DNA of 64,000 nucleotides, from positions 3,595,149-3,659,148 of the forward strand of contig NZ_CP101166.1 in assembly GCF_024298885.1 (NCBI RefSeq), given 5' to 3'. Source of the DNA: Haloglomus halophilum (GTDB lineage: Archaea; Halobacteriota; Halobacteria; Halobacteriales; Haloarculaceae). Shown one piece after another: positions 1 to 64,000 of the stretch. Position numbers and translations under genes: made by a program. Below the pieces are notes generated by a model. That model worked only from the letters and a program-made list of their open reading frames with translations. It was not told the origin of the DNA and searched no databases. How positions within the stretch are numbered: the stretch's first letter is position 1; the number at the start of each line of letters is the position of its first letter.

Positions 1-844
1 TGCGGAGCCGGCGCTCGACGATGGCCGTCGCGGCCCCGATCAACTGGTCGACGTACGCCTCGATCTGCCGCTCCTGGCGGCTCCCCAGCTCCACGTACGG
101 GTCCGCGCCGAGCCCGTCCTGGAGCCAGCCGGGGAGATGGAGTTCGTCGGGGAGTCGGCGGCCGACGTAGCTGGCCACGAGCCGCGTCTGCCGCTGCTTG
201 AACAGGTCCCGGAGGCCGTCGACCGACTCGATGATGTCCGTCTCCTGGGCGCGGATGTCCGGCCCGAACAGGCTCACGCCGAGGAGTCGGAGGGTGAGCC
301 GCTGCATCGCCGGGAGCAGTCGGATGCCGTCGTGGTCGGGGGCCATGACCTGGACGGCGTCGGGAACCGTCTCCGGCGCGGCCGCCGTCGCCCCGCCGTC
401 ATCTCCCTCGAACTCGGCCAGCGTGGCGAGCGTCGTCTCCACCATCTCCGGCGCCTTCGGGATGACGGCGTTCTCGTTGAACTCCGGCCCCACCAGCCGC
501 ATCCGTCGGGTCCAGGAGCCCTCCTCGCTGTCCTCGTGGAGGCTGACGATGCTGTTGCGGATGACCCGACTGAAGTCCCGCGAGCCGGGGACGTCCAGTC
601 CCCCGAACTCCGAGGGGTTCGACTGGAGGATGTACTGGAGGTCGTCCGGGTGCGAGATCAGATACACCTCCTTGTCGAGTGATGGGTGGATCGGCGGGAT
701 GCGGACGGTGTGTCCGTACTGCTCCCGGAGGTACAGCCCGACGGTCAGCGGGTCGTCGCTGATAAGCCGGGGGACCAGCTCCACGGCCCGGGCCAGCGAG
801 GGGCCGCCCGGAAGCTCCGACGGGTCGATATCCCTGATGCCCAT
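1..844 (-). CDS. Cytochrome P450, N-terminal part (cut by left window edge)
   Basis: About 281 N-terminal residues are visible; the C-terminal half with the ExxR and heme-ligating Cys motifs lies outside the window. The visible part has the P450 hallmarks: the proline-rich entry segment (PGGPSLARAVELVPRL), the YGHTVRIPP beta-1 region, the YLISHPDDLQYILQSNP strand-helix, and a WTRRMRLVGPEFNENAV C-helix segment where the family carries W-R contacts to heme propionate. P450s are heme monooxygenases; the substrate cannot be read from this part. The start ATG at 844-842 is embedded in an inverted repeat that may be an operator. The family call is an inference from motif pattern without the heme loop in view. 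Confidence 0.8.
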   Translation of the reverse strand, partial: MGIRDIDPSELPGGPSLARAVELVPRLISDDPLTVGLYLREQYGHTVRIPPIHPSLDKEVYLISHPDDLQYILQSNPSEFGGLDVPGSRDFSRVIRNSIVSLHEDSEEGSWTRRMRLVGPEFNENAVIPKAPEMVETTLATLAEFEGDDGGATAAAPETVPDAVQVMAPDHDGIRLLPAMQRLTLRLLGVSLFGPDIRAQETDIIESVDGLRDLFKQRQTRLVASYVGRRLPDELHLPGWLQDGLGADPYVELGSRQERQIEAYVDQLIGAATAIVERRLR

Positions 845-874
845 TACCTGTCGCAATTGTTACCGCAAGGTAAT
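843..874. promoter_or_regulatory. Inverted repeat overlapping the P450 start codon
   Basis: ATTACCT (843-849) is matched by AGGTAAT (868-874), and a tighter TTACC-GCAA-GGTAA inverted repeat lies at 860-873. It covers the initiation region of the minus-strand P450 gene, where a bound repressor would block transcription or translation. It is a candidate operator only; no adjacent regulator gene is in view. Confidence 0.4.
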
Positions 875-1017
875 GAGTGTCGTGGCCATTGTGGACGCGG
901 CACACGAACGTTGGGTGGAGGTGCCTGGTTCGAGCGAGCGCCATCGGTGAACGGTAGCTGTCGGAAAACGAAGGAGAACGGCGGCCGGTCAGGGTCGGTC
1001 CGCCGGCAGCGGCCGTA

Positions 1018-2370
1018 TCAGCGGCCGCGTGCGAGTCCGTTGCCCTTTCCGGTCGCCTTGCCGCGCCCGTGAGCGTGGCCCTGACCGCGTCCGCCGGAGT
1101 CACCGGTCACCGTGCTGGTCGCGCTGTCGTCGGATGGGCGCCCACCACCGCGACCCCGGGAGGGGAAGCTCTCGGCGAAGGCCTGTGCGTCCGCCTCGGT
1201 GCAGAAGAACGCGACGAAGCTGATCGCGTAGGGGTCGACGTAGCCGACCGTCACGCTGCCATCGTCGTCGGCAGTCACCTGTGTGACCGCGAACTCCTGG
1301 CCCGCCTTCACGACCGCCCAGGCGTCACAGAGACCACCCAGGTCGAACGTCGCGGACATGGGGTCGTACATCGACCCGTCCTTGTCCACGTCGCTGACGT
1401 AGCTGATGCCGCCGTCGTAGTCGCCATCGAGGACGAAGCCGTCGAAGGTCACGGTGCCCTCGTCGTCGTACTCGACCACGTACTCGTACCTGACCGACTC
1501 GTCGAGCGCGCACGGGGCGCACTCGGGCTCGCAGACCTCGCTGATGAGAGTCTCGAGTTCCGTGCCCAGGTTGGCCGGGTCCTCGACGGCGACGTAGTCA
1601 TCGGGGGTGCTAGCGATACTGTTCATGAGGTAGTCGTCGTCGACGCTGGTGCCGACGCCGACCGTGATGATGCGGCGCCCGCCGTTCTTGATGGTGGTCG
1701 CGAGTGTTGCAGTCTCGTCTTTCTCTGTCTGCTGAATCGTTCCGTCCTCAGATGCCGTCCCGCCGGTGAACGGGAAGGTTCCGTACGGGAACGACGTGTC
1801 GTCCGCAGGGGGTGCCGCACCGTCGCCCACGACGCCGTTCTGGTAGTTGGGGCTCCCATCCGTGATGAGGAGGATGATCTCTTTGCCGGCGCGGCCCTCA
1901 TTCGCGAGGATGGCATTGGAGAAAGCCAGCGCACCGGGCATGTGGGTCGCATTCTCGTTCGATGTCATCGCCGGAGGGATGCCGGCCTTGAACGCAGCGA
2001 CGTTCGTCGCGGTGGCGAAGTCGAGCAAGTTGTTCGCGCTGTACTCGAACGCGTCGGGTGCGTCACCGAAGGTCACCAGCCCGAGTTGAACGTCATCCGG
2101 GACGACGCCGAGGAAGCTGTCGACGCCACTCTCGATATCCGGCCAGGAGCCGGTATTGTAGATGGAGCCGGAGTAGTCGAGCGCCACGACGATGTCGACA
2201 TCACCACCGCAGGTCTGGATGACGGTTGGCTCTGCCGCGCGTACGGTGGGGAACAGCGTGGTCCCGACGCCACCGACCGCCGCTGCACCGCCGAGGATGG
2301 CGGCCGTTCGCATCACGTCACGACGTGAGAGGGGATACAGCTGGGTCGTCTCCGTGTTGGTTGTAGTCAT
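1018..2370 (-). CDS. Tat-exported von Willebrand factor A domain protein
   Basis: 450 aa. Start ATG at 2370 is chosen because GGAGGAG lies 8 nt upstream; a GTG at 2379 would fall inside that ribosome site. The N-terminus carries a twin-arginine signal (SRRDVM, hydrophobic stretch, VRA-AE cleavage region), so the protein is probably exported folded. Next comes a vWA domain with a MIDAS motif (DYSGS, about residue 67) and LLITDGSPN. A Cys cluster (CEPECAPC) follows, then a beta-rich segment. The tail is rich in Gly, Arg, Lys and His, which is unusual for a haloarchaeal protein and may bind acidic surfaces. vWA domains usually mediate metal-dependent adhesion; the partner is unknown. Confidence 0.8.
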   Translation of the reverse strand: MTTTNTETTQLYPLSRRDVMRTAAILGGAAAVGGVGTTLFPTVRAAEPTVIQTCGGDVDIVVALDYSGSIYNTGSWPDIESGVDSFLGVVPDDVQLGLVTFGDAPDAFEYSANNLLDFATATNVAAFKAGIPPAMTSNENATHMPGALAFSNAILANEGRAGKEIILLITDGSPNYQNGVVGDGAAPPADDTSFPYGTFPFTGGTASEDGTIQQTEKDETATLATTIKNGGRRIITVGVGTSVDDDYLMNSIASTPDDYVAVEDPANLGTELETLISEVCEPECAPCALDESVRYEYVVEYDDEGTVTFDGFVLDGDYDGGISYVSDVDKDGSMYDPMSATFDLGGLCDAWAVVKAGQEFAVTQVTADDDGSVTVGYVDPYAISFVAFFCTEADAQAFAESFPSRGRGGGRPSDDSATSTVTGDSGGRGQGHAHGRGKATGKGNGLARGR

Positions 2371-2468
2371 TGATGTCACTCCTCCGGTCCGGTGGGCGCC
2401 TGGCCAGGATGGCCGAGGAACGATGTGCCTCCTCGCTCGGAAGTGTACCGCAGTATCGGTGGCTTGAG

Positions 2469-2515
2469 GTATTAAGCACGTACTACCGTCGTGTCCCCGT
2501 GAACGGTTCTAGAAC
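2469..2515 (-). promoter_or_regulatory. Promoter of the vWA gene with upstream palindrome
   Basis: Read on the minus strand, CTTAATAC (2476-2469) is a plausible TATA box, about 100 nt before the start at 2370, implying a leader of roughly 70 nt. The perfect palindrome GTTCTAGAAC at 2506-2515 lies about 30 bp upstream of it and may be a regulator site. Confidence 0.4.
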
Positions 2516-2662
2516 GCTTCTGTAAGCGGTATGGAGTCCATACTGCCACCGTGTGGGGACAGACCGAGCACGGAACGGCCGACGTTGCCGGATGCTACTG
2601 TCACACTCGCACGGGTCGAACAGGGGTTCGATTCGCTGCGCGCGCGGCCCGAGACCGTCCTC

Positions 2663-3862
2663 TCAGTTCGTCGTCACGACCTCCAGCACCGCCCGGTGGT
2701 CGAGGTCCGTGTCGCCGCCGACCTGCATGTCCGAGCGGCAGTCGATGCCGTGGAGGAAGCCCTCGCCGATATCGGAGTGGAGGTGGTAGGCGAACTCCTC
2801 GGCGGTGGCGTCCCCGGGCATGAGGAAGCAGTCGCGGAAGGGTCCCTTCGACCAGTCACCGCTCGCGGAGCCCGGGAAGACGGCCTTCAGGTCCAGCTCG
2901 TCGAACAGCGCCCGTTCGAGCGCGGTCTGGACACCGGTGCCGCCGTACTCGGTGACGAACTCGCGGATGGCCTCCAGCCCGGCGCGCTGACCGTCGGAGA
3001 CGTCCCCGACGACCTCGAAGTCCGCGTCGCCCGGGCGGTAGTCGACGGCACCGGCCTCGTCGGCCTTCTTGAGTGACTTCTCCGCGTGGGCGCTCGTGGG
3101 GACGATGGTGAGGTGGTCGTAGTCGGGGTCGTCGGTGATGGCCTCGTAGTTGTCCCGCGCCTCGGGGGTGTCCATCTTGTTCGCCGCGATGACCATCGGC
3201 TTCGTCCGCTTGCGGGTCTCGCGGGCGACCGCCTCGCGCTCGGACTCGTCCCACTCGGTCGGGTCGAGAGCGAGGTCCAGCGACCGGACGACGCGCTTGA
3301 CACCGTCGTCGGTGGTGCCGAACGCGCTCAGTTGCTCGGCGAGGATGCGGGCGGGCTTCACCTCGTCGTCCGGCGTGGGTCGGTCGTAGGCGCTCTCGAC
3401 CTTCTCGATCCCCTTCTCGAGGACGCCGAGATACCACATGTCGAGTTCCCGTTCGAGGAAGTCGATGTCGTCGCGGGGGTCGTGGCCCTCCGTCGGCTCG
3501 CCCTCGGCGTCCGTGGTCCCCGAGAAGTCGACGACGTGGACCAGTACGTCCGTCTCGTTGAGGTCGGTCAGGAACTGGTTGCCCATCCCCTTCCCCTCGT
3601 GGGCGTCGGGCACGAGCCCGGCCACGTCGACCAGTTTGACGGGGACGTAGCGCCGCCCCTCGCGGCAGACGCCCACGCTGGGCTCGCAGTCCTCGTCGAA
3701 CTCCGGGGCCGCACAGTCCACACCGACGTACGCCTCGCCGAGGCTCGGGTCGATGGTCGTGAACGGGTAGGCACCCTCCGGCACGTCGTTCATCGTCGCC
3801 GCGTTGAAGAACGTCGACTTGCCCACCGAGGGCTTGCCGACCAGACCGATGCGATAGCTCAT
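2663..3862 (-). CDS. ychF: YchF/OBG-type GTPase
   Basis: 399 aa, the usual length for the family. The start at 3862 (MSYRIGLVGKPSVGKST) puts the P-loop at residues 9-16 as in other YchF proteins; a longer open frame upstream is not needed. DVAGLVPDAHEGKGMGNQF (about 77-95) is the G3/switch II region, NKMD (about 228-231) is the G4 motif, and the C-terminal 85 residues form a TGS domain (YHLHSDIGEGFLHGID). Bacterial YchF has an NxxE G4 that favours ATP; this NKxD form predicts GTP preference. YchF is a cytoplasmic ribosome-associated regulatory NTPase. It is divergently placed from the zinc-ribbon gene at 3986. Confidence 0.95.
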   Translation of the reverse strand: MSYRIGLVGKPSVGKSTFFNAATMNDVPEGAYPFTTIDPSLGEAYVGVDCAAPEFDEDCEPSVGVCREGRRYVPVKLVDVAGLVPDAHEGKGMGNQFLTDLNETDVLVHVVDFSGTTDAEGEPTEGHDPRDDIDFLERELDMWYLGVLEKGIEKVESAYDRPTPDDEVKPARILAEQLSAFGTTDDGVKRVVRSLDLALDPTEWDESEREAVARETRKRTKPMVIAANKMDTPEARDNYEAITDDPDYDHLTIVPTSAHAEKSLKKADEAGAVDYRPGDADFEVVGDVSDGQRAGLEAIREFVTEYGGTGVQTALERALFDELDLKAVFPGSASGDWSKGPFRDCFLMPGDATAEEFAYHLHSDIGEGFLHGIDCRSDMQVGGDTDLDHRAVLEVVTTN

Positions 3863-3952
3863 TACCGGATGGCAGCCGTCGGTCCGGATAGCGGTTTCCA
3901 CTCGCCGGCTCCGTGGGTTGTCACGGCGTGACGCGGCCGTGAACGGTCGTCC

Positions 3953-3962
3953 GGTTATATAT
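3953..3962 (+). promoter_or_regulatory. TATA box of the zinc-ribbon gene
   Basis: GGTTATATAT lies about 27 nt before the ATG at 3986, the spacing of a leaderless haloarchaeal transcript. Confidence 0.6.
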
Positions 3963-3985
3963 GCGTGTACTGCTAGCACGCGCCT

Positions 3986-4453
3986 ATGAGTGCCGCGAGA
4001 GAACCCTGTCCGAACTGCCAGCTCCCGTACTACACGGACCGGAACAGCGACTGTCCGTACTGTGGCGCGCTGGCTGGTGACGACGAGTCAGCGGCCGGGG
4101 CGTCGGCGTCGGCGGATTCGTCCCCGACAGTAGACACGCCCCCGGCCGGGTCGGTCGCCGGCCCGACCCCACCCTCGCGACCACGGACCGTCTGCTCGAA
4201 CTGTGGCCTGGCACATTACGCCGATGACGATAACGGCTGCCCGTACTGCACGATGGCCGGTCGCGCTCCCGACACGGCGGCGCCGGAAGCGGAGGCAGAG
4301 GGAGTGGACACGAACACGGAGGCCGAAGCCGAGGGGTCGGCCGCGCAGACGGCGGAACCGGCGGCCACGACGGCGACCCCCGAGGGGACGGACACGGCGG
4401 ACGACCAGTCGTCCGGAGGACTCCTGTCCCGGCTCCGCAACCTGTTCAGCTAG
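3986..4453 (+). CDS. Protein with two zinc-ribbon-like Cys modules
   Basis: 155 aa, no assigned function. Two homologous modules, CPNC-x11-CPYC (residues 8-26) and CSNC-x11-CPYC (about 71-89), each carry four Cys in a zinc-ribbon arrangement with an intervening LPYY or LAHY patch. They are separated and followed by low-complexity Ala/Thr/Glu/Pro linkers. The last 14 residues (GGLLSRLRNLFS) form a short amphipathic helix, which may anchor to membrane or partner. The internal duplication suggests a binding or scaffolding role. A good leaderless promoter supports expression. Confidence 0.75.
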   Translation: MSAAREPCPNCQLPYYTDRNSDCPYCGALAGDDESAAGASASADSSPTVDTPPAGSVAGPTPPSRPRTVCSNCGLAHYADDDNGCPYCTMAGRAPDTAAPEAEAEGVDTNTEAEAEGSAAQTAEPAATTATPEGTDTADDQSSGGLLSRLRNLFS

Positions 4454-4498
4454 CGACCCGGCGAGCGGTCCGTGGCAGGGGGCCGACGCTGATGGGGG

Positions 4499-5347
4499 TC
4501 AGGCGAGTACCACGTCCAGCGTCAGCATCACGGCGAGCCCGACCATCAGTCCCATCGTCGCGACGTGTTCGTTCCCCCGGGCGTGGGTCCGCGGGACGAT
4601 CTCGTGGCTGATGACGAACAGCATCCCACCCGCGGCAAAGCCCATCGCGTACGGGAGCAGCGGCGCCGCGACCGTCACCGCCACCGCACCGAAGACCGCG
4701 AGGGGAATCTCGACGATGCCCGCCCGGACGCCCGCGACGAGCGCGTAGAACGACGACCCGAGACCGGCGTCGCGGGCGGAGATGGAGACGGCGAGCCCTT
4801 CCGGGATGTTCTGGATACCGATGGCGAGCATGAGCGCCAGCCCGTCGCCGACGTTCCCCGAGCCGAAGCCGACGCCGACCGCGAGTCCCTCGGGCATGTT
4901 GTGGAGCGTGATGGCGAGGACGAACAGGACGACGGCGCTCACGCGGGCGTCGTCCAGGTCGGCCTCGCGGCCGGCGCGGCCCGTGATGACGCTCCCGACC
5001 TGCGGGGCGATGTCGTCGGCCCGGTCGAGCAGCGCGACCCCGAGCGCGAACCCGACGAGGACGGGCACGACGCCGTCGAGCGTGACGCCGCCGACGGTCG
5101 CCTGGTAGGCGGGCTGGCCGGCGAACTCGATGCCGGGCAGGAGGAGGCTGGTGAACGAGGCCGAGAGCATCACGCCCGCTGCAAAACCCATCAGCGCATC
5201 CAGCGTCCGCTCCGAGGGGTCGCGGACGACGAGGATGGCCGCCGCACCGAGGGTGTTGAGCAGCGCGATGACGATACCGCCGACGAGCCCCTGGACCAGC
5301 GGGTCGGTTCCGACCAGCGAGACGAACGTCTCCGTCGGCGTGGCCAT
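4499..5347 (-). CDS. ZIP family metal transporter
   Basis: 282 aa from ATG 5347. About eight hydrophobic segments are visible. The signature metal-binding helices are HNMPEG (about 149-154) and IQNIPEG (about 178-184), the standard TM4/TM5 pair of the ZIP (GufA-type) family, which moves Zn2+ or related divalent metals into the cytoplasm. A charged loop follows TM3. The reading frame extends seven codons upstream, but ATG 5347 (MATPTETF) fits the family better. It is a single-gene unit, convergent with the zinc-ribbon gene. Confidence 0.9.
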   Translation of the reverse strand: MATPTETFVSLVGTDPLVQGLVGGIVIALLNTLGAAAILVVRDPSERTLDALMGFAAGVMLSASFTSLLLPGIEFAGQPAYQATVGGVTLDGVVPVLVGFALGVALLDRADDIAPQVGSVITGRAGREADLDDARVSAVVLFVLAITLHNMPEGLAVGVGFGSGNVGDGLALMLAIGIQNIPEGLAVSISARDAGLGSSFYALVAGVRAGIVEIPLAVFGAVAVTVAAPLLPYAMGFAAGGMLFVISHEIVPRTHARGNEHVATMGLMVGLAVMLTLDVVLA

Positions 5348-5415
5348 GCGCCGGCCGTCGCTCGGCACCGTACTGAACGTGTCGGTGGGCCGGCCCCGAG
5401 GGACCGCGGCGGGCC

Positions 5416-6546
5416 CTACTCCTCGCGCAGCAGCGCGTCCGCGCCGTGCCGGTCGATGAGCGCTTCGAGGTACTCCCGGCTCTCGTCGACCCGTGGCGTC
5501 GGTTCGGCGTACGCGTCTCGGAACAGGTCCATCGGGTCGCCGGCGCCCTCCTCGGCCGCGTCGATGGCGTCGGCGACCGTCTCCGCCACCTCCGACTCGA
5601 TGGCATCGTCACGCTCGTCGTCGAGCCGGCCCGTCCGCCGGAGGTAGGCCGCCATCCGGTCGATGGGGTCCTTCTCGCGCCACTGCTCGACCTCGCCCTC
5701 GTCGCGGTACGCGTCCGGGTCGTCGGCGGTCGTGTGCGCGCCGTAGCGGTAGCAGATGGTCTCGACCAGCGTCGGGCGCGGGCGCCACTCCTCGCGCCCC
5801 GGCCCCCGGGCGGCGGTCGCGGCGGCCTCGGTCACGGCGTACACCGCGAGCGGGTCCATCCCGTCCACGCGGACGCCGTCGATGCCGTAGGCGCTGGCCT
5901 TCCCGGCGTAGGTCTCGCTGGCCGTCTGCTCGCTCGCCGGCGTGGAGATGGCCCAGCCGTTGTTGTGACAGAAGAAGAGCGCGGGCGCGTCGAACACGCC
6001 GGCGAAGTTGACGCCCTCGTGGAAGTCCCCCTCCGAGGTCGCGCCGTCGCCGAAGTGGCAGGCGACGACCTCGTCGCTGCCCGAGAGCTGGGCGGCCCAC
6101 GCGTAGCCCGTCGCGTGCGGGATGTGCCCCGCGATGGAGATGTTCAGCGGGAAGACGTTCACGTCCGCGAGCGCGGCGTTGCCGGACTCGTGGCCCATCC
6201 AGTAGCGGACGTAGCCGGGGGTGAACCCGCGCGAGGCGACGGCGCCGTGCTCGCGGTACTGGTAGGAGATGGTGTCCGAATCCCGGAGCGCGTGCGTGGA
6301 GCCGACCTGCGTGGCCTCCTGGCCCGCCGCGGGGGCGAACGTCCCGACGCGGCCCTGGCGCTGGAGGCTCACCATCCGCTCGTCGAAGTGCCGGACCAGC
6401 CGCATGTCGCGGTAGAGCCCGAGCAGTTCGTCGTCGCCCATGGCGGGCAACAGCTCGGGCGCGACGACCTCGCCGTCCTCATCGAGCACCTGCACGGTGT
6501 CGGTCACGTCGCGGTCCAGCAGCGCGTCGACGCGGTCGCGGTCCAT
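5416..6546 (-). CDS. Thiamine-diphosphate-dependent 2-oxoacid dehydrogenase E1 component, alpha subunit
   Basis: 376 aa, full family length. The TPP-binding motif GDGATSEGDFHEGVNFA starts near residue 165 and ends in CHNNGWAISTP; the substrate-loop region YRYGAHTTADDP is also present. E1 alpha/beta enzymes decarboxylate pyruvate or branched-chain 2-oxoacids and pass the acyl group to lipoyl-E2. No E1 beta, E2 or E3 gene is adjacent, so the substrate and partner are open. It starts 3 bp after the stop of the UspA gene (6550-7029), so the two are likely co-transcribed. Length and motifs are intact. Confidence 0.9.
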   Translation of the reverse strand: MDRDRVDALLDRDVTDTVQVLDEDGEVVAPELLPAMGDDELLGLYRDMRLVRHFDERMVSLQRQGRVGTFAPAAGQEATQVGSTHALRDSDTISYQYREHGAVASRGFTPGYVRYWMGHESGNAALADVNVFPLNISIAGHIPHATGYAWAAQLSGSDEVVACHFGDGATSEGDFHEGVNFAGVFDAPALFFCHNNGWAISTPASEQTASETYAGKASAYGIDGVRVDGMDPLAVYAVTEAAATAARGPGREEWRPRPTLVETICYRYGAHTTADDPDAYRDEGEVEQWREKDPIDRMAAYLRRTGRLDDERDDAIESEVAETVADAIDAAEEGAGDPMDLFRDAYAEPTPRVDESREYLEALIDRHGADALLREE

Positions 6547-6549
6547 CGG

Positions 6550-7029
6550 TCAGGCCTCCCCCCGCGAGGGGTCGTTCTCCCGCGGATGCCGGACGATGTG
6601 GACGTCGTAGCGTGGGTCCCCGGAGACGGAGGAGCCGACGCTGGTCAGCGGCCGCGAGACGCGGCCGGCGTTCTCGGAGCCGATGAAGAGGACGCTGACG
6701 TCCTCCTCGGCGGCCACCTCGCGGATCCGGCGCGTGATATCGGTCGTGACGTTCGCGAGCAGGTTCGACTCGTCGGACTCGAGCCGCTCCACGCGGAAGC
6801 GCGCGTCCGGAGCGATCTCGCGCGCCCGTGCCCGGAGGTCCGCTGCCACCGCCTCCGGGTCGTACGGTTCGTCCGCCCCGACCCAGCCGCGGGTACGGGC
6901 GAACTCCTCGTCGTCCGGGAGCACCGACAGCACGACGACCTCCTCGTCGGCGAACAGCGAGAACTCCTCCGCCCGGGCCAGGGCTGCCGTCGCGAGCGAC
7001 GACCCGTCGTACGGGACTAGCAGAACCAT
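6550..7029 (-). CDS. Universal stress protein A family
   Basis: 159 aa starting at ATG 7029 (MVLLVPYDGSSLATAAL). The fold is recognisable from the first strand VLLVPYDGS and the terminal GSENAGRVSRPLTSVGSSVSGD, a variant of the G-x2-G-x9-G-[ST] ATP-binding loop, followed by a DVHIVRHP strand. UspA proteins are small cytoplasmic nucleotide-binding stress proteins. It is immediately upstream of, and probably in an operon with, the E1 alpha gene. Confidence 0.9.
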   Translation of the reverse strand: MVLLVPYDGSSLATAALARAEEFSLFADEEVVVLSVLPDDEEFARTRGWVGADEPYDPEAVAADLRARAREIAPDARFRVERLESDESNLLANVTTDITRRIREVAAEEDVSVLFIGSENAGRVSRPLTSVGSSVSGDPRYDVHIVRHPRENDPSRGEA

Positions 7030-7135
7030 ATGACTGTCAACTCCCGGAGCCAGTATAACTCCTTGTCCGAGAGCGGAACTCCAGCCCGGCGGTCGAGCCC
7101 GAACTGTTAGGGGAACACGGCCGGAACGACCGACC

Positions 7136-7705
7136 GTGCCCCACGACATCGACCGGGCCACCGGCAGGCGTTCGCCGTCACCAGCGAATCCGTTCCGATT
7201 CAACCTCAGGCGGGTCGTCGGCGGGGCCCGGCTCCTGCTGACGGAGGCCTCGCCGTGGCGACTCGCCTTCCAGCGCCGCATCGGCGACCTGAAGGCCGAC
7301 CTCGTGGCAGAGGTGGCTGACTGGCCGGCCGTCGAGACGGCCCCACATCGGTACGGCGGCACGGAGTTCCTCGTCGGGGGCCGGGAGATCGGCCACGTCC
7401 ACGACTGGGGACTGACCGACATCCCCTTCGTCCGGCCCGTGGGGGAGGCAGTCGTCACGTCCGGCATCGCGGCTCGCCACCACGTGCTTCCCGACTCGGG
7501 CTGGGCGACGACGTTCCTCGAGATGCCCGCGGACCGTGACCGTATCCGCGACCTGCTCCGGCTCTCGTGGTGCTGGCACGTCGCGCACTTCGATGCGGGT
7601 GCGGACAGCCTCGACCCCGACGCCGCAGAACGGGCGGCTCGGGCGCTCGCACTGCCCGAGGCCGTCATCGAGACCTTCCTCTCGACGCTCCGGTCGCGGG
7701 CCTGA
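7136..7705 (+). CDS. DUF5519 (luciferase-domain-like) protein
   Basis: 189 aa from GTG 7136. The central part, PHRYGGTEFLVGGREIGHVHDW followed by LTDIPFVRPVGEAVV and HHVLPDSGWATTFLEM, has the layout of the DUF5519/luciferase-domain family, a small alpha/beta fold of unknown biochemical role despite the name. No signal peptide or membrane segment is present. It is a single gene, divergent from the UspA-E1 pair; CCCGAACTGTTAGGGG at about 7098 is its promoter region. The family call rests on motif recall. Confidence 0.65.
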   Translation: MPHDIDRATGRRSPSPANPFRFNLRRVVGGARLLLTEASPWRLAFQRRIGDLKADLVAEVADWPAVETAPHRYGGTEFLVGGREIGHVHDWGLTDIPFVRPVGEAVVTSGIAARHHVLPDSGWATTFLEMPADRDRIRDLLRLSWCWHVAHFDAGADSLDPDAAERAARALALPEAVIETFLSTLRSRA

Positions 7706-7754
7706 CAGGAGGGGCAGCGTCCCGTGCGCGCCGCCTGTCCCGCGCGGCGCTGGC

Positions 7755-8026
7755 TTAACCCTCCCAGTGTTCCATCGCGAACGCGACGGCCATGTGGCCC
7801 AGCACGGCCGGGTGAACGTCGTGGGTATCAGCGATGCCGAGGATGATCATCCCGAGCAGGTCGTCCAGCCACAGGATGTTCTCCGAGCCCTCGTTCCGGC
7901 CGATGGACGCGTTGAGGTCTCCCCCTCGCCCACGGCGAAGATGAACCCGTCCAGCTCGTCCGCCCGCGCCAGGTACTCCTCCACTGTGCCGACCGTACTC
8001 CCGTACTCACTGACGTGTGTTGCCAT
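7755..8026 (-). pseudogene. Small haloarchaeal protein gene interrupted by a one-base frameshift
   Basis: From ATG 8026 the frame reads MATHVSEYGSTVGTVEEY and on to FIFAVGEG, then leaves frame at a run of five Cs (7921-7925; five Gs on the coding strand). Adding one base restores an uninterrupted frame reading DLNASIGRNEGSENILWL, then LLGMIILGIADTHDVHPAVL, ending EHWEG-stop at 7755. The repaired product would be 90 aa. Both halves look like real haloarchaeal coding sequence (GC3-rich, acidic), so this is either a recent mutation in a homopolymer or a sequencing error. Function is unknown. It has a strong AT-rich promoter upstream. Confidence 0.7.
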
Positions 8027-8043
8027 GAACCATACACGGCGGA

Positions 8044-8133
8044 CCAGATATATTGATAATAGTATAAATTTAACAGATATCCTGTCAATTTACTATATAC
8101 TATCTGGATATCTGGAGAGGGTGATGGATATCC
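8044..8133. promoter_or_regulatory. AT-rich promoter with an array of GATATC sites
   Basis: The stretch is far more AT-rich than its surroundings and contains TATA-like sequence for the minus-strand gene at 8026. Four GATAT(C) elements start at 8047, 8076, 8107 and 8127. The third lies in the palindrome CTGGATATCTGG (8104-8115) and the fourth in GGATATCC. Spacings of 29, 31 and 20 bp put them near the same helical face, as in cooperative operators. Confidence 0.5.
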
Positions 8134-8298
8134 TTCGGGCTATCACCGTCCACACGGCGGCTCACGGAGTTCGGCTCAGTCCCCGGGGGATCCACCGGGC
8201 AGACTCAAGTGCCCCGGCGACGACCTGTGGGTACCGGACGGAATCGTTTCCCGGAACCGGCGGCGCCGCGCTCGGCGACGGCCTCCACCCGATACCCC

Positions 8299-9087
8299 AT
8301 GAGCGACTCCGAGAACTCCCCCACCGACGACAGCGGCACCGAGAGCACAGACAGCCCGTCCAGCGGCGCCCCGACGACCGACCGGGCGCGGGACGACCGC
8401 GAGGCGTCCGACCGCGCCGTCGTCCTCGTCTCCGGCGGGATGGACAGCGCGACGGCGGTCTACGAGGCGATGGACCGGGGCTACGAGCCGTTCTTCCTCC
8501 ACACCTCCTACGGGCAGCGCACCGAGGACCGGGAGTTCGCGTGTGCCCGCGAGCTGGCCGACACCGTCGGCGCGGAGTTCCTCCACGTCGAGACCGAACA
8601 CCTGGCACGCATCGGCGCATCCTCGCTCACCGACGAGGAGCTCGAGGTCGCGGACGCGGACCTGGACAGCGACGAGGTTCCGACCTCGTACGTCCCGTTC
8701 CGCAACGCGAACCTGCTGTCGATGGCGGTCTCGTACGCCGAAGCGAACGGCTGTACGGCGGTGTTCATCGGCGCACACGCCGAGGACTTCTCCGGCTATC
8801 CGGACTGCCGTCCGGAGTTCTTCGAGGCGTTCGAACAGGTCGTCGACGTGGGGACGAAACCCGAGACGGACATCGCCATCGAGGCGCCGTTCGTCGAGTG
8901 GTCGAAGACCGACATCGCCGAGCGCGGCCTCGAACTCGCGGTCCCCTACGAGCAGACGTGGTCCTGCTATCGGTCCGAGGAGCCGGCGTGTGGCACCTGC
9001 GACGCCTGTGCGTTCCGGCTCCAGGCGTTCCAGCGCCTCGGCGTTCGCGACCCCATCGACTACGCGGAGCGTCCCGACTACACGTGA
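8299..9087 (+). CDS. queC: 7-cyano-7-deazaguanine (preQ0) synthase QueC
   Basis: 262 aa. After an acidic, low-complexity N-terminal tail of about 38 residues comes the PP-loop VLVSGGMDS (about 42-50) that activates substrate with ATP, then HTSYGQRTEDRE. A terminal zinc-binding Cys set, CYRSEEPACGTCDAC, starts near residue 223. QueC converts 7-carboxy-7-deazaguanine to preQ0, which archaea insert at G15 of tRNA to make archaeosine. No other archaeosine gene is adjacent. The ATG at 8299 is the only one before the conserved core. About 170 bp upstream carry no gene. Confidence 0.93.
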   Translation: MSDSENSPTDDSGTESTDSPSSGAPTTDRARDDREASDRAVVLVSGGMDSATAVYEAMDRGYEPFFLHTSYGQRTEDREFACARELADTVGAEFLHVETEHLARIGASSLTDEELEVADADLDSDEVPTSYVPFRNANLLSMAVSYAEANGCTAVFIGAHAEDFSGYPDCRPEFFEAFEQVVDVGTKPETDIAIEAPFVEWSKTDIAERGLELAVPYEQTWSCYRSEEPACGTCDACAFRLQAFQRLGVRDPIDYAERPDYT

Positions 9088-9170
9088 CCGTGGCACGGGC
9101 CCTGTTCGCCCGCACTGGCCACCATCGCCCCTCGGCAACCTTTTTGGTCGTGTCGGGCGCGCGACCGAGC

Positions 9171-9215
9171 ATGACTGCCGACCCCGCCGTGTCGGGGGGT
9201 GAGCGACGTGGGTGA
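9171..9215 (+). CDS. Possible 14-codon leader ORF overlapping the ACT gene start
   Basis: A TTTTTGG box at 9141-9147 is 28 nt before ATG 9171, the leaderless spacing, while the ACT gene begins at GTG 9199 in another frame. The short frame encodes MTADPAVSGGERRG and stops at 9213-9215, overlapping the ACT start. It could couple translation to the downstream gene. It has no run of a single amino acid that would make it a classical attenuator. Confidence 0.3.
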   Translation: MTADPAVSGGERRG

Positions 9216-9720
9216 CACGTTCGCCTCCATCATGGAGAAGTTCGAGGACAGCCCCAGCCAGCAGGCCGTCGTCAGACTCCTCCTGGCGCGTGGCTTCTCG
9301 GTCAACGAGGACGGCCGTGTCGTCTCGGGCGGCATCGAGATTCCGAACACGGGCATCGCCCGCGAGATCGGCGTCGACCGGCGCGTCGTCGACGCCACCA
9401 CCGACGCCATCCTCGACGACCCCGAACTCGAGCCCATCTTCCGGAACATCACGGCCATCCCGTCGCTGATGGACCTGGCGCCCGTCCTCGACCTGACGGT
9501 CCTCACCGTGTCCGTCTCGGACCCGGAGGCCTCGGGCATCGTCGCCGCCGTCACGGGCATCCTCGCCGACCACGACATCTCCATCCGGCAGACCATCTCC
9601 GAGGACCCGGAGTTCACCAACGACCCCGTCCTGTACGTCATCACCGAGGGTGACCTCCCGGGCGCGGTCATCAACGAGATCCGCGACCTCGAGTTCGTCC
9701 ACCGCATCGAACTGGAGTAA
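9199..9720 (+). CDS. ACT-domain regulator of amino acid metabolism (COG2150-like)
   Basis: 173 aa. The N-terminal half contains a predicted winged-helix-like segment (QQAVVRLLLARGFSV, then NTGIAREIGVDRRVVDATT). The C-terminal half is an ACT domain (LTVLTVSVSDPEASGIVAAV, then DISIRQTISEDPEF), a ligand-sensing fold that usually binds amino acids. The combination matches the archaeal predicted regulators of amino acid metabolism. GTG 9199 follows a GGGGGG ribosome site; GTG 9208 is an alternative. Its targets are not visible here. Confidence 0.85.
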   Translation: MSDVGDTFASIMEKFEDSPSQQAVVRLLLARGFSVNEDGRVVSGGIEIPNTGIAREIGVDRRVVDATTDAILDDPELEPIFRNITAIPSLMDLAPVLDLTVLTVSVSDPEASGIVAAVTGILADHDISIRQTISEDPEFTNDPVLYVITEGDLPGAVINEIRDLEFVHRIELE

Positions 9721-9793
9721 CAGCACGCCGGAGTCTCAAACGGCTCTTTGAGCCTCTACGAGGCTTATGCCGTCCGTCCCACCAGTCCCGCGT

Positions 9794-11125
9794 ATGCGAC
9801 GACGAACCCTCCTGGCCGGCCTCGGCGCCGGCCTCACGACCGCCCTCGCCGGCTGTTTCTCGGATGGCGGGTCGAGTACGCCAGAGTCCCCCAGCGAGAC
9901 GCCACCCACCGACGACGGAACGCCCACCCCGACCGACACCCCTCCGACGGACGACACGACGCCGACCGGCCCCGTCTCCTGGACCGCCTCCGTCGATGGC
10001 GCCGCGGGCGACCCGGTCCACACGGGTGCGACGCTCCGGTACGTCGACGGTTCCGGCCCGGCCCGCGACCGCTGGCTGTTCGTCCCGACCGAGGCCGGGA
10101 CCCTGTACGCTCTCGACCCGGCGACGGGGCAGGACCTGTGGCAGGCCGACCTCGGCAAGCCCGTCCGGGACGTGGTCGTGGCGCCGGACGCCGGCCTCGT
10201 GGTGGCACGCGCGGGGAAGCAGACCCTGGGCGACGACCACCTCGTGCGTGCGTTCGACGCGGGCGGGACCGAACAGTGGACGTTCCCGGGGAGCGCGGAC
10301 GCCTCGCCGTGGGGGCCACTGGAACTCCTCGGCGCCGACGGGGAGCGTGTCTTCGTGGCGAGCCGCGACGACCAGCCCATGAGCAGCGGCGAGACGCTCT
10401 GGTCGCTCGACGCCGGAAACGGCGCGTCGACGTGGACCGGTGAGGTCGGTGACCCGCACAGCGCCGCCGTCACCGGTGAGGCCGTCTTCGTCGCCAGCCG
10501 TCGGGCGGTCGACGCGTTCGCTCGGCCGGACGGCGAGCGGCTGTGGCGCTTCTTCGAGGAGGGTGTCGAGTACCAGTTCGACACGCTCCGGGCCGACGGG
10601 CGGACGGCCTTCTTCGCCACCACGTCGGGAACGAACAGCGGCCACACGCGGGCCATCGCCGCCGACGGGAGCCACGCCTGGCAGCGCCCCCGCTACACCA
10701 CGTCGGTGACGCTCGCCGACGCGCTCTACCTCGGCGGCGGCCCCGTCACGGCCGTCGACCCCGCGAGCGGCGACGAACGCTGGGAGACCCAGGGCGAGTC
10801 GTTCCTTGTCGAGGGGCCCGTCGCGGGCGGTGTCCTGTACGCGGGCGGCGACGGGTTCGCCGCCTACGACACCGAAAGCGGTGACCGGTTGTGGACCTGG
10901 ACCGCCGATGCCGACCTCGTGACGCCAGCGGTCGCCACGGAGATGGCCGTCTACGGGGACACCGGCGGCGGGAACGACGCGCCGAACCGCGTCTACGCCC
11001 GGAACGCGACCGACGGGAGCGAGCGCTGGACGTTCGAGGCCGACCACGGGCTCTCCGATCTCGCCCTCGGCGAGCGCGTCTACGTCTGCGCGGCCGACGG
11101 AACGGTGTACGCGCTCCAGCGCTGA
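9794..11125 (+). CDS. PQQ-type beta-propeller lipoprotein
   Basis: 443 aa from ATG 9794 (MRRRTLLAGLGAG), about 27 nt after a GCTTATGC TATA-like box. The signal ends in LAGC, a lipobox, preceded by arginines, so a Tat-exported lipid-anchored protein is likely. A Thr/Pro/Asp-rich linker follows. The body consists of repeated blades such as GTLYALDPATGQDLW, YDTESGDRLWTW and GTVYALQR, as in BamB-like PQQ-repeat propellers. No quinoprotein active-site set is evident, so binding or scaffolding at the cell surface is more likely than catalysis. Alternative upstream starts would bury the signal. Confidence 0.85.
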   Translation: MRRRTLLAGLGAGLTTALAGCFSDGGSSTPESPSETPPTDDGTPTPTDTPPTDDTTPTGPVSWTASVDGAAGDPVHTGATLRYVDGSGPARDRWLFVPTEAGTLYALDPATGQDLWQADLGKPVRDVVVAPDAGLVVARAGKQTLGDDHLVRAFDAGGTEQWTFPGSADASPWGPLELLGADGERVFVASRDDQPMSSGETLWSLDAGNGASTWTGEVGDPHSAAVTGEAVFVASRRAVDAFARPDGERLWRFFEEGVEYQFDTLRADGRTAFFATTSGTNSGHTRAIAADGSHAWQRPRYTTSVTLADALYLGGGPVTAVDPASGDERWETQGESFLVEGPVAGGVLYAGGDGFAAYDTESGDRLWTWTADADLVTPAVATEMAVYGDTGGGNDAPNRVYARNATDGSERWTFEADHGLSDLALGERVYVCAADGTVYALQR

Positions 11126-11192
11126 GCGGGAGGCGGTGAGCGGGAGGGCGGTGAGCGGGAGGGCGGTGAGCGGGAGGACGGCGAGCGGAAGG
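11121..11192. repeat. Five degenerate tandem copies of a 14-15 bp unit
   Basis: The unit is GGCGGTGAGCGGGAG, with two identical central copies and one to three changes in the outer ones. The array begins at the stop codon of the propeller gene and ends just before the palindrome at 11196. It looks like slipped-strand expansion in a non-coding spacer. Confidence 0.8.
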
Positions 11193-11195
11193 ATC

Positions 11196-11223
11196 GGTAC
11201 GACCCGCGGGTCGTACCGTTTTT
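11196..11223 (+). terminator. Perfect 22-bp palindrome followed by a T-run
   Basis: GGTACGACCC-GC-GGGTCGTACC (11196-11217) is fully self-complementary and followed by GTTTTT. This is the form of a stem-loop terminator for the propeller gene. The TTTTTGC also sits about 25 nt before GTG 11248 and may serve as TATA box for the next gene, in which case the palindrome would act as an operator. Confidence 0.6.
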
Positions 11224-11247
11224 GCACGGCCGCGCCGTGGTCCGCCC

Positions 11248-11895
11248 GTGAGTGACCACGACGGGAGCGACCCGGACGCCACCGACGGGCAGCCGGACGA
11301 CCCCGACGCCTACCGGACGCTCGGGGGACGGGGGCGCGCCGAGTTCACCGTCAACGGCTCGGAGTTCATCGGCCACACGGCGCCCGCCGCGACCGTCGAC
11401 GAGGCCGAGTCGTTCGTCGCGGAGATCCGCGAGGCGTTCCCCGACGCCACCCACAACGTGCCGGCCTACCGCGTCAACGCCGACCCCTTCCGCGAGTACA
11501 GCAGCGACGACGGCGAGCCCTCGGGGTCGGCTGGCAAGCCCATCCTGAACGTTCTGCAGGGCCAGGAGGTGGAGGACGCCGCCGTCGTGGTCACGCGCTA
11601 CTACGGCGGGACGAATCTCGGTGTGGGCGGGCTGGTCCGTGCGTACTCGCGGGCGGCGAAGGAGGCCATCACGGACGCGGGCGTGACGTGGACCGTCCCC
11701 CACGAGCGACTCGTCGCGACCGTGGAGTACGACGACAGCGGGACCGTCCGGGGGCTGCTGGAGTCGGCAGATGTCGAGTTCGAGGCCAGCTACGAGGCCG
11801 AGGTCCGGTTCGACGCCCGCGTTCCCGCCCGCGAAATCGAGGACCTGCGAGACCGCCTGCTCTCGGCGACGAGCGGGCGGGTGGAACTGGATTGA
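11248..11895 (+). CDS. IMPACT/YigZ family protein (UPF0029)
   Basis: 215 aa from GTG 11248. The family core is clear: ATHNVPAYRVN, then DGEPSGSAGKPILNVLQGQ, then VVVTRYYGGTNLGVGGLVRAY. The C-terminal part (VEYDDSGTVRGLLES) matches the DUF1949-like ferredoxin-fold domain of YigZ. Members bind nucleic acid or ribosomes; the eukaryotic IMPACT protein modulates the Gcn2 stress kinase. The archaeal role is not established. The N-terminal 25 residues are an acidic halophilic extension. Confidence 0.88.
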   Translation: MSDHDGSDPDATDGQPDDPDAYRTLGGRGRAEFTVNGSEFIGHTAPAATVDEAESFVAEIREAFPDATHNVPAYRVNADPFREYSSDDGEPSGSAGKPILNVLQGQEVEDAAVVVTRYYGGTNLGVGGLVRAYSRAAKEAITDAGVTWTVPHERLVATVEYDDSGTVRGLLESADVEFEASYEAEVRFDARVPAREIEDLRDRLLSATSGRVELD

Positions 11896-11987
11896 GCCCG
11901 GAGTTGGCGGATTAGTCGGGAAAGCTGTCTACTGTCCGTCTCAACTCCCGATTCTTGCCGAATATCTGGGGGAGTCTTCCTCTCCGT

Positions 11988-12662
11988 TCACTTCGTCCCG
12001 AACGCCCGGTCGCCGGCGTCGCCGAGCCCGGGCACGATGTAGCCGTCGTCGTCGAGCCGTTCGTCGACCGCGACGGTCAGCAGGTCGGCCGACGGGACGG
12101 CCTCGCGGACGTGGACGAGGCCGTCGGGTGCGGAGACAGCTGAGAGTGCGAGGACGCGTTCCGGGTCCGCGTCGGCAGTCACCTCCTCCAGGACGGCCGC
12201 CATCGTCGACCCCGTGGCGAGCATCGGGTCCGCGACGATGACGGTGTCCTCGGGGGTGAGTTCGGGGAGCTTGACGTAGTCGACGGAGATGGGGAAGTTG
12301 CCGTCCGCGTCCATCCCGGCGGACTCGTCGCGCCCGGCGCTGACGATGCCCTGCCGGGCCTGCGGGAACGCCTTGAGCAGCCCCTCGACGAACGGTGTCG
12401 CGGCCCGGAGGACGTTCACGATGACCACGTCGTCGAGGCCCTTCACGCGCTCGCCGGTCGTGTCGGCCAGCGGGGTCGTGATGGAGACGTACTCGGTGTC
12501 CATCATGCCGTCGATGATCTCGTAGCCACAGATGCGCCCCAGCTTCACGAGTCCGTTCCGGAACGCTACCTGCTCGGTATCGGCCGACCGGAGGTCGCTC
12601 AGCGTGTGCTTCGCCAGCGAGTGGGTGATGACGTACGCGTCGTCACGGTCCTCGATAGGCAT
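11988..12662 (-). CDS. upp: Uracil phosphoribosyltransferase
   Basis: 224 aa. Converts uracil and PRPP to UMP in pyrimidine salvage. The PRPP-binding signature [14 protein letters not shown] is at about residues 140-153, and the C-terminal uracil-binding [18 protein letters not shown] is intact. Length and start ([19 protein letters not shown]) match the family. It stands alone, convergent with the IMPACT gene, with about 90 bp of featureless spacer. Confidence 0.95.
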
Positions 12663-12867
12663 ATCCGAATCGGGACGCGCCGAGGGCTTAACATGAGGGG
12701 TCCCGGCCGCTCCGGACTTCCCACGAGGGTCACGGCCCTGGCCGCTCGGAGAGGTGCGCGCCCCGGGGAGCGGTGCCGTGGCGGGTGTCCCGTGCCGAGT
12801 GCGCTGCGGCGTACGAGCGTCGGACTACTGGCAACACGTATTAGGCCGGAAACCGAAGCGGGTACCG

Positions 12868-13569
12868 ATGGAAGAGAGCGTCTCCGGGTTCAGGGAACGT
12901 GGTACCTGGAGCGACATCGTGGAGCACGGCGAACGTATCACGCGGGCACTCCGGGACCTGGCCGGGGGAGAGGTCGAGATCGACGACGACGCACTGGTCG
13001 AGTGGGACGAGTGGCGCCCGAAACACGACGAGCGGCTGGACGAACACGTCAACGAGAAGACGGCCGAGCAGGCCAGCGTCAACGAGGGGGCCGGCGAGAA
13101 GGCCGGCAAGGACCCCGACGAGGACATCCAGGCCGCTGGCGAGCAGCTCGCCGAATCGTACGAGAAGCTCGACGACCCGGACGAGGCCGTCGAGAAGGCC
13201 GCCGACTCCGTCAGCTACATCGCCCGCGCAGCGGACTCGGCCAGCCGCAAGGCCATCCGCCGGGTCGAGGGGGCCGTCTACAAGAACGTCATGACGCGTA
13301 TCGCGCCGTACTACTTCGACAACGAGCTCGTCAGCGCCAACGTCTCCCGGGTGGGACGCAGCGACGACGCGGACTACGAACTCGAGGTGAACGTCAACGA
13401 CGACGACCTGAAGATCCGCGTCTCGAACCGGCTGGCGGACTACGAGAGCGACGTGGACCGCTGGCACGTGGACACGCCGAAGGAGACGGAGTCGGCCGTG
13501 GCCGCCGAGGGCGTCGAACCCCCGACCGAGGACGAGACGGAGGGACGCTCCCGGCCGGACACCAACTGA
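12868..13569 (+). CDS. Haloarchaeal conserved protein (DUF5828-like)
   Basis: 233 aa, very acidic, no signal or membrane segment. The N-terminal block MEESVSGFRERGTWSDIVEH and the C-terminal block RIAPYYFDNELVSANVSRV look conserved. Between them lies a charged, probably helical region rich in Glu, Asp, Lys and Ala. The family name is from memory of similar haloarchaeal proteins and should be treated as tentative; no function is known. The 200 bp upstream are non-coding, with TATTAGG at about 12839 as a TATA candidate. Confidence 0.7.
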   Translation: MEESVSGFRERGTWSDIVEHGERITRALRDLAGGEVEIDDDALVEWDEWRPKHDERLDEHVNEKTAEQASVNEGAGEKAGKDPDEDIQAAGEQLAESYEKLDDPDEAVEKAADSVSYIARAADSASRKAIRRVEGAVYKNVMTRIAPYYFDNELVSANVSRVGRSDDADYELEVNVNDDDLKIRVSNRLADYESDVDRWHVDTPKETESAVAAEGVEPPTEDETEGRSRPDTN

Positions 13570-13677
13570 CGCCCGACGGCCGTCGTGCTGTTCGTCGGGA
13601 CCGCCCTGGGGTGCAGGTGACGGGGCCGACGCCGAGGGAGGAACCATGACACCGGGAGCATCGAGTGAACGAACCGC

Positions 13678-14085
13678 TCAGACCCCGGCCAGCACCGCGG
13701 CCGCGTAGACGAGCGCGGTCAGTGCCGCGCCCGCCGCGAGCCCGAGAAGAGTCAGGTGGAGTGCGTACGTCCGGTCCTGCTCACGGGCCGTCGATGGCTC
13801 GACCATCCCGGTGCCGCCGTCCGTGGCCGTGTCGCGGAAATCGTAGCGCCCCTGGAGCGCGAGCGTCACGCAGAACGAGCGGCGGGCCTGCAACCCCCAT
13901 TCGATGGCCACCGAGAACGGGACGAACAGCCCCAGCAGGAGGAGCGTCGGGAGATTACTCACGAGGACGAAGGCCGCGTAGCCGATGGCTCCGGCGAACG
14001 AGACCAGTGCGACCAGGCCCCGCTCGCGGCGGGCAGCGGGGCCGATGTTGCAGACACCGGGTCGGTAGGCGGAGGGGGCCGTCAC
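13678..14085 (-). CDS. Small four-helix membrane protein, copy 1 of a tandem pair
   Basis: 135 aa. Two hydrophobic helices (LVALVSFAGAIGYAAFVLV and LPTLLLLGLFVPFSVAIEW) are followed by a short cytoplasmic-type segment and two more at the C-terminus. The segment LLGLFVPFSVAIE aligns with LAGLFVPLSLGTE in the next gene (14158-14472), so the two are paralogs. Copy 1 has an extra N-terminal CNIGPAARRERG motif. Function unknown. Confidence 0.65.
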   Translation of the reverse strand: MTAPSAYRPGVCNIGPAARRERGLVALVSFAGAIGYAAFVLVSNLPTLLLLGLFVPFSVAIEWGLQARRSFCVTLALQGRYDFRDTATDGGTGMVEPSTAREQDRTYALHLTLLGLAAGAALTALVYAAAVLAGV

Positions 14086-14157
14086 AGGAGAGTGGAGGGG
14101 CTGGATGCCCTTGAGTGGTGGCGTGACACCGGCGTCATCGACAGCAGGTAGCAGGGC

Positions 14158-14472
14158 TCAGGGGACCAGTGCCCTGGCGACGAACACCACCATCCCGGTC
14201 GCCACGACCCCCACGACGATTCCCAGGCCCGTCGCGAGGGCGTCGGCCCGGGTGTTGACCGGCCCCCGGTGGGCGGCTCGGACGGCCGATTCCGTCCCCA
14301 GCGAGAGCGGCACGAACAGCCCGGCCAGCAGCGCCACCGGAACGCCCGAAAGCGCGACGGCGACAGCGTAGCCGACAGCCGCGAGGAACGCCGCCGCACC
14401 GCGGTGGTGGTGTTCACTGTATGTGGCTTCGGGCGCCCTGAACGGAATATTATTCGGACTACTCGTGGACAT
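14158..14472 (-). CDS. Small membrane protein, copy 2 of a tandem pair
   Basis: 104 aa. Shares with its neighbour the GYA-hydrophobic-GLFVP core (FLAAVGYAVAVALSGVPVAL, then LAGLFVPLSLGTE). It ends in one further hydrophobic helix. TTAA at about 14497 is roughly 25 nt before ATG 14472, consistent with a leaderless transcript. A His-rich patch (SEHHHRG) precedes the first helix. Function unknown; probably arose by tandem duplication with the gene at 13678. Confidence 0.65.
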   Translation of the reverse strand: MSTSSPNNIPFRAPEATYSEHHHRGAAAFLAAVGYAVAVALSGVPVALLAGLFVPLSLGTESAVRAAHRGPVNTRADALATGLGIVVGVVATGMVVFVARALVP

Positions 14473-14647
14473 ACACAGCTATTATATCGCAATTCCACTT
14501 AATTCGTTCGGAAAGGCAAGGATCTCTTGATGGCTCCTTCCGTCCCGATGAACGGTCAGTTCGAGACGCGATTACTGGACGAACTGGTTCGGAAGGTCTC
14601 CCGTTCCGGACCGCAACGCCTTCCGCAGCGGGGGCGCGAGTGCGCGT

Positions 14648-15466
14648 ATGGTACTCCCCTCCGGGTTCGCGCTCCCGCCGGTCCCCTATCTGCTGGCGCT
14701 CGCGGTCGCCGCTGCGGTCGCCGGGGCTGCCCTCCATCTGACCCGACCGCGTGTCACGTCGCGTGTCGTGGTGGCGTTCACGCCGTGGATGGTCGTCGGG
14801 GCCTCGCTGTACGCACTGTTCCAGGTCGACGCCGTGCCGGCGGTGGTCCGACCGCTCGTCGGCGCGCCGGCGGTCTACGTGGCCACCTTCTCGGTCGCGG
14901 GGCTGGTGTGGGCAGCGGCGAGCCCCTTCCCCGCCGACGAGTGGGACCTGCCCTCGGCACCGAGTCTCCTCCTGTTGACCGGAACCCTGACCGCCGGGGG
15001 CGTCGTCGGGACCGCGCTCCGGGTCGGGATGGGCCGTGGCGGCCTCCTGCTGGGGCCGCCGCTGGCGGCACTGGTCGTCTCGCTCGTCGTCGCGACGGCC
15101 GTCTGGGTCGTCGCCGCCACCTCCAGCGAGGACGCGGCAGCCGCATCGAGCGTCGGGTGGCTGGTCGTGGTCGGGCACACGCTGGACGGCATCTCGACGG
15201 CCGTGGGGTCGACGCTGGGCTTCGCGGAGCAGACGCCGCTCTCACGGCTCCTCATCGAGCTGGGCGGCGGCCTCGTGTCGCTCCCGTTCCTCGGGCCGGC
15301 GTGGCTGTTCGTGCTGGTGAAGATCGCGCTCGCCACGTTCATCCTCGTCTTCATCGGCGAGTTCGCCGCCGAGGAGCCCCAGCGTGGCTACCTGCTGCTC
15401 GGCGGCGTGGCGGCGGTCGGACTGGGTCCGGGAGCACACAACGTCGTGCTGTTCATGATCGCGTAG
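14648..15466 (+). CDS. DUF63 family membrane protein
   Basis: 272 aa with about seven hydrophobic segments. Two diagnostic motifs of the archaeal DUF63 family are present: HTLDGISTAVGSTLGFAEQT (about 178-197) and AVGLGPGAHNVVL near the C-terminus. Function is unknown; the polar residues within these membrane motifs suggest transport or a membrane enzyme. It precedes the EamA transporter by about 90 bp in the same direction. Confidence 0.88.
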   Translation: MVLPSGFALPPVPYLLALAVAAAVAGAALHLTRPRVTSRVVVAFTPWMVVGASLYALFQVDAVPAVVRPLVGAPAVYVATFSVAGLVWAAASPFPADEWDLPSAPSLLLLTGTLTAGGVVGTALRVGMGRGGLLLGPPLAALVVSLVVATAVWVVAATSSEDAAAASSVGWLVVVGHTLDGISTAVGSTLGFAEQTPLSRLLIELGGGLVSLPFLGPAWLFVLVKIALATFILVFIGEFAAEEPQRGYLLLGGVAAVGLGPGAHNVVLFMIA

Positions 15467-15559
15467 CGACCGGAGCTCGTCTCGCCATCGAGAATCCCGC
15501 CGCGTCCGCCTCGGCCGGTCGGGTGGGGTTTATCATCGCCTGCAGCCGGAGCGGTAGCC

Positions 15560-16585
15560 GTGGGACGCATCGCCGACCCCGTCGACGCCCTCGCCGACCG
15601 GACGCCGCCGCTGCTCGCGCTCGTGGTCGCCGTCGCGGCCGTCTCGACGAGCGCCGTCCTCGTCCGGTGGACGAGCGCCGGCTCGACGGTGACGGCCTTC
15701 TACCGGGTCCTGTTCACGACGCTCCTGCTCGTGCCGCTGGCGGGCACCCGCTACGGTACCGCGTTCCGGCGGCTCGCGCCTCGGGACGGGCTCATCGCCG
15801 CGGTGACGGGCGTCGCCCTCGCCGTCCACTTCGCCGCGTGGTTCGAGTCGCTCCGGTGGACCTCGGTCGCGGCCTCGGTGACGCTCGTGCAGGCCCAGCC
15901 GGCCTTCGTCGCGGTCGGCGCGTGGCTCCTCCTCGACGAGCGGGTCGGTCGGCGGACGGCGCTGGGCGTGGCCGTCGCCATCGGCGGGATGGCCCTGCTC
16001 TCGGCGGGGGACCTCGTCTCGGGAGCGGTGGTCACCGGCGAGCGACCGCTGTACGGCAACGGGCTGGCCATCCTGGGGGCGGCCGCCGCCGCGGCCTACG
16101 TACTCGTCGGGCGGTCCCTCCGACAGCGGGTACCCCTGCTCCCGTACGTGACCGTGGTGTACGCCGCGTGTGCGATGGCGCTGCTGGCCACCGTCGTCGG
16201 GGGCGCGGTCGGTGCGGCGAGTGGTGAGGGGATGGGCGCCGCAGTGGCCGCGAGCCTGTTCGACCACCCGCCGCGCGACTGGCTCCTGTTCATCGCGATG
16301 GCCATCGGTCCCGGGCTGCTCGGACACACGGTCATCAACTGGGCGCTGGCACACGTCGAGTCATCGGTCGTCAGCGTCTCCCTGCTGGGCGAACCCATCG
16401 GGGCGACGCTGCTGGGGGTGCTCCTGCTCGGTGAACGGGTCGGCGCGGTCACGCTCGTCGGCGGGGCCATCGTGCTCGCGGGAGTCGCGCTCACGGTGCG
16501 GGCCAGGGAGGACGCCGACGACGCCGGAAGTGACCTGGACCCGGCGGGCCCCCACGGCGACGAGCCACCCGACTCCCCCGAGTGA
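15560..16585 (+). CDS. EamA/DMT superfamily transporter
   Basis: 341 aa from GTG 15560. Ten hydrophobic segments form two EamA repeats; SLLGEPIGATLLGVLLLGE near residue 275 and the matching SVTLVQAQPAFVAVGAWLLL in the first half are the typical repeat signatures. Such proteins export amino acids or other metabolites. The C-terminal tail is acidic. The DUF63 gene upstream and the DUF123 gene downstream give no substrate hint. Confidence 0.88.
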   Translation: MGRIADPVDALADRTPPLLALVVAVAAVSTSAVLVRWTSAGSTVTAFYRVLFTTLLLVPLAGTRYGTAFRRLAPRDGLIAAVTGVALAVHFAAWFESLRWTSVAASVTLVQAQPAFVAVGAWLLLDERVGRRTALGVAVAIGGMALLSAGDLVSGAVVTGERPLYGNGLAILGAAAAAAYVLVGRSLRQRVPLLPYVTVVYAACAMALLATVVGGAVGAASGEGMGAAVAASLFDHPPRDWLLFIAMAIGPGLLGHTVINWALAHVESSVVSVSLLGEPIGATLLGVLLLGERVGAVTLVGGAIVLAGVALTVRAREDADDAGSDLDPAGPHGDEPPDSPE

Positions 16586-16591
16586 GCGGAG

Positions 16592-17062
16592 TCATCTCGC
16601 GGCGTCGTGTGCCGTCCGGACCGCAGCCAGGGCCCGCTCGCGCGTGCCGAAGTGGGCGAGGTGGCTCCCACAGTCACAGTCCGACGCGCCGAACCCCTCG
16701 ACCGGTCCTGACGGGAGCCGCTGGGCGACCGCGCACTCGATGTCGGCGCCCGGCGACGTGACCACCTCCCGCAGCGCCGCGTCGCGGTGACCGAGCAGGT
16801 AGTCGACGTGCCAGTGGCGGGTGTCCCGTTCGCCGGCCGCGAGCTCTCGGTGGCGCTCGACCCGCGCGAAGCCGCCGCTCCCCAGCGCGCTCCCCGTGTA
16901 GGCGTACCAGCCAGCCGGGAACTCCCGGGCCCCGAGCGCACCGACCTCGATACCGGTCGCGGCCGGGAGCACGACCAGGAGCGTGTAGGTTCCGCCCGGC
17001 TCCGAGCCGTGCGGCTCCGAGCTGTCCGGCCCCGAGCCGTCCGGCCTATCACCTGTCGTCAC
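16592..17062 (-). CDS. DUF123 / GIY-YIG-like protein
   Basis: About 156 aa if started at GTG 17062; an ATG at 17170 would add 36 residues but lies within an inverted repeat. The core GTYTLLVVLP, then GWYAYTGSALGSGGFARVERH, RHWHVDYLL and CDCGSHLAHFG matches the archaeal DUF123 family (COG1833), related to the GIY-YIG nuclease fold and sometimes fused to endonuclease III. A short Gly-Ser-Glu-Pro repeat lies before the core. DNA-related activity is inferred only from the fold. Confidence 0.8.
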   Translation of the reverse strand: MTTGDRPDGSGPDSSEPHGSEPGGTYTLLVVLPAATGIEVGALGAREFPAGWYAYTGSALGSGGFARVERHRELAAGERDTRHWHVDYLLGHRDAALREVVTSPGADIECAVAQRLPSGPVEGFGASDCDCGSHLAHFGTRERALAAVRTAHDAAR

Positions 17063-17157
17063 GGGCCCATCGACGGCCGCCCGGGGCTTCAGGCCTCCCC
17101 TCCGTCGACCGGGACTCCGGCGCTGCGCGCTCGGTATCCCGCCGGTACATCTAATGC

Positions 17158-17173
17158 GGTATGCTACCATACC
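17158..17173. promoter_or_regulatory. Inverted repeat GGTATG-CTAC-CATACC
   Basis: Perfect 6-bp arms with a 4-bp spacer in the divergent region between the DUF123 gene and the carboxylase operon. The position suggests an operator for either side. Its presence argues that the far-upstream ATG of the DUF123 gene is not the real start. Confidence 0.4.
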
Positions 17174-17315
17174 CGTTCATGGGTGGTTGATTTATGTCAG
17201 AAACTGCGCGTCGTGGCGCTATCGGAGCGGCGAGCGACGGTCCGTGGTCGTCCGGATGGACCGCGGGGGCCGCCCTCGAACGGTACGAACGTGACCACCA
17301 GCCTGCCGGACGGGG

Positions 17316-18950
17316 GTGGTGAGCGTGCGCGACGAGCGCGACTCGTCGGACGACCCCGTGGCCGACGGTGGCGCCGACACGAGCGATGCCGGCGTCTCGG
17401 ACAGCGCGACCGGGCGGGAGATGGACCCCCTGGACGAACTGCGGGCGCGCAAGCGCGACGCCGGTGGCGAGGAGCGTGCCTACCGCCAGCACGACCGGGG
17501 GAAGATGACGGCTCGCGAGCGCGTGGCGTACCTCCTCGACGACGGGTCGTTCCGTGAGGTGGACACGCTCGTCGAGCATCGGTCGACCGCCTTCGAACTG
17601 GCCGAGCGTCACACGCCCGGCGACGCCGTGATGACCGGCTTCGGGACCATCGACGGGCGGCAGGTGGCGGTCTACGCCCACGACTTCACGTTCCTCGGCG
17701 GCTCCGTGGGGGAGGTCGTCGGCGAGAAGATCGCGTCGGTGATGGACCGCGCTATCGAGACGGGGATTCCCATCATCGGCCTGAACGACTCGGCCGGGGC
17801 CCGCATCCAGGAGGGTGTCGACTCGCTCGCCGGGTTCGGGAAGATCTTCCGGCGTGCCACGGAAGCGTCGGGACTGGTCCCGCAGATATCGGCCATCCTC
17901 GGTCCCTGCGCGGGCGGGGCGACGTACGCGCCCGCACTGACCGACTTCGTCTACATGGTCGAGGACACCTCCTACGCGTTCATCACCGGCCCGGATATCG
18001 TCCGGACGGTGACGGGCGAGGAGGTCTCGAAGGAGACCCTCGGCGGCCCCCGGACCCACGCCGTCGACTCGGGGTTCGCGCACCAGGCCTGCCCCTCGGA
18101 GGAAGCCGCGCTCGACGAGATACGAGGGCTCCTCTCGTACCTGCCACAGAACAACATGGAGGACCCACCCCGGACCCGGTGTACGGAGGCTCCGGACCGG
18201 AAGTGCGTGGCCGGCGATATCGTGCCGGACGCGCCACAGAAACCCTACGACGCCATCGGCGTCGTCTCCGAGGTGGTCGACCGCGAGTCGTTCCACGAGG
18301 TCCACGACGGGTACGCGGCGAACGTCGTCGTGGGGTTCGCACGGCTCGACGGGCGGCCGGTCGGCATCGTCGCCAACCAGCCCAGCATCGCGGCCGGGAC
18401 GCTCGACATCGAGGCCTCGCAGAAGGCCGCCCGGTTCGTCCGGTTCTGCGACGCGTTCAACCTCCCCATCTGTACGTTCGTCGACGTGCCGGGGTTCCTG
18501 CCGGGGACGGACCAGGAGCACCGGGGTATCATCCGGCACGGCGCGAAGCTCATCTACGCGTACGCCGAGGCGACCGTTCCGTTGCTGACCGTCATCACGC
18601 GCAAGGCCTACGGCGGCGCCTACATCGTGATGGGGTCGTCGGAACTCGGGGCGGATGCGACCTACGCGTGGCCGGGCGCGGAACTCGCCGTGCTCGGGCC
18701 CAGGGGCGCCGTCGACATCCTCTACCGGGACGAGCTGGCCGACGCCGAGAACCCGGACACCCTGCGGGCCGAGCTGGAGGACCGGTTCCGCGAGGAGTTC
18801 GCCAACCCGTACGGGCCGGCGAAGCACGGCCACATCGACGACATCATCGAGCCGAGCGAGACGCGTCAGCGGCTCGTGGCGGACCTGCGGCTCTTCGAGC
18901 GCAAGCGCGCCGACTCGCCACCGAAGGACCACGGCAACATCCCGCTATGA
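17316..18950 (+). CDS. pccB: Acyl-CoA carboxylase carboxyltransferase subunit (PccB/MmdA type)
   Basis: 544 aa. Transfers the carboxyl group from biotin to propionyl- or acetyl-CoA. The two crotonase-fold halves are clear: [20 protein letters not shown] and SAGARIQEG in the N-domain, then [15 protein letters not shown], and [14 protein letters not shown] plus [12 protein letters not shown] in the C-domain. An acidic N-terminal tail of about 40 residues precedes the core. GTG 17316 or GTG 17319 is preceded by GGGGG. The last base pairs overlap the next gene as ATGA. No biotin carboxylase/biotin carrier gene is next to it, so it must be elsewhere in the genome. Confidence 0.93.
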
Positions 18951-19321
18951 CACCTCCGCGACACGAGGAGACGAGCGACGGGGCGACCGACGGTGATTCC
19001 CACACGTTTACGCCCCCCGCGGACGCGGACCCGAACATGGCCACAGAGTCGACGAACGGCGACGAGAGCCGGAGCCTCCCGGTTCCGGGCGGGAAGCTAC
19101 TGCTCCCCGATACCGCCAGCGAGGAGGAGGCCGCGGCGCTCGTCGCCGCCGTCGCCAGCCACCTCCGCGACCAGCAAGCGGCCGCCGAGGCCGACGACGA
19201 ACCCGAGACCGTCGAGCCGTGGGCCTACGCCGCACGGGTCGGGGCCCGCCAGCGTGTCGACCTCCCGTCCCGTATCGAACGGGGACAGGAGTGGAAGATG
19301 GCCACGCGCGCGCGTCGATAA
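18947..19321 (+). CDS. Small acyl-CoA carboxylase operon protein (PccX-like)
   Basis: 124 aa, starting within the pccB stop (ATGA overlap). A second ATG at 19037 would give a shorter 94-aa product starting [19 protein letters not shown]. The segment [19 protein letters not shown] followed by [13 protein letters not shown] resembles the small third subunit PccX described for the haloarchaeal propionyl-CoA carboxylase. The end is basic (KMATRARR). Its expected role is structural, supporting carboxylase assembly. The assignment rests on position plus a short motif. Confidence 0.75.
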
Positions 19322-19465
19322 CCCATCAACCTCTGACCCTGAATCATAGCTGGATAAATCCGGGAGAAATCCGATATCTACGACAGTTATTCCGCTGTAC
19401 TGCTGATAATACCTTCTCTATGGGTAAAACCGGCCTTCTTAGGCCCACCAAAACATCGTCAAGGT

Positions 19466-19481
19466 TTTAGGAACCCCTAAA
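19466..19481 (+). promoter_or_regulatory. DtxR/SirR-like iron box over the promoter of the iron operon
   Basis: TTTAGG-AACC-CCTAAA is a perfect inverted repeat. Its left arm contains TTTTAG, which sits 27 nt before ATG 19495 and is the best TATA box, so a bound repressor would exclude TBP/TFB. The pattern resembles the TTAGG-N4-CCTAA sites of metal-dependent DtxR/SirR/Idr regulators of haloarchaea. Confidence 0.7.
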
Positions 19482-19494
19482 CAACCCGCTGGCA

Positions 19495-20715
19495 ATGAGT
19501 TCCACTGCGACCCCGGCCGGCCCCGACACGTGTGTCGTGGTTCCGACCATCCGCGAGCACGAGTGCGTGCGCGACTACGTCGCCAACGCCCGCGAGTACG
19601 GGCACGACGACCGGCTCTTCTTCGTCCTCGTCACCGAGGACTTCTGCGACGCCGACGCGATGCGCGAGATGCTGGACGACCTCGACGTGCCCGGCGCGGT
19701 CTTCGACGAGTCCGACCGGCACGACTGGTACGCCGAGCACGGTGTCTCCGATTACGGCCACGTCGTGCCGGCAGCGAGCCACGCACAGACCTCCTTCGGC
19801 CTGCTGTACATGTGGGCCCACGACTTCGAGTACGGCTTCTTCATCGACGACGACACGCTCCCCCACGAGACGGACTTCTTCGGGGGCCACTACGACAACC
19901 TCTCGTACGAGGGCTCCATCACGGAGGTCCGGTCGGCCGACGACGACCAGCGCTGGGTCAACGTCCTCTACCAGAACTTCGACGAGCACGGCCTCTACCC
20001 GCGCGGCTACCCGTACGCGGCGATGGGCGGCGGCCACGAGACCGAGGAGGTCGAACTCGCCCGGGGCGACGTGGTCGCCTCGCAGGGGCTCTGGACGAAC
20101 GTCCCGGACCTCGACGCGGTCCGCATCCTGATGGACGGCGACCTCCAGGGACAGGCGCAGACCCTGACCAGCCGCGAGGACTTCGGCGAGGACTTCGTCT
20201 GTGCGCCCGGCCACTACACCACCGTCTGCTCGATGAACCTCGCCTTCCGCCGCGAGGTGATTCCGGCCTTCTACCAGCTCCCGATGGACGACAACGAGTG
20301 GGACGTGGGGCGGTTCGACGACATCTGGTCGGGCGTCTTCCTCAAGCGCGCGGCCGACATCCTCGGCAAGCGCGTTCTCACGGGTACGCCGCTCTGTGAG
20401 CACAACAAGGCCCCTCGGTCGACGTTCGACGACCTCAACAACGAGGTGCCGGCGCTGGAGCTGAACGAGCACGTCTGGCGCGTGGTCGATGATGCCGGTA
20501 CCGACGCGAACACCTTCCGTGGCGCGTTCGCTGCGATGGCCGACGCGCTCGCCGAGGGCGAGTTCGAGGAGTGGAACAACGGCGACTTCCTCGTCTTCGT
20601 CGGCGAGCATATGCAGGACTGGCTCGACTGTCTGGATTCGCTGGACGCCGGCCAGCCCGTCCCGGCCGGGCCGGGTCGCACCGTCGCGGAGACCGGGGGT
20701 GAGGCCGATGACTGA
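19495..20715 (+). CDS. RGP/GT75-like protein (often labelled alpha-1,4-glucan-protein synthase)
   Basis: 406 aa, soluble. Starts with CVVVPTIREHECVRDYV, a Rossmann-like nucleotide-sugar strand, and has FFIDDDTLP (the DDD metal/nucleotide motif), HGLYPRGYPYAAMGGG and EWDVGRFDDIWSGVFLKRA, all typical of reversibly glycosylated polypeptides. Plant relatives are UDP-arabinopyranose mutases or autoglycosylating proteins. The archaeal reaction is unknown. The gene heads the iron-transport operon under the iron box and overlaps the lipoprotein gene by 8 nt, so it is probably translationally coupled to it. Confidence 0.85.
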   Translation: MSSTATPAGPDTCVVVPTIREHECVRDYVANAREYGHDDRLFFVLVTEDFCDADAMREMLDDLDVPGAVFDESDRHDWYAEHGVSDYGHVVPAASHAQTSFGLLYMWAHDFEYGFFIDDDTLPHETDFFGGHYDNLSYEGSITEVRSADDDQRWVNVLYQNFDEHGLYPRGYPYAAMGGGHETEEVELARGDVVASQGLWTNVPDLDAVRILMDGDLQGQAQTLTSREDFGEDFVCAPGHYTTVCSMNLAFRREVIPAFYQLPMDDNEWDVGRFDDIWSGVFLKRAADILGKRVLTGTPLCEHNKAPRSTFDDLNNEVPALELNEHVWRVVDDAGTDANTFRGAFAAMADALAEGEFEEWNNGDFLVFVGEHMQDWLDCLDSLDAGQPVPAGPGRTVAETGGEADD

Positions 20716-21883
20716 GGACTCCGAACACACGAGCCGGACCCGTCGCCGGTTCCTCGCCGCGGCCGGCGCCGTCGGCGCAACGGGGCTCGCGGGCTGTAAC
20801 GGCATCCTCGGCGACGGCGGTGACGGCGGCGATGGCGGTAGCGGCAACGGCGGGAACACCCTCGAGGACTTCCGCGGTTCGGGTGCCAACGTCGGCGGCC
20901 GTGGGGAGATTCGCGGAACCCGGATGGACGACCTTCCGGACCTGTCGGGCCAGCTCAACATCTACCTCGGCGGCGGCGAGGGCGGTCTCTACACCGATCT
21001 CCTGAGCCTGCTGGGCCAGCGCTACCCCGAGTTCGAGCCCAACTTCCGGCTGGAGCCCAGCTCCCAGCTCGTCAGCAAGATCGACGAGGAGCAGTCCGCC
21101 GGCGGCGGCAGCTTCGCGGACGTGTTCTGGGCGGTCGACGCCGGTTCGCTCGCCGCCGTCGCCTCGCAGGGGTACACCCGCGCGCTCCCGGACGACCTCG
21201 TGGAGCCGGTCCTCGAGGAGTACCATCCCGACAACCAGTGGGTCGGGGTCGCCGGCCGGGCCCGTGCGGTCCCGTACAACACGAACCAGCTCTCCGAGAG
21301 CGACATCCCCGACAAGGTCAGCGACTTCCCCGACACGGAGGCGCTTCAGGGGGCGATGGGCTGGGCGCCGACGTACGGCTCCTTCCAGGCGTTCATCACG
21401 GCGATGCGGCTCATCCGGGGCGACCAGGCCACGAGGCAGTGGATAACCCGGATGCAGGAGGCCGGCGTCCAGCAGTACCCCAACGAGTTCGTCGTCTCCA
21501 ACGCGGCCGCCGACGGCGAACTCGCCGCGGGCTTTGCCAACCACTACTACGCGCTCCGGGTCAAGGCCGCCCGCTCGAACGCCCCTCTCGACCTGGCGTT
21601 CACGAGCGGCGACGCCGGCGCGCTCATCAACGTCTCCGGCGCCGAGATCCTGACGGGGACGAACAAGGTCGACCTCGCGGAGAACTTCATCGCCCACCTC
21701 CTCACGGTGGAGGCCCAGGAGTTCTTCGCGACGCGGACCTTCGCCTACCCGATGATCGAGGGAGTGCCGCCGGTCGGGGGTCTTCCGCGGGTCAGCGAGC
21801 TGAACCCGCCGGATATCGACCTGCAGAAGCTCGACGACATCGAGGGGACCATAGACCTGCTCCGCGATACCGGGGCGCTGTAA
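20708..21883 (+). CDS. Ferric-iron-type ABC transporter substrate-binding lipoprotein
   Basis: 391 aa. The N-terminus has a Tat-like RTRRRFL followed by a lipobox LAGC with Cys at residue 30, then a Gly/Asp-rich linker that spaces the domain from the membrane. The body has the extracellular solute-binding fold of the Fe3+ (FbpA/AfuA) group: LNIYLGGGEGGLYTDLLSLL, FADVFWAVDAGSL and GRARAVPYNTNQLSES. Start ATG 20708 overlaps the end of the RGP gene. The iron assignment comes from family resemblance, the permease/ATPase partners and the upstream iron box. Confidence 0.88.
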   Translation: MTEDSEHTSRTRRRFLAAAGAVGATGLAGCNGILGDGGDGGDGGSGNGGNTLEDFRGSGANVGGRGEIRGTRMDDLPDLSGQLNIYLGGGEGGLYTDLLSLLGQRYPEFEPNFRLEPSSQLVSKIDEEQSAGGGSFADVFWAVDAGSLAAVASQGYTRALPDDLVEPVLEEYHPDNQWVGVAGRARAVPYNTNQLSESDIPDKVSDFPDTEALQGAMGWAPTYGSFQAFITAMRLIRGDQATRQWITRMQEAGVQQYPNEFVVSNAAADGELAAGFANHYYALRVKAARSNAPLDLAFTSGDAGALINVSGAEILTGTNKVDLAENFIAHLLTVEAQEFFATRTFAYPMIEGVPPVGGLPRVSELNPPDIDLQKLDDIEGTIDLLRDTGAL

Positions 21884-21889
21884 CGGTCG

Positions 21890-23503
21890 ATGTCCACCCG
21901 CGAGGAGCTGGCCGCGCTCCGGGAGCGACTCCGGCGCGAGGCCGACGGCGACGGGCTCGGCCTGACACTGCTGAGTGCGGCCATCGCCGCCGTCCTTCTC
22001 TCGCCGGTCGCGTGGCTGTTCCTCCGGGTGACCGACATCCCGACGGCCGAGGCGCTCTCGCTGCTGACCGCGCCCTCGACGACGCGGGTCCTCACGAACA
22101 GCGTCGCCCTCGTGGCGACGGTCACGACTGCCACCATACTGCTGGGGGTCCCGCTGGCCCTGCTCACCGCCCGGACGGACCTCCCGTTCCGGCGCTTCTT
22201 CACGGTCGTCCTCGCGCTGCCGCTGGTGGTCCCCTCCTACATCGGCGCGTTCGCCTTCGTCTCGGCGTTCGGACCCCGCGGCGTGCTGGCCGACGCGCTC
22301 GCACCGCTGGGCGTGGAGCGGTTGCCGGAGATCTACGGTCTCCCGGGTGCGACGCTGGTCCTGACGCTGTACGTCTACCCGTACGTCTTCCTCACGACGC
22401 GCGCGGCGCTGTTCTCGCTCGATGCCTCGCTGGTCGAGGCCGCGCGAACGCTCGGGAAGGGCCGGGTCGGGGCCTTCCGCGAGGTGACGCTCCCACGCAT
22501 CGTCCCCGGTATCGCCGCGGGCGCGCTGCTGGTGGCGCTGTATACGCTGTCGGATTTCGGGACGCCGACCATCATGCAGGTCGACGTGTTCACCTCCTAC
22601 ATCTACGTCGCGTACAACGGGTTCGCGGCCGACCAGGCGGCGCTGCTCTCGATGCAGTTGCTCGGCGTCACCACCGTCATCCTCGCGCTGGAATCGCGGA
22701 TCGGGCAGGACGACGCCAGCGCCTACGCCTCGGGTGGCGGTGGCTCGGCGACCCGCATCCAGCTGGGGGCGTGGCGGTGGGTCGCGGCGCTGTGCTGTCT
22801 CGTCGTCGCCGGCCTCGCGCTCGTGCTCCCGGTCGGCATCCTCCTCATGTGGCTGTTCCGGGGCGGGCTGGGGTACAGCGGGGGTGGGTTCGAGTTCGAA
22901 CTCCTCTTCGCGCTCAACTCCATCGGTGTCTCGGCGGCGGCCGCGCTCGTCTCGGTCCTGCTCGCCGTCCCCGTCGGGTACGTGGCGGTGCGCCGGGCCT
23001 CGATTCCGGCACGGCTGGCCGAGCGTGCCACCTACGTCGGCTACGCGATGCCCGGCGTCGTACTGGGGCTGGCGCTGGTCTACTTCGGCGTCCGGTTCGT
23101 CCCGACGCTGTACCAGACCCTGCCGTTGCTGGTGTTCGCCTACGTCGTCCGGTTCCTCCCGCAGGCCGTCGGTACGACCACCTCGTCGGTGCTGCAGGTC
23201 GATACCCACCTGCTGGAGGCCGCGCGCGCGCTGGGCCAGTCGCCCGGTGGAGCCTTCCGACGGGTGACGCTCCCGCTCATCTGGCCCGGCGTGCTCGCCG
23301 GGGCCGCGCTGGTCTTCCTCACGACGATGAAGGAACTCCCCGCGACGCTCCTGCTTCGTCCGACAGGTTTTGAAACGCTCGTGAGCTACATCTGGCGAGT
23401 ACAGGGTGCGGCCTACTACGGGCAGGCTGCGATTCCGGCACTGACGCTGATCGTGGTCTCGGCCTGTTCGATGGCCGTCATCCTGGCACAGGAGCGACGC
23501 TGA
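21890..23503 (+). CDS. Iron-type ABC transporter permease, fused double domain
   Basis: 537 aa with about twelve hydrophobic segments, two homologous permease halves in one chain as in FbpB/AfuB. Each half has an EAA loop that docks the ATPase: EAARTLGKGRVGAFREVTLP (about 183-202) and EAARALGQSPGGAFRRVTLP (about 442-461). It starts 6 bp after the lipoprotein stop and ends 1 bp before the ATPase start. Confidence 0.92.
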   Translation: MSTREELAALRERLRREADGDGLGLTLLSAAIAAVLLSPVAWLFLRVTDIPTAEALSLLTAPSTTRVLTNSVALVATVTTATILLGVPLALLTARTDLPFRRFFTVVLALPLVVPSYIGAFAFVSAFGPRGVLADALAPLGVERLPEIYGLPGATLVLTLYVYPYVFLTTRAALFSLDASLVEAARTLGKGRVGAFREVTLPRIVPGIAAGALLVALYTLSDFGTPTIMQVDVFTSYIYVAYNGFAADQAALLSMQLLGVTTVILALESRIGQDDASAYASGGGGSATRIQLGAWRWVAALCCLVVAGLALVLPVGILLMWLFRGGLGYSGGGFEFELLFALNSIGVSAAAALVSVLLAVPVGYVAVRRASIPARLAERATYVGYAMPGVVLGLALVYFGVRFVPTLYQTLPLLVFAYVVRFLPQAVGTTTSSVLQVDTHLLEAARALGQSPGGAFRRVTLPLIWPGVLAGAALVFLTTMKELPATLLLRPTGFETLVSYIWRVQGAAYYGQAAIPALTLIVVSACSMAVILAQERR

Positions 23504-23504
23504 T

Positions 23505-24746
23505 ATGGCACGACAGGACAGGACGACGGCGGAGGCCAGGGCGACGGACCACGACGGCGTCGAGGAGCGACTGGACCGCACGCGGGCGGACCCTACGCTC
23601 GACGACGGTGATGTCGGCTGGGCCGTCGAGGAGGAGGCGGGCGCGGAGGGGACCGTGCTCGAACTCGACGGCGTCACGAAGCGGTTCGGCGACACCGTGG
23701 CCGTCGACGATGTCTCGATGACCGTCTCCGACGGCGAACTGCTCACGCTGCTCGGGCCGTCTGGCTGTGGGAAGACGACGACGCTCCGCCTCCTCGCGGG
23801 CCTGGAACGTCCCGACGAGGGCGTCATCCGACTGAACGGCGAGCCAGTCGCCGTGGGCGCCGAGGGCGGCGCCGCCGCGACCGAGACCGGCGATGTCGAC
23901 GACGGCCGCTTCCTCCCGCCCGAGGAGCGCGACGTGGGACTCGTCTTCCAGGACTTCGCGCTGTTCCCACACCTCAGCGTCGCCGAGAACGTCGCCTTCG
24001 GCCTAGAGGGCGAGGCCGGGGCGAACGCCGAGCGCGTCAATGACCTGCTCGACCTCGTCGACCTCCCGGGGTACGAGGACCGGCGACCCGACGAACTGTC
24101 CGGTGGCGAGCGCCAGCGTGTCGCGCTCGCGCGGTCACTCGCGCCCGAACCGGCCGTCCTCCTGCTCGACGAGCCGTTCTCGAACCTCGACGTCCGGCTC
24201 CGGGTCGCGATGCGCGAGGAGGTCCGCGACATCCTCAAACGAGCCGGGGTGACGGCCGTCTCCGTCACCCACGACCAGGAGGAGGCGCTCTCCATCTCCG
24301 ACCGCGTGGCCGTCATGAACGGCGGCCACGTCGCGCAGATCGGCAGTCCCGAGGGGCTGTTCCAGCACCCCGAGTCCCGCTTCGTCGCGAGTTTCCTGGG
24401 GCAGGCCTCCTTCCTCGACGCCGAGGTCCAGCCGGACTGTATCGAGACGGGCCTGGGCTGTGTCGACGACGACGACCTGGCCGGCCCCATCGACGCCTAC
24501 GACGGCACCCACATCCAGATACTCGTCCGCCCGGACGACCTCCGGGCAACGCCCGCGACTGAGGATGGCGCCGACGGCCGCATCGTCCGCCGCCAGTACA
24601 ACGGCCCGACGTTCGTCTACCGCGTCGAGCTCGACAGCGGCGACACCGTCCACTGCATGCACAACCACGTCGAGGAGTTCGCCGTCGGACAGTCGGTGAC
24701 CGTGGAGCTGACCGCCGACCACGAACTCGCCTGGTATCCGCCCTGA
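23505..24746 (+). CDS. ABC transporter ATP-binding protein (FbpC type)
   Basis: 413 aa. Walker A GPSGCGKTT (about 85-93), Q-loop VFQDFALFPH, signature LSGGERQR (about 198) and Walker B LLLDEP are intact; a C-terminal TOBE-like domain (HIQILVRPDDLRATP) follows. An N-terminal extension of about 50 acidic residues and a roughly 20-residue insert before the Q-loop (GAEGGAAATETGDVDDGRF) are unusual and probably surface loops. It powers import through the preceding permease. Confidence 0.93.
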   Translation: MARQDRTTAEARATDHDGVEERLDRTRADPTLDDGDVGWAVEEEAGAEGTVLELDGVTKRFGDTVAVDDVSMTVSDGELLTLLGPSGCGKTTTLRLLAGLERPDEGVIRLNGEPVAVGAEGGAAATETGDVDDGRFLPPEERDVGLVFQDFALFPHLSVAENVAFGLEGEAGANAERVNDLLDLVDLPGYEDRRPDELSGGERQRVALARSLAPEPAVLLLDEPFSNLDVRLRVAMREEVRDILKRAGVTAVSVTHDQEEALSISDRVAVMNGGHVAQIGSPEGLFQHPESRFVASFLGQASFLDAEVQPDCIETGLGCVDDDDLAGPIDAYDGTHIQILVRPDDLRATPATEDGADGRIVRRQYNGPTFVYRVELDSGDTVHCMHNHVEEFAVGQSVTVELTADHELAWYPP

Positions 24747-24753
24747 TTCGACC

Positions 24754-27012
24754 GTGACCGCCCCGTCCCTCCGTGTTCCGCTCGTCGACCGGCTCCCGGA
24801 CGACGACCGCACCCGCCATCGACTCGCCGCCGCGGCCCTCGCGCTGGTCGCCGGCGCCGTCGTCCTGCTGGTCTCGTACCGGGTGTTCCCGTACCTCTCG
24901 ACCAACCACGACGAGGGCGTCTACCTCCAGCAGGCGGCGATGCTGCTGGAGGGGCAACTGGTCATCCGGCCGCCCGTGGACGTGACCTTCCGCCCGTGGT
25001 TCTTCGTGAAGTCGGGGGCCGAACTCTACCCGAAGTACACGCCCGTCACGGCCGCCGTCTTCGCTGTCGGGATGGCGCTCGGCGACCCGCGGCTCTCGCT
25101 CGCGGCCGTCGCCGCCGCGCTCGTCGCGCTGACGTACGCCGTCGGCGCCGAGGCGTTCGACCGGCGGACGGGACTGCTCGGCGCCGGACTCGTCGCCCTC
25201 TCGCCGTTCTACCTCGTCCAGGCCGCCACCTTCCTCCCGTACGCGCCGACGCTGGCCTTCGAACTCCTGTTCGCGTGGGCGTACCTGCGCGGGGCGCGAA
25301 CGGGGTCGCGTCCGCTCGCGGCCGTGGCCGGCCTCGCCATCGGCGTCGCCTTCTTCGCGCGGCCCTACACGGCGGTCCTGTTCGCGACACCGTTCGTCGT
25401 CCACGCGCTGTGGACGCTCGGCCGGGCCGCGATGGCGGGTGAAGGTACCGGGCGGGGACTCCTCCCCGTGACGCTCCAGCAGGGGCTCGTCGCCGTCGGC
25501 GGCCTCGTCGGCGTCGGCGCGACGCTCGCGTACAACGCCCGGATGACGGGTGACCCGTTCACCTTCCCGTACCAGGTGTTCGCCCCCCGTGACGGCCTCG
25601 GGTTCGGGACCCGGCGCATCCTCGGCTACGAGCGCGACTACACGCTCGCACTGGCACTGGAGGCGAACGCACGCGTCGTCCGTGCGCTCCTGACGCGCTG
25701 GGTCGTCGCCGGTCCGCTGGGGACGGGACTCGCCGCCGTCGGACTCGGGGCCACCGCGCTCCAGGTCCGGCGGGCGCTCGCCCGACGGGGGCGCGGACTG
25801 GTCGGTGCCGCCGTCCGTCGGGATGGCGGGGTCACCGGTATGGACGGTGAGGGCACCGACCCGGACCGGACCGACCGCCTCGCCCCCCGGCTCGTCCTCG
25901 CCGGGCTCTTCGCGAGTGTCGTCCTCGGGAACGTCTACTTCTGGGGGAACCTGAACGTCCTCGGTGCGGTCGACGTCGCGGGTGACGGTCTCATCTCGTT
26001 CTACGGGCCGTACTACCACTTCGACCTCGTCGTCCCGACGGCGCTGTTCGCGGCGGTCGCCCTCCGGCTGCTGGCGGGCCGCTGGCGGTCGCTCGTCGCG
26101 TCACGGCTCGACGGTGACGCCGCCCGCCGGGTGGCCGCAGCCGGGCTCCTCGTGGGCGCGCTCGTCGTCGGGGGGACGGGCGTCGCCGTCGCGGCCGACC
26201 CGCTGGCCGAGAACGACGCCAACTCCGACCAGCTCGCCGCGGCCTACGAGCCGTTCGAGCCGCGCCCGCCCGCCGGAGTGGTGTTCCTCCCGACGCCGTA
26301 CGGGGACTGGCTCAACCACCCGTTCCAGGCCCTCCGTAACGACCCCTCATTCGACGGCCGGACGGTGTACGCCATGCGCGAGAACCAGTTCGCCGTCGTG
26401 GACGCCTACCCGAACCGGGCACTGTACCGCTACGGGTTCCAGGGTGACTGGGCGCCGTTCCTCGGCGAGCCGGTCGAGCCACGCCTCTACCGCATCCGCC
26501 ACGTGCGCGGCGAGCGTGTCACAGTCCGCACGGCTCTCGGCGTGCCCGAGGGCGTCGACACGATGACCGTCCGGCTCGCCGGCGGCGGCGAGAGCACCTA
26601 CTACTCGGTCGTCGGGCCGCCGGAGGAGTTGAACGCACGCATCGTCGTGGGCGATGGCCGGGCGCGGCTGCTGGGCTCCGACGTGGTCCCGGTCGATTCG
26701 AACGACACGTCGGTCCCGGTCCACGCCCGCGACGAGGTGCTGCTGGAGGCCAACGCCGAGTACGCACCCGGGAACGCGTTCACCTACCGGCTGGAGACGC
26801 CCGTGGCCCTCGAGGAGGGGGAGTGGCGCGTCCTGACCCCACATCCGGAGGTCTGTCGCGGCGCCGACCTCTGCGACGGGGAGGCGGCCTATGTTCCGGA
26901 GACGGCCCTCCCCGGGGTGACCGTCGAGACGCGGCTCTCGGCGGACGCCGGCGTGGCCACGAACGCGACAGCAAGCGACCGGACGGCGGCGGCGGAGGTG
27001 GGAACGCGATGA
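24754..27012 (+). CDS. GT39/ArnT-like polytopic membrane protein
   Basis: 752 aa from GTG 24754. The first extracytoplasmic loop has NHDEGVYLQQAAMLL, the acidic catalytic loop position of the PMT/ArnT (GT-C, family 39) glycosyltransferases. About ten membrane helices follow, then a long extracellular C-terminal domain from about residue 490. GT-C enzymes transfer sugar from a lipid-phosphate donor outside the membrane. The donor and acceptor are unknown. Only 7 bp separate it from the ATPase gene, so it belongs to the iron-box operon. Confidence 0.75.
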   Translation: MTAPSLRVPLVDRLPDDDRTRHRLAAAALALVAGAVVLLVSYRVFPYLSTNHDEGVYLQQAAMLLEGQLVIRPPVDVTFRPWFFVKSGAELYPKYTPVTAAVFAVGMALGDPRLSLAAVAAALVALTYAVGAEAFDRRTGLLGAGLVALSPFYLVQAATFLPYAPTLAFELLFAWAYLRGARTGSRPLAAVAGLAIGVAFFARPYTAVLFATPFVVHALWTLGRAAMAGEGTGRGLLPVTLQQGLVAVGGLVGVGATLAYNARMTGDPFTFPYQVFAPRDGLGFGTRRILGYERDYTLALALEANARVVRALLTRWVVAGPLGTGLAAVGLGATALQVRRALARRGRGLVGAAVRRDGGVTGMDGEGTDPDRTDRLAPRLVLAGLFASVVLGNVYFWGNLNVLGAVDVAGDGLISFYGPYYHFDLVVPTALFAAVALRLLAGRWRSLVASRLDGDAARRVAAAGLLVGALVVGGTGVAVAADPLAENDANSDQLAAAYEPFEPRPPAGVVFLPTPYGDWLNHPFQALRNDPSFDGRTVYAMRENQFAVVDAYPNRALYRYGFQGDWAPFLGEPVEPRLYRIRHVRGERVTVRTALGVPEGVDTMTVRLAGGGESTYYSVVGPPEELNARIVVGDGRARLLGSDVVPVDSNDTSVPVHARDEVLLEANAEYAPGNAFTYRLETPVALEEGEWRVLTPHPEVCRGADLCDGEAAYVPETALPGVTVETRLSADAGVATNATASDRTAAAEVGTR

Positions 27013-27590
27013 CGGGCGACGACCGCGACGCCGACGCCAGCCTCACCCGGCGCGACGCGATGGCGGCACTGACGGCGGCCGGCGCGGCCACGGCGCTGGG
27101 CGGCACGCTCTCGTGGGCCGTGCTGAACGAGGCTGGCGATGACGACGCGACGACCGAGGGGTTCACCGAGCGCGACCGCGAGACGCTCGTCGCGCTGGCC
27201 GAGCATCTCTACCCGTCGACCGTCACGGGCATCCCCGAGTTCGTCGAGCGGTACACGGTCGGCCGGGTCCGCGACCGCCCCGAGTACGCCACCGGGATGC
27301 GCGAGGCACTCGCGGCGCTCGACGAGTACGCCGTCCAGTGGACGGACGAGCGGTTCGTCGACCTCGATACAGACCGTCGTGGAACCCTCCTGAACAGCAT
27401 GGGCGTCACGCGGGCGACGCCCGAGCCGGACGGGCTGGACCCCGAGCGGGTCCGGTTCTACCTCGTCAACGAACTCCTGTTCGCGCTCTACTCGTCCCCG
27501 ACCGGCGGGAAGCTGGTCGGTATCGAGAACCCGCAGGGACACCCCGGCGGGACGACGAGCTACCGGCAGCCGCCGGACGCGGACCGCTGA
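27009..27590 (+). CDS. Gluconate 2-dehydrogenase subunit 3-like Tat protein
   Basis: 193 aa, ATGA overlap with the preceding gene. SLTRRDAMAALTAAG is a twin-arginine signal with a hydrophobic core. The body (DRETLVALAEHLYPSTVTGI, then FVERYTVGRV, and FYLVNELLFALYSSPTGGKL) matches gluconate 2-dehydrogenase subunit 3, the small subunit that escorts or supports a membrane-bound flavoprotein. The large GMC and cytochrome subunits are not next to it; the nearest GMC enzyme is more than 20 kb away and lacks a signal peptide. Its partner is therefore unclear. Confidence 0.8.
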   Translation: MTGDDRDADASLTRRDAMAALTAAGAATALGGTLSWAVLNEAGDDDATTEGFTERDRETLVALAEHLYPSTVTGIPEFVERYTVGRVRDRPEYATGMREALAALDEYAVQWTDERFVDLDTDRRGTLLNSMGVTRATPEPDGLDPERVRFYLVNELLFALYSSPTGGKLVGIENPQGHPGGTTSYRQPPDADR

Positions 27591-27703
27591 ATCGACCCGA
27601 CGGCCCCGCCAGCTCGGTCATCTGTGTCGGTTGGAACTGCCGTCGGTCGCGGCTGTCTAGTAATTCGGCCCGACTCTTACGGGGCTCGACGCGCTCGCCA
27701 CGG

Positions 27704-28018
27704 ATGATGTCAGCCAGCAACCGTACCCCGGAGGTCGAACAGGCCTACGACCATCTCGACGACGTCGAGACGCAGGTCCCCGGGAGCGTCCCCCACACGC
27801 CGGAGCGCCTCGAACAGCTCCGGGCGAGCGTCCAGGCGTACGAGAACACCGAGGACGAGTCCGACCAGGTGGAGCTGCTCGACCGTATCGACCGGGAGAT
27901 CGACGAACTCCGCGACGCCATCGAGCGCGAGGTCGAGGAGGGAGCCGACGCGGCCCACGAGGCGCTCGAGAAGACCGAACGGCGCCTCTCCGAACTCCGG
28001 GACCGACTCCACAGCTGA
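27704..28018 (+). CDS. Small coiled-coil haloarchaeal protein
   Basis: 104 aa, starting at the first of two adjacent ATGs (27704, 27707). Almost entirely charged helix with heptad-like spacing: VELLDRIDREIDELRDAIE, then ALEKTERRLSELRDRLHS. CTCTTACGG at about 27673 is a TATA candidate about 28 nt before the start. It resembles small haloarchaeal DUF proteins of unknown function; no catalytic residues are evident. Confidence 0.65.
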   Translation: MMSASNRTPEVEQAYDHLDDVETQVPGSVPHTPERLEQLRASVQAYENTEDESDQVELLDRIDREIDELRDAIEREVEEGADAAHEALEKTERRLSELRDRLHS

Positions 28019-28054
28019 CCGGCTGTTCCTGATTCCCGTCGCTGCTCGCGACGT

Positions 28055-28864
28055 TCAGCGGTCACGACCACCGGTCGCACAGAGCGCGTCGACGCCGGCA
28101 CCGAGGTCCGCGGCCGGCGGCAGCCGCCGCTTGTGCCGTGACGATGCCCACCGTTCGGCGAGTCGTTCGACCAGTTCGCGGTCGGCGTCCGTCTCCGCCG
28201 CGACGGCTTCGGTGGACCGGTCGCGCTCGACCAGTCCGACCAGCACCGGGTCGATGGTCGCGTAGTCCGCACCCAGTTCCGCCTCGTCGGTCTGTCCCTC
28301 CCAGAGTTCCGCGGTCGGCTGCTTCTCGGCGAACCGGTCGTCGAGGTCGGTCGCGCGGGCGACCTCGTAGAACTCGGTCTTGTAGAGGCGCCGGAGCGGC
28401 GCCACGTCCACCGCGCCGTCGCCGTATTTGGTGAAGTAGCCCAGCAGGTACTCGCTCCGGTTCTCCGGCCCCAGAACGAGCGCGTCCCGGCGGTTGGCGG
28501 CCTGGTAGAGGAGGACCATCCGGGTCCGGGCACGGACGTTGCCGAGGGCGAGTCGTCCGAGATCCGCCGGCGTCGTCCCCCGGAACGCCTCGACGACCGG
28601 CTCGATATCGACGACGCGGTGGTCGATGCCGAGGCGCTCACACAGGTCGATGGCGTCGGTCGTGTGCGTCTCGGAACTCGGCGCCCCCGGGAGCACCAGC
28701 CCCGTGACGGCGTCCGCGCCGACGGCTTCCACGGTCAGTCGTGACGCGAGTGCCGAGTCGAGCCCACCGCTGACGCCGACGACGTAGCCCTCGGCACCCG
28801 ATTCCGCGAGGTAGTCGGCGATGAACCGCTCTGCCGTCTCCACCGCGCGGGGAACGTCGACCAT
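28055..28864 (-). CDS. nadE: NAD+ synthetase, ammonia-dependent
   Basis: 269 aa. Amidates nicotinate adenine dinucleotide to NAD+ using ATP. The PP-loop VSGGLDS lies at about residues 30-36. GPENRSEYLLGYFTKYGDGAVD is the conserved substrate/ATP segment and LYKTEFYEVAR the dimer helix. There is no N-terminal glutaminase domain, so ammonia is the likely nitrogen donor. ATG 28864 (MVDVPRAVETAERFI) fits archaeal NadE starts. Convergent with the coiled-coil gene, divergent from the thiolase. Confidence 0.93.
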   Translation of the reverse strand: MVDVPRAVETAERFIADYLAESGAEGYVVGVSGGLDSALASRLTVEAVGADAVTGLVLPGAPSSETHTTDAIDLCERLGIDHRVVDIEPVVEAFRGTTPADLGRLALGNVRARTRMVLLYQAANRRDALVLGPENRSEYLLGYFTKYGDGAVDVAPLRRLYKTEFYEVARATDLDDRFAEKQPTAELWEGQTDEAELGADYATIDPVLVGLVERDRSTEAVAAETDADRELVERLAERWASSRHKRRLPPAADLGAGVDALCATGGRDR

Positions 28865-28954
28865 GGCGGGGGCAGTGGCTCCCCGGACATAGCTCTCGGG
28901 GCGACGGGGCGGGATGCCCAAACAGTTACGCCGCCGCCGCGGGACGCCTCGTGT

Positions 28955-30112
28955 ATGCGCGACGTAGCAATCGTCGGGGCGTCGATGACGAAGTTCGGCG
29001 TCCGCGAGGACGAGTGGGTGATGGACCTGCTCGCCGAGGCCGGCGGGGCCTGTATCGCGGACGCGGGTATCACGCCCGACGACATCGACCATCTGTACGT
29101 GTCGAACATGGCCAGCGGGGAGTTCGAGGGGCAGACCGGCGTCCCGAACGCGCTGGCCCACGACCTCGGTGCCATCCCCGCCTACACCCAGCGCGTCGAC
29201 CAGACCTCCTCCTCGGGCGCGGCGGGGATGTACGCCGCCTGGCAGTCGGTCGCCTCGGGAGCGAGCGACCTGACGCTGCTCGTCGGCGGCGAGAAGATGA
29301 CCCACCGGACGACGGGGGAGGCGACCGACGTCATCGCCTCGCTGACCCATCCGGTCGAGTACAAGCAGGGCGTCACGCTCCCGTCGTTCGCGGGGCTGAC
29401 CGCGCGCCACTACCTCGACCGGTTCGACGCCCCCCGGGAGGCCCTCGGCCACGTCGCCGTCAAGAACCACTCTAACGGCGCGTTGAACCCGAACGCGCAG
29501 TTCCAGAAGGAGATAACCCTCGAGAAGGCGCTGGAGTCGCCGATGGTGGCCGACCCGCTGCGGCTGTACGACTTCTGCCCCGTCACGGACGGGTCGGCGG
29601 CGCTCGCGCTCGTCCCGGCCGAGCACGCCGAGTCCTACGCCGACGAGTTCGCCCGCATCGCGGGCATCGCGGGCGCCACCGACACCCACGTCGTCCACGA
29701 ACGTGCCGACCCGACGCACATGGGTGCGGTCGCCGAGTCCGGTGCCGCCGCGTTCGAGCAGTCGGGCCACGAACACGAGGACGTCGACGTGGCCGAACTC
29801 CACGACATGTTCACCATCCTGGAGGTGATGCAACTGGAGGCGCTGGGCTTCGAGGAGCAGGGCGAGGGCTGGCGCGCCGCGATGGAGGGCCGCTCGGCCC
29901 GCGACGGTGAACTACCTATCAACACGTCGGGCGGGCTGAAATCGAAGGGGCACCCGCTGGGCGCGAGCGGCGTCGCTCAGGCCGTCGAGGTGTACGAGCA
30001 ACTCGTCGGCGGCGCCGGCGACCGCCAGGTCGAGGCCGATGTCGGCCTGGCCTGCAACGTGGGTGGCTTCGGGAACTGTGTCATCACCACCATCATGGAG
30101 GCGGGCGCATGA
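28955..30112 (+). CDS. Thiolase-fold protein with Ser in place of the nucleophilic Cys
   Basis: 385 aa, full thiolase length. VDQTSSSGAAGMYAAWQ (from about residue 82) occupies the position where thiolases have the acyl-accepting Cys (usually CASG or CSSG). GGLKSKGHPLGASG supplies the catalytic His, and GGFGNC retains the C-terminal Cys. Loss of the first Cys suggests either no covalent acyl intermediate or a different reaction. It overlaps the OB-fold gene by ATGA; archaeal thiolases commonly pair with such DUF35 proteins to channel CoA substrates, for example in the mevalonate pathway. Confidence 0.85.
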   Translation: MRDVAIVGASMTKFGVREDEWVMDLLAEAGGACIADAGITPDDIDHLYVSNMASGEFEGQTGVPNALAHDLGAIPAYTQRVDQTSSSGAAGMYAAWQSVASGASDLTLLVGGEKMTHRTTGEATDVIASLTHPVEYKQGVTLPSFAGLTARHYLDRFDAPREALGHVAVKNHSNGALNPNAQFQKEITLEKALESPMVADPLRLYDFCPVTDGSAALALVPAEHAESYADEFARIAGIAGATDTHVVHERADPTHMGAVAESGAAAFEQSGHEHEDVDVAELHDMFTILEVMQLEALGFEEQGEGWRAAMEGRSARDGELPINTSGGLKSKGHPLGASGVAQAVEVYEQLVGGAGDRQVEADVGLACNVGGFGNCVITTIMEAGA

Positions 30113-30513
30113 GCGACGACGAGCACCGCCGCGTGGCCGACGGTGGCACCCCTCCGATGGCGGCCGCGCGCTACGAGGACGGCAGCATCACCTACCCACC
30201 GCACCCCGTCGGGCCGGACGGGAGCGAACCCGTCGAGGAGGTCGATCTCTCCGAGTACACCGCCGAGGTCGTCACCTGGACGACCAGCCACGCCACGCCG
30301 CCGGGCGTCCGCGAGCCGAACACGCTCGCAATCGTCGAGTTCGACGTGGACGGCACGCCGGTCCGGGCGCTTGGACAGTGCACCACCGAGGACGTCGGCA
30401 TCGGCGACACCGTCGAGCCGGTGTACGTCGCGGAACTGCGCGACCCGGACGCGGGCATCCGCGAACGGGAGAGCCAGCGCTGGGACGGCTACCGGTTCGA
30501 GCCCGTCGAGTAA
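30109..30513 (+). CDS. OB-fold protein of the DUF35 type, lacking the zinc ribbon
   Basis: 134 aa. The C-terminal part (AEVVTWTTSHATPPG, LAIVEFDVDGTPVRALGQ, GIGDTVEPVYV) has the OB-fold pattern of DUF35 proteins that bind CoA thioesters beside thiolases. The N-terminal rubredoxin-like Cys-x2-Cys pairs normally present are absent; only one Cys occurs in the chain. Co-translation with the Ser-variant thiolase is indicated by the ATGA overlap. Confidence 0.75.
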   Translation: MSDDEHRRVADGGTPPMAAARYEDGSITYPPHPVGPDGSEPVEEVDLSEYTAEVVTWTTSHATPPGVREPNTLAIVEFDVDGTPVRALGQCTTEDVGIGDTVEPVYVAELRDPDAGIRERESQRWDGYRFEPVE

Positions 30514-30530
30514 CTCCGGACGGAGCGCCG

Positions 30531-31310
30531 TCAGGAGTCGTCAGGGTCGTCCGCGGTGGGGTCGTCACCCTGGTCCGCCTCCTCATCGTCGCGGCCGGCC
30601 TGTTCCTTGAGCGAGGCGAGTTCCGCATCGACATTGACCGTCGGCCCCCGGTCACGCTCGGCCTCGTGGTCGTCCCGTGCGGCATCGTCGGTGGGTTCCA
30701 TCGCGGCGAGCCGCTCGTCTATCTCACCGCGTAGCTCCCGGGCGTCGGCCAGCAGTCGCCGGGCCGTCGGGTCCTCGGGGTCCCCCTCGTAGGTCCGCTG
30801 GAGTTCGGCCAGCGCGTCGTCGACACGGGAGAGCGCCTCGCGCCCGCTGGCCGCGGCCCGTTCGCCCGCTGCTGTCGATACGTCCGCGAGGACGCTCCCC
30901 CCGTCGCGGTTGCGACGGTCCGGCGAACGGGGGTCGCGGCCGTCCAGCAGCCGGATGGTACCGGCCAGCAGTTCCAGCCCACGGATGGCGGCCTCGAGGA
31001 ACGCCACGACGGTCGGGATGGTGTACCGCTCCGTGAAGGTGAGCAGTTCGCGCGGTGACGGCGGGCGCGGGAGCACCGGCCCACCGGAACCGGGACGGCG
31101 TCGGCTGGGCGGCCGACTCTCCTCGTCGACCTCCGCCCGGAGCTGGCGCAGCGTCGCCTCCAGTTCGTCCACCAGCGCGCCGAGGTCATCGTCGCGGGTG
31201 CGGACAGGTCGGCGGTCGTGCCGGCTGTCGGCCGCCCGGTCACCACGCTCGTCCCCCGGTGGACTCACCTGTACGGGGATGGGCTCGCCGCCGGCCTTCC
31301 AGTCGCTCAT
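30531..31310 (-). CDS. Haloarchaeal conserved charged protein, possibly membrane-associated
   Basis: 259 aa, function unknown. An acidic N-terminal region with a helix (LGALVDELEATLRQLRAEVD) is followed by PPSPRELLTFTERYTIPTVV and AFLEAAIRGLELLAGTIRLL. The latter is hydrophobic enough to lie at a membrane and looks like the conserved core. A coiled-coil segment and a very acidic tail (DDEEADQGDDPTADDPDDS) follow. It shares the divergent region carrying the iron box at 31381 with the 49-aa gene. Confidence 0.65.
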   Translation of the reverse strand: MSDWKAGGEPIPVQVSPPGDERGDRAADSRHDRRPVRTRDDDLGALVDELEATLRQLRAEVDEESRPPSRRRPGSGGPVLPRPPSPRELLTFTERYTIPTVVAFLEAAIRGLELLAGTIRLLDGRDPRSPDRRNRDGGSVLADVSTAAGERAAASGREALSRVDDALAELQRTYEGDPEDPTARRLLADARELRGEIDERLAAMEPTDDAARDDHEAERDRGPTVNVDAELASLKEQAGRDDEEADQGDDPTADDPDDS

Positions 31311-31371
31311 ATCGGGGACTGCGGGGCCGACCGGGAAAACGCTCCCGCTGGTTTAGGAAGACCGAAATCCT

Positions 31372-31392
31372 CTTTACCTCTAGGCTCACCTA
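31372..31392 (+). promoter_or_regulatory. TATA box plus DtxR/SirR-like box before the 49-aa gene
   Basis: TTTACC at 31373-31378 is about 27 nt from ATG 31401. TAGG-CTCA-CCTA (31381-31392) lies between it and the start, where a repressor would block initiation. The arms match the box at 19466. Confidence 0.6.
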
Positions 31393-31400
31393 ATCGGCTG

Positions 31401-31550
31401 ATGGAAGCCACTCGCAGTCGGGATTCCGAGACGCCGGAGGCGCCCCGGGTCACCGCCCACGGGACCTCCCCCGAGCGCACCGTGTTCACCGAGGAGGGGA
31501 ACCCGGACGCGTGGATCGCGACGGACACCCTCACCGAACTCGAGAACTGA
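31401..31550 (+). CDS. 49-aa acidic protein of a small haloarchaeal family (DUF7331-like)
   Basis: Begins MEATRSRDSETPEAPR and ends with TVFTEEGNPDAWIATDTLTE. The DAW-I-x-[TS] ending matches the C-termini of the two small proteins at 45832 and 46099 (TAWVQADL and DAWIQSSV), so all three seem to belong to one family. A leaderless promoter with an iron-type box is present. No function is known; small size, acidity and the control site suggest a regulatory or stress role. Confidence 0.65.
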   Translation: MEATRSRDSETPEAPRVTAHGTSPERTVFTEEGNPDAWIATDTLTELEN

Positions 31551-31729
31551 CCCCGCGACCGTTCTGGAGCTGTTCGCTGCCGTCTCGATTGCTGTTCTGG
31601 ATGTTCGCACCGAATATCGCCAGCAACAGCTGGAAACAGAGGATTATCTGATAATACTACACGGAAGGGGGAACAGCATCCGGCCGAGAGTGGCCGGCGA
31701 CGCACGTCAGCGTGTGGCGACGGGAGCCG

Positions 31730-32278
31730 TCAGTGAGTGGCCTCGTCGAGAACCAGCGTGTCGTCCTCGAGGTAGTGCTCGAGGTGGTGCGCGTGGTCCT
31801 CGAGGTCCTCGAGGTAGCGCCGGAGGATCTCGGCGGAGGTGTAGTCGCCGAAGTCCTCCATCATCCCGATGTGGTCGCGCATCGTCTCGATCATGTCACC
31901 GAACATCTCCATGTCGTTCGCGAGGGAGGTCCGGATGTCGTACACGTCCTCGCCCTCGAACTCGACGGGGGCACGCTCCTCGAGATTCGCGGGGCCGGCG
32001 ACCGGGACGCCGCCGAGGGCCTGCGCACGCTCGGCGAAGGCGTCGGCCGCGAGCTCGAGGTCCTCGGCCACCTCACCGAGGTACTCGTGGAGCTCGAGGA
32101 ACTCCGCACCCTCGACGTTCCAGTGGTGCTTCCGGACCTGATGGTACGCGACGTACGACGCGGCGAGGTCGGTGTTGAACGCGTCGACGATCTGCTCTGC
32201 CTTGTCCTGGTCCATCCGGAGCGCGTCGCTCCCTTCCACGGTGTCTGCCTGCTGACGGACGTTCTTCTGGGTACTCAT
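31730..32278 (-). CDS. dpsA: DNA-protecting ferritin-like protein DpsA
   Basis: 182 aa. Four-helix Dps fold with the intersubunit ferroxidase residues: His in AYHQVRKHHWNVEG, Asp and Glu in DLELAADAFAERAQALGG. The EDVYDIRTSLANDMEMFGDM and EDFGDYTSAEILRRYLEDLE helices follow. DpsA oxidises Fe2+ with peroxide and stores the mineral, preventing Fenton damage. The haloarchaeal form is the main iron store. TATA box ACTTAAGT (32305-32312) is about 30 nt upstream; an iron-type box lies further upstream at 32367. Confidence 0.95.
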   Translation of the reverse strand: MSTQKNVRQQADTVEGSDALRMDQDKAEQIVDAFNTDLAASYVAYHQVRKHHWNVEGAEFLELHEYLGEVAEDLELAADAFAERAQALGGVPVAGPANLEERAPVEFEGEDVYDIRTSLANDMEMFGDMIETMRDHIGMMEDFGDYTSAEILRRYLEDLEDHAHHLEHYLEDDTLVLDEATH

Positions 32279-32304
32279 TGCGTTCTAATGTCCGCCCGCC
32301 GGCC

Positions 32305-32312
32305 ACTTAAGT
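32305..32312 (-). promoter_or_regulatory. TATA box of dpsA
   Basis: ACTTAAGT, about 28-30 nt before the dpsA ATG at 32278, so the transcript is leaderless or nearly so. Confidence 0.6.
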
Positions 32313-32366
32313 CTTGGCGAGACGGAAAGCAGTTTTTCGGTTCGGCAAAGAATAGTTCTCGATAGC

Positions 32367-32378
32367 TAGGCGTGCCTA
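32367..32378 (-). promoter_or_regulatory. DtxR/SirR-like box upstream of dpsA
   Basis: TAGG-CGTG-CCTA, the same arms as the boxes at 19466 and 31381. It lies about 55 bp upstream of the dpsA TATA box rather than over it, which fits activation or looping better than simple blocking. The only gene reading away from it is dpsA, since the amidase gene ends at 32446. Confidence 0.55.
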
Positions 32379-32445
32379 ATCGACGGTCGGGCACGGGGCG
32401 CAGGGAATCAGGACGGCTGCGGGGTGTCGACCGGCCATTCGCTAG

Positions 32446-33234
32446 TCAGTCGCGGTAGATGCCGACGCGTTTGCGGTGGTACGCCTGTTCCTCGGGGTCG
32501 AGCGTGACCACCAGGTCGCGCTCGTCGTCGGCCAGGGCGGTGTGGACCGAGCCGTTCGGCCGGGCGACCATCGACCGGCCGCCGTAGGTTGCGGTCGGGG
32601 CCTCGGGCACGTCACGGCGACCGGTCCGACCGCAGGCCACGGCCCATCGAACCCCGTCGAGGGCGCGTGCGCGGACCAGCAGCCGCCAGTTCTCGGAGTG
32701 TGCCGCCGGCCACGCCCCCACGACGAACAGCGCGTCGACGCGCTCCTCGGTGTACGCGGCGCTGTCGGCGACGAAGTTCAGGTCGTAGCAGGTGACGAGC
32801 CCGGTCCGTCCCAGGGGTGTCTCCACCGTGACCCGTTCCTCGCCCGGTGTCAGCACCTTCAGTTCGCCGCCCCAGAGGTGGCGCTTCCGGTAGACCGTCG
32901 TCTCCCCGTCCGGGCGGACGTAGGCGACGGTGTTGTAGAGCGTCTCGTCCGCGCGCTCGACGTAGCCGACGAGGAGTGCCACGTCGTTGTCGGCGGCGCA
33001 GTCACGAACGGCATCGAGTTCGGCGCCGTCGGTCCGGACGGCGGCCTCGGCCGTTCGGTCGTCCGGGACGAAGCCGGTGAGGAACTGCTCGGGGAAGAGT
33101 GCCACCTCGACGCGGTCGGGGAGCGCAGCGACCCGGTCCTGCAGTGTCGCCACGTTCGCCTCCGGGTCGAGGTCCGAAACCGGCGTCTGGCACGCCGCGA
33201 CCGTCGGCCGTTCGTCGGGTGTTGGGTTCGACAT
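32446..33234 (-). CDS. Carbon-nitrogen hydrolase (nitrilase superfamily)
   Basis: 262 aa from ATG 33234. The Glu-Lys-Cys triad is visible as FPEQFLTG, KRHLWGGE and VTCYDLNF. These enzymes hydrolyse amides or nitriles through a Cys thioester. The branch (omega-amidase, beta-ureidopropionase or other) cannot be settled; the compact length favours the amidase branches. It runs in the same direction as dpsA but is separated from it by more than 150 bp. Confidence 0.88.
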   Translation of the reverse strand: MSNPTPDERPTVAACQTPVSDLDPEANVATLQDRVAALPDRVEVALFPEQFLTGFVPDDRTAEAAVRTDGAELDAVRDCAADNDVALLVGYVERADETLYNTVAYVRPDGETTVYRKRHLWGGELKVLTPGEERVTVETPLGRTGLVTCYDLNFVADSAAYTEERVDALFVVGAWPAAHSENWRLLVRARALDGVRWAVACGRTGRRDVPEAPTATYGGRSMVARPNGSVHTALADDERDLVVTLDPEEQAYHRKRVGIYRD

Positions 33235-33307
33235 GGGCGCGGGTGCAGGCCCGCACCACATCACCCTTCGGGTGGCCTCGATGGACGGCAAAGGACGGAG
33301 TGGCGGG

Positions 33308-33715
33308 CTACTCTCGCGTGAGGAGCATCGGCGTCGCGCCGTCGAACGGCTCGGTCGACTCGCCGCGGTCCTCGGCCGCACGGCGGGCCTGCCGGTCGTG
33401 GACGGCCAGGAGACGCTCGAAGTCCGCGTCGTCGATGTCGACCGTGTCGGCGAAGTCGGCCCACACCTCCGGGAGGACCACGCAGTGGAACGCCTCGTCG
33501 GTGCGGGCGACCACGGGGTCGTAGGGGAGGTACTTGCGCCACTCGTAGACGAGGTTGTCGACCCCCGGGAAGTCGCGGGCGGACTGCTGGTGGCGCCGGA
33601 GCAGCTCACGAAGGCGGTCGGGGTCCGTGTCGGTTCGCTCGGCCACCGCCGCCACGATGTCGTCGTCGAAGGGGGCAAGCGGGTCACGAGCTGCCGGGCC
33701 GGCGGAGTCGGTCAC
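33308..33715 (-). CDS. Haloarchaeal conserved protein of unknown function
   Basis: 135 aa from GTG 33715 (MTDSAGPAARDPLAPFDDDI); the open frame continues upstream, but this start removes a low-quality Ala/Pro stretch. Mostly helical: IVAAVAERTDTDPDRLRELL, then FPGVDNLVYEWRKYLPYDPV, VVLPEVWADFADTVDID and LAVHDRQARRAAEDRG. The single Cys lies in AFHCVVLPEVW. No signal, metal site or known fold was recognised. Confidence 0.6.
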   Translation of the reverse strand: MTDSAGPAARDPLAPFDDDIVAAVAERTDTDPDRLRELLRRHQQSARDFPGVDNLVYEWRKYLPYDPVVARTDEAFHCVVLPEVWADFADTVDIDDADFERLLAVHDRQARRAAEDRGESTEPFDGATPMLLTRE

Positions 33716-33776
33716 GGCCGGCCCTACCCGACCGGTGGGTATAGGCGCACCGACCGGGGTGGGCGATGCGGGTGGA

Positions 33777-34358
33777 CTACTCCGGCCCGCCAGCGCTCGC
33801 ACTCCCGTGTGCCGCGCTCGCGATGTCGCGCCCATCGTGAGCGACGGTCACCTCACTGGGCGCCTCGCCCTCGAACACGTAGCGTGCCGCGTACTCGATG
33901 TCGACGATGCACTGGGTGCACATCTCCGCGTCCTGGCGTTCGTGGGCGCGGACGTTCACGTGGAGTCTGTCGTTCTCGGCGTCGTACTCGACCGACTCCT
34001 GCTCGGCGGTGTAGCAGCCGTTCGACCCGTCGATGACGCCGTCGAGGGTGACCTCCGACCCGTCGAACTGGACGTCGACCGTGTTCTTCCCCTCACCACA
34101 CCCCTGCGCGGTGACCTCGAAGGACTGGCTCACCATCCCGTTCCCCATCGGGGTCCGTGTGGGGGAGTTCGAGTCGGTGGGCGAATCGGTGGGTGAGTCG
34201 GTGGGTGGGTCGGTGGGCGAATCGGTCGGCGAGGCATCGCCGCCGTCGCCACCGGCACCGCCGTCGCCGGAGCCGTCGGTCGGTTCGTCGCCGGTACAGC
34301 CTGCGATACCCGCTGCCCCGGCGAGTGCCGCGGTGCGGAGGAGGGCTCTTCGTCGCAT
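33777..34358 (-). CDS. Secreted Cys-containing lipoprotein with Ser/Pro/Thr repeat linker
   Basis: 193 aa from ATG 34358. MRRRALLRTAALAGAAGIAGC is a lipoprotein signal with IAGC lipobox. A tandem PTDSPTD repeat (from a 12-bp DNA repeat near 34170-34230) forms an extended stalk. The globular part holds Cys in GCGEGK, GCYTAEQ and MCTQC, possibly disulfide-bonded or metal-binding, and VDVQFDGSEVTLDGVI. Unknown function, probably anchored outside the membrane. Confidence 0.75.
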   Translation of the reverse strand: MRRRALLRTAALAGAAGIAGCTGDEPTDGSGDGGAGGDGGDASPTDSPTDPPTDSPTDSPTDSNSPTRTPMGNGMVSQSFEVTAQGCGEGKNTVDVQFDGSEVTLDGVIDGSNGCYTAEQESVEYDAENDRLHVNVRAHERQDAEMCTQCIVDIEYAARYVFEGEAPSEVTVAHDGRDIASAAHGSASAGGPE

Positions 34359-34473
34359 GCAGGTCGACGGAGACGGCGGACGGATAAACCCTTCCGGGAG
34401 CCACAAACAGCCCTTTGAGCGACGACCGCCCGATGGCGTCGGATTCATGTGCCGGCGCCGCGCCCGCCGGGAC

Positions 34474-34947
34474 ATGCACGAACGCGCACGCGAGTTCGCC
34501 GAGACGGCGCGCGACCGGTACGCCTTCGACCCCGCCGTCCGCGAGTTCGAGGCCGGCACGAAGACCGCGAAAGCCGCGGCCGACGCTATCGGCTGCCGGG
34601 TCGCACAGATCGCCTCCAGCATCGTCGTCACGGACGGGGAGGCGGTGGCCGTGGTCGTCACGAGCGGGGCGAACCGGCTCGACACCGACCGGGTTGCGGA
34701 CGTGCTGGGCTGGGTGGACGCCGACCTCGCCGACCCCGAAACCGTCCGCGAGGCGACCGGCTGGGCCATCGGCGGGGTGCCGCCGTTCTGTCACGCCTCG
34801 GACCTGCCGACGCTGCTCGACGAGACGCTGCTGGCGCTCGACGAGGTGTGGGCCGCGGCCGGGACGCCGGAGGCCGTCTTCCCGGTCGACCCGGAGCGAC
34901 TCGCGGAGCTGGCGGCGGCCGAGCCGGCGGCGGTCGCCGAGTCCTGA
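34474..34947 (+). CDS. YbaK/EbsC family aminoacyl-tRNA deacylase-like protein
   Basis: 157 aa from ATG 34474; an ATG at 34447 would add MCRRRARRD. The core has EFEAGTKTAKAAADAIGC, then IASSIVVTDGEAVAVVVTSG and GGVPPFCHASDLPTLLDE. This is the YbaK fold that hydrolyses mischarged tRNA in bacteria. In archaeal homologs the substrate is not proven. Single gene in the divergent arrangement with the lipoprotein. Confidence 0.85.
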   Translation: MHERAREFAETARDRYAFDPAVREFEAGTKTAKAAADAIGCRVAQIASSIVVTDGEAVAVVVTSGANRLDTDRVADVLGWVDADLADPETVREATGWAIGGVPPFCHASDLPTLLDETLLALDEVWAAAGTPEAVFPVDPERLAELAAAEPAAVAES

Positions 34948-35059
34948 AGGTGTCTACTGGTCGTTCTCGGCCGACACGAGGGGCCTCCGGAGACAGATGC
35001 TGCTGCACATCCAGCGGGTTTCCACACACTTACCAGCGCGGACCGAGAGGAGGCCGCAC

Positions 35060-36214
35060 ATGCACCGGGACGACCGCGTGACGACGGAGCCGGGCGACTC
35101 CCCGGTCACGTCCGTCCCGCGCGACTACGCCCCGGCCGACGCCGGCCACTGGTTCGAACTCCCCGAAGGCCGGGACGCGGGCAAGAAACTGTTCTTCTGG
35201 GACGTGACGCTCACCACCCAGGGGCTCGTCCCCACCGAGGCCACGGCGGAGACGGTCGCTGACCTGCCGGTCGTGCTGTTCGTCCACGGCAACCCGGAGT
35301 GCTCGTACGCGTACCGGAACGTCGTGCGCGCGTTGCGCGACCGTGCCGTCGCGGGGGAGTTCTCCCTGCCCGTCCGGCTGGTCGCGGTCGACCACATCGG
35401 CTTCGGGCTCTCCTCGACAGCCACCCACGAGGCGGTTCCGATGGACCACGCCGAGAACCTCGACCAGCTGGTCGGGGTGCTCGACCTGTGGGATGTCACC
35501 CTCGTCGTCCACGACTGGGGCGGACCCATCGGCATCGGTGCGCTCCTGCGCGAGCCGGACCGGGTGACGGGGCTCGTCGCCTGCAACACGACGGTGTTCC
35601 CGATACCGTTCGTCGGACCGACGTTCGACGACTACCCCATCGGCTGGCTCCCGTGGGCGGACTTCCCCCGCGTCACGCCGGACCGGTTCTGGCCCGCCGT
35701 CGCCTCGTACGCCGTCTTCCGCCAGCCCGCCGGGGAGTACCGCATCCTGCTGGAACTCCTCTTCTACCTCGCACGGGTCGAGGGGTTCGGCTGGTTCCCC
35801 GAGCACGAGCGCGACGCCCGCCGGGTCTACTACGAGCAGTTCGAGGACGAGTGGAACACGCGTGCCTCGAAGCGGCTCGTCCGGCAGACCCGCTACTGGG
35901 GGCACGGCAACACCTTCGAGGACCCACGCATCGGGACGCGGAACACCGCACCGTTCTACCGCGCCATCCACGACGGCCTCGGACGCGAGTGGGGGCCCTC
36001 GGGCTGTGAGGTGGATGTCGAACTCGTGTTCGGCGGCTGGGACCCGCTCGCGAAGGACGCCGTCCTCGACCAGTGGGCCGAGGCGCTCCCGCAGGCCGAG
36101 GGCCACATCACGGTGCTGGACGGCGTCTCGCACTTCGTCGAGGAGGAGCGCCCCGAGCGGGTCGCGGGAGCCGTCGTCGACGCGGGCGGGTTCGCCGACG
36201 CTCACACGACGTGA
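35060..36214 (+). CDS. Alpha/beta hydrolase of the haloalkane dehalogenase/epoxide hydrolase type
   Basis: 384 aa with a GAGAGGAGG ribosome site just upstream of ATG 35060. HGNPECSYAYRNV supplies the oxyanion region, VVHDWGGPIGIGALL puts an Asp nucleophile at about residue 152, and LDGVSHFVEEE the catalytic His. An Asp nucleophile within HDWGG is typical of haloalkane dehalogenases and epoxide hydrolases rather than esterases. An N-terminal extension of about 70 residues and a large cap region (about 200-300) make it longer than usual. The substrate is unknown. Confidence 0.82.
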   Translation: MHRDDRVTTEPGDSPVTSVPRDYAPADAGHWFELPEGRDAGKKLFFWDVTLTTQGLVPTEATAETVADLPVVLFVHGNPECSYAYRNVVRALRDRAVAGEFSLPVRLVAVDHIGFGLSSTATHEAVPMDHAENLDQLVGVLDLWDVTLVVHDWGGPIGIGALLREPDRVTGLVACNTTVFPIPFVGPTFDDYPIGWLPWADFPRVTPDRFWPAVASYAVFRQPAGEYRILLELLFYLARVEGFGWFPEHERDARRVYYEQFEDEWNTRASKRLVRQTRYWGHGNTFEDPRIGTRNTAPFYRAIHDGLGREWGPSGCEVDVELVFGGWDPLAKDAVLDQWAEALPQAEGHITVLDGVSHFVEEERPERVAGAVVDAGGFADAHTT

Positions 36215-36310
36215 ACCCGACGCGAGCCCGGTCGAGAGGCGACTCGCCAGCGTCCCGTCTGCTGACTGGCGATTCCGGACGAGCACCGGCAACGGTCCAC
36301 ACAGACAAAG

Positions 36311-36320
36311 CTTTTATATG
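36311..36320 (+). promoter_or_regulatory. TATA box of the tfb gene
   Basis: CTTTTATATG lies about 30 nt before ATG 36347; a strong haloarchaeal TATA box. Confidence 0.65.
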
Positions 36321-36346
36321 TGGCTGGGTCCGACGACATAAGTATA

Positions 36347-37294
36347 ATGGCAGGGCCGACTCGCCAGCGAGAGCGGAGTGTCGAATCCGAGGAGGAAGAC
36401 GAAACACAGCGGGGCTGTCCTGAATGCGAGTCGACGGATCTTGTTCACGACGGGGAGGAGCTCGTCTGTGACGACTGTGGCCTGGTCATCGAGGAGGACC
36501 AGATCGACCGCGGGCCGGAGTGGCGTGCGTTCAACCACTCCGAGCGACAGTCCAAATCCCGGGTCGGGGCGCCGACGACCCAGACGATGCACGACAAGGG
36601 GCTGACGACCCAGATCGACTGGAAGAACAAGGACGCCTACGGGCGCTCCATCTCCTCGGAGCGCCGCTCCCAGATGAACCGACTCCGGAAATGGCAGGAG
36701 CGGATCCGGACGAAGGACGCCGGCGAGCGCAACCTCCAGTTCGCGCTCTCGGAGATCGACCGCATGGCGAGTGCGCTCGGTGTCCCCCGATCGGTCCGCG
36801 AGGTCGCCTCCGTCATCTACCGCCGCGCGCTCGACGAGGACCTCATCCGTGGCCGCTCCATCGAGGGCGTCGCCACGGCCGCGCTGTACGCCGCCTGCCG
36901 CCAGGAGGGTATCCCGCGCTCACTCGACGAGGTCGCCGAGGTCGCCCGCGTCGAGCAGAAGGAGATTGGCCGGACCTATCGCTACGTCGCCCAGGAACTC
37001 TCGCTCGGGCTGGAACCGGTCGACCCGGTCCAGTACGTCCCGCGCTTCTGCTCGGAACTCGGCCTCTCGGAGGAGGTCGAACAGAAGACCCGCGAGATCA
37101 TCGAGGTCACGGCCGAGAAGGGGATGCTCTCGGGCAAGTCCCCGACCGGCTACGCCGCAGCCGCCATCTACGCTGCCTCACTGCTCTGCAACGAGAAGAA
37201 GACCCAGCGCGAGGTCGCCGAGGTCGCGCAGGTGACCGAAGTGACGATTCGAAACCGATATCAGGAGCAGATCGAGGCGCTGGGCATCCACTGA
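36347..37294 (+). CDS. tfb: Transcription initiation factor IIB (TFB)
   Basis: 315 aa. N-terminal zinc ribbon CPEC-x15-CDDCG (about 25-46), B-reader/linker with [20 protein letters not shown], then two cyclin repeats ending with the HTH that contacts the BRE ([19 protein letters not shown]). It recruits RNA polymerase to TBP-TATA. ATG 36347 is chosen since it fits the leaderless TATA spacing; a GTG at 36320 is less likely. Haloarchaea have several TFB paralogs; which one this is cannot be said from sequence alone. Confidence 0.96.
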
Positions 37295-37395
37295 GTCGGG
37301 TGCAGATCCCCGGATCCTTCTGCTGCCAGTGTTGATTTGCATCCCGGATAACTGCGATCTGGTGGTGTCTCTACTGGAGATGTCCAGATATGTGG

Positions 37396-37923
37396 CTAAC
37401 CCTCGTCCTCCAGATTCAGGCGCGAAGGTAGATACTCCATCCTGATGCCGGAAAGCGGCGTATCGGCGGGTTCGAAACGGGCGAACGACCTGTCGCAGGT
37501 GAACAGGAGCGTCTCCCCTGGGCAGGCCCAGGCATAGGTGAGAACCGGGATATCCTTCGACTGAACTCCAGTTAGAAATGACAGCATCGTCGCTTCCGCA
37601 CTCCTCCTGACTGTGCCCACATCCATCTCCTCTACCTCTGCTCGCCTGGGGCCCACCACGTTGTCCGCCTTGGCTACAATCTCGGCGAAGTTTCCTCGTT
37701 GCTCGCGCCACTCATCGTCTCCGGCATCCTGCCCTCGCGCGAACGCTTCGATAACCTCGTTGTAGATATACGCACTGACGGCTATCGGGACCTCATCGCG
37801 GAGCAGTTGCCGGAAGTAGAGCGCGTACGCCGGTTCAGACTCCGTGATTCCGTGAATCCAGCAGTTGGTGTCGTAGACGACGACGGGTTCGTCCGGCAGC
37901 CTCGAACGTGTCTCTGGCTGCAC
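37396..37923 (-). CDS. PIN-domain ribonuclease, probable toxin
   Basis: 175 aa from GTG 37923. VVVYDTNCWIHGI holds the first catalytic Asp, YNEVIEAFARG the Glu, and LLFTCDRSFARFEP the C-terminal Asp, giving the acidic site of PIN RNases. KDIPVLTYAWACPGETLLF shows a Cys unlike most VapC toxins. It starts 1 bp after the stop of the 76-aa gene (37925-38155). The order, small protein then PIN, is that of VapBC modules. No proof of toxicity from sequence. Confidence 0.8.
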   Translation of the reverse strand: MQPETRSRLPDEPVVVYDTNCWIHGITESEPAYALYFRQLLRDEVPIAVSAYIYNEVIEAFARGQDAGDDEWREQRGNFAEIVAKADNVVGPRRAEVEEMDVGTVRRSAEATMLSFLTGVQSKDIPVLTYAWACPGETLLFTCDRSFARFEPADTPLSGIRMEYLPSRLNLEDEG

Positions 37924-37924
37924 G

Positions 37925-38155
37925 TCACTCGATACGGCGGACCGCCGGAGTCAGCTCCGTGTCGTCCCCACGGTCGAGCATCGCTCGGAGGTTCCAGTCG
38001 ACCTGACGGTTCAAGCGCTGGGCATCGCTGAACGCCTTCTCTGCACTCCGGTCCGACGCCGCCGCCTCGTCGAAAACACGGGCGGCCTCCTCGGTCATAT
38101 GCTCGGTTAGCTCTCTCCGGTTGGTAAGCTTTGTGCCCCGGTCCACGCGGTTCAT
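37925..38155 (-). CDS. Candidate antitoxin of the PIN protein
   Basis: 76 aa, highly charged and helical: NRRELTEHMTEEAARVFDEA, then DAQRLNRQVDWNLRAMLDRG. The length and the 1-bp spacing from the PIN gene suggest an antitoxin, but no AbrB-, RHH- or Phd-type DNA-binding motif is evident, so it would be a non-standard one. TTTAATA (38170-38176 on the other strand) is the nearest TATA candidate. Confidence 0.6.
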   Translation of the reverse strand: MNRVDRGTKLTNRRELTEHMTEEAARVFDEAAASDRSAEKAFSDAQRLNRQVDWNLRAMLDRGDDTELTPAVRRIE

Positions 38156-38169
38156 AGCCTCGTCTTCTG

Positions 38170-38207
38170 TTTAATACTCCCCCGCGTACCGTGCTACACC
38201 CTTAAGG
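38170..38207. promoter_or_regulatory. Divergent promoters: toxin-antitoxin and aldehyde dehydrogenase
   Basis: TATTAAA on the minus strand (38176-38170) precedes the antitoxin ATG by about 18 nt. CTTAAGG (38201-38207) precedes the ATG at 38232 by about 28 nt. Only 76 bp separate the two genes. Confidence 0.5.
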
Positions 38208-38231
38208 AGGAGCCGACCGGATACCCGGCAT

Positions 38232-39821
38232 ATGACCGTCAGCGAACAAGCGGGCGAGTTCGACATCGAGTCCGCCGAGGAGGACGAGCGCATCGCGGGG
38301 CTGGGCAAGTACGTCACGCTGGCCGACGGCGTCACGGAGACGTTCGACGTGAGCGAGCCGTTCACCGGCGACACCGCCGGGACGCTCCCGGCCTGCCAGG
38401 AGGCCGACATGCGCGAGGCGTTCGAGCGTGCTCGCGAGGCCCAGGAGGAGTGGGCGGCCCGGCCCGTCGAGGAGCGCGAGGAGATCATCCTCGACGCCCA
38501 CGACAAGGTGCTCGACCGGGACGGTGAGTTCCTCGACGTCGTGCAGGTCGAGACGGGCAAGTCCCGGAAGCACGCCCACGAGGAGGTCATGGACGTGGCG
38601 ATGAACGCGCGCTACTACGGCCACCGCGCGGAGGGCCTGCTCTCTCGCAAGCGCAAGAAGTCCGGCATTCCGGGCGCACAGAAGACCTGGGAGTACCACC
38701 AGCCCGTCGGCGTCGTCGGGATGATAACGCCGTGGAACTACCCCCTGAGCCTCACCATCTCCGACGCCATCCCCGCGCTGCTCGCGGGCAACGCGGTCGT
38801 CATCAAGCCCGCGCCGGACACGCCGTACAGCGCGCTGAAGTCGAAGGAGCTCCTGGAGGACGCCGGGCTCCCGAGCGACCTCTACCAGATCGTCCCCGGC
38901 TACGGGCCGGAGCTGGGCGACCCGCTCATCGAGGAGTGCGACTTCCTGGCCTTCACCGGCTCCTCCGAGACCGGGAGCATGCTCGCGGCGAAGGCCGCCG
39001 AGCAGCTCACGAAGTCCTCGATGGAACTCGGCGGCAAGAACCCCGCCGTCGTCTGCGAGGACGCCGACATCGAGAAGGCCGCCGAGGGGCTGGTCCGGGG
39101 CTGCTTCACGAACGCCGGCCAGCTGTGTATCTCCATCGAGCGCCTCTACGTCCACGAGTCCATCAGAGAGGAGTTCGTCGAGGAGTTCGTCCGTCAGACC
39201 GAGGCGATGGAACTGGGCACGGGCTACGACTACTCCTACGACCTGGGCTGTCTCATCAGCGAGGACCATCTGGAGAAGGTCGAGGAGCACGTCGAGGACG
39301 CCCGCGCGAAGGGCGCGAACGTGCTGACCGGCGGCACCGCACGCCCGGACGTGGGCCCGTCGTTCTACGAGCCGACCATCCTGACCGACGTGCCCGAGGA
39401 CAGCCTCCCGTGCTGTGACGAGACGTTCGGGCCGGTCGTCGGAATCTACGAGTTCTCCGACGAGGAGGAGGCCATCGAACTGGCTAACGACTCGGAGTAC
39501 GGGCTGAACGGCTCCGTCTGGACCGAGGACTACGACCGCGGCGTCGAACTCGCCTCGCAGATCGAGTGCGGTACCGTCAACGTCAACGAGGGCTACGCCG
39601 CGGCCTTCGCCGCCACCGACGCCCCGATGGGCGGCATGAAGAACTCCGGCATCGGCCGCCGCCACGCCTCGGAGGGGCTGCTCAAGTACACCGAATCACA
39701 GAACGTGACGCTCCAGCAGGCCGGCACCATGTCCGCACCGCCGGGTGTCCCGTACGGCATCTACGCGAAGGGCGTCAACTACGCGCTCCGCCTCATCGAG
39801 AAGGTTCCCGGCCTGCGGTAA
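38232..39821 (+). CDS. NAD(P)-dependent aldehyde (succinate-semialdehyde-like) dehydrogenase
   Basis: 529 aa. GVVGMITPWNYPLSLTISD and GNAVVIKPAPDTP form the cofactor site, FTGSSETGSML the Rossmann Gly motif, MELGGKNPAVV the general-base Glu (about 264) and TNAGQLCISIERLYVHE the nucleophilic Cys (about 298). A 35-residue N-terminal extension precedes the usual start. Closest in pattern to GabD-like semialdehyde dehydrogenases; the aldehyde is unproven. Leaderless-type promoter. Confidence 0.92.
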   Translation: MTVSEQAGEFDIESAEEDERIAGLGKYVTLADGVTETFDVSEPFTGDTAGTLPACQEADMREAFERAREAQEEWAARPVEEREEIILDAHDKVLDRDGEFLDVVQVETGKSRKHAHEEVMDVAMNARYYGHRAEGLLSRKRKKSGIPGAQKTWEYHQPVGVVGMITPWNYPLSLTISDAIPALLAGNAVVIKPAPDTPYSALKSKELLEDAGLPSDLYQIVPGYGPELGDPLIEECDFLAFTGSSETGSMLAAKAAEQLTKSSMELGGKNPAVVCEDADIEKAAEGLVRGCFTNAGQLCISIERLYVHESIREEFVEEFVRQTEAMELGTGYDYSYDLGCLISEDHLEKVEEHVEDARAKGANVLTGGTARPDVGPSFYEPTILTDVPEDSLPCCDETFGPVVGIYEFSDEEEAIELANDSEYGLNGSVWTEDYDRGVELASQIECGTVNVNEGYAAAFAATDAPMGGMKNSGIGRRHASEGLLKYTESQNVTLQQAGTMSAPPGVPYGIYAKGVNYALRLIEKVPGLR

Positions 39822-39959
39822 GCCGGCCGGCTGCGAGCGATATCCGGCTTCTTTCGACGGACGCGCCGGCCAGCGACGCGTCCGTCGTTCGTCACGGTTG
39901 CCACCCAGTAATACCACCGAGTGTAAAGGGTTAAGCCGAAACCGTCCGGAGGCCGCTGT

Positions 39960-41315
39960 ATGAACACCGTACGCATCCGCAACGGGTTGCGAGATATGGG
40001 CCCCGGCTGGGTGGCCGGTGCCATCGCGGCCGGCCCGGCGACCATCGGGTCGCTGGTGGCGGCGGCCGCCGGCTTCGGCTACGACCTGCTCTGGGTCGTC
40101 CTGCTGTCAGCACCGGCCGGCTTCCTCGCGCTCCTGCTCGCCGCGCGGCTCGGGACGCGCACGGAGCGGGGCATCGTGGCCACCGTCGAGGACCACCTCG
40201 GTGAGGGCTGGGCGTGGCTGCTCGTCGCCGACACCGTCATCGTGTCGATGGTGGCCCAGTTGCTCATCATGAAGACGCTGGCGGACATCTCCAGCACCTT
40301 GCTGGGGCTGGACGCCAGGGTCTGGGGCGTCGTCTGGGCGCTCGTGCTCGTCGTGGGGCTCGCGGGCGGCGGCTATCGCGTCGCCGAGGTCGGCGCGAAG
40401 GTCATCGTCTCGGCGGTCGTGCTCGTCTTCCTCGCCACGCTCGTCGTCGTGCCACCGGACCTCGGCGCGGCCGCGGCCGGACTCGTCCCCGTCTCGCCGC
40501 CCGGGTCGGCCGACGCCATCGCCGGCGTGCTGGGTGGTGCGGTCCACATCACGCTCATCACGATGCACACCTACACGATGCACGCCCGTGGCTGGGGGAG
40601 CGAGGACTACGACCTCGCCGTGTTCGACGCGGGGGCCTCGATGCTCGCCGCCTTCGGTGTCTACAGCATCGCCATCTTCCTCGTCCTCGCGGGGGCCATC
40701 GGGGGGCAGAGCGTCGCCCCGACCGCCGGCGCCGCGGCGAGCGCGCTGGAACCGGTGGCCGGTGGTGCCGCCGTCACGCTGTTCCTCGTCGGCATCCTCG
40801 GCGCGGCCGTCTCGACGCTCGGCGGGAACACGGTGGTCCCGCCGTTCCTCGTCGCCGACAAGCTCGGCTGGGAGACCACCGTCGAGGACACCCGCTACCG
40901 TGCGCTCATCGCGGTGACCGCGCTCGTCTCCGCGGCCGGCGCCTTCGTCGGCGGGAACTTCATCCCGCTCCTGCTCCAGGCACTCGTCATCGGCACCGTG
41001 GGGACGCCGTTCGCGCTCGCGGTCGTCCTCTACCTGCTCCACAGCGATGCCGTCTCGGTTCGGCCCTCCCGGGCGATGACGGGTGCCGGCGTCCTGCTGT
41101 TCGCGTTCGTCTCCTACGTCGCGGCCGACTCCGTCTACGGGACCGCCCGGGGACTCCTGTCCGCGGAGGGCGGCGTCGGGACGGCACTCCTCACCTCGCC
41201 GGCCAGCACGCTCTCGGTCGTGTTCGCGGTGGTGCTGGCCATCGCGACCGTCGGTCTGGGTGCGAAGTTCCTCCTCCACCGGGGTGATGCGCCGGCCGCC
41301 GAGCCGGCCGACTGA
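39960..41315 (+). CDS. NRAMP-like divalent metal transporter with atypical metal-site motifs
   Basis: 451 aa with about eleven hydrophobic helices. The first helix has AIAAGPATIGSLVAAAAGF where classical NRAMP proteins have DPGN, and the sixth has HITLITMHTYTMHARGW where they have MPH. The LGGNTVVPPFLVADKLGW segment and overall layout still fit the NRAMP/SLC11 fold. GGTTAAG at 39929-39935 is the TATA box. The divergent metal-site residues suggest another metal, such as Mg2+, or another solute. It is followed directly by the P-loop and HTH genes. Confidence 0.78.
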   Translation: MNTVRIRNGLRDMGPGWVAGAIAAGPATIGSLVAAAAGFGYDLLWVVLLSAPAGFLALLLAARLGTRTERGIVATVEDHLGEGWAWLLVADTVIVSMVAQLLIMKTLADISSTLLGLDARVWGVVWALVLVVGLAGGGYRVAEVGAKVIVSAVVLVFLATLVVVPPDLGAAAAGLVPVSPPGSADAIAGVLGGAVHITLITMHTYTMHARGWGSEDYDLAVFDAGASMLAAFGVYSIAIFLVLAGAIGGQSVAPTAGAAASALEPVAGGAAVTLFLVGILGAAVSTLGGNTVVPPFLVADKLGWETTVEDTRYRALIAVTALVSAAGAFVGGNFIPLLLQALVIGTVGTPFALAVVLYLLHSDAVSVRPSRAMTGAGVLLFAFVSYVAADSVYGTARGLLSAEGGVGTALLTSPASTLSVVFAVVLAIATVGLGAKFLLHRGDAPAAEPAD

Positions 41316-41915
41316 GTGCGTCCCGTGCCAGACGGTGAGGACGGGCCGACGGACGCGAGCGACGCCCTCGCCCCCAGGGTTCCGGCCACCGGCCGGACGC
41401 TGCTGACCGGCCCCTCGAACGCGGGGAAGACACGACGGACGGCGGCCGCGCTCCGCGAGTACGTCGACCGGTACGGGAGGACGGGCGTGGTCGTACTCGA
41501 CTTCGCGCCGACGGTCGTCCGCGACGGAACGGTTCTGGGCGGGCGGCTCGACCGGTTCGACGTTCCCCGCGTCGCGTGGACGGGGACGCTCGTCGCGCAC
41601 GCGCCGCGCGCCGGGAGCGGGGGCGACCAGAAGCGTGCAATCGAGCTGGCGCGTGCGAACGCACGCAATGCCGAGCGGCTATTCGACGCCGCCCCGCCCG
41701 CACGCGCGGTCTTCGTCAACGACGCCACCATCCCGTTCCAGGCCACAGGCGACCCGTCGCCGCTCGACGCGGCGTGTGACGGTGCCTCGCTGGTCGTGGC
41801 CAACGCGTTCGACGGTGATCTGGGTGAGGGGCCGGTGAGTGACACCGAGCGGACGGCACTCGAGCGACTGACCGACTGGGTGGACCGGCGGGTGCGGCTC
41901 GACGGCTCCGGTTGA
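41316..41915 (+). CDS. P-loop NTPase of unknown function
   Basis: 199 aa from GTG 41316 (1 bp after the transporter stop), or from GTG 41325. Walker A LLTGPSNAGKTRRTAAAL is clear; VVVLDFAPTVVRDGTVLGG may be the Walker B strand. VFVNDATIPFQATGDPSPL and VANAFDGDLGEG have no obvious match. It is likely co-transcribed with the NRAMP-like gene. An atypical kinase or small GTPase-like role is possible, but the substrate is not recognisable. Confidence 0.65.
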   Translation: MRPVPDGEDGPTDASDALAPRVPATGRTLLTGPSNAGKTRRTAAALREYVDRYGRTGVVVLDFAPTVVRDGTVLGGRLDRFDVPRVAWTGTLVAHAPRAGSGGDQKRAIELARANARNAERLFDAAPPARAVFVNDATIPFQATGDPSPLDAACDGASLVVANAFDGDLGEGPVSDTERTALERLTDWVDRRVRLDGSG

Positions 41916-41937
41916 ACGCCCAGTTCCGGGAACGCTT

Positions 41938-41946
41938 TTGTCACAA
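41938..41946 (+). promoter_or_regulatory. Palindrome TTGTCACAA at the promoter of the HTH gene
   Basis: TTGT-C-ACAA overlaps the probable TATA region CTTTTGT, about 27 nt before ATG 41969. It may be an autoregulatory operator for the HTH protein that follows. Confidence 0.35.
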
Positions 41947-41968
41947 GAGGTACACCGGAGCAGCAAGC

Positions 41969-42682
41969 ATGTCGAAGCCGGCGTCCTCACCGCTCGCGAG
42001 CTCGAGCGCAGTCCACGCCCGGGTGGTGGTTCGGCCCGTTCGTGACTGCCCCGTCACGCGGCTGGCCGGCGAGTTCGGCATCCGCGAGCTGGTCGCACCC
42101 GGCGCACCCGGCAGAGCGCCGCAGGTGGTCGTGGAGTCCGCCCCCGAGGAACGGCTGGTCGAACTCGGCGCGCACCCCATCGTCCGCGCCGGCGACGGCA
42201 CGGTCTGTCGACTCCCCTCACTCGTCCGGACCGAGGACGGAACGTTGTCCGCCTGCGGCCACGGGCACTGCCTGGGCCACGGCTTCGGTTTCCTCCCCAT
42301 CGACGCGTATCACACGCGCTGGGAGGGTGACGCGCTCCGCTGTTCGTTCGCGGCCCTGGACACGCGCGAGGTCGAGCGCGTCATCGAGTCGTTCGGCGCG
42401 GCCGACTACGTGGTCGAGCTGGAACAGCTCATCCGCGCCGGGGACGACGCCCCGGAGGGCGTCTCGGCGGCCTCCGAGACGACCATCCTCGACATCGACG
42501 TGCTGACCGACCGCCAGCGCGAGGTCGCACGCGCGGCCGTCGAACGCGGCTACTTCGACCCCGACGGACCCTCGGCGGCCGACGTCGCCGACGACCTCGG
42601 CATCGCGAAGGCCACGCTCTCCGAACACCTCCGCGCGGTCCAGCGCGAACTCGTGCAGCAGGCGTTCGACACGCCCGACTGA
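41969..42682 (+). CDS. Bacterio-opsin-activator-type HTH regulator with Cys/His-rich domain
   Basis: 237 aa. The C-terminal 60 residues (LTDRQREVARAAVERGYFD, then DVADDLGIAKATLSEHLRAV) form the HTH-10 (Bat-type) DNA-binding domain. The N-terminal half is a sensor-like domain; it contains CRLPSL and SACGHGHCLGHGFGFLP, with three Cys and three His in a short stretch, a possible metal site. It lies next to the NRAMP-like transporter and P-loop gene, so control of metal transport is a reasonable inference. No direct evidence of the ligand. Confidence 0.82.
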   Translation: MSKPASSPLASSSAVHARVVVRPVRDCPVTRLAGEFGIRELVAPGAPGRAPQVVVESAPEERLVELGAHPIVRAGDGTVCRLPSLVRTEDGTLSACGHGHCLGHGFGFLPIDAYHTRWEGDALRCSFAALDTREVERVIESFGAADYVVELEQLIRAGDDAPEGVSAASETTILDIDVLTDRQREVARAAVERGYFDPDGPSAADVADDLGIAKATLSEHLRAVQRELVQQAFDTPD

Positions 42683-42807
42683 GTGCCCGGCGCTTCCGTT
42701 CGTCGCCCGATACGCGAAGGTGGGAGTCGTCCCCACTCGGCTGCTCCCGACCCGTTTTCGCTTCAGCCGGTAGCGAAATCTCGCATTCCTCGTGCGGTTC
42801 TGCCGTA

Positions 42808-42831
42808 CTACAAAAGGCCCCGAACTGTTCG
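42808..42831 (+). promoter_or_regulatory. Promoter with CGAAC-T-GTTCG palindrome
   Basis: TACAAAAGG (42808-42816) is the TATA-like box and CGAACTGTTCG (42821-42831) a perfect odd palindrome right after it. The gene starts at 42873. The same arrangement recurs at 43986-44009 without an obvious gene. Confidence 0.5.
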
Positions 42832-42872
42832 CCGTCATCGATTGTGTGGCTCCCCCGTTACGAAGGAGTGTG

Positions 42873-43826
42873 ATGCAGGAAGGTACGACCCGACGTGCGT
42901 TCATGCGAGGCATCGCCGGGACGGCGGTCGCGACGACCGTCGTCGGAAGCGCCGCTGCCGCCGACTCGGATGCCGAGTGGACGGTCGAGGAGACCCCCAC
43001 CGGAAGCACCATCTACGACGTGGAGTACACGAGCGATGGTGCGTACGCGGTCGGCGCCGGCGGCGTCGTCCTGCGGCGCGACGAGGCCGGCTGGACGAAG
43101 GTCCTCGACGGCGGCCCGACCGGCAACGGCAACTCCCTCTACGGGTCCGATGTCTCGTGCCACGGGTCCTGTCTCTGGTTCGTCGGCTCCTCCGGCGCGA
43201 TCGGGATGTACAACGTCGAGACCGGGAACCTGGAGGACTACTCCGCGCCGATGGACGTGACGAACAACTTCAACGACGTGAGCACCGAGACCACCCCGAA
43301 CGGGACGAACGTCTACGTCGCGGGTGACTCCGGGAAGATCTACTCCTCCTTCGACGGCGGGAAGACCGGCACCTGGGACTACACGACCCCCGGGAGCGGG
43401 TCGGCGGTCAACGCCGTCGACTTCTTCGCCGGCCGCGACGGCCACGCGGTCGACGGGAACAAGACCGTCTTCGAGACCGACGACGGCGGCACCTACGAGA
43501 AGATCGGCGTCGCCGACGCCAACAACAACTTCTTCGGCGTCGACTCCGACGCGTTCGACGACGTGACCGTCGTCGGTGGCGGCGGGACCGTCCTCGAGTG
43601 GGACGGGTCGAAGTGGACCCGGACCGACCTCGGCGACGCTCAACTCCGCGACGTGAGCGTCGGCGAGGTGTCCTACACCGTCGGCGGCGGCGGCGCCGTC
43701 TTCCGCCGTGACGGCTCGAAGTGGGCCCAGGAGGCCACACCCACGGGCGACAACCTGAAATCCGTCGTCGACGGCCCCACGCCGCTCGCTGTCGGTGCCG
43801 GTGGCACCGTCATCGCCCGGAAGTAG
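42873..43826 (+). CDS. Tat-exported beta-propeller protein
   Basis: 317 aa with GAAGGAGTG ribosome site before ATG 42873. TRRAFMRGIAGTAVATTVVG is a Tat signal with SAAAADS cleavage region. The rest is repeated blades of roughly 40-45 residues: DGAYAVGAGGVVLRRDEAGW, GSSGAIGMYNVETG, AGDSGKIYSSFDGGKTG, VVGGGGTVLEWDGSKW, VGGGGAVFRRDGSKWAQ. This resembles YCF48/sialidase-type propellers used for surface binding. No catalytic residues recognised. Weakly conserved signal-only similarity to other exported haloarchaeal propellers. Confidence 0.8.
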   Translation: MQEGTTRRAFMRGIAGTAVATTVVGSAAAADSDAEWTVEETPTGSTIYDVEYTSDGAYAVGAGGVVLRRDEAGWTKVLDGGPTGNGNSLYGSDVSCHGSCLWFVGSSGAIGMYNVETGNLEDYSAPMDVTNNFNDVSTETTPNGTNVYVAGDSGKIYSSFDGGKTGTWDYTTPGSGSAVNAVDFFAGRDGHAVDGNKTVFETDDGGTYEKIGVADANNNFFGVDSDAFDDVTVVGGGGTVLEWDGSKWTRTDLGDAQLRDVSVGEVSYTVGGGGAVFRRDGSKWAQEATPTGDNLKSVVDGPTPLAVGAGGTVIARK

Positions 43827-44255
43827 GCGCGACGGTCGCCGTTCACGTCCCCACTCCCGCTGTCCGCCGTTCGTTCTCACCGCCGCTTTCGCCGCTCGCT
43901 CCGCGTGCTCCTGTTCTCTCGCCGTCTGTATCACCGGACAACCGCCTGCTCGTGGACGGTTCCGGCGCTCTCTCTGGCTGCATCCGCATATAAGGTCCCG
44001 AACAGTTCGCCAGCAGTCACAGTGTCGTGTCACCCCTCGCCAGTGATGGGGGCGGCACGGAACTGCTCGCCCCGAACCGGCCGCGACCCGTCAGCCGAGA
44101 GCGCGAGTCTGGACATGGTGACTCGGTCGGCCACGGCAGCGCCGACGCGGCCCGGGCACGAGCGTGCCGCGGCAGCGGGCTCCGCGCCCCCCACCCCTTT
44201 CCCCTTCCCCCTTCGCCGTTCCGTCCACCGCCAGCGGCGAGGAGCCCAGCCGGCC
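43827..44255. other. Gene-free 429-bp spacer with an orphan promoter-like element
   Basis: No convincing gene in either strand. It contains ATATAAGG with CGAACAGTTCG (43986-44009) and, further on, a long pyrimidine tract of Cs and Ts (about 44190-44219). Open frames here have proline/arginine-rich translations typical of GC-rich non-coding sequence. A small RNA starting near 44015 is possible but unsupported beyond the promoter. Confidence 0.5.
43986..44009 (+). promoter_or_regulatory. Orphan promoter with CGAAC-A-GTTCG palindrome
   Basis: GCATATAAGG at 43986-43995 followed by CGAACAGTTCG at 43999-44009; same order and nearly the same spacing as at 42808-42831. The first plausible product would start near 44015-44050, where no conserved coding sequence was found. 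Confidence 0.45.
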
Positions 44256-45671
44256 TCACACCTCTCCCGCGAGCACCTTCGCCGCCACGAGCACCGGGTC
44301 CCAGACGGGGCTGAACGGCGGCGCGTACGCCAGGTCCGTCCGCTCGAGTTCCGCGACGGTCAGTCCGGCTTCCAGTGCCGTCGCAACGGTATCGATACGG
44401 ACGGCCGCGCGGTCGGTACCGACGATGCTCCCGCCGAGCAACCGGCCGCTCTCCCGGTCCGCACAGAGCGTCACGCGCGTCTCCGCGTTCCCCGGGTAGT
44501 ATCCGGACCGCGACCCCGCGGTGACCGTCTCCGAGACGGGGTCGAAGCCGGCCGCCCGTGCCCGCTCGTGGTCGAGGAGTCCGGAGCGGCCACACTCCTG
44601 GTCGAAGGCCTTCACGACCGCTGTGCCGGCAATACCGCCGACCCGGGACGGGGCCCCGGCGACCGTCGCCCCGACCGCACGGCCCTCGCGGTTGGCGGTC
44701 AGGCCGAGCGGGACCCAGTCGGACTCGCCCGTGACGACGTGACGGGACTCCGAGCAGTCGCCCGCGGCGTAGACGCCGTCGACGGTCGTCTCGCCGTACT
44801 CGTCCACGACGACCGCGCCGCTGTCGCCGCACTCGACCGGCGCTCCGTCGAGGAGAGCGGTGTTCGGCCGGACGCCGATGCCGACCACGGCGGTGTCCGT
44901 CTCGACCGTCTCTCCGCCGGCACGGACAGCCTCCACCGTCTCCTCGCCCTCCAGCCGCTCGACCTCGGTCGAGAGGTGGAGTGTGACGCCCCGGTCGCGG
45001 AGTTCCTCGGCCACCACCTCGCCGACGGCCTCGCCGAAGGGTGGAACGAGCCGTTCGGGCCGCTGGAAGAGGTGGACGTCGAGGCCGTGTGCGCTGAACG
45101 CCTCGGCCATCTCGACGCCCACGTACCCCCCGCCGACGATGGCGGCCGACTCGGGCGGCTCGCGGTCGGCGTACGCGGCCACGCGCGCCGCGTCCACGTA
45201 CTCCACGTCCGCGCCCCGGACGGGTTCGTCCGGCGGCGTGAGGAACGCGCGGAGGGCCGCCGTCGCGTCCATGCTGTGCATCGTGAACGCGCCCGACAGC
45301 TCGAAGCCGTCGATGGGGTCCGTCGTGGCATGAGCGCCCGTGGCGACGAGCAGGTCCCCGTACGACTGTTCGAACCGGCCGTCCGGCCCCTCGACCGCGA
45401 CCGTCTGTCGGTCCGTGTCCACCGCGACGACCTCGTGTTCGCGCCGGAGGTCGATGTCGCGCTCCCGGACCTCGTCGGGGGTGAGCGACAGGAGGTCGGC
45501 CAGCGACTCGATCTCGCCCTTCACGTAGTAGGGCATGCCGCAGTGGGCGTACGACACCCACGCCCCCTTCTCGAAGACGAGCACCTCGCGGTCCGGGTCC
45601 TCGCGCTTGCACTTGCTGGCCGCGCTCAGTCCGGCCGCGTCACCACCGACGACGACGAACGGGTCCGTCAT
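44256..45671 (-). CDS. FAD-dependent CoA-disulfide reductase/NADH oxidase-like flavoprotein
   Basis: 471 aa from ATG 45671. FVVVGGDAAGLSAASK is the FAD Rossmann motif. WVSYAHCGMPYYVKG places the redox Cys at residue 44, as in CoA-disulfide reductases and Nox. AAIVGGGYVGVEMAEAF is the NAD(P)H motif, TTVDGVYAAGDCSES the second FAD contact. The C-terminal dimerisation domain (SGYYPGNAETRVTLCADRES) is complete. It probably keeps CoA or a related thiol reduced, since haloarchaea use gamma-glutamylcysteine and CoA thiols. Confidence 0.88.
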   Translation of the reverse strand: MTDPFVVVGGDAAGLSAASKCKREDPDREVLVFEKGAWVSYAHCGMPYYVKGEIESLADLLSLTPDEVRERDIDLRREHEVVAVDTDRQTVAVEGPDGRFEQSYGDLLVATGAHATTDPIDGFELSGAFTMHSMDATAALRAFLTPPDEPVRGADVEYVDAARVAAYADREPPESAAIVGGGYVGVEMAEAFSAHGLDVHLFQRPERLVPPFGEAVGEVVAEELRDRGVTLHLSTEVERLEGEETVEAVRAGGETVETDTAVVGIGVRPNTALLDGAPVECGDSGAVVVDEYGETTVDGVYAAGDCSESRHVVTGESDWVPLGLTANREGRAVGATVAGAPSRVGGIAGTAVVKAFDQECGRSGLLDHERARAAGFDPVSETVTAGSRSGYYPGNAETRVTLCADRESGRLLGGSIVGTDRAAVRIDTVATALEAGLTVAELERTDLAYAPPFSPVWDPVLVAAKVLAGEV

Positions 45672-45831
45672 GGTTCCGCCGGGGGGCGGCGGGCATTTGC
45701 ATCTACCGGGCATGTGCGCGCTCGGAGCGCGGGAGACGAATTTCGCGGTTATGTTGCGGTACGGAACAGACGTGTGGTGTGCTAACATTTAACAGTATCG
45801 GGCGGTAACTAGCAGGTAGGAGGTGACCAGC

Positions 45832-46014
45832 ATGGTGGCGACAACGGACGAGCGTTCCGAGCGCGACCGTCCGACCATCGGCGTGGACGCCGTCCCGCTC
45901 GACCGGTTCGTCGACGTGGGGACGGAGGACGGACAGCTGCTCGTCTACGACCGCGACGACGAGACCGCGTGGGTCCAGGCCGACCTGTACGTTCCCCGCG
46001 GGACGATGCTCTAG
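45832..46014 (+). CDS. Small acidic protein, family member 2 (DUF7331-like)
   Basis: 60 aa from ATG 45832, with GTAGGAGGTG just upstream. The block RPTIGVDAVPLDRF, then GQLLVYDRDDETAWVQADLY, aligns with YPTLGIDAASLSRY and GDLLVYDVENEDAWIQSSVY in the next gene, so the pair are tandem paralogs. The C-terminal TAWV motif also recurs in the 49-aa protein at 31401. Function unknown. Confidence 0.7.
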   Translation: MVATTDERSERDRPTIGVDAVPLDRFVDVGTEDGQLLVYDRDDETAWVQADLYVPRGTML

Positions 46015-46098
46015 CTGCCGGGCAGTGATGGCTTCGTCCCACGCTATCCGGCGGCATCCGGGGCTATCTGTCGGCGTGGTCCGGGTCCGGAAAGACCT

Positions 46099-46338
46099 AT
46101 GTCGGGGTCCCGTGTAGCCGGCCCAACGAGGCGCTACGACGTGGACACTCCCGACACCGAACTGGACGCGGACGACCGGTCGAACCGACGATACCCGACC
46201 CTCGGCATCGACGCCGCTTCGCTGTCACGGTACGACGATGTCGAGGCCGACGACGGCGACCTCCTCGTGTACGACGTGGAGAACGAGGACGCCTGGATCC
46301 AGTCCTCGGTATACGCGAATCGGGCCGATCTGGTCTGA
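46099..46338 (+). CDS. Small acidic protein, family member 3 (DUF7331-like)
   Basis: 79 aa from ATG 46099; GTG 46141 is an alternative start that removes a weak N-terminal segment. The conserved block is YPTLGIDAASLSRYDDVEAD, then DLLVYDVENEDAWIQSSVYA. It is the tandem paralog of the gene at 45832 (see that entry). No membrane segment. Confidence 0.68.
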   Translation: MSGSRVAGPTRRYDVDTPDTELDADDRSNRRYPTLGIDAASLSRYDDVEADDGDLLVYDVENEDAWIQSSVYANRADLV

Positions 46339-46614
46339 CGGAACTCAGTTCTCCACTCCATTCGAACATTATTCGGCGTGTATGGGGAATAATTCACCCC
46401 ATCATCGAATATTGCACAATCTGTCTGGATGAGCGTGTCCCGGTGATTACACGTTGGCCGGGATGGGGCGTCGCTTCCGCTACGGCGGCGGCGCGGAGGG
46501 CGTGTTCGCGGTGGTCGGCGCGCTCGTGGCGAGCGCCGAGTTGCTGACCCGGCCCGGGGCACGCCACCGCGCGACGGGCGTAGCGTTTTGTCCTCCCCGC
46601 GTGTGCCGGTGAGT
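46339..46614. promoter_or_regulatory. AT-rich spacer with inverted repeats before the dehydrogenase
   Basis: TGGGG-AATAATTCA-CCCCA at 46383-46401 is an inverted repeat, with several nearby GAAT/ATTC elements (about 46360-46415). The start of the dehydrogenase gene at 46615 is about 25-30 nt after GCGTTTTG (46583-46590). No gene is seen in the spacer. Confidence 0.4.
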
Positions 46615-47472
46615 ATGTCCGATGCCGACCTTCCTGACACGGAGCTCACCCGTGAGTCGCTCCTCACGCTCGACGACCCCCGTTTCACCCCCGACAACGT
46701 CGCGCTCGTCACGGGCGCCGCGTCCGGCATCGGCCGGGCCACGGCGGCCGGCCTCGCTGCCACCGGTCTCACCGTCGTCGGCGCCGATATCGACGAGGAG
46801 GGGCTGGAGGGAACCGCCGACATCGTGGCGGACGTGGCCGACGAGGGCGCGTTCCACGAGGCCCCGGCGGACCTCACCGACGACGAGGACGTGGCGGCGA
46901 TGGTCGAGGCCGCCGCCGAAGCCGGACAGTTGCGCTACGTGGCCAACATCGCCGGGATGCAGCATATCTCGTCCATCTCGAACTTCCCGATGGAGAAGTA
47001 CGACCTCCTGCTGGACGTGATGCTGCGCGCACCCTTCCTCACGGCCAAGCACGCGATGCCACACATCCGGGACGCCGACGACGGGACCGGGGCCATCGGC
47101 AACATGTGCTCGGTCCACGGCCACTACGCCACGCAGGACAAGGCGGCCTACATCACCGCCAAGCACGGCCTGCGGGGGCTGACCCGCTCCATCGCGGCCG
47201 AGGGCGCGGGCTCGCTCCGGTCGTTCTCGGTGTCGGTCGGCTACGTCCTGACGCCCCTGATGGAGAACCAGATCGCCGACACCGCCCAGGAGCGTGGCAT
47301 CTCCGAGAGCGAGGTCGTCGAGGACGTGATGCTCGGCCAGGCCCGGACGAAGGAGATGATGACGCCCCCGCAGGTGGCGAACCTGTTCACCTTCGGCTTC
47401 TCCTCGCACGGCCAGCATCTCAACGGCGGCGACATGCTCTGGGACGGCGGCTACACGACCACCTATGAGTGA
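46615..47472 (+). CDS. 3-hydroxybutyrate dehydrogenase-like short-chain dehydrogenase
   Basis: 285 aa. TGAASGIGRATAAGLAATG is the NAD-binding Gly motif, NIAGMQHISSI the structural NAG-like motif, CSVHG the catalytic Ser region and YITAKHG the YxxxK. The sequence resembles D-3-hydroxybutyrate dehydrogenase. The last codons overlap the patatin gene. The pair matches the PhaZ/BdhA set known for polyhydroxyalkanoate breakdown in Haloferax. An N-terminal extension of about 25 residues precedes the core. Confidence 0.85.
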   Translation: MSDADLPDTELTRESLLTLDDPRFTPDNVALVTGAASGIGRATAAGLAATGLTVVGADIDEEGLEGTADIVADVADEGAFHEAPADLTDDEDVAAMVEAAAEAGQLRYVANIAGMQHISSISNFPMEKYDLLLDVMLRAPFLTAKHAMPHIRDADDGTGAIGNMCSVHGHYATQDKAAYITAKHGLRGLTRSIAAEGAGSLRSFSVSVGYVLTPLMENQIADTAQERGISESEVVEDVMLGQARTKEMMTPPQVANLFTFGFSSHGQHLNGGDMLWDGGYTTTYE

Positions 47473-48451
47473 TGTCCTCGAGGGGGCCGCCGACGAGGGG
47501 CCGAACGTCGCCATCGCCTGCCAGGGCGGCGGCAGTCACACGGCCTTCACCGCCGGCGTGCTCCGAGGGCTCCTGCGGAACTGGGACGCCGACGACACCC
47601 TCGTCGGCCTCTCGGGGACCTCGGGCGGCGCGGTCAACGCCGTCACGGCGTGGTACGGACTCACGACCGACGGCCCGGAGCGGGCCTGCGACCTGCTCGA
47701 CGCCGTCTGGGCCGACATCGCGGCCGACGACCCCGTCTCCAGGTTCACCAACGATTCGCTCGTCTGGTTCAACCGCGTCGAGGCCAGCGGCTTCCCGGTC
47801 CCGCACGTGAGTCCTTACTACCTCCCGTCGGCGACGGCGGCACAGGAGCAGTTCCGCGAGGTGATCGAGCGACACGTCGATTTCGAGGCGGTCCGCGACC
47901 TCTGTGACCACGAGCACCACCCTCATCTCGTCGTCGGAACGGTCGACATCAACGCCGGCGAGTTCGAGACCTTCACCGACCGTGACGTGACCGCCGACGC
48001 GGTGCTGGCGTCGGCCGCCGTCCCCGAGCTGTTCCCCGCCGTCGAGATCCACGACCACTACCACTGGGACGGCCTGTTCAGTCAGAACCCGCCGGTCCGT
48101 GACCTGCTCCACGTCGCGGCCGAACGCAAGCCCGACGAGCTCTGGGTCGTCCAGATCAACCCACAGGAGCGTGAGGACCTCCCCACCTCCCCGTCCGAGA
48201 TCGCCGACCGCCGGAACGAGCTCTCGGGCAACATCTCGCTCAACAAGGAGCTCCGGTTCATCCAGCAGGTCAACGACTGGATCGACCAGGGCCACCTCCC
48301 GGAATCGGACTTCTCGCGGACCAGCGTCCGCCGTATCGAACTCGACCAGGAGTTCGACCAGCCGAGCAAACTCGACCGGTCGTCCGACTTCCTGATGGGG
48401 CTGATGGACCAGGGCGAGGCGACGGCGGAAGCGTTCCTCGGGGAGCGCTGA
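47465..48451 (+). CDS. Patatin-like hydrolase, probable PHA depolymerase
   Basis: 328 aa. CQGGGSHTAFTAGVLRGLL gives the oxyanion loop, GLSGTSGGAVNAV the nucleophile Ser (GxSxG-like), and HYHWDGLFSQNPP the catalytic Asp-Gly. A patatin-family enzyme from Haloferax mediterranei degrades native polyhydroxyalkanoate granules; co-translation with a 3-hydroxybutyrate dehydrogenase (8-nt overlap) supports the same role here. Lipase/phospholipase activity is the main alternative. Confidence 0.85.
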   Translation: MSDVLEGAADEGPNVAIACQGGGSHTAFTAGVLRGLLRNWDADDTLVGLSGTSGGAVNAVTAWYGLTTDGPERACDLLDAVWADIAADDPVSRFTNDSLVWFNRVEASGFPVPHVSPYYLPSATAAQEQFREVIERHVDFEAVRDLCDHEHHPHLVVGTVDINAGEFETFTDRDVTADAVLASAAVPELFPAVEIHDHYHWDGLFSQNPPVRDLLHVAAERKPDELWVVQINPQEREDLPTSPSEIADRRNELSGNISLNKELRFIQQVNDWIDQGHLPESDFSRTSVRRIELDQEFDQPSKLDRSSDFLMGLMDQGEATAEAFLGER

Positions 48452-48468
48452 GCCGGGCGGCGGGCGGC

Positions 48469-50064
48469 TCAGGAGCTGCGGATGAGGTCGGCCGCCCGCT
48501 CGGCGATGGCGACCGTCGGCGCGTTCGTGTTCCCGCCGGTGAGCGTCGGCATGATCGAGGCGTCGACGACACGGAGCCCCTCGACGCCGTGAACCCGGAG
48601 TTTGTCGTCGACCACGGCGTCGTCGCCGCTCCCCATCCGGCAGGTGCCGACCGGGTGGTAGACGGTGTGGGAGGTCTCACGGACGTGCTCGGCCAGCTCC
48701 TCGTCGGTCGTTCGGTCCTCGCCGGGCCAGACCTCGTCCCCGCGCACGTCGTCGAACGGCTCGGCCCCCGCGATCTCCCGGGCCCGCCGGAGTCCCTCGA
48801 CGAGCGCGTCCACGTCGGCCTGTTCGTCGAGGTAGTTCGGGTCGATAGCTGGGTCGTCGAAGGGGTCCGCGGAGGCGAGGCGGATCTCGCCGCGACTCTG
48901 CGGACGGAGCTGGGTCGCGCCGATGGACATCCCGCGCCCCTCCTCGGGATTGTCGAACCCGTGGCGCATGAAGTACGTCGGGCCGAAGTGGAACTGCAGG
49001 TCCGGTGCGTCGAGGTCGTCGGCGGTTCCGGCGCGGATGAAGCCGCCGCCCTCCCCCACGTTCGAGGTGAGTCGCCCCCGGTTCGCCCCGAAGTAGAGCA
49101 GCAGGTCGATGGGGCTCCCGGCGTCGTCCAGCGTCGAGTGCCAGCCGGCATCGACCTCGTGGACGACGAACGCGAACAGGTGGTCCTGGAGGTGCTGGCC
49201 GACGGGCAGGTCACGCTCCACGTCGATGCCGTGCTCCTGGAGGTGGTCGGCGGGGCCGATACCCGACAGCATCAGGAGCTGCGGCGAGTCGACGGCGCCC
49301 GCCGAGACCAGTACCTCCTCGCTCGCGTCCGCGACCACGCGCTCGCCCTCGTGTGCGAACTCGACGCCCGTCGCGCGCCCGTCCTCGAGAACGACCTTCG
49401 TGGCGTGCGCGCCCGTCTTCGCGGTCAGGTTCGCCCGGTCGAGGACCGGCTTCAGGTAGCCGTCGGCGGTGCTGTGGCGCCGGCCCTTCTTCTGCGTGAG
49501 ATGGTAGAGCCCGACGCCCTGCTGCTGGGCGCCGTTGAAGTCGTCGTTGCGTTCGTACCCGACCTCGGCGGCCGCGTCGACGAACGTCTCCGAGATCCCG
49601 CGGGGCGACTGCGGTTCGCTCACGGCGAGTGGCCCGTCCGTGCCGTGGTACTCCCGGTTCCCGGGCCGGAAGTCCTCCGCGCGCTCGAAGTACGGCAGCA
49701 TCTCGTCGTACCCCCAGCCCTCGTTGCCCCGGCTGGCCCACTCGTCGTAGTCCGCGGCGTGCCCGCGGATGTATATCATCGCGTTGATGCTGGAGGACCC
49801 GCCGAGCGTCTTCCCACGGGGCCAGTACAGCTCCCGGCCGTTCATCTGGTCCTGGGGCTCGGTGTGGTAGTCCCAGTCCGGTTCCTCGTGGAACAGCTCC
49901 GGGAACGCGGCCGGGATATGTATCTCGCGCTGGTCGTCCGGCTCGCCCGCCTCCAGCAGGAGGACCGTCGTCTGGTCGTCCGCGCTCAGTCGGTTCGCGA
50001 GCACACAGCCCGCGGAGCCGGCGCCCACGATGACGTAATCGTAGGTGGCCGTTCGTGGTGGCAT
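48469..50064 (-). CDS. GMC-type FAD oxidoreductase (choline dehydrogenase-like)
   Basis: 531 aa from ATG 50064. YVIVGAGSAGCVLANRLSAD is the FAD-binding motif and RGKTLGGSSSINAMIYIRG the GMC signature 1. VDSPQLLMLSGIGPADHL is signature 2; the C-terminal HTVYHPVGTCRMG supplies the His of the active site. Substrates are typically alcohols or choline. It is divergent from the SCP2-PrpD fusion, sharing a 249-bp region. No signal peptide, so it is cytoplasmic. Confidence 0.9.
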   Translation of the reverse strand: MPPRTATYDYVIVGAGSAGCVLANRLSADDQTTVLLLEAGEPDDQREIHIPAAFPELFHEEPDWDYHTEPQDQMNGRELYWPRGKTLGGSSSINAMIYIRGHAADYDEWASRGNEGWGYDEMLPYFERAEDFRPGNREYHGTDGPLAVSEPQSPRGISETFVDAAAEVGYERNDDFNGAQQQGVGLYHLTQKKGRRHSTADGYLKPVLDRANLTAKTGAHATKVVLEDGRATGVEFAHEGERVVADASEEVLVSAGAVDSPQLLMLSGIGPADHLQEHGIDVERDLPVGQHLQDHLFAFVVHEVDAGWHSTLDDAGSPIDLLLYFGANRGRLTSNVGEGGGFIRAGTADDLDAPDLQFHFGPTYFMRHGFDNPEEGRGMSIGATQLRPQSRGEIRLASADPFDDPAIDPNYLDEQADVDALVEGLRRAREIAGAEPFDDVRGDEVWPGEDRTTDEELAEHVRETSHTVYHPVGTCRMGSGDDAVVDDKLRVHGVEGLRVVDASIMPTLTGGNTNAPTVAIAERAADLIRSS

Positions 50065-50313
50065 GGGCACACACCTCACGGCGACGGCATAACGCTTCGC
50101 CCGATGGCGCCCGGGAACACGGTGACTGCGGCACGTACCACGCGCCGCTGCCCAGCGGGGGCGGAGGGGTGGTCGGTCGGCGGCGACCGGACCGCTCGGT
50201 CCCCGTTCCGAGACCGCTCGCCACGGAGCGCCCGCTCCATCGGACGCGTCGTGGTATATACAGCCCTACTTGAACGGGAACAGGACCATGCGGGAGTGCC
50301 GGAATCGGGGTGT

Positions 50314-52485
50314 ATGAACGGATTCGACAGGCGGTCGGTACTCCAGGGAATCGGCGGGCTGGGGTCGCTCGCGTTGCTCGGCAAGCACGCCGTCGAGGAG
50401 GTCGACGCCGAGGAGACCGCCACGGCGGTCCCCGAGGAAGCACGCAGCGTCGAGGCGGGGCTGGAACTGTTCGCGACGAAGTGGGCCGCCGGCGGCCCCA
50501 TCATCACGGCCACGCGCTTCGGCCGCTTCCTCACCAACCAGACGTACAACGTCCACGTCGTCCAGCCGGAGACCGACGACGACACGGATGGTGAGGCCGA
50601 CCCGGCGCGCTCGTACACGCTCACGCTCGGGACCGCGGGCGCGACGGCGACACCCGGCGTGACGCCGACGGCCCACGCCGAACTGACGATGGACGAGGGG
50701 GACTGGGAAGCCGTCCTCTACGGCGACTACACCGGCCTCGCGCCCATCCTCGCGGGCGACACCTACCCGAACAAGGACGACGCGAACACGCTGGTGGGGT
50801 TGGTGCTGGTGATGTACGTCCTCGCGCACGTCCCGCACCCGGACGCGGACCCGCGGTTCACGGCCGAGACGCTGGAGGGGTTCTTCCAGCGCGGCGGCGT
50901 CCCGGAGTGCGAGGGGGAGCCGGCCTCGTTCGCGACGGTCAACCGCGTCCAGAACGACCCGGAGGGCGAGGTTCGCGAGCGCGCGTTCGGCACCAACGAC
51001 GCCCCCGACCTGACCCGCGAGTTCGCCGAGTGGGTCGCGGCGCTCTCCTACGACCGGCTGGGCGAGGAGCAGGTGCAACTCGCCAAGGAGCAGCTGAAGA
51101 ACATGCTCGGCTGCATGGTCGCGGGCGGTGCCACGGAGCCGGGACGCACCTTCTGTGACTCGACGGTCGGCTTCAGCGAGGGCCCCGCGACCGTCGTCGG
51201 CTTCGATTCGGCCTCCCCCCACGAGGCCGCGATGGCCAACAGCTACCTCTGCCAGGTGCTGGAGTGGGAGGACTGGACCAACCTCGCACACTCGGGCGCG
51301 GCCATCATCCCGGCCGCCCTCGCCGCGGCAGAGGCCGCGAGCACCGAGGGCCAGCCCGTCTCGGGGAAGGAACTCATCACGGCCATCGTCGCCGGCAACG
51401 AGGTGCTCGCCCGGACCAGCCAGTTCATGACGGACCTGACGAACACGGGACAGGCGCTCCCGCTCCATCAGGTCCAGACGCCGCTCGTGGCCGGCAAACT
51501 CCTCGGCCTCGACGCCGGGCAACTGCAGGACGCCGTCGGCACGGCCGCCACGCAGCCACAGCTCACCTCCATCCCGGCGTGGACCGCCGACGCGAAGGGG
51601 ATGGTCACGGCGGACCCGACCGGGACCGGCGTCCGAGCGGCCCTCTTCGCCCGTGACGGCCTGTCGGGCCGCCGCGACCTGCTGGAGAACCCGCTGGGCT
51701 ACTGCTACCGTGTCTCCGACGTGCGCAGCCCCCGCGACATGTGGCCCGCCGTCGACGACCTCGCGACCGACGGGACGCCCGTCGACCAGTGGGGCTTCCG
51801 CCGGGAGCAGTACTTCAACAAGCGCTACCCCTGCGACGGCTTCACCATGACCGCCATCCAGGCGATGCTCAACGTCCGCGGACAGCTGGTCGAGGAGGGA
51901 ATCGACCCCACAGACCCGTCGAACGTCGAGTCGGTCCGTGTCCACATGAACCTCCCCATGGCCTCGACGGCAACGATGTTCAACGAGGCCGACGACGCCG
52001 TCCTCGACCGTGTCCTCGACGAGGACCAGCCCGACTGGACCTACATCTCGCTCCTGTTCGGCGGCCGCTACCCGCTCGCCGCCGCGCTCCTTCACGGCGA
52101 ACTCACCGACCGGCAGTACGAGCGCGATGCCATCGCCGACGACCGCATCCGCGACCTGTGGTTCAAGTTCGACGAGGCCCCGGACCTCGGCGTCGGTGTC
52201 CTCGGCGCACAGGTCAGCGTCACCACCAGCGACGGCGGTCCCTTCCGCTCGGCGGTCGGCGTCGACGACACCGCCGCGGGGGACGACGCGACCTACGAGT
52301 CGTTCGTCCAGTGTATCACCCGGGATGTCAACGGCCGCGGCCGCGACGATATCCAGACCTACACGCCGGACGTGAAGTTCCACGAGACCGCCCGGCGACT
52401 CCCGGAGGGCAAGCGAGACACCATCCTGAGCCACGTCGACACACTCGAGGAGCGCCCGGTCACCGCGCTGACGGCGCTGCTCTGA
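50314..52485 (+). CDS. Tat-exported fusion: SCP2-like domain plus MmgE/PrpD domain
   Basis: 723 aa from ATG 50314; the open frame runs much further upstream, but those codons lie antisense to the GMC gene. FDRRSVLQGIGGLGSLALLG is a Tat signal. Residues about 40-190 (including AHAELTMDEGDWEAVLYGDY and PILAGDTYPNKDDANT) look like a sterol-carrier-protein-2 fold. Residues about 225-720 are an MmgE/PrpD domain (LAKEQLKNMLGCMVAGG, LEWEDWTNLAHSGAAIIPA, RYPCDGFTMTAIQAML). PrpD enzymes are normally cytoplasmic 2-methylcitrate dehydratases, so both the export signal and the SCP2 fusion are unusual. Confidence 0.8.
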   Translation: MNGFDRRSVLQGIGGLGSLALLGKHAVEEVDAEETATAVPEEARSVEAGLELFATKWAAGGPIITATRFGRFLTNQTYNVHVVQPETDDDTDGEADPARSYTLTLGTAGATATPGVTPTAHAELTMDEGDWEAVLYGDYTGLAPILAGDTYPNKDDANTLVGLVLVMYVLAHVPHPDADPRFTAETLEGFFQRGGVPECEGEPASFATVNRVQNDPEGEVRERAFGTNDAPDLTREFAEWVAALSYDRLGEEQVQLAKEQLKNMLGCMVAGGATEPGRTFCDSTVGFSEGPATVVGFDSASPHEAAMANSYLCQVLEWEDWTNLAHSGAAIIPAALAAAEAASTEGQPVSGKELITAIVAGNEVLARTSQFMTDLTNTGQALPLHQVQTPLVAGKLLGLDAGQLQDAVGTAATQPQLTSIPAWTADAKGMVTADPTGTGVRAALFARDGLSGRRDLLENPLGYCYRVSDVRSPRDMWPAVDDLATDGTPVDQWGFRREQYFNKRYPCDGFTMTAIQAMLNVRGQLVEEGIDPTDPSNVESVRVHMNLPMASTATMFNEADDAVLDRVLDEDQPDWTYISLLFGGRYPLAAALLHGELTDRQYERDAIADDRIRDLWFKFDEAPDLGVGVLGAQVSVTTSDGGPFRSAVGVDDTAAGDDATYESFVQCITRDVNGRGRDDIQTYTPDVKFHETARRLPEGKRDTILSHVDTLEERPVTALTALL

Positions 52486-52651
52486 TGACGCTGCTCTGAC
52501 GGCACTGTTCGACGGCACTGTTCCGCGGCCGTCACGCCCGTTCCCGGCGACGGGTGTCGGACGGAGAGCGGCCGTGTGTCCGCTACCCACACTTCAACCC
52601 CCGGTGGACTCCGGCAGCAGGACGATGGTGAACGGGTAGTCAATAGCAGGT

Positions 52652-52927
52652 ATGGTGGGAGGATTCGCGTGTGCCCGCTGTGACCAGCTCTATCAGGAGC
52701 GGCCGGGGGCCTGTCACGAATGCGGCCACGAGGGGATGGAGACGCTCACGTTCAGCGAGTTCCGCCAGCGCCGACGGGCCGGCGACGAACCCTGGTCCGA
52801 CTCGGGCACGGGACGGGGCCGGCTCCGGACGGCCGCGCTGGTCGTCCTGGCCCTGGGACTCGTCGTCGTCGGACTGGCCGCCATCGGGATGGGGACGATG
52901 GCGATGGGCGTCACCGTCCCGTTCTGA
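52652..52927 (+). CDS. Small zinc-ribbon protein with one membrane helix
   Basis: 91 aa. ACARCDQLYQERPGACHECG is a four-Cys zinc ribbon at the N-terminus, followed by a charged linker and a C-terminal hydrophobic helix (LRTAALVVLALGLVVVGLAA). The helix probably anchors it with the ribbon in the cytoplasm. Function unknown. It is near, but not overlapping, the carbamate kinase gene. Confidence 0.72.
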   Translation: MVGGFACARCDQLYQERPGACHECGHEGMETLTFSEFRQRRRAGDEPWSDSGTGRGRLRTAALVVLALGLVVVGLAAIGMGTMAMGVTVPF

Positions 52928-53043
52928 CTCGGCGGACGCGGCCCTGTCTCGCCTGCACCGCGTAGCTACGGGGGCATCCCCGAGTGCGGTTCGCTCCCGG
53001 GGAGGCCACCGATTTTTGCTCCGGCGGTTCGTGGGTGCCGGAC

Positions 53044-53958
53044 GTGTCGCGAGCCGTCATCGCCATCGGTGGGAACGCCATCGCCGAGTCCGGCGCGGAC
53101 GAGTGGGACGAACAGGTCACCACCGTCCGCGAGACGGTCGGCGAACTCGCACCGCTCGTCCGTGACCGCTACGACGGGGTCGTCCTCACCCACGGGAACG
53201 GCCCGCAGGTGGGGAACCGCCTGCTCGAACAGGAGGCCTCCGACGAGACGCCGTCGCTGCCGCTCGACGTACTGGTCGCCGAGACACAGGCACAGCTCGG
53301 CTACGCCCTCCAGCGGGCGCTCGACGGGCACCTCGACCGGAGCGTCGCGTCGCTGGTGACGCTGGTCGCCGTCGACCGCGAGGCGTTCGAGGCCGCCGAG
53401 CCGACCAAGCCGGTCGGGCCGTGGTACACCGCCGCCGAGGCCGAGTCGAAGCCATTCGAGACCCGCGCGGTCGGCGACGGCGAGCGGCCCTACCGGCGCG
53501 TGGTCCGCTCGCCGCGCCCCGAGCGCATCGTCGAGGCCCCCGAGATCGAGGCTATCCTCGACGCCGGCCACTCGCTCGTCTGCGGGGGCGGCGGTGGCGT
53601 TCCCGTCGTCGAACAGCCATCGGGCGGGTTCGAGGGCGTTCCCGCCGTCGTGGACAAGGATTACACCACCCGGCAGGTCGCCGAGGTGGTCGACGCGACG
53701 GACCTCGTCTTCCTCACCGACGTTCCACACATCTGTGTGGGTTACGGCACCGACGAGGAGCGAGCCCTGACGGACGTGTCGGCGGCCGCCCTCCGGGACC
53801 ACCTCGAAGCCGGCGAGTTCCCGGAGGGCTCGATGGGGCCGAAGGTCCGGGCCTGCCTGGCGTTCCTCGACGGGGGCGGGGAACGGGCCATCGTCGTACA
53901 TCCGGACGACGTGGCCGCGGCCGTCGAGGGGGAGGCCGGCACCCGAATCCACGGCTGA
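53044..53958 (+). CDS. arcC: Carbamate kinase
   Basis: 304 aa from GTG 53044. AVIAIGGNAIAESGADE, VLTHGNGPQVGNRLLEQE and LVCGGGGGVPVV are the amino-acid-kinase-family motifs. VVDKDYTTRQVAEVVDATD and FPEGSMGPKVRACLAFL complete the carbamate kinase pattern. The enzyme makes ATP from carbamoyl phosphate, as in the arginine deiminase pathway of Halobacterium. No arcA or arcB gene is adjacent; the convergent neighbour is a COG2403 GTPase. Confidence 0.93.
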   Translation: MSRAVIAIGGNAIAESGADEWDEQVTTVRETVGELAPLVRDRYDGVVLTHGNGPQVGNRLLEQEASDETPSLPLDVLVAETQAQLGYALQRALDGHLDRSVASLVTLVAVDREAFEAAEPTKPVGPWYTAAEAESKPFETRAVGDGERPYRRVVRSPRPERIVEAPEIEAILDAGHSLVCGGGGGVPVVEQPSGGFEGVPAVVDKDYTTRQVAEVVDATDLVFLTDVPHICVGYGTDEERALTDVSAAALRDHLEAGEFPEGSMGPKVRACLAFLDGGGERAIVVHPDDVAAAVEGEAGTRIHG

Positions 53959-53988
53959 GAGGTGCGCGTCAGTATATCGCGAGCCCGG

Positions 53989-55320
53989 TCAGCTGCCGAG
54001 CAGGCCCGCGTACCGGTCGAGCAGGCCGTCGAACGTCGTGTCGTGGAGGTCGACCTCGTAGGTCACGTCCACGATGGGGGCATCCACGTCCACCCGCCGC
54101 GAGAGGTCGTGGGGCGTCCCCGAGACCACGACCTCGGGGTCGACGTTGCGGATGGTCGCCTCCAGGTCGGCGACCTGCTGGTCGCTGTAGCCCATCGCCG
54201 GGAGCACGCGGTCGAGGTGTGGATAGCGCTCGAGCACGTCCGCGATGGAGCCGACGGCGCCGCTGCGGGGGTCGAGGCGTTCGGCCGCGCCGTACCGGTC
54301 GGCGGCGACGGCCCCCGCGCCGTGGCTCGCGTCGCCGTGGGTGAGTGTCGGACCGTCCTCGACGACGAGCACCGACGCCCCCTCGACGAGCGAGGGGTCA
54401 TCGACGGTCACGACGGAGTCGGCGTGGAACAGGTCGGCGTCGGGGGCGAGGTCCCGGACGTTCGCCGCGACCTGCTCGATGTCGTCGGGGTCGGCGCTGT
54501 TCTCCTTGTTCGAGACGACGGCGTCGGCGCGCCGGAGGTTCGTCTCGCCGGGATGGTAGCGGGTCTCGTCACCCGGGCGGAGCGGGTCCACGAGCACGAC
54601 GTGCAGGTCCGGGCGGACGAAGGGGAGTTCGTTGTTCCCGCCGTCCCAGACGAGCACGTCCGCCTCCTCGGCTGCGGCCGAGATGACATCGGCGTAGTCG
54701 ACGCCCGCGAAGACGACGTGGCCGGCGTCGATGTGTTGTTCGTACTCCTCGCGCTCCTCGATGGTCACGTCCGCGGCGTCCAGGTCCTCGTGCGAGCCGA
54801 ACCGCTGGACGCGGCTCTCGGCCAGGTCGCCGTACGGCATCGGTTCGCGGACGATACTCACGTCGAGCCCACGCCCCGAGAGCGCGTCCGCGAACGCGCC
54901 GGCGACCTGCGACTTGCCACACCCGGTGCGCACGGCGTCGACCGCCACGACGGGCACGTCGGCGTCCAGACAGATGTCCTCGGGCCCGAGGATGCCGAAC
55001 GATGCGCCCGCCGACATCGCCCGCGAGGCGGCGTGCATCACGTGTTCGTGGGAGACATCTGAATACGAGAAGTAGACCCGGTCGACGTTCCGTTCGCGGA
55101 CGAGCCGCTCGAGGTCCGCCTCCGGCTCGATGGGGATGCCGTCGGGATATCCCTCCCCCGCGAGCGCCGGCGGGTAGCGGTCGTGCCCGCCCTCGACCTC
55201 CCCGAGGTTCTGTCCGGGGGCGCTGGTGAACGCGACCACCTCGATGTCCCCGCGGCCCCGGAAGGCGACGTTGAAGTCGTGGAAGTCCCGACCGGCCGCG
55301 CCCATGACGAGTACGCGCAT
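53989..55320 (-). CDS. COG2403 predicted GTPase (cyclic 2,3-diphosphoglycerate synthetase-like)
   Basis: 443 aa from ATG 55320. RVLVMGAAGRDFHDFNVAF begins an N-terminal nucleotide-binding domain; AVDAVRTGCGKSQVAGAFAD (about 129-148) has a P-loop-like GCGKS. DVLVWDGGNNELPFVRPDLH and VVSNKEN (a TKxD-like base contact) follow. Homologs are named cyclic 2,3-diphosphoglycerate synthetase because of similarity to the methanogen enzyme, but haloarchaea are not known to make that compound. The nearby carbamate kinase suggests a link to carbamoyl-phosphate or nucleoside metabolism. Confidence 0.85.
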   Translation of the reverse strand: MRVLVMGAAGRDFHDFNVAFRGRGDIEVVAFTSAPGQNLGEVEGGHDRYPPALAGEGYPDGIPIEPEADLERLVRERNVDRVYFSYSDVSHEHVMHAASRAMSAGASFGILGPEDICLDADVPVVAVDAVRTGCGKSQVAGAFADALSGRGLDVSIVREPMPYGDLAESRVQRFGSHEDLDAADVTIEEREEYEQHIDAGHVVFAGVDYADVISAAAEEADVLVWDGGNNELPFVRPDLHVVLVDPLRPGDETRYHPGETNLRRADAVVSNKENSADPDDIEQVAANVRDLAPDADLFHADSVVTVDDPSLVEGASVLVVEDGPTLTHGDASHGAGAVAADRYGAAERLDPRSGAVGSIADVLERYPHLDRVLPAMGYSDQQVADLEATIRNVDPEVVVSGTPHDLSRRVDVDAPIVDVTYEVDLHDTTFDGLLDRYAGLLGS

Positions 55321-55376
55321 CGGTGAGAGCGGCACGTGCAGGGGGTAAAAGGTTGGCCACCCGGCCGCCGCGCTGG

Positions 55377-55547
55377 TCACACCGCCAGTTCGGTGCCGAT
55401 GCCGACCGCGAGCCCGAGACTACCGAGTAGCACGGCGACCAGGCCGCCGGCCCAGACGGGCGTTCCCCGCCCGACGCCGGCCAGCACCCAGAGGCCGCCG
55501 ACGAGCGCGATGCCCCCACCGAGGATGTACTGGACGAACCGTTCCAT
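55377..55547 (-). CDS. Two-helix small membrane protein
   Basis: 56 aa: MERFVQYILGGGIALVGGLW followed by a turn (GRGTP) and a second helix (AGGLVAVLLGSLGLAVGIG). No polar or catalytic signature. It starts about 60 bp from the next upstream gene's end and is in the same direction as its neighbours. Hydrophobic small proteins of this type are common in haloarchaea; unknown function. Confidence 0.55.
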   Translation of the reverse strand: MERFVQYILGGGIALVGGLWVLAGVGRGTPVWAGGLVAVLLGSLGLAVGIGTELAV

Positions 55548-55609
55548 ATCGGGGGCATCTCGCCCCGGGAACAAGAGTCACATCCTCGGGGGAGTCACGC
55601 CCGCGGTCC

Positions 55610-57097
55610 TCATCGCAGACCCGCCCCGAAGCGACGGCTTCCGAGGTCTCCCTCCGAGATGGGCCGCACGTACGTTCCGACCCGTTCCCGGGTCCACCAC
55701 CGTCCGGTCTCGGACCGCTCGGCGGGCGAGGTGAACGCGTAGCGGTAGCGGACGGCGCGGACGTGTTCGGGTGGTCCGTCCGGGAACGGGTCGTGGGCCA
55801 GCAGCGAGCGCGTCGCCTCGTCGCCCTCCAGTAGCTTCCGGAGGAACCGCGGGAACCAGGGGCTCCGACGGGGCGTGGGCGCCATCGCGGCGAACCAGAG
55901 CTGCCAGTCCAGCCGGAGGTGGTACGGCGCGACCTGTCGGGGGCGCTCGTCGGGGTCGGTCGGCTTGCCCTTGAACTCGTACGTGCGCCACTCCGTGTCC
56001 GGGCCGACCGTCTCGTCGGCGGTGCCCTGCACGACGATCTCGTAGCGGTCGCGCGTGATGGAGCCGAAGGCGCCGTACGTGTTGACGAGGTGGAGCGGGT
56101 CGTAGGAGGTGTTCATCACCTGCGTCTCCGAGACCGTGTTCAGCGCCGGGCGCACGCTGAGCGCGAGGACGAGCGCCGCGACCAGGAGGACGAGGACGAC
56201 GAACGGGAGCGGCGCGGCGGCGGTCGCGGGCGCCGCGACCGGGGCCAGTCCCGCGAGGACGCCGTCCGAGAACGTGCTGAACGCGAGGACGATGGTGAGC
56301 GCGTTGAGCCACGAGAAGTTGCCCGTCAGCATGAGCCACCCCTGGAAGGCGATGGTGGCGACGCCGGCGATGGCGGCGAACGGCTGCGGTGCGAAGTAGA
56401 GGAACGGCACCGCGAGTTCGACCACGTGGTTGCCCAGCGTCTCGACGCGGTGGAACCGGTCGGGCAGGTGGTGGGCGTACCACGAGAGCGGGTTGGGGAT
56501 TGGCTGGGTCTCGTAGTGGTAGTCCATACAGGTCAACTCGCGCCAGCAGTCGTCACCGCGGAGTTTGATGAGCCCCGCGCCGAACATGTTGCGAAAGAGG
56601 ACCCAGCGCAGGAGCCACACGACGACCCCGGGCGCCGCGGTCCCGGGGTCACCGAGGAAGACCGCGAGGAACCCGACCTCCAGCAGCATCGACTCCCAGC
56701 CGTAGCCGTAGAAGACGCCACCCGCGTTGACGAACGACTGGTAGAGCGCCCACAGCAGGAACCAGAGGAGCATCGAGGCCGGGAGCGCGAACGGCGCCGA
56801 GACGACGGCCGGGGCACCGACGAGCGCGAGCGCCGCGAGCCCGACCCCGGCCCACGCCGCGACGGCGATGGCGCGGTCGCTCGGGACGTAGTAGAACAGG
56901 CTCGGCCGCTCGCGGAACTCGGCGCGCTCGATGTACTCACGAAGCGGCCGGAGCCCGTCCTCACCGGCCAGGGGCCGGAACTGGAACGCCGCGACGAGGA
57001 AGGCCAGCAGGTAGAGCAGCGCCAGTCCCCGCCGGACGAGGAAGCGGGCGAACCAGTAGCTCCCGCCGGCCGGGAGTCCCAGCTCGGAGAGCACCAT
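55610..57097 (-). CDS. Lipase maturation factor (LMF1)-like membrane protein
   Basis: 495 aa from ATG 57097. About eight hydrophobic segments, then a C-terminal globular part. LLRWVLFRNMFGAGLIKLRG, DDCWRELTCMDYHYETQPIP, NPLSWYAHHLP and WQLWFAAMAP are the LMF1 family signatures. In animals LMF1 helps lipases fold in the ER. The prokaryotic role is not established. A distant relation to vitamin-K-dependent carboxylase-type HTTM proteins is known. It is a single gene. Confidence 0.88.
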   Translation of the reverse strand: MVLSELGLPAGGSYWFARFLVRRGLALLYLLAFLVAAFQFRPLAGEDGLRPLREYIERAEFRERPSLFYYVPSDRAIAVAAWAGVGLAALALVGAPAVVSAPFALPASMLLWFLLWALYQSFVNAGGVFYGYGWESMLLEVGFLAVFLGDPGTAAPGVVVWLLRWVLFRNMFGAGLIKLRGDDCWRELTCMDYHYETQPIPNPLSWYAHHLPDRFHRVETLGNHVVELAVPFLYFAPQPFAAIAGVATIAFQGWLMLTGNFSWLNALTIVLAFSTFSDGVLAGLAPVAAPATAAAPLPFVVLVLLVAALVLALSVRPALNTVSETQVMNTSYDPLHLVNTYGAFGSITRDRYEIVVQGTADETVGPDTEWRTYEFKGKPTDPDERPRQVAPYHLRLDWQLWFAAMAPTPRRSPWFPRFLRKLLEGDEATRSLLAHDPFPDGPPEHVRAVRYRYAFTSPAERSETGRWWTRERVGTYVRPISEGDLGSRRFGAGLR

Positions 57098-57174
57098 GCG
57101 CGAGCGTGAGTCGGGCGACGGACAAAGACGTTGCCGACGGGCCCCTCGAACCTCCGGCCGTCGCGTCGGGCGGC

Positions 57175-59265
57175 TCAGCCCTGCCGGAACAGGGTCCGGA
57201 CGAGCTGCGTGAGGGTCGTCCCGACGGCATCCGGGTCGGTGACGACCAGCCGGTCGAAGAACTCGGCGTGGTCGGGCGCGGCACCGTCGCCCTCGTCGAT
57301 GTAGACGCCGAACACCGGGAAGTTGCAGGCGTCGAGCACGGCCCCGTAGCGCTCCTCGTCGTTCGGGGCGCCGTCGGTGACGACGAACACGAGTGGCTCG
57401 TGGCCCCGCCCGGTCCGGACACGCTCGCGGGCGATGGTGAGTGCGGCCGAGAGCGGCGTGCTGCCGCCGACCCGGCCGCTCAGCAGCCGGTCGACGTGGT
57501 CGCCTGGCGTCCCGCCGAACGGCAGTTCCAGCCACGGCAGGCTCTGGTGGACCGACAGCACGGAGACGTCGACACCGACCCCGTTCATCGCGACCGCGAG
57601 GCGGGCGGTGGCGTCCTCGGCGGCCTCGACGGCCCCGGACATCGAGCCGGACCGGTCGAGGACGAGGAGGCAGCTGTAGTCCTTCTCCGGGCCGCGCTCG
57701 ACCCGCTCGAAGACCCGACTGGACCCCCGTCGGACGTCGACGACGCGCCGGGAGTCAAGCGACCCGACGCGGTGACCGCCGCTCCGGGTCGCGCGGCGCT
57801 CGCGGCGCAGCTGTGTCTCCAGCGCCGCGGACAGCCGCTGTGCATCCCGGGCGGCGGTCTCCCACCGCTCGCGGTCGCCGCTGCCCGGTTCCGGCTCCGG
57901 AATCCCGACCCGGTCCAGCTCCTCGGACTCGCGGACCAGCTCCAGCAGCCGCTCGGCCTCCTGTCGGAGCGGGTCCGAGTCGTCGAGCGCCCGGCTGGCG
58001 TCGTCGCCCCGTATCGACCGCTCGGCGCGGCGGACGGTCCCCCGGTCGAGCCGCCCCGGAAGCACCTCCCTGCCGGGACCAGTTCCGCGGCCCGTCCGGT
58101 CGCCGGAACGCCGCCCCCCGTCCTCGCCCTGGCCGACAGCGAGCCCCGGCAGCCTGTCGGCCGGGCGCGGGTCGGTGATGGCGACGGGGATGGCGTCGTG
58201 CGGGCGTCCGGCGCGGCGCTGGCCGGCCTGCAGCTGGGCCGGGGGCAGCGGTTCGAGCGTGGGCCGCACGGTCCGGAAGAACGCGGCCGCCAGGTCGACC
58301 CGCCGGGTGCCGTCGGGTTCCGCGAACATCCGGTCCATGTACTCCCCGATGGCCGGACGTAACTCGGCCAGCACGTCGTGGCGGTCGTTCCGGACGGCGA
58401 GGCGCTCGTCGGCCGGGTCCAGGAGCGCCTCGAACCGGCCGCTGTCGCCGAAGCCGTGGTCCAGCAGCCCGATGCCCAGCGCCTCCTTCACCGTGTACTC
58501 CAGGGGTGGCCCGTCGGGTCGCGCCGCGCCGGGGGCGCCCGGGCCGGGGGTCGGGCCGGGGGTCGAGGGAGTGAGGGGGGAGCCCCCGCTGCGGGCGTTC
58601 GTCTCCCGGGCTCGTTCGCCGTCGGCACCGGACCGCGCCCCGGCCGTCTCCCCGCCATCGTCGAACAGGTCGGCGTACGCGCGGTGACGGCGGAGTTCAC
58701 GCTGCGCGAAGGCGTCGTTCAGGACGACGAAGTCCTCACCGACATCGAACTCGGCGGCCATCTGCGCCTCGACGACGCCGTCCTCGGCGGCGTTGTAGAC
58801 GGTCCGGAACAGCTCCTCCCACTCCGGGGCGATGTGCGAGCGCCACTCGCCGAACCGCTGGAGGTCCGAGTAGAGCACGTGGCCCAGTTCGTGGAACAGG
58901 AGTCCGACCTGGACGCGCCGGTCCCAGCGGCGGGGATGCATGTCGGTCCGTCCCTGCTCGATTCGCTCGGTCGGGAGGCGGATGACGTACGACTCCGTCA
59001 CGAGCGGGCCGGCGCTGCTCCCGCGGCGCTGGCGGTGCTTCGCCCCGGCCCGTTGGCCCGAGCGGCTACCGTCGTCTCCATCGTCACCGGAGTCCGCCGG
59101 GCGGCAGGACGCCTCGCGCTCCGTGAAGCTGACCGACACGTCGACCGAGCGTGGCGTGCAGATGTTCGCCAGCCGCTCGAGTTCCCGACGGTTCTCCGCG
59201 GAGCGGCGGTCGGGCAACGCGAGCCGGGAGAGTCGGTCGGGGTCGGTGTCCGGTGTCAGATACAT
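57175..59265 (-). CDS. vWA protein with N-terminal HExxH motif, partner of MoxR ATPase
   Basis: 696 aa. The N-terminal region has VGLLFHELGHVLYSDLQRFG with HExxH at about residues 124-128, a zinc-metallopeptidase-type motif also found in DUF2201-like vWA proteins. A low-complexity Gly/Asp/Arg/Pro-rich middle (about 225-500) follows. The C-terminal vWA domain starts at YSCLLVLDRSGSMSGAVEAA (about 528), with MIDAS DRSGS and FVVTDGAPN. It is 31 bp after the AAA+ gene. NorD/CbbO-type proteins pair with MoxR ATPases to insert metals or remodel enzymes; here neither target nor proteolysis is proven. Confidence 0.85.
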   Translation of the reverse strand: MYLTPDTDPDRLSRLALPDRRSAENRRELERLANICTPRSVDVSVSFTEREASCRPADSGDDGDDGSRSGQRAGAKHRQRRGSSAGPLVTESYVIRLPTERIEQGRTDMHPRRWDRRVQVGLLFHELGHVLYSDLQRFGEWRSHIAPEWEELFRTVYNAAEDGVVEAQMAAEFDVGEDFVVLNDAFAQRELRRHRAYADLFDDGGETAGARSGADGERARETNARSGGSPLTPSTPGPTPGPGAPGAARPDGPPLEYTVKEALGIGLLDHGFGDSGRFEALLDPADERLAVRNDRHDVLAELRPAIGEYMDRMFAEPDGTRRVDLAAAFFRTVRPTLEPLPPAQLQAGQRRAGRPHDAIPVAITDPRPADRLPGLAVGQGEDGGRRSGDRTGRGTGPGREVLPGRLDRGTVRRAERSIRGDDASRALDDSDPLRQEAERLLELVRESEELDRVGIPEPEPGSGDRERWETAARDAQRLSAALETQLRRERRATRSGGHRVGSLDSRRVVDVRRGSSRVFERVERGPEKDYSCLLVLDRSGSMSGAVEAAEDATARLAVAMNGVGVDVSVLSVHQSLPWLELPFGGTPGDHVDRLLSGRVGGSTPLSAALTIARERVRTGRGHEPLVFVVTDGAPNDEERYGAVLDACNFPVFGVYIDEGDGAAPDHAEFFDRLVVTDPDAVGTTLTQLVRTLFRQG

Positions 59266-59296
59266 GCGTTCGCCTCGGTGGGTGAGCGGCCGCCGC

Positions 59297-60247
59297 TCAG
59301 AGCTGTTTGTCGATGAGCGTCTCGACCAGCGACTCGTCGTGGGCGTGGACGCGTGCGAGCAGTTCGCTCCGCGTCGCGGTCACGAGGTCCATGAACCCGT
59401 CCTGCATGAACGTCGCGATGCGGACGAGTTCGCGGGTGGTGATGGGCGTCGACAGTTCGCCGTCGAGATACGCCTCCCGGAGCCGGCCGGCGAACGAGAC
59501 CAGTCGCTCGATGTCGGGCTCGCGCTCGCGAGAGAGGCCGCTCCGGCGGAACACCAGGTCGACCTCGAGTTCCGCCGGGAGGTAGTCGAGTTCGACGTGC
59601 CGGAAGCGGTCCTCGAACGCCGCGTTCAGTTCGTAGGTCCCCTGGTAGCCCGGGTTGGCCGTGGCGACGACGCGGAACTCCTCGTGCGGGATGATGGTCT
59701 CGCCGGTCTGTGGGATGGTCAGCGACCGGGTCCGGTGGCTCTCCATCACGGCGTTGAGCGCAGCGACCGTGTTGGCGTCGGCGGCGTTGATCTCGTCGAG
59801 CAGGAGCATCCCGCCCTCGCGGACCGCCCGGGTCAGCGGGCCGTCGACCCACTCGGTCACGCTCTCGCCGCCCGGCGCCGTCACGAGGTGCATGTGCCCG
59901 AGCAGGTCCTCGCGGTAGGTCGTCTCCGAGAGGGTGATCCGGTAGAGCGGCCGGTTCGTCCGGGCACAGAGGTAGCGCGCGAGGAAGCTCTTGCCGACGC
60001 CGGGTGGTCCCTTGAGGACGACGTTCATCGACGCCTCCAGCGCCCGTGTGACGATGTCGACGTCCGTGTGGTCGCTCGTGGCCGGCCGGTGGAAGTAGGC
60101 GTCCTCGGCGACCTCGGGCACCTGCTCGTGGCCCACGTCCTCGAGGACGGTCAGGTGGCCGAACGTCGCCCCGGTCGGGGCGCCCGCCTCGGTGGGGCGG
60201 CCGCCGAACGTGTCCGTGTCGGTCTCGTGAGGGTCACTCCCGGTCAT
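59297..60247 (-). CDS. MoxR-family AAA+ ATPase
   Basis: 316 aa from ATG 60247. Walker A LKGPPGVGKSFLARYLCA (about 78), Walker B GGMLLLDEINAADANT (about 145), sensor 1 VVATANPGYQGTYELN and an AFEDRFRHVELDYLP arginine-finger region. This is the CbbQ/NorQ/GvpN-like MoxR clade. These ring ATPases unfold or remodel targets with the help of a vWA protein, encoded directly downstream. The HEAT-repeat gene lies upstream. Confidence 0.93.
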   Translation of the reverse strand: MTGSDPHETDTDTFGGRPTEAGAPTGATFGHLTVLEDVGHEQVPEVAEDAYFHRPATSDHTDVDIVTRALEASMNVVLKGPPGVGKSFLARYLCARTNRPLYRITLSETTYREDLLGHMHLVTAPGGESVTEWVDGPLTRAVREGGMLLLDEINAADANTVAALNAVMESHRTRSLTIPQTGETIIPHEEFRVVATANPGYQGTYELNAAFEDRFRHVELDYLPAELEVDLVFRRSGLSREREPDIERLVSFAGRLREAYLDGELSTPITTRELVRIATFMQDGFMDLVTATRSELLARVHAHDESLVETLIDKQL

Positions 60248-60334
60248 GATAGGTGGCTGCGGCGCGGCGTCGGTCGCGGCAACGTCGGTCCTCGACGGTC
60301 CCCGGCCCGGTCCCCGCCGTGAAGCAGTACCCCA

Positions 60335-60351
60335 CACTCCCGGCGGGAGTG
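60335..60351. promoter_or_regulatory. Inverted repeat CACTCCC-GGC-GGGAGTG
   Basis: Perfect 7-bp arms in the 240-bp gap between the HEAT-repeat gene and the MoxR gene. No T-run follows in either direction, so an operator or mRNA hairpin is more likely than a terminator. It is about 88 bp before the MoxR start. Confidence 0.4.
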
Positions 60352-60487
60352 ACAAATGCCTTGTCCAGGAGTGGCGGCCGATACCACACCCCGGGAGGCG
60401 GACTGCCGGGACGGGCGACGGTCGCCCCGCTCGGGTCGCTCCACTCGGGCCACCTTACTCAGGCTGTCCCGGGGCTGCTCGCCCAAT

Positions 60488-63400
60488 TCAGGCCGCCTCG
60501 GGGTCGGCCCGTCCCCGGAGGACGTCCAGTGCCTCCTCGGCGAACTCGTCGAGCGGGGCGTCCAGCCGGTCGGCCGCCGCCGTCAGTGTCTCGCGGCAGT
60601 CCCCCCGGACGAACCGATGGCGACGGCCGAGCGCACCCAGCGCCCGGAGTTCCCCGTGTGGACCATGGTCGGCCTCGACCCGGAGCCGGCGGGCGAGCAG
60701 CGCGACCACGCAGCGGACGCCGGCCCGTGTCTCCCGGGCGACGGTCGCGAGCGCGGCGCCAGCGGCCCGACGAACCCGCATCACGTCGTCGTCCAGCCGG
60801 CGGAACAGCAGTCCGGCGGCCTCGTCCGGGTCGAGCCCGCCTGCCTGCACCAGCGGCGGGACGGCCGTGACGGCGTCGACCCGCCGCTCCCACCCCGTGG
60901 CGGTGAGTTCCTGCCGTACCGGCGTCGCGGCCACCTGGGCCACCGAGTCGCCGTCTTCCTCGACGAGGCCACGAAGCGCCGCGGTCGCCCCCTCCCGATG
61001 CCGCCTGTCGTCGTACGCCTCGCGGACGGCGAGCGCCACCTCGTGGGTGTCGAGCGTCGACTCGGCGACCGTGCTGGCGGCCTCGTCGCGGGCCCCGCGC
61101 TCGGCGTGGACGAGGTAGCGGGCGACGTCCGCGGCCACCTCGTGGGCGTCCTCTCCGAGGTGGGTCAGATGGAGCGACGCGCCGGTCCGGGCCAGCACCC
61201 GGGCGCCGAGCTGGAGCCACCGGTTCGTTATCGTCGTTTCCTCGAGTTGGTGGTCGAGCGACGCCTCCCCCGGCACGCACAGGGTGGGCAGTGTGGTGGT
61301 CAGCGTCGCCAGCGCCGGAAGCGTCCGCCGAACCGGGTGGGCGGGACCGGAGAGCCGGTCCTCCCAGTCGAGCTCGGCCGGGAGTTCGCGGAACGCCACG
61401 CGAACCGCGTCGGGCTCGGCACGAGCCAGTCGCTCGAGCAGGGCGCCGGCCGCCACGCGCCCGGCCTCCCCGTCCGGGCTCTCGGGGTCCAGCGGCGGCG
61501 CGAGGCCGTGCGTGGCGTCGGCCGCCGCCCCCGCCGCCCCCGCCGCCTCCTCGGAGCCGTCCCCGTCGCCGTCGGCGGTACCGTCGTCGTAGCTGGCGAG
61601 CGCCCCCACCAGCCCGGTCGCGAGCCGTTCGGGGCTCTCGACGGCGGCCGATGGAACGGCCAGTAGCGCGACGGCGAGGGTCCACCGGGTGTCGGGGTCC
61701 GTCAGGAACCGGCGTTCGAGCGCTGGCGCCGCCGCCTTCGCCGCCGTCTCGTCGTGACAGACGACACGCGCGAGCGCCGCGGCCGCCCGCCGGCGCACGC
61801 CGGGACCGGGGTCCCAGAGTCGCTCGACCAGCGCGTCGACCGACTCGGCGCCGTCCGTGGCGATACCCACCCGACCGAGCGCGGTCACCACCGCCTCGCC
61901 GGTCGCCGGCGGCGGGCCGCCGGCGGCCCGGAGTGCGGGGTCGAGCGGCCCGACCGCATCCGGCACGACCCGGGCGAGTTCCCCCGCCGCGCGGGCGGCG
62001 TGAGCCACCACGACGGGGTCGGGGTCGTCCAGCAGCCCGCAGACCGCCCCGGCGGCGTCCGCCGGGGCCCGATGCCCGACGAGGCCGAGCGCCGTCGCCG
62101 CCGCCCGACGGACTTCCGGGTCCCGAGCCGTCGCCGCATCCCGGAGCAGTGCCACGGCCTCACTCCGACCGCCGACAGCCTCGGTGTCGGTCGTCGTGGC
62201 TGCGCCCAACACGTCCGCCCCATCCGCGGACGATTCGAGACGGTCTCGGTCGCTGTCGGCGATCTCCTCGGGGGTCGCGAGAACCCGGGCCACGGCGAGA
62301 ACGGCCGGAACCGCTCCTGGGTCCGTGTCCGGCGTGGCCCGGGGCGTTCCCGCCGAGTCGCGCACCGGCCGGTCGTCGAGCGCCCGACGGGCCGCGGTCC
62401 GGGTGTCGGGGTCGGGGACGGACCGGGCCCGCTCCAGGTAGTCGGTCGCGGCCGCTCCCGGCACCTCGGCGAGGGCCTCGACGACGGTCCGCTCGAAGGC
62501 CCGCTCGTCCGGGACGCCCTCGTCCACCCGGACGCGGTAGGTCGGAGTGGGGCCGGGTGACGCCCGGTGGACGGCCGGCACCGGGTTGTCGGGCGGGTCG
62601 GGCGCCCGGCAGCGGGCGTCCAGTGTGGGGACGAGCGCCGGCGCGAGCGCCGGGTAGGCCGCCAGCAGCCACAGGGCCGCCAGCGGGTCCCGGTGGCGAG
62701 CGGCGTCCGACGCGTCGGCGCCGCCGGTCCCGACGCCGTCGCCCGGCGTCCGGAGTCGAGCGAGCGCCTCGGACAGGTACCGTGGGTCGGCTATCGCGAT
62801 CCGGGCCAGTGCCCGCTGCGTGGCCGTGGCCTCGCACGCGGCCAGCGTCCGAACCGCGGGCGCCACCGCGTCGGCGTCGTGTTCCGCGACGGCGACCAGC
62901 GCTCGGCTCGCGTCGACGACCACGTCGGAACCGGCGGTCGCCTCGCGAGGACAGGCGACGGTCGTCTCCCGGGCGAGCAACGTCCGCAGGCGTTCGACCG
63001 CGTACCGGCGGGTGTCGAAGTGGTCGGCGCGAATCGCCAGCGCCCCGGCCAGCGCCGCCACCACACTGTCGCCGTGATCGGGTTGCCAGAGGAAGGGCTT
63101 GATTTCGGCAGGACCGATGACAGGCGTCTCGGGTACCGCCGCGACCCCAGCCAGCACCGCTCGCGCCGCCTCCCGCCGCGGGGCGACCGGGCTGCCGGTG
63201 TCCGGGCCCTCGTCCGCCTCCCCGTCGCCGAACAGTTCCCCCAGCGACATGGACTCCTCCGCCGAGTCCTCTGTCGTCTCGTCGTCCTCGTCCGCGGTGG
63301 CACCGGGCGGGGGCGCTCCGGCGGCGACGCCGAGCAGGTCGAACAGCGCGGGCTCCAGCGCCGCCGGCGCGGCGAGCGTGGCCGCCCGGAACGCTGCGGG

Positions 63401-64000
63401 CGCGTCGCCCATCGCCGGGCCACGCTGCCGGCTGCAGAACCGCTCGACGACGACCGGTGCCATCGTCGGGTCCTGCTCGACGAGTGTCCGCAGGGCCTCC
63501 GAGAGACGGTTCCGGGGGCTCTCCTCGGATGTCCGGTCGAGCGTGGTCATCAGGGCTGCAACGGCGCTCTCGCGGGCCGACGCCGTCGCGGCGCCGGTCG
63601 CAACGCGCTCCAGCGCCCCAACGTACTCGGCGGGTGGCTCCGGGTCTTCCCCGCGGAACGCCGTGAGCACCTGCCCGACGGTCACCGAGGCGGCGTGTTC
63701 GTCGACACGGCCCAGTACGGACAGGACCGCCAGCGCCGCCGTTCGATGCGGGTGCCCCGGCTCCTGTCGGAGCACCCGTGCCTCCCGGTGGGCCAGCGCG
63801 GCGGTGTCGAGCGGCTCGAAGGCCCCTGCGGGTATCGAGCAGCAGAACGAGAGGAGCGTCTCCAGGTTGTCGACATCCCACACCTCCCAGTGAGGGAGCC
63901 CCAGCAGGTACCGGAGCAATCGCGTCCGGAGGTCCGGAGGGACATCGGCGAGCGACCAGTCCTCCACGCGCTCCCGCCAGAGCGCCACCGCACGCTCCAC
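60488..64000 (-). CDS. Giant HEAT-repeat protein (N-terminus beyond right window edge)
   Basis: At least 1,170 aa are visible; the true start may lie outside. Repeated helical-hairpin units of about 30-35 residues with DP-VR signatures occur in several clusters: ARDPEVRRAAATALGLVGH, LDDPDPVVVAHAARAAGELA, LWDPGPGVRRRAAAALARVV, LDDDVMRVRRAAGAALATVA. Acidic low-complexity loops (such as DEDDETTEDSAEESMSLGEL) divide them. HEAT/PBS-lyase repeats form superhelical scaffolds for protein binding. The gene precedes the MoxR and vWA genes, making a three-gene set. No enzymatic domain seen. Confidence 0.85.
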   Translation of the reverse strand: MERAVALWRERVEDWSLADVPPDLRTRLLRYLLGLPHWEVWDVDNLETLLSFCCSIPAGAFEPLDTAALAHREARVLRQEPGHPHRTAALAVLSVLGRVDEHAASVTVGQVLTAFRGEDPEPPAEYVGALERVATGAATASARESAVAALMTTLDRTSEESPRNRLSEALRTLVEQDPTMAPVVVERFCSRQRGPAMGDAPAAFRAATLAAPAALEPALFDLLGVAAGAPPPGATADEDDETTEDSAEESMSLGELFGDGEADEGPDTGSPVAPRREAARAVLAGVAAVPETPVIGPAEIKPFLWQPDHGDSVVAALAGALAIRADHFDTRRYAVERLRTLLARETTVACPREATAGSDVVVDASRALVAVAEHDADAVAPAVRTLAACEATATQRALARIAIADPRYLSEALARLRTPGDGVGTGGADASDAARHRDPLAALWLLAAYPALAPALVPTLDARCRAPDPPDNPVPAVHRASPGPTPTYRVRVDEGVPDERAFERTVVEALAEVPGAAATDYLERARSVPDPDTRTAARRALDDRPVRDSAGTPRATPDTDPGAVPAVLAVARVLATPEEIADSDRDRLESSADGADVLGAATTTDTEAVGGRSEAVALLRDAATARDPEVRRAAATALGLVGHRAPADAAGAVCGLLDDPDPVVVAHAARAAGELARVVPDAVGPLDPALRAAGGPPPATGEAVVTALGRVGIATDGAESVDALVERLWDPGPGVRRRAAAALARVVCHDETAAKAAAPALERRFLTDPDTRWTLAVALLAVPSAAVESPERLATGLVGALASYDDGTADGDGDGSEEAAGAAGAAADATHGLAPPLDPESPDGEAGRVAAGALLERLARAEPDAVRVAFRELPAELDWEDRLSGPAHPVRRTLPALATLTTTLPTLCVPGEASLDHQLEETTITNRWLQLGARVLARTGASLHLTHLGEDAHEVAADVARYLVHAERGARDEAASTVAESTLDTHEVALAVREAYDDRRHREGATAALRGLVEEDGDSVAQVAATPVRQELTATGWERRVDAVTAVPPLVQAGGLDPDEAAGLLFRRLDDDVMRVRRAAGAALATVARETRAGVRCVVALLARRLRVEADHGPHGELRALGALGRRHRFVRGDCRETLTAAADRLDAPLDEFAEEALDVLRGRADPEAA

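Follow-up and report, generated by a model that had tools for sequence, protein, structure and literature searches.

Three palindromic boxes in the stretch of Haloglomus halophilum DNA analyzed here ("the window," 64,000 nucleotides) have the appearance of true switches belonging to a single metal-response system, with iron probably the metal. We consider it quite likely that a metal-dependent regulator of the DtxR family operates these boxes, repressing an RGP-ABC operon and a DUF7331 gene when iron is plentiful and most likely activating dpsA. Three hallmarks of a haloarchaeal DtxR regulon are present: a palindrome of fixed spacing that is conserved in relatives, a DtxR gene encoded in the genome, and iron-related targets. 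All three boxes were found in the sequence where an earlier, sequence-only reading had placed them (Table 1).

Table 1. Boxes, promoter elements and genes of the putative regulon within the window.
Feature	Positions	Strand	Details
Distal box of RGP-ABC promoter, TTAGGCCCACCAAA	19439..19452	+	One mismatch; 28 bp upstream of box 1; absent from the list of the sequence-only reading
Box 1, TTTAGG-AACC-CCTAAA	19466..19481	+	Overlaps TATA element TTTTA (19465-19469); 14-mer at -28 from ATG 19495
RGP-family gene (reversibly glycosylated polypeptide), first of operon	19495..20715	+	PF03214, 51.4 bits
ABC transporter substrate-binding protein	20702..21883	+	PF13416/PF13343; below every NCBIfam cut-off
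ABC transporter permease, two BPD_transp_1 stretches	21890..23503	+	PF00528
ABC transporter ATPase with TOBE domain	23505..24746	+	PF00005, PF08402
PMT_2/DUF7846 protein, last gene of conserved cluster	24754..27012	+	PF25230, PF13231; synteny
Distal box of DUF7331 promoter, TTAGGAAGACCGAA	31353..31366	+	One mismatch; absent from the list of the sequence-only reading
Box 2 (proximal), CTAGGCTCACCTAA	31380..31393	+	TAGG-CTCA-CCTA at 31381-31392; -21; between TATA TTTAC (31373-31377) and ATG 31401
49-aa DUF7331 protein gene	31401..31550	+	PF24018, 24.3 bits; convergent with dpsA
dpsA, ferritin-like DNA-protection/iron-storage protein	31730..32278	-	PF00210; passes NCBIfam equivalog NF041388 (DpsA), 278 bits vs. 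cut-off 170
dpsA TATA-like CTTAAG	32306..32311	-	-33 from ATG
Box 3, TTAGGCACGCCTAG on dpsA strand	32366..32379	.	TAGG-CGTG-CCTA at 32367-32378; -101 from ATG; 54 bp upstream of CTTAAG

A search of the whole window returned exact TAGGN4CCTA at these three boxes only. Across the 31 spacings tested, TTAGGN{0,30}CCTAA occurs at eight sites in the 4.45-Mb genome, all with N=4 (8/8) and each beginning 18–54 bp before a predicted gene start. The shorter TAGGN{0,30}CCTA has 69 genome sites; among the 50 of these matches listed, 11 have N=4, the three window boxes included, and every other spacing accounts for at most four sites. For exact sites we reject chance palindromes given their single spacing, whereas sites with one or two mismatches, for which chance is kept in mind, show no excess over controls. 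Specifically, boxes with up to two mismatches are not in excess genome-wide over a reversed-pattern control (142 vs. 571), and one-mismatch boxes are not in excess in the window (six found vs. 5.26 expected), so that the statistical weight lies with the exact arms only.

Several other box-bearing genes point to metal handling. Exact boxes precede four siderophore-type transport genes (three Peripla_BP_2 and one FecCD permease), a 2Fe-2S ferredoxin and a GMC oxidoreductase, the last without evident iron role. One-mismatch boxes stand before aconitase and a ZIP transporter, and also before genes with no evident iron role (a glycosyltransferase, a YlbF-like gene and a C2 gene without family); no gene could be assigned to the one-mismatch sites near C1:263000 (an AT-rich stretch) and C1:1191094. 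The targets therefore include iron uptake (Peripla_BP_2/FecCD), storage (DpsA) and iron-using genes (ferredoxin, aconitase) next to the few others, and in relatives the aconitase and ferredoxin boxes are patchy (6/30 and 10/30, respectively, five of the latter exact). That the boxes form one regulon of DtxR-type appearance, as proposed from the window, is supported by the same box before siderophore-type transport genes and ferredoxin and by the presence of DtxR genes; calling this regulon small was too narrow, because it extends outside the window.

Seven DtxR-family genes score above the PF01325 cut-off in this genome, four of them strongly, and one of the strong genes sits within a siderophore-type cluster. 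Two of the four carry PF02742, and one of these two also has FeoA, as in IdeR; this last gene, here termed universal, was matched in every family genome searched (57/57). Its best solved relatives include SloR, ScaR, other metal regulators and IdeR, and where IdeR reads EVHAEACRWEH it reads DVHDEADRLEH, with Asp for Cys at a position that we take to influence metal choice. Autoregulation of the universal gene was rejected, as a box before it occurs in 0/20, and tblastn (E up to 1e-4) found no DtxR gene beside the dpsA-RGP cluster in 20 larger regions.

Box 1 keeps its position in 29 of 30 homologous promoters, 17–37 bp before the chosen start, and is an exact TTAGGN4CCTAA in 27 of the 30. Boxes 1 and 2 each have a weaker box 27–28 bp upstream that had been overlooked in the sequence-only reading. 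For the RGP operon, a second box 26–29 bp upstream of the box 1 equivalent occurs in 11/30 homologous promoters; of two congeners examined, one (L119) has the identical distal sequence and the other (L120) a perfect palindrome. While box 1 does precede an ABC operon, as had been claimed, the gene directly behind it is of the RGP family, not one of the ABC genes themselves. The label "iron-type" is only tentative for this transporter, as no NCBIfam cut-off was reached: the best-scoring models for the three ABC subunits are those of a putative 2-aminoethylphosphonate transporter, and the ferric ABC ATPase model PRK11432 gives the window ATPase 288 bits (cut-off 496).

In DUF7331 promoters, a pair of boxes often stands on both sides of TATA. 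A proximal box matching box 2 is found in 49/55 homologous promoters, and the distal box lies at the same place in 42/55, with position 12 never T; the right half-site of TTAGGAAGACCGAA coincides with a BRE-like CCGAAA immediately before TATA. All 55 dpsA-linked DUF7331 genes located have a box (55/55). These genes, from a search at 70 dpsA loci, are a lower bound, since two loci missed in this count (L052 and L053) also have DUF7331 in larger regions, and their convergence with dpsA holds by construction, as the strand opposite dpsA was the one examined. Among 80 named loci, in which both strands were open and which share at least 13 records with the other genome set, a box lies within 60 bp of the DUF7331 start in 80/80, vs. 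56 of 14342 random 60-bp windows. In both sets an ATG downstream of the last box was taken as the start, and the precise box-to-start offsets depend on this choice. Away from dpsA, 14 of 20 DUF7331 copies have a box (12/13 sole genome copies and 2/7 second copies), and the idea that second copies never carry one was dropped.

DUF7331 was found in 92 of 96 family genomes searched. The 49-aa protein itself falls below the Pfam gathering threshold for PF24018 (27 bits), and it aligns with the family, with the VFxExxN-WIxxD core and the locus in common; of the 44 homologues in the alignment, 32 hit PF24018 (E up to 0.01). Its strict name should be DUF7331-like. It and its homologues belong to a Pfam family without assigned function, to which a conserved box-bearing promoter is added here. 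A search of a literature library with the term DUF7331 returned no papers, and older locus names could hide earlier mentions. The conserved DUF7331 gene, putatively under control of the boxes and in many cases convergent with dpsA, appears to be a new element, and its paired boxes and dpsA link may be undescribed.

The dpsA box was compared across 70 loci (30 from a homologue search and 40 hand-picked from its list) from 18 genera in 65 genomes, of which two genomes (G024 and G083) look nearly identical. For most of these promoters, a best-match search from -42 to -22 puts the TATA-like element at -32 to -34. Twenty-nine of the 70 have an intact box, i.e., 25 that fit TTNGGN4CCNAA and four from the own genus whose outer positions hold C or G, and in 29/29 this operator lies upstream of the core promoter and not over it. 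Two loose matches overlap TATA (L105 and L108, at -42). Within the named set, 16 of 41 dpsA promoters have the box, all at -68 to -97. With no intact box in the other 41/70 and 25/41, respectively, dpsA does not belong to the regulon everywhere. Measured between the starts of box and TATA, most distances are 36–38, followed by 55–59 and 64–68 (exceptions 45 and 23), and given this scatter we do not claim strict helical phasing.

The TATA geometry of the three boxes is as the sequence-only reading described it, with TATA elements read from the sequence, and the contrast between two boxes at repressing positions and a differently placed dpsA box is kept in the sampled genera, which number 12 to 18 depending on the gene. 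In our proposed mechanism, a regulator dimer would recognize the 14-bp palindrome TTAGGN4CCTAA, and the metal-loaded form would occupy the boxes when iron is plentiful. Bound within the RGP-ABC operon's TATA region, and as two dimers around the DUF7331 TATA (over BRE and the start region), it would keep TBP/TFB from assembling, so that both the operon and the gene would be off. Upstream of the dpsA TATA it could not block TBP/TFB and most likely would help recruit them, raising storage; judged by its position, box 3 is thus probably an activating site. When iron is scarce the regulator would leave, uptake and DUF7331 would come on, and dpsA would fall. Consistent with the last step, PMC3600143 reports less Halobacterium DpsA at low iron.

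The part of this model most open to another reading is dpsA. Within the same regulon, its box could repress from a distance, be silent or serve an unannotated transcript, with the iron response of dpsA coming from elsewhere. We regard this as unlikely, while noting that the majority of dpsA promoters lack an intact box, that T and A tracts upstream of TATA persist where it is absent, so that another element may drive dpsA, and that dpsA has further inputs, namely CopR upon heat in Halobacterium (PMC5605881) and oxidative stress in Haloferax (PMC12482152). Against it stands the box at -101 in all five distinct genomes in or next to the genus (our own, G057, G045, G033 and Haloglomus irregulare L169), in which the TAGG and CCTA arms are kept through four spacer sequences, together with the upstream placement of every intact box. 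As to an unannotated transcript, no divergent gene was recognized in the 167-bp intergenic stretch behind box 3, and the ORFs of at least 45 aa flanking it are antisense only. Activation through box 3 by a DtxR-family protein remains our preferred reading.

The metal could also be chiefly manganese, or several DtxR paralogues could respond to different metals and not to iron alone. The four strong DtxR genes, SloR and ScaR besides IdeR among the closest solved relatives, and the Asp in place of Cys are all compatible with this, but DpsA, siderophore-type uptake and Fe-S proteins are targets that make it improbable. Less probable again is that the DUF7331 unit acts mainly as an RNA, its iron-starvation transcript entering the 3' end of the convergent dpsA and lowering DpsA by antisense pairing. 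DUF7331 and dpsA do converge in 41/41 named loci with dpsA within 4 kb, in five of them at most about 10 bp apart; yet 179 bp separate the two genes in the window and more than 1 kb in L183 and L247, most copies away from dpsA retain the box, and the protein is conserved (V28, E31, W38 and I39 are invariant in the alignment) with a predicted three-stranded sheet (mean pLDDT 76, pTM 0.45). Palindromes arising by chance, or unrelated to DtxR, would fit the lack of excess at one to two mismatches and the predicted status of DtxR binding. The one spacing of exact sites and the promoter positions conserved across genera leave this reading with hardly any probability, and a chance origin is disfavoured.

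The repress-uptake/activate-storage logic is already known, in Corynebacterium DtxR and in Haloferax TroR. With sufficient iron, Haloferax volcanii TroR reportedly holds uptake down and turns storage on (work by Martinez Pastor from 2024), and the DtxR-family iron control proposed for our system is shared with the Haloferax volcanii TroR and Halobacterium Idr1-Idr2-SirR-TroR network, with a different genus here. Leyn and Rodionov reportedly described archaeal DtxR regulons in 2015, with operators derived by comparative genomics. Haloarchaeal iron homeostasis under DtxR-family control is also treated in PMC11349517 and PMC6978704. For Corynebacterium glutamicum DtxR, PMC1382209 gives uptake genes as repressed and dps and ftn as activated, the same dual logic as proposed here. 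That system has bacterial promoters and 19-bp sites, whereas here 14-bp palindromes stand around archaeal BRE/TATA; compared by eye, its 19-bp consensus is not matched by our sites (14–16 bp, with four free central bases).

As a more speculative extension, which we hold to be possible but doubtful, DUF7331 may be a dedicated, haloarchaea-wide small protein of iron starvation that works on DpsA (e.g., by stored-iron release, a loading block or a removal mark), with a single regulator setting DUF7331 and dpsA in opposite directions, by way of like-sequence boxes that flank the promoter in one case and lie upstream of it in the other. What began as a guess from sequence is now a regulon with good support, whose operators occupy precise and conserved positions. 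It lends itself to testing how one archaeal DtxR-type protein could both repress and activate according to position relative to BRE/TATA, and DUF7331, a domain of unknown function, is given a concrete context, namely iron starvation and, in many cases, a place next to dpsA.

The three boxes lie in the window where the sequence-only reading had placed them, and their sequences are confirmed there; a pattern search finds no other exact TAGGN4CCTA. Allowing one mismatch gives 6 sites in the window versus 5.26 expected, so that the number of degenerate sites carries no proof. Across the 4.45-Mb genome, TTAGGN{0,30}CCTAA occurs eight times, each time with a spacer of four, and in the surrounding sequence all eight begin 18–54 bp ahead of a predicted start. 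The looser TAGGN{0,30}CCTA occurs at 69 sites; among the 50 listed, 11 have N=4, boxes 1–3 included, and any other spacing accounts for at most four. At up to two mismatches there is no excess in the whole genome (142 sites versus 571 for a reversed-pattern control). The single spacing, the gene set and the conserved promoter positions strongly support the earlier proposal of one regulon, here a predicted DtxR-type regulon, with a geometry suited to repression at boxes 1 and 2.

Coordinates of boxes, genes and related sites (window positions; L-numbers denote other stretches, of the own genome where so marked)
Feature	Location	Remark
'CCase'	17316-18950	label from reading the translation
Box 1 partner	19439-19452	one mismatch; 28 bp upstream of box 1
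Box 1	19466-19481	
ABC subunits	20702-24746	
'thiolase'	28955-30112	label from reading the translation
Box 2 partner	31353-31366	one mismatch; 27 bp upstream of box 2
Box 2	31381-31392	
T and A tracts	32290-32360	also L048-L117
Box 3	32367-32378	
GMC oxidoreductase box	L027:3854-3867	own genome; exact
DUF7551/DUF7552 box	L026:3819-3832	own genome; one mismatch; 53 bp before start
Second DUF7552 protein	L025:8269-8754	own genome; within siderophore-type cluster
Aminotransferase class-V box	L033:3440-3453	own genome; one mismatch
Aconitase/ferredoxin boxes	L034:3384, L030:3614; L278, L282, L288, L324, L327	first two own genome

Box 1 was read as preceding an ABC operon; ABC genes do follow, but the first gene belongs to the RGP family, with the ABC genes and PMT_2 behind it. 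For the ABC subunits the top-scoring models are those of putative 2-aminoethylphosphonate transporters, none of which reaches its cut-off. Among 30 RGP homologues from 12 genera, a box stands 17–37 bp ahead of the chosen start in 29 (27 with exact TTAGGN4CCTAA; the sole exception is locus L143), typically within the T-rich TATA region. The first reading missed an upstream partner of box 1 and another of box 2; 11 of the 30 RGP promoters carry a second box 26–29 bp upstream of the first. An extra box separates the RGP and binding-protein genes in 12/16 regions having both (L148-L162, window counted); the window and congener L162, in both of which the two genes overlap, have none at this junction, nor does L156, and in L151 the box falls inside the binding-protein match.

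Box 2 precedes the window's DUF7331 gene. Of 70 dpsA loci, 55 have such a gene on the other strand, no more than 1.5 kb downstream of dpsA (tblastn on longer stretches of these genomes found two more), and every one of the 55 carries a box: proximal and distal together in 36, the proximal alone in 13 and the distal alone in 6. The proximal box reads TAGGN4CCTAA in 49/49, while position 12 of the distal box is A in 33, G in 8 and C in 1 of 42, never T, so that its right arm becomes CCRAAA, directly before the T-rich TATA. This arm resembles the haloarchaeal BRE motif; two regulator dimers would thus cover the BRE and the start region, with TATA between them. In a second set, named-genome loci of the best 80 of 213 relatives (at least 13 overlapping the first set), a box lies within 60 bp of the DUF7331 start in 80/80 (in 77, at -47 to -49, at -20 to -23 or at both), compared with 56/14342 (0.4%) random 60-bp windows from the same loci and 123/11000 shuffled promoters. 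There, dpsA lies within 4 kb in 41/80, convergent every time. Copies away from dpsA have the box in 14/20 (sole copies 12/13, second copies 2/7); five second copies are without it (L338-L341, L346) and two have it at -22 (L342, L345).

Conservation of box 3 falls far short of that of boxes 1 and 2. It lies at -101 in five of five distinct genomes of the genus or adjacent to it, with constant TAGG/CCTA arms and a variable spacer. Among 70 dpsA promoters from 18 genera, 29 (10 genera) have an intact box starting at -57 to -101, always upstream of TATA (about -33); two loose matches at -42 (L105, L108) overlap TATA, and 41 promoters have no intact box, many still with flanking T and A tracts at that place. 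In the second set an intact core occurs in 16/41 (-68 to -97), a count to which the own-genus form of the box was invisible. Ahead of the dpsA TATA, T and A tracts are spaced at roughly regular intervals, box or not. The location of box 3 speaks against plain occlusion and fits activation, which makes putative activation of dpsA plausible though unproven; other inputs to dpsA are reported (PMC5605881; PMC12482152).

Congener L162 shares the whole order CCase, boxes, RGP, SBP, permease, ATPase, PMT, thiolase, boxes, DUF7331, dpsA, nitrilase; the other regions show this order in part, and in many of them the RGP-ABC block is inverted.

Across the genome (genes assigned from surrounding sequence and Pfam; offsets relative to predicted starts), exact sites precede the window's RGP gene, three Peripla_BP_2 binding-protein genes and a FecCD permease gene in one cluster, which also contains a DtxR gene, and further genes for a 2Fe-2S ferredoxin and a GMC oxidoreductase. 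This siderophore-type Peripla_BP_2/FecCD cluster has paired boxes, 36 bp apart, ahead of three genes. One-mismatch sites precede genes for aconitase, class-V aminotransferase, ZIP transporter, cupin, DUF7551/DUF7552 protein and glycosyltransferase, and likewise a YlbF-like gene and one that belongs to no family; for some of these sites there is no clear gene. The GMC oxidoreductase (box at about -23) has no obvious iron role; the aminotransferase, which resembles cysteine desulfurase, has a box ending at the first base of its start codon. In some genera, aconitase boxes lie at -72 to -77 (6/30) and ferredoxin boxes mostly at -53 to -62 (10/30, five exact), which may mean that Fe-S proteins are activated when iron is replete.

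Candidate regulators are seven genes above the PF01325 cut-off, four of them by a wide margin; these four were examined. One of the four encodes the full set of three IdeR-type domains, is matched in 57/57 family genomes and has IdeR among its PDB matches (E 4.8e-28). Its protein has Asp in the metal-site region where IdeR has Cys, which makes manganese a possible metal.

The scheme of control is of an already known type, as several precedents indicate. Haloferax TroR reportedly represses uptake and induces storage. Published work has several DtxR proteins governing iron homeostasis in haloarchaea (PMC11349517; PMC6978704), describes lower Halobacterium DpsA under low iron (PMC3600143) and has bacterial DtxR activating dps and ftn (PMC1382209). 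The DUF7551/DUF7552 proteins may be a second family of unknown role belonging to iron metabolism. DUF7331 occurs in 92/96 Haloarculaceae genomes searched, with its closest named homologue in Haloglomus irregulare (84%); the term gave no paper in the literature collection searched. DUF7331 is the new element that deserves attention.
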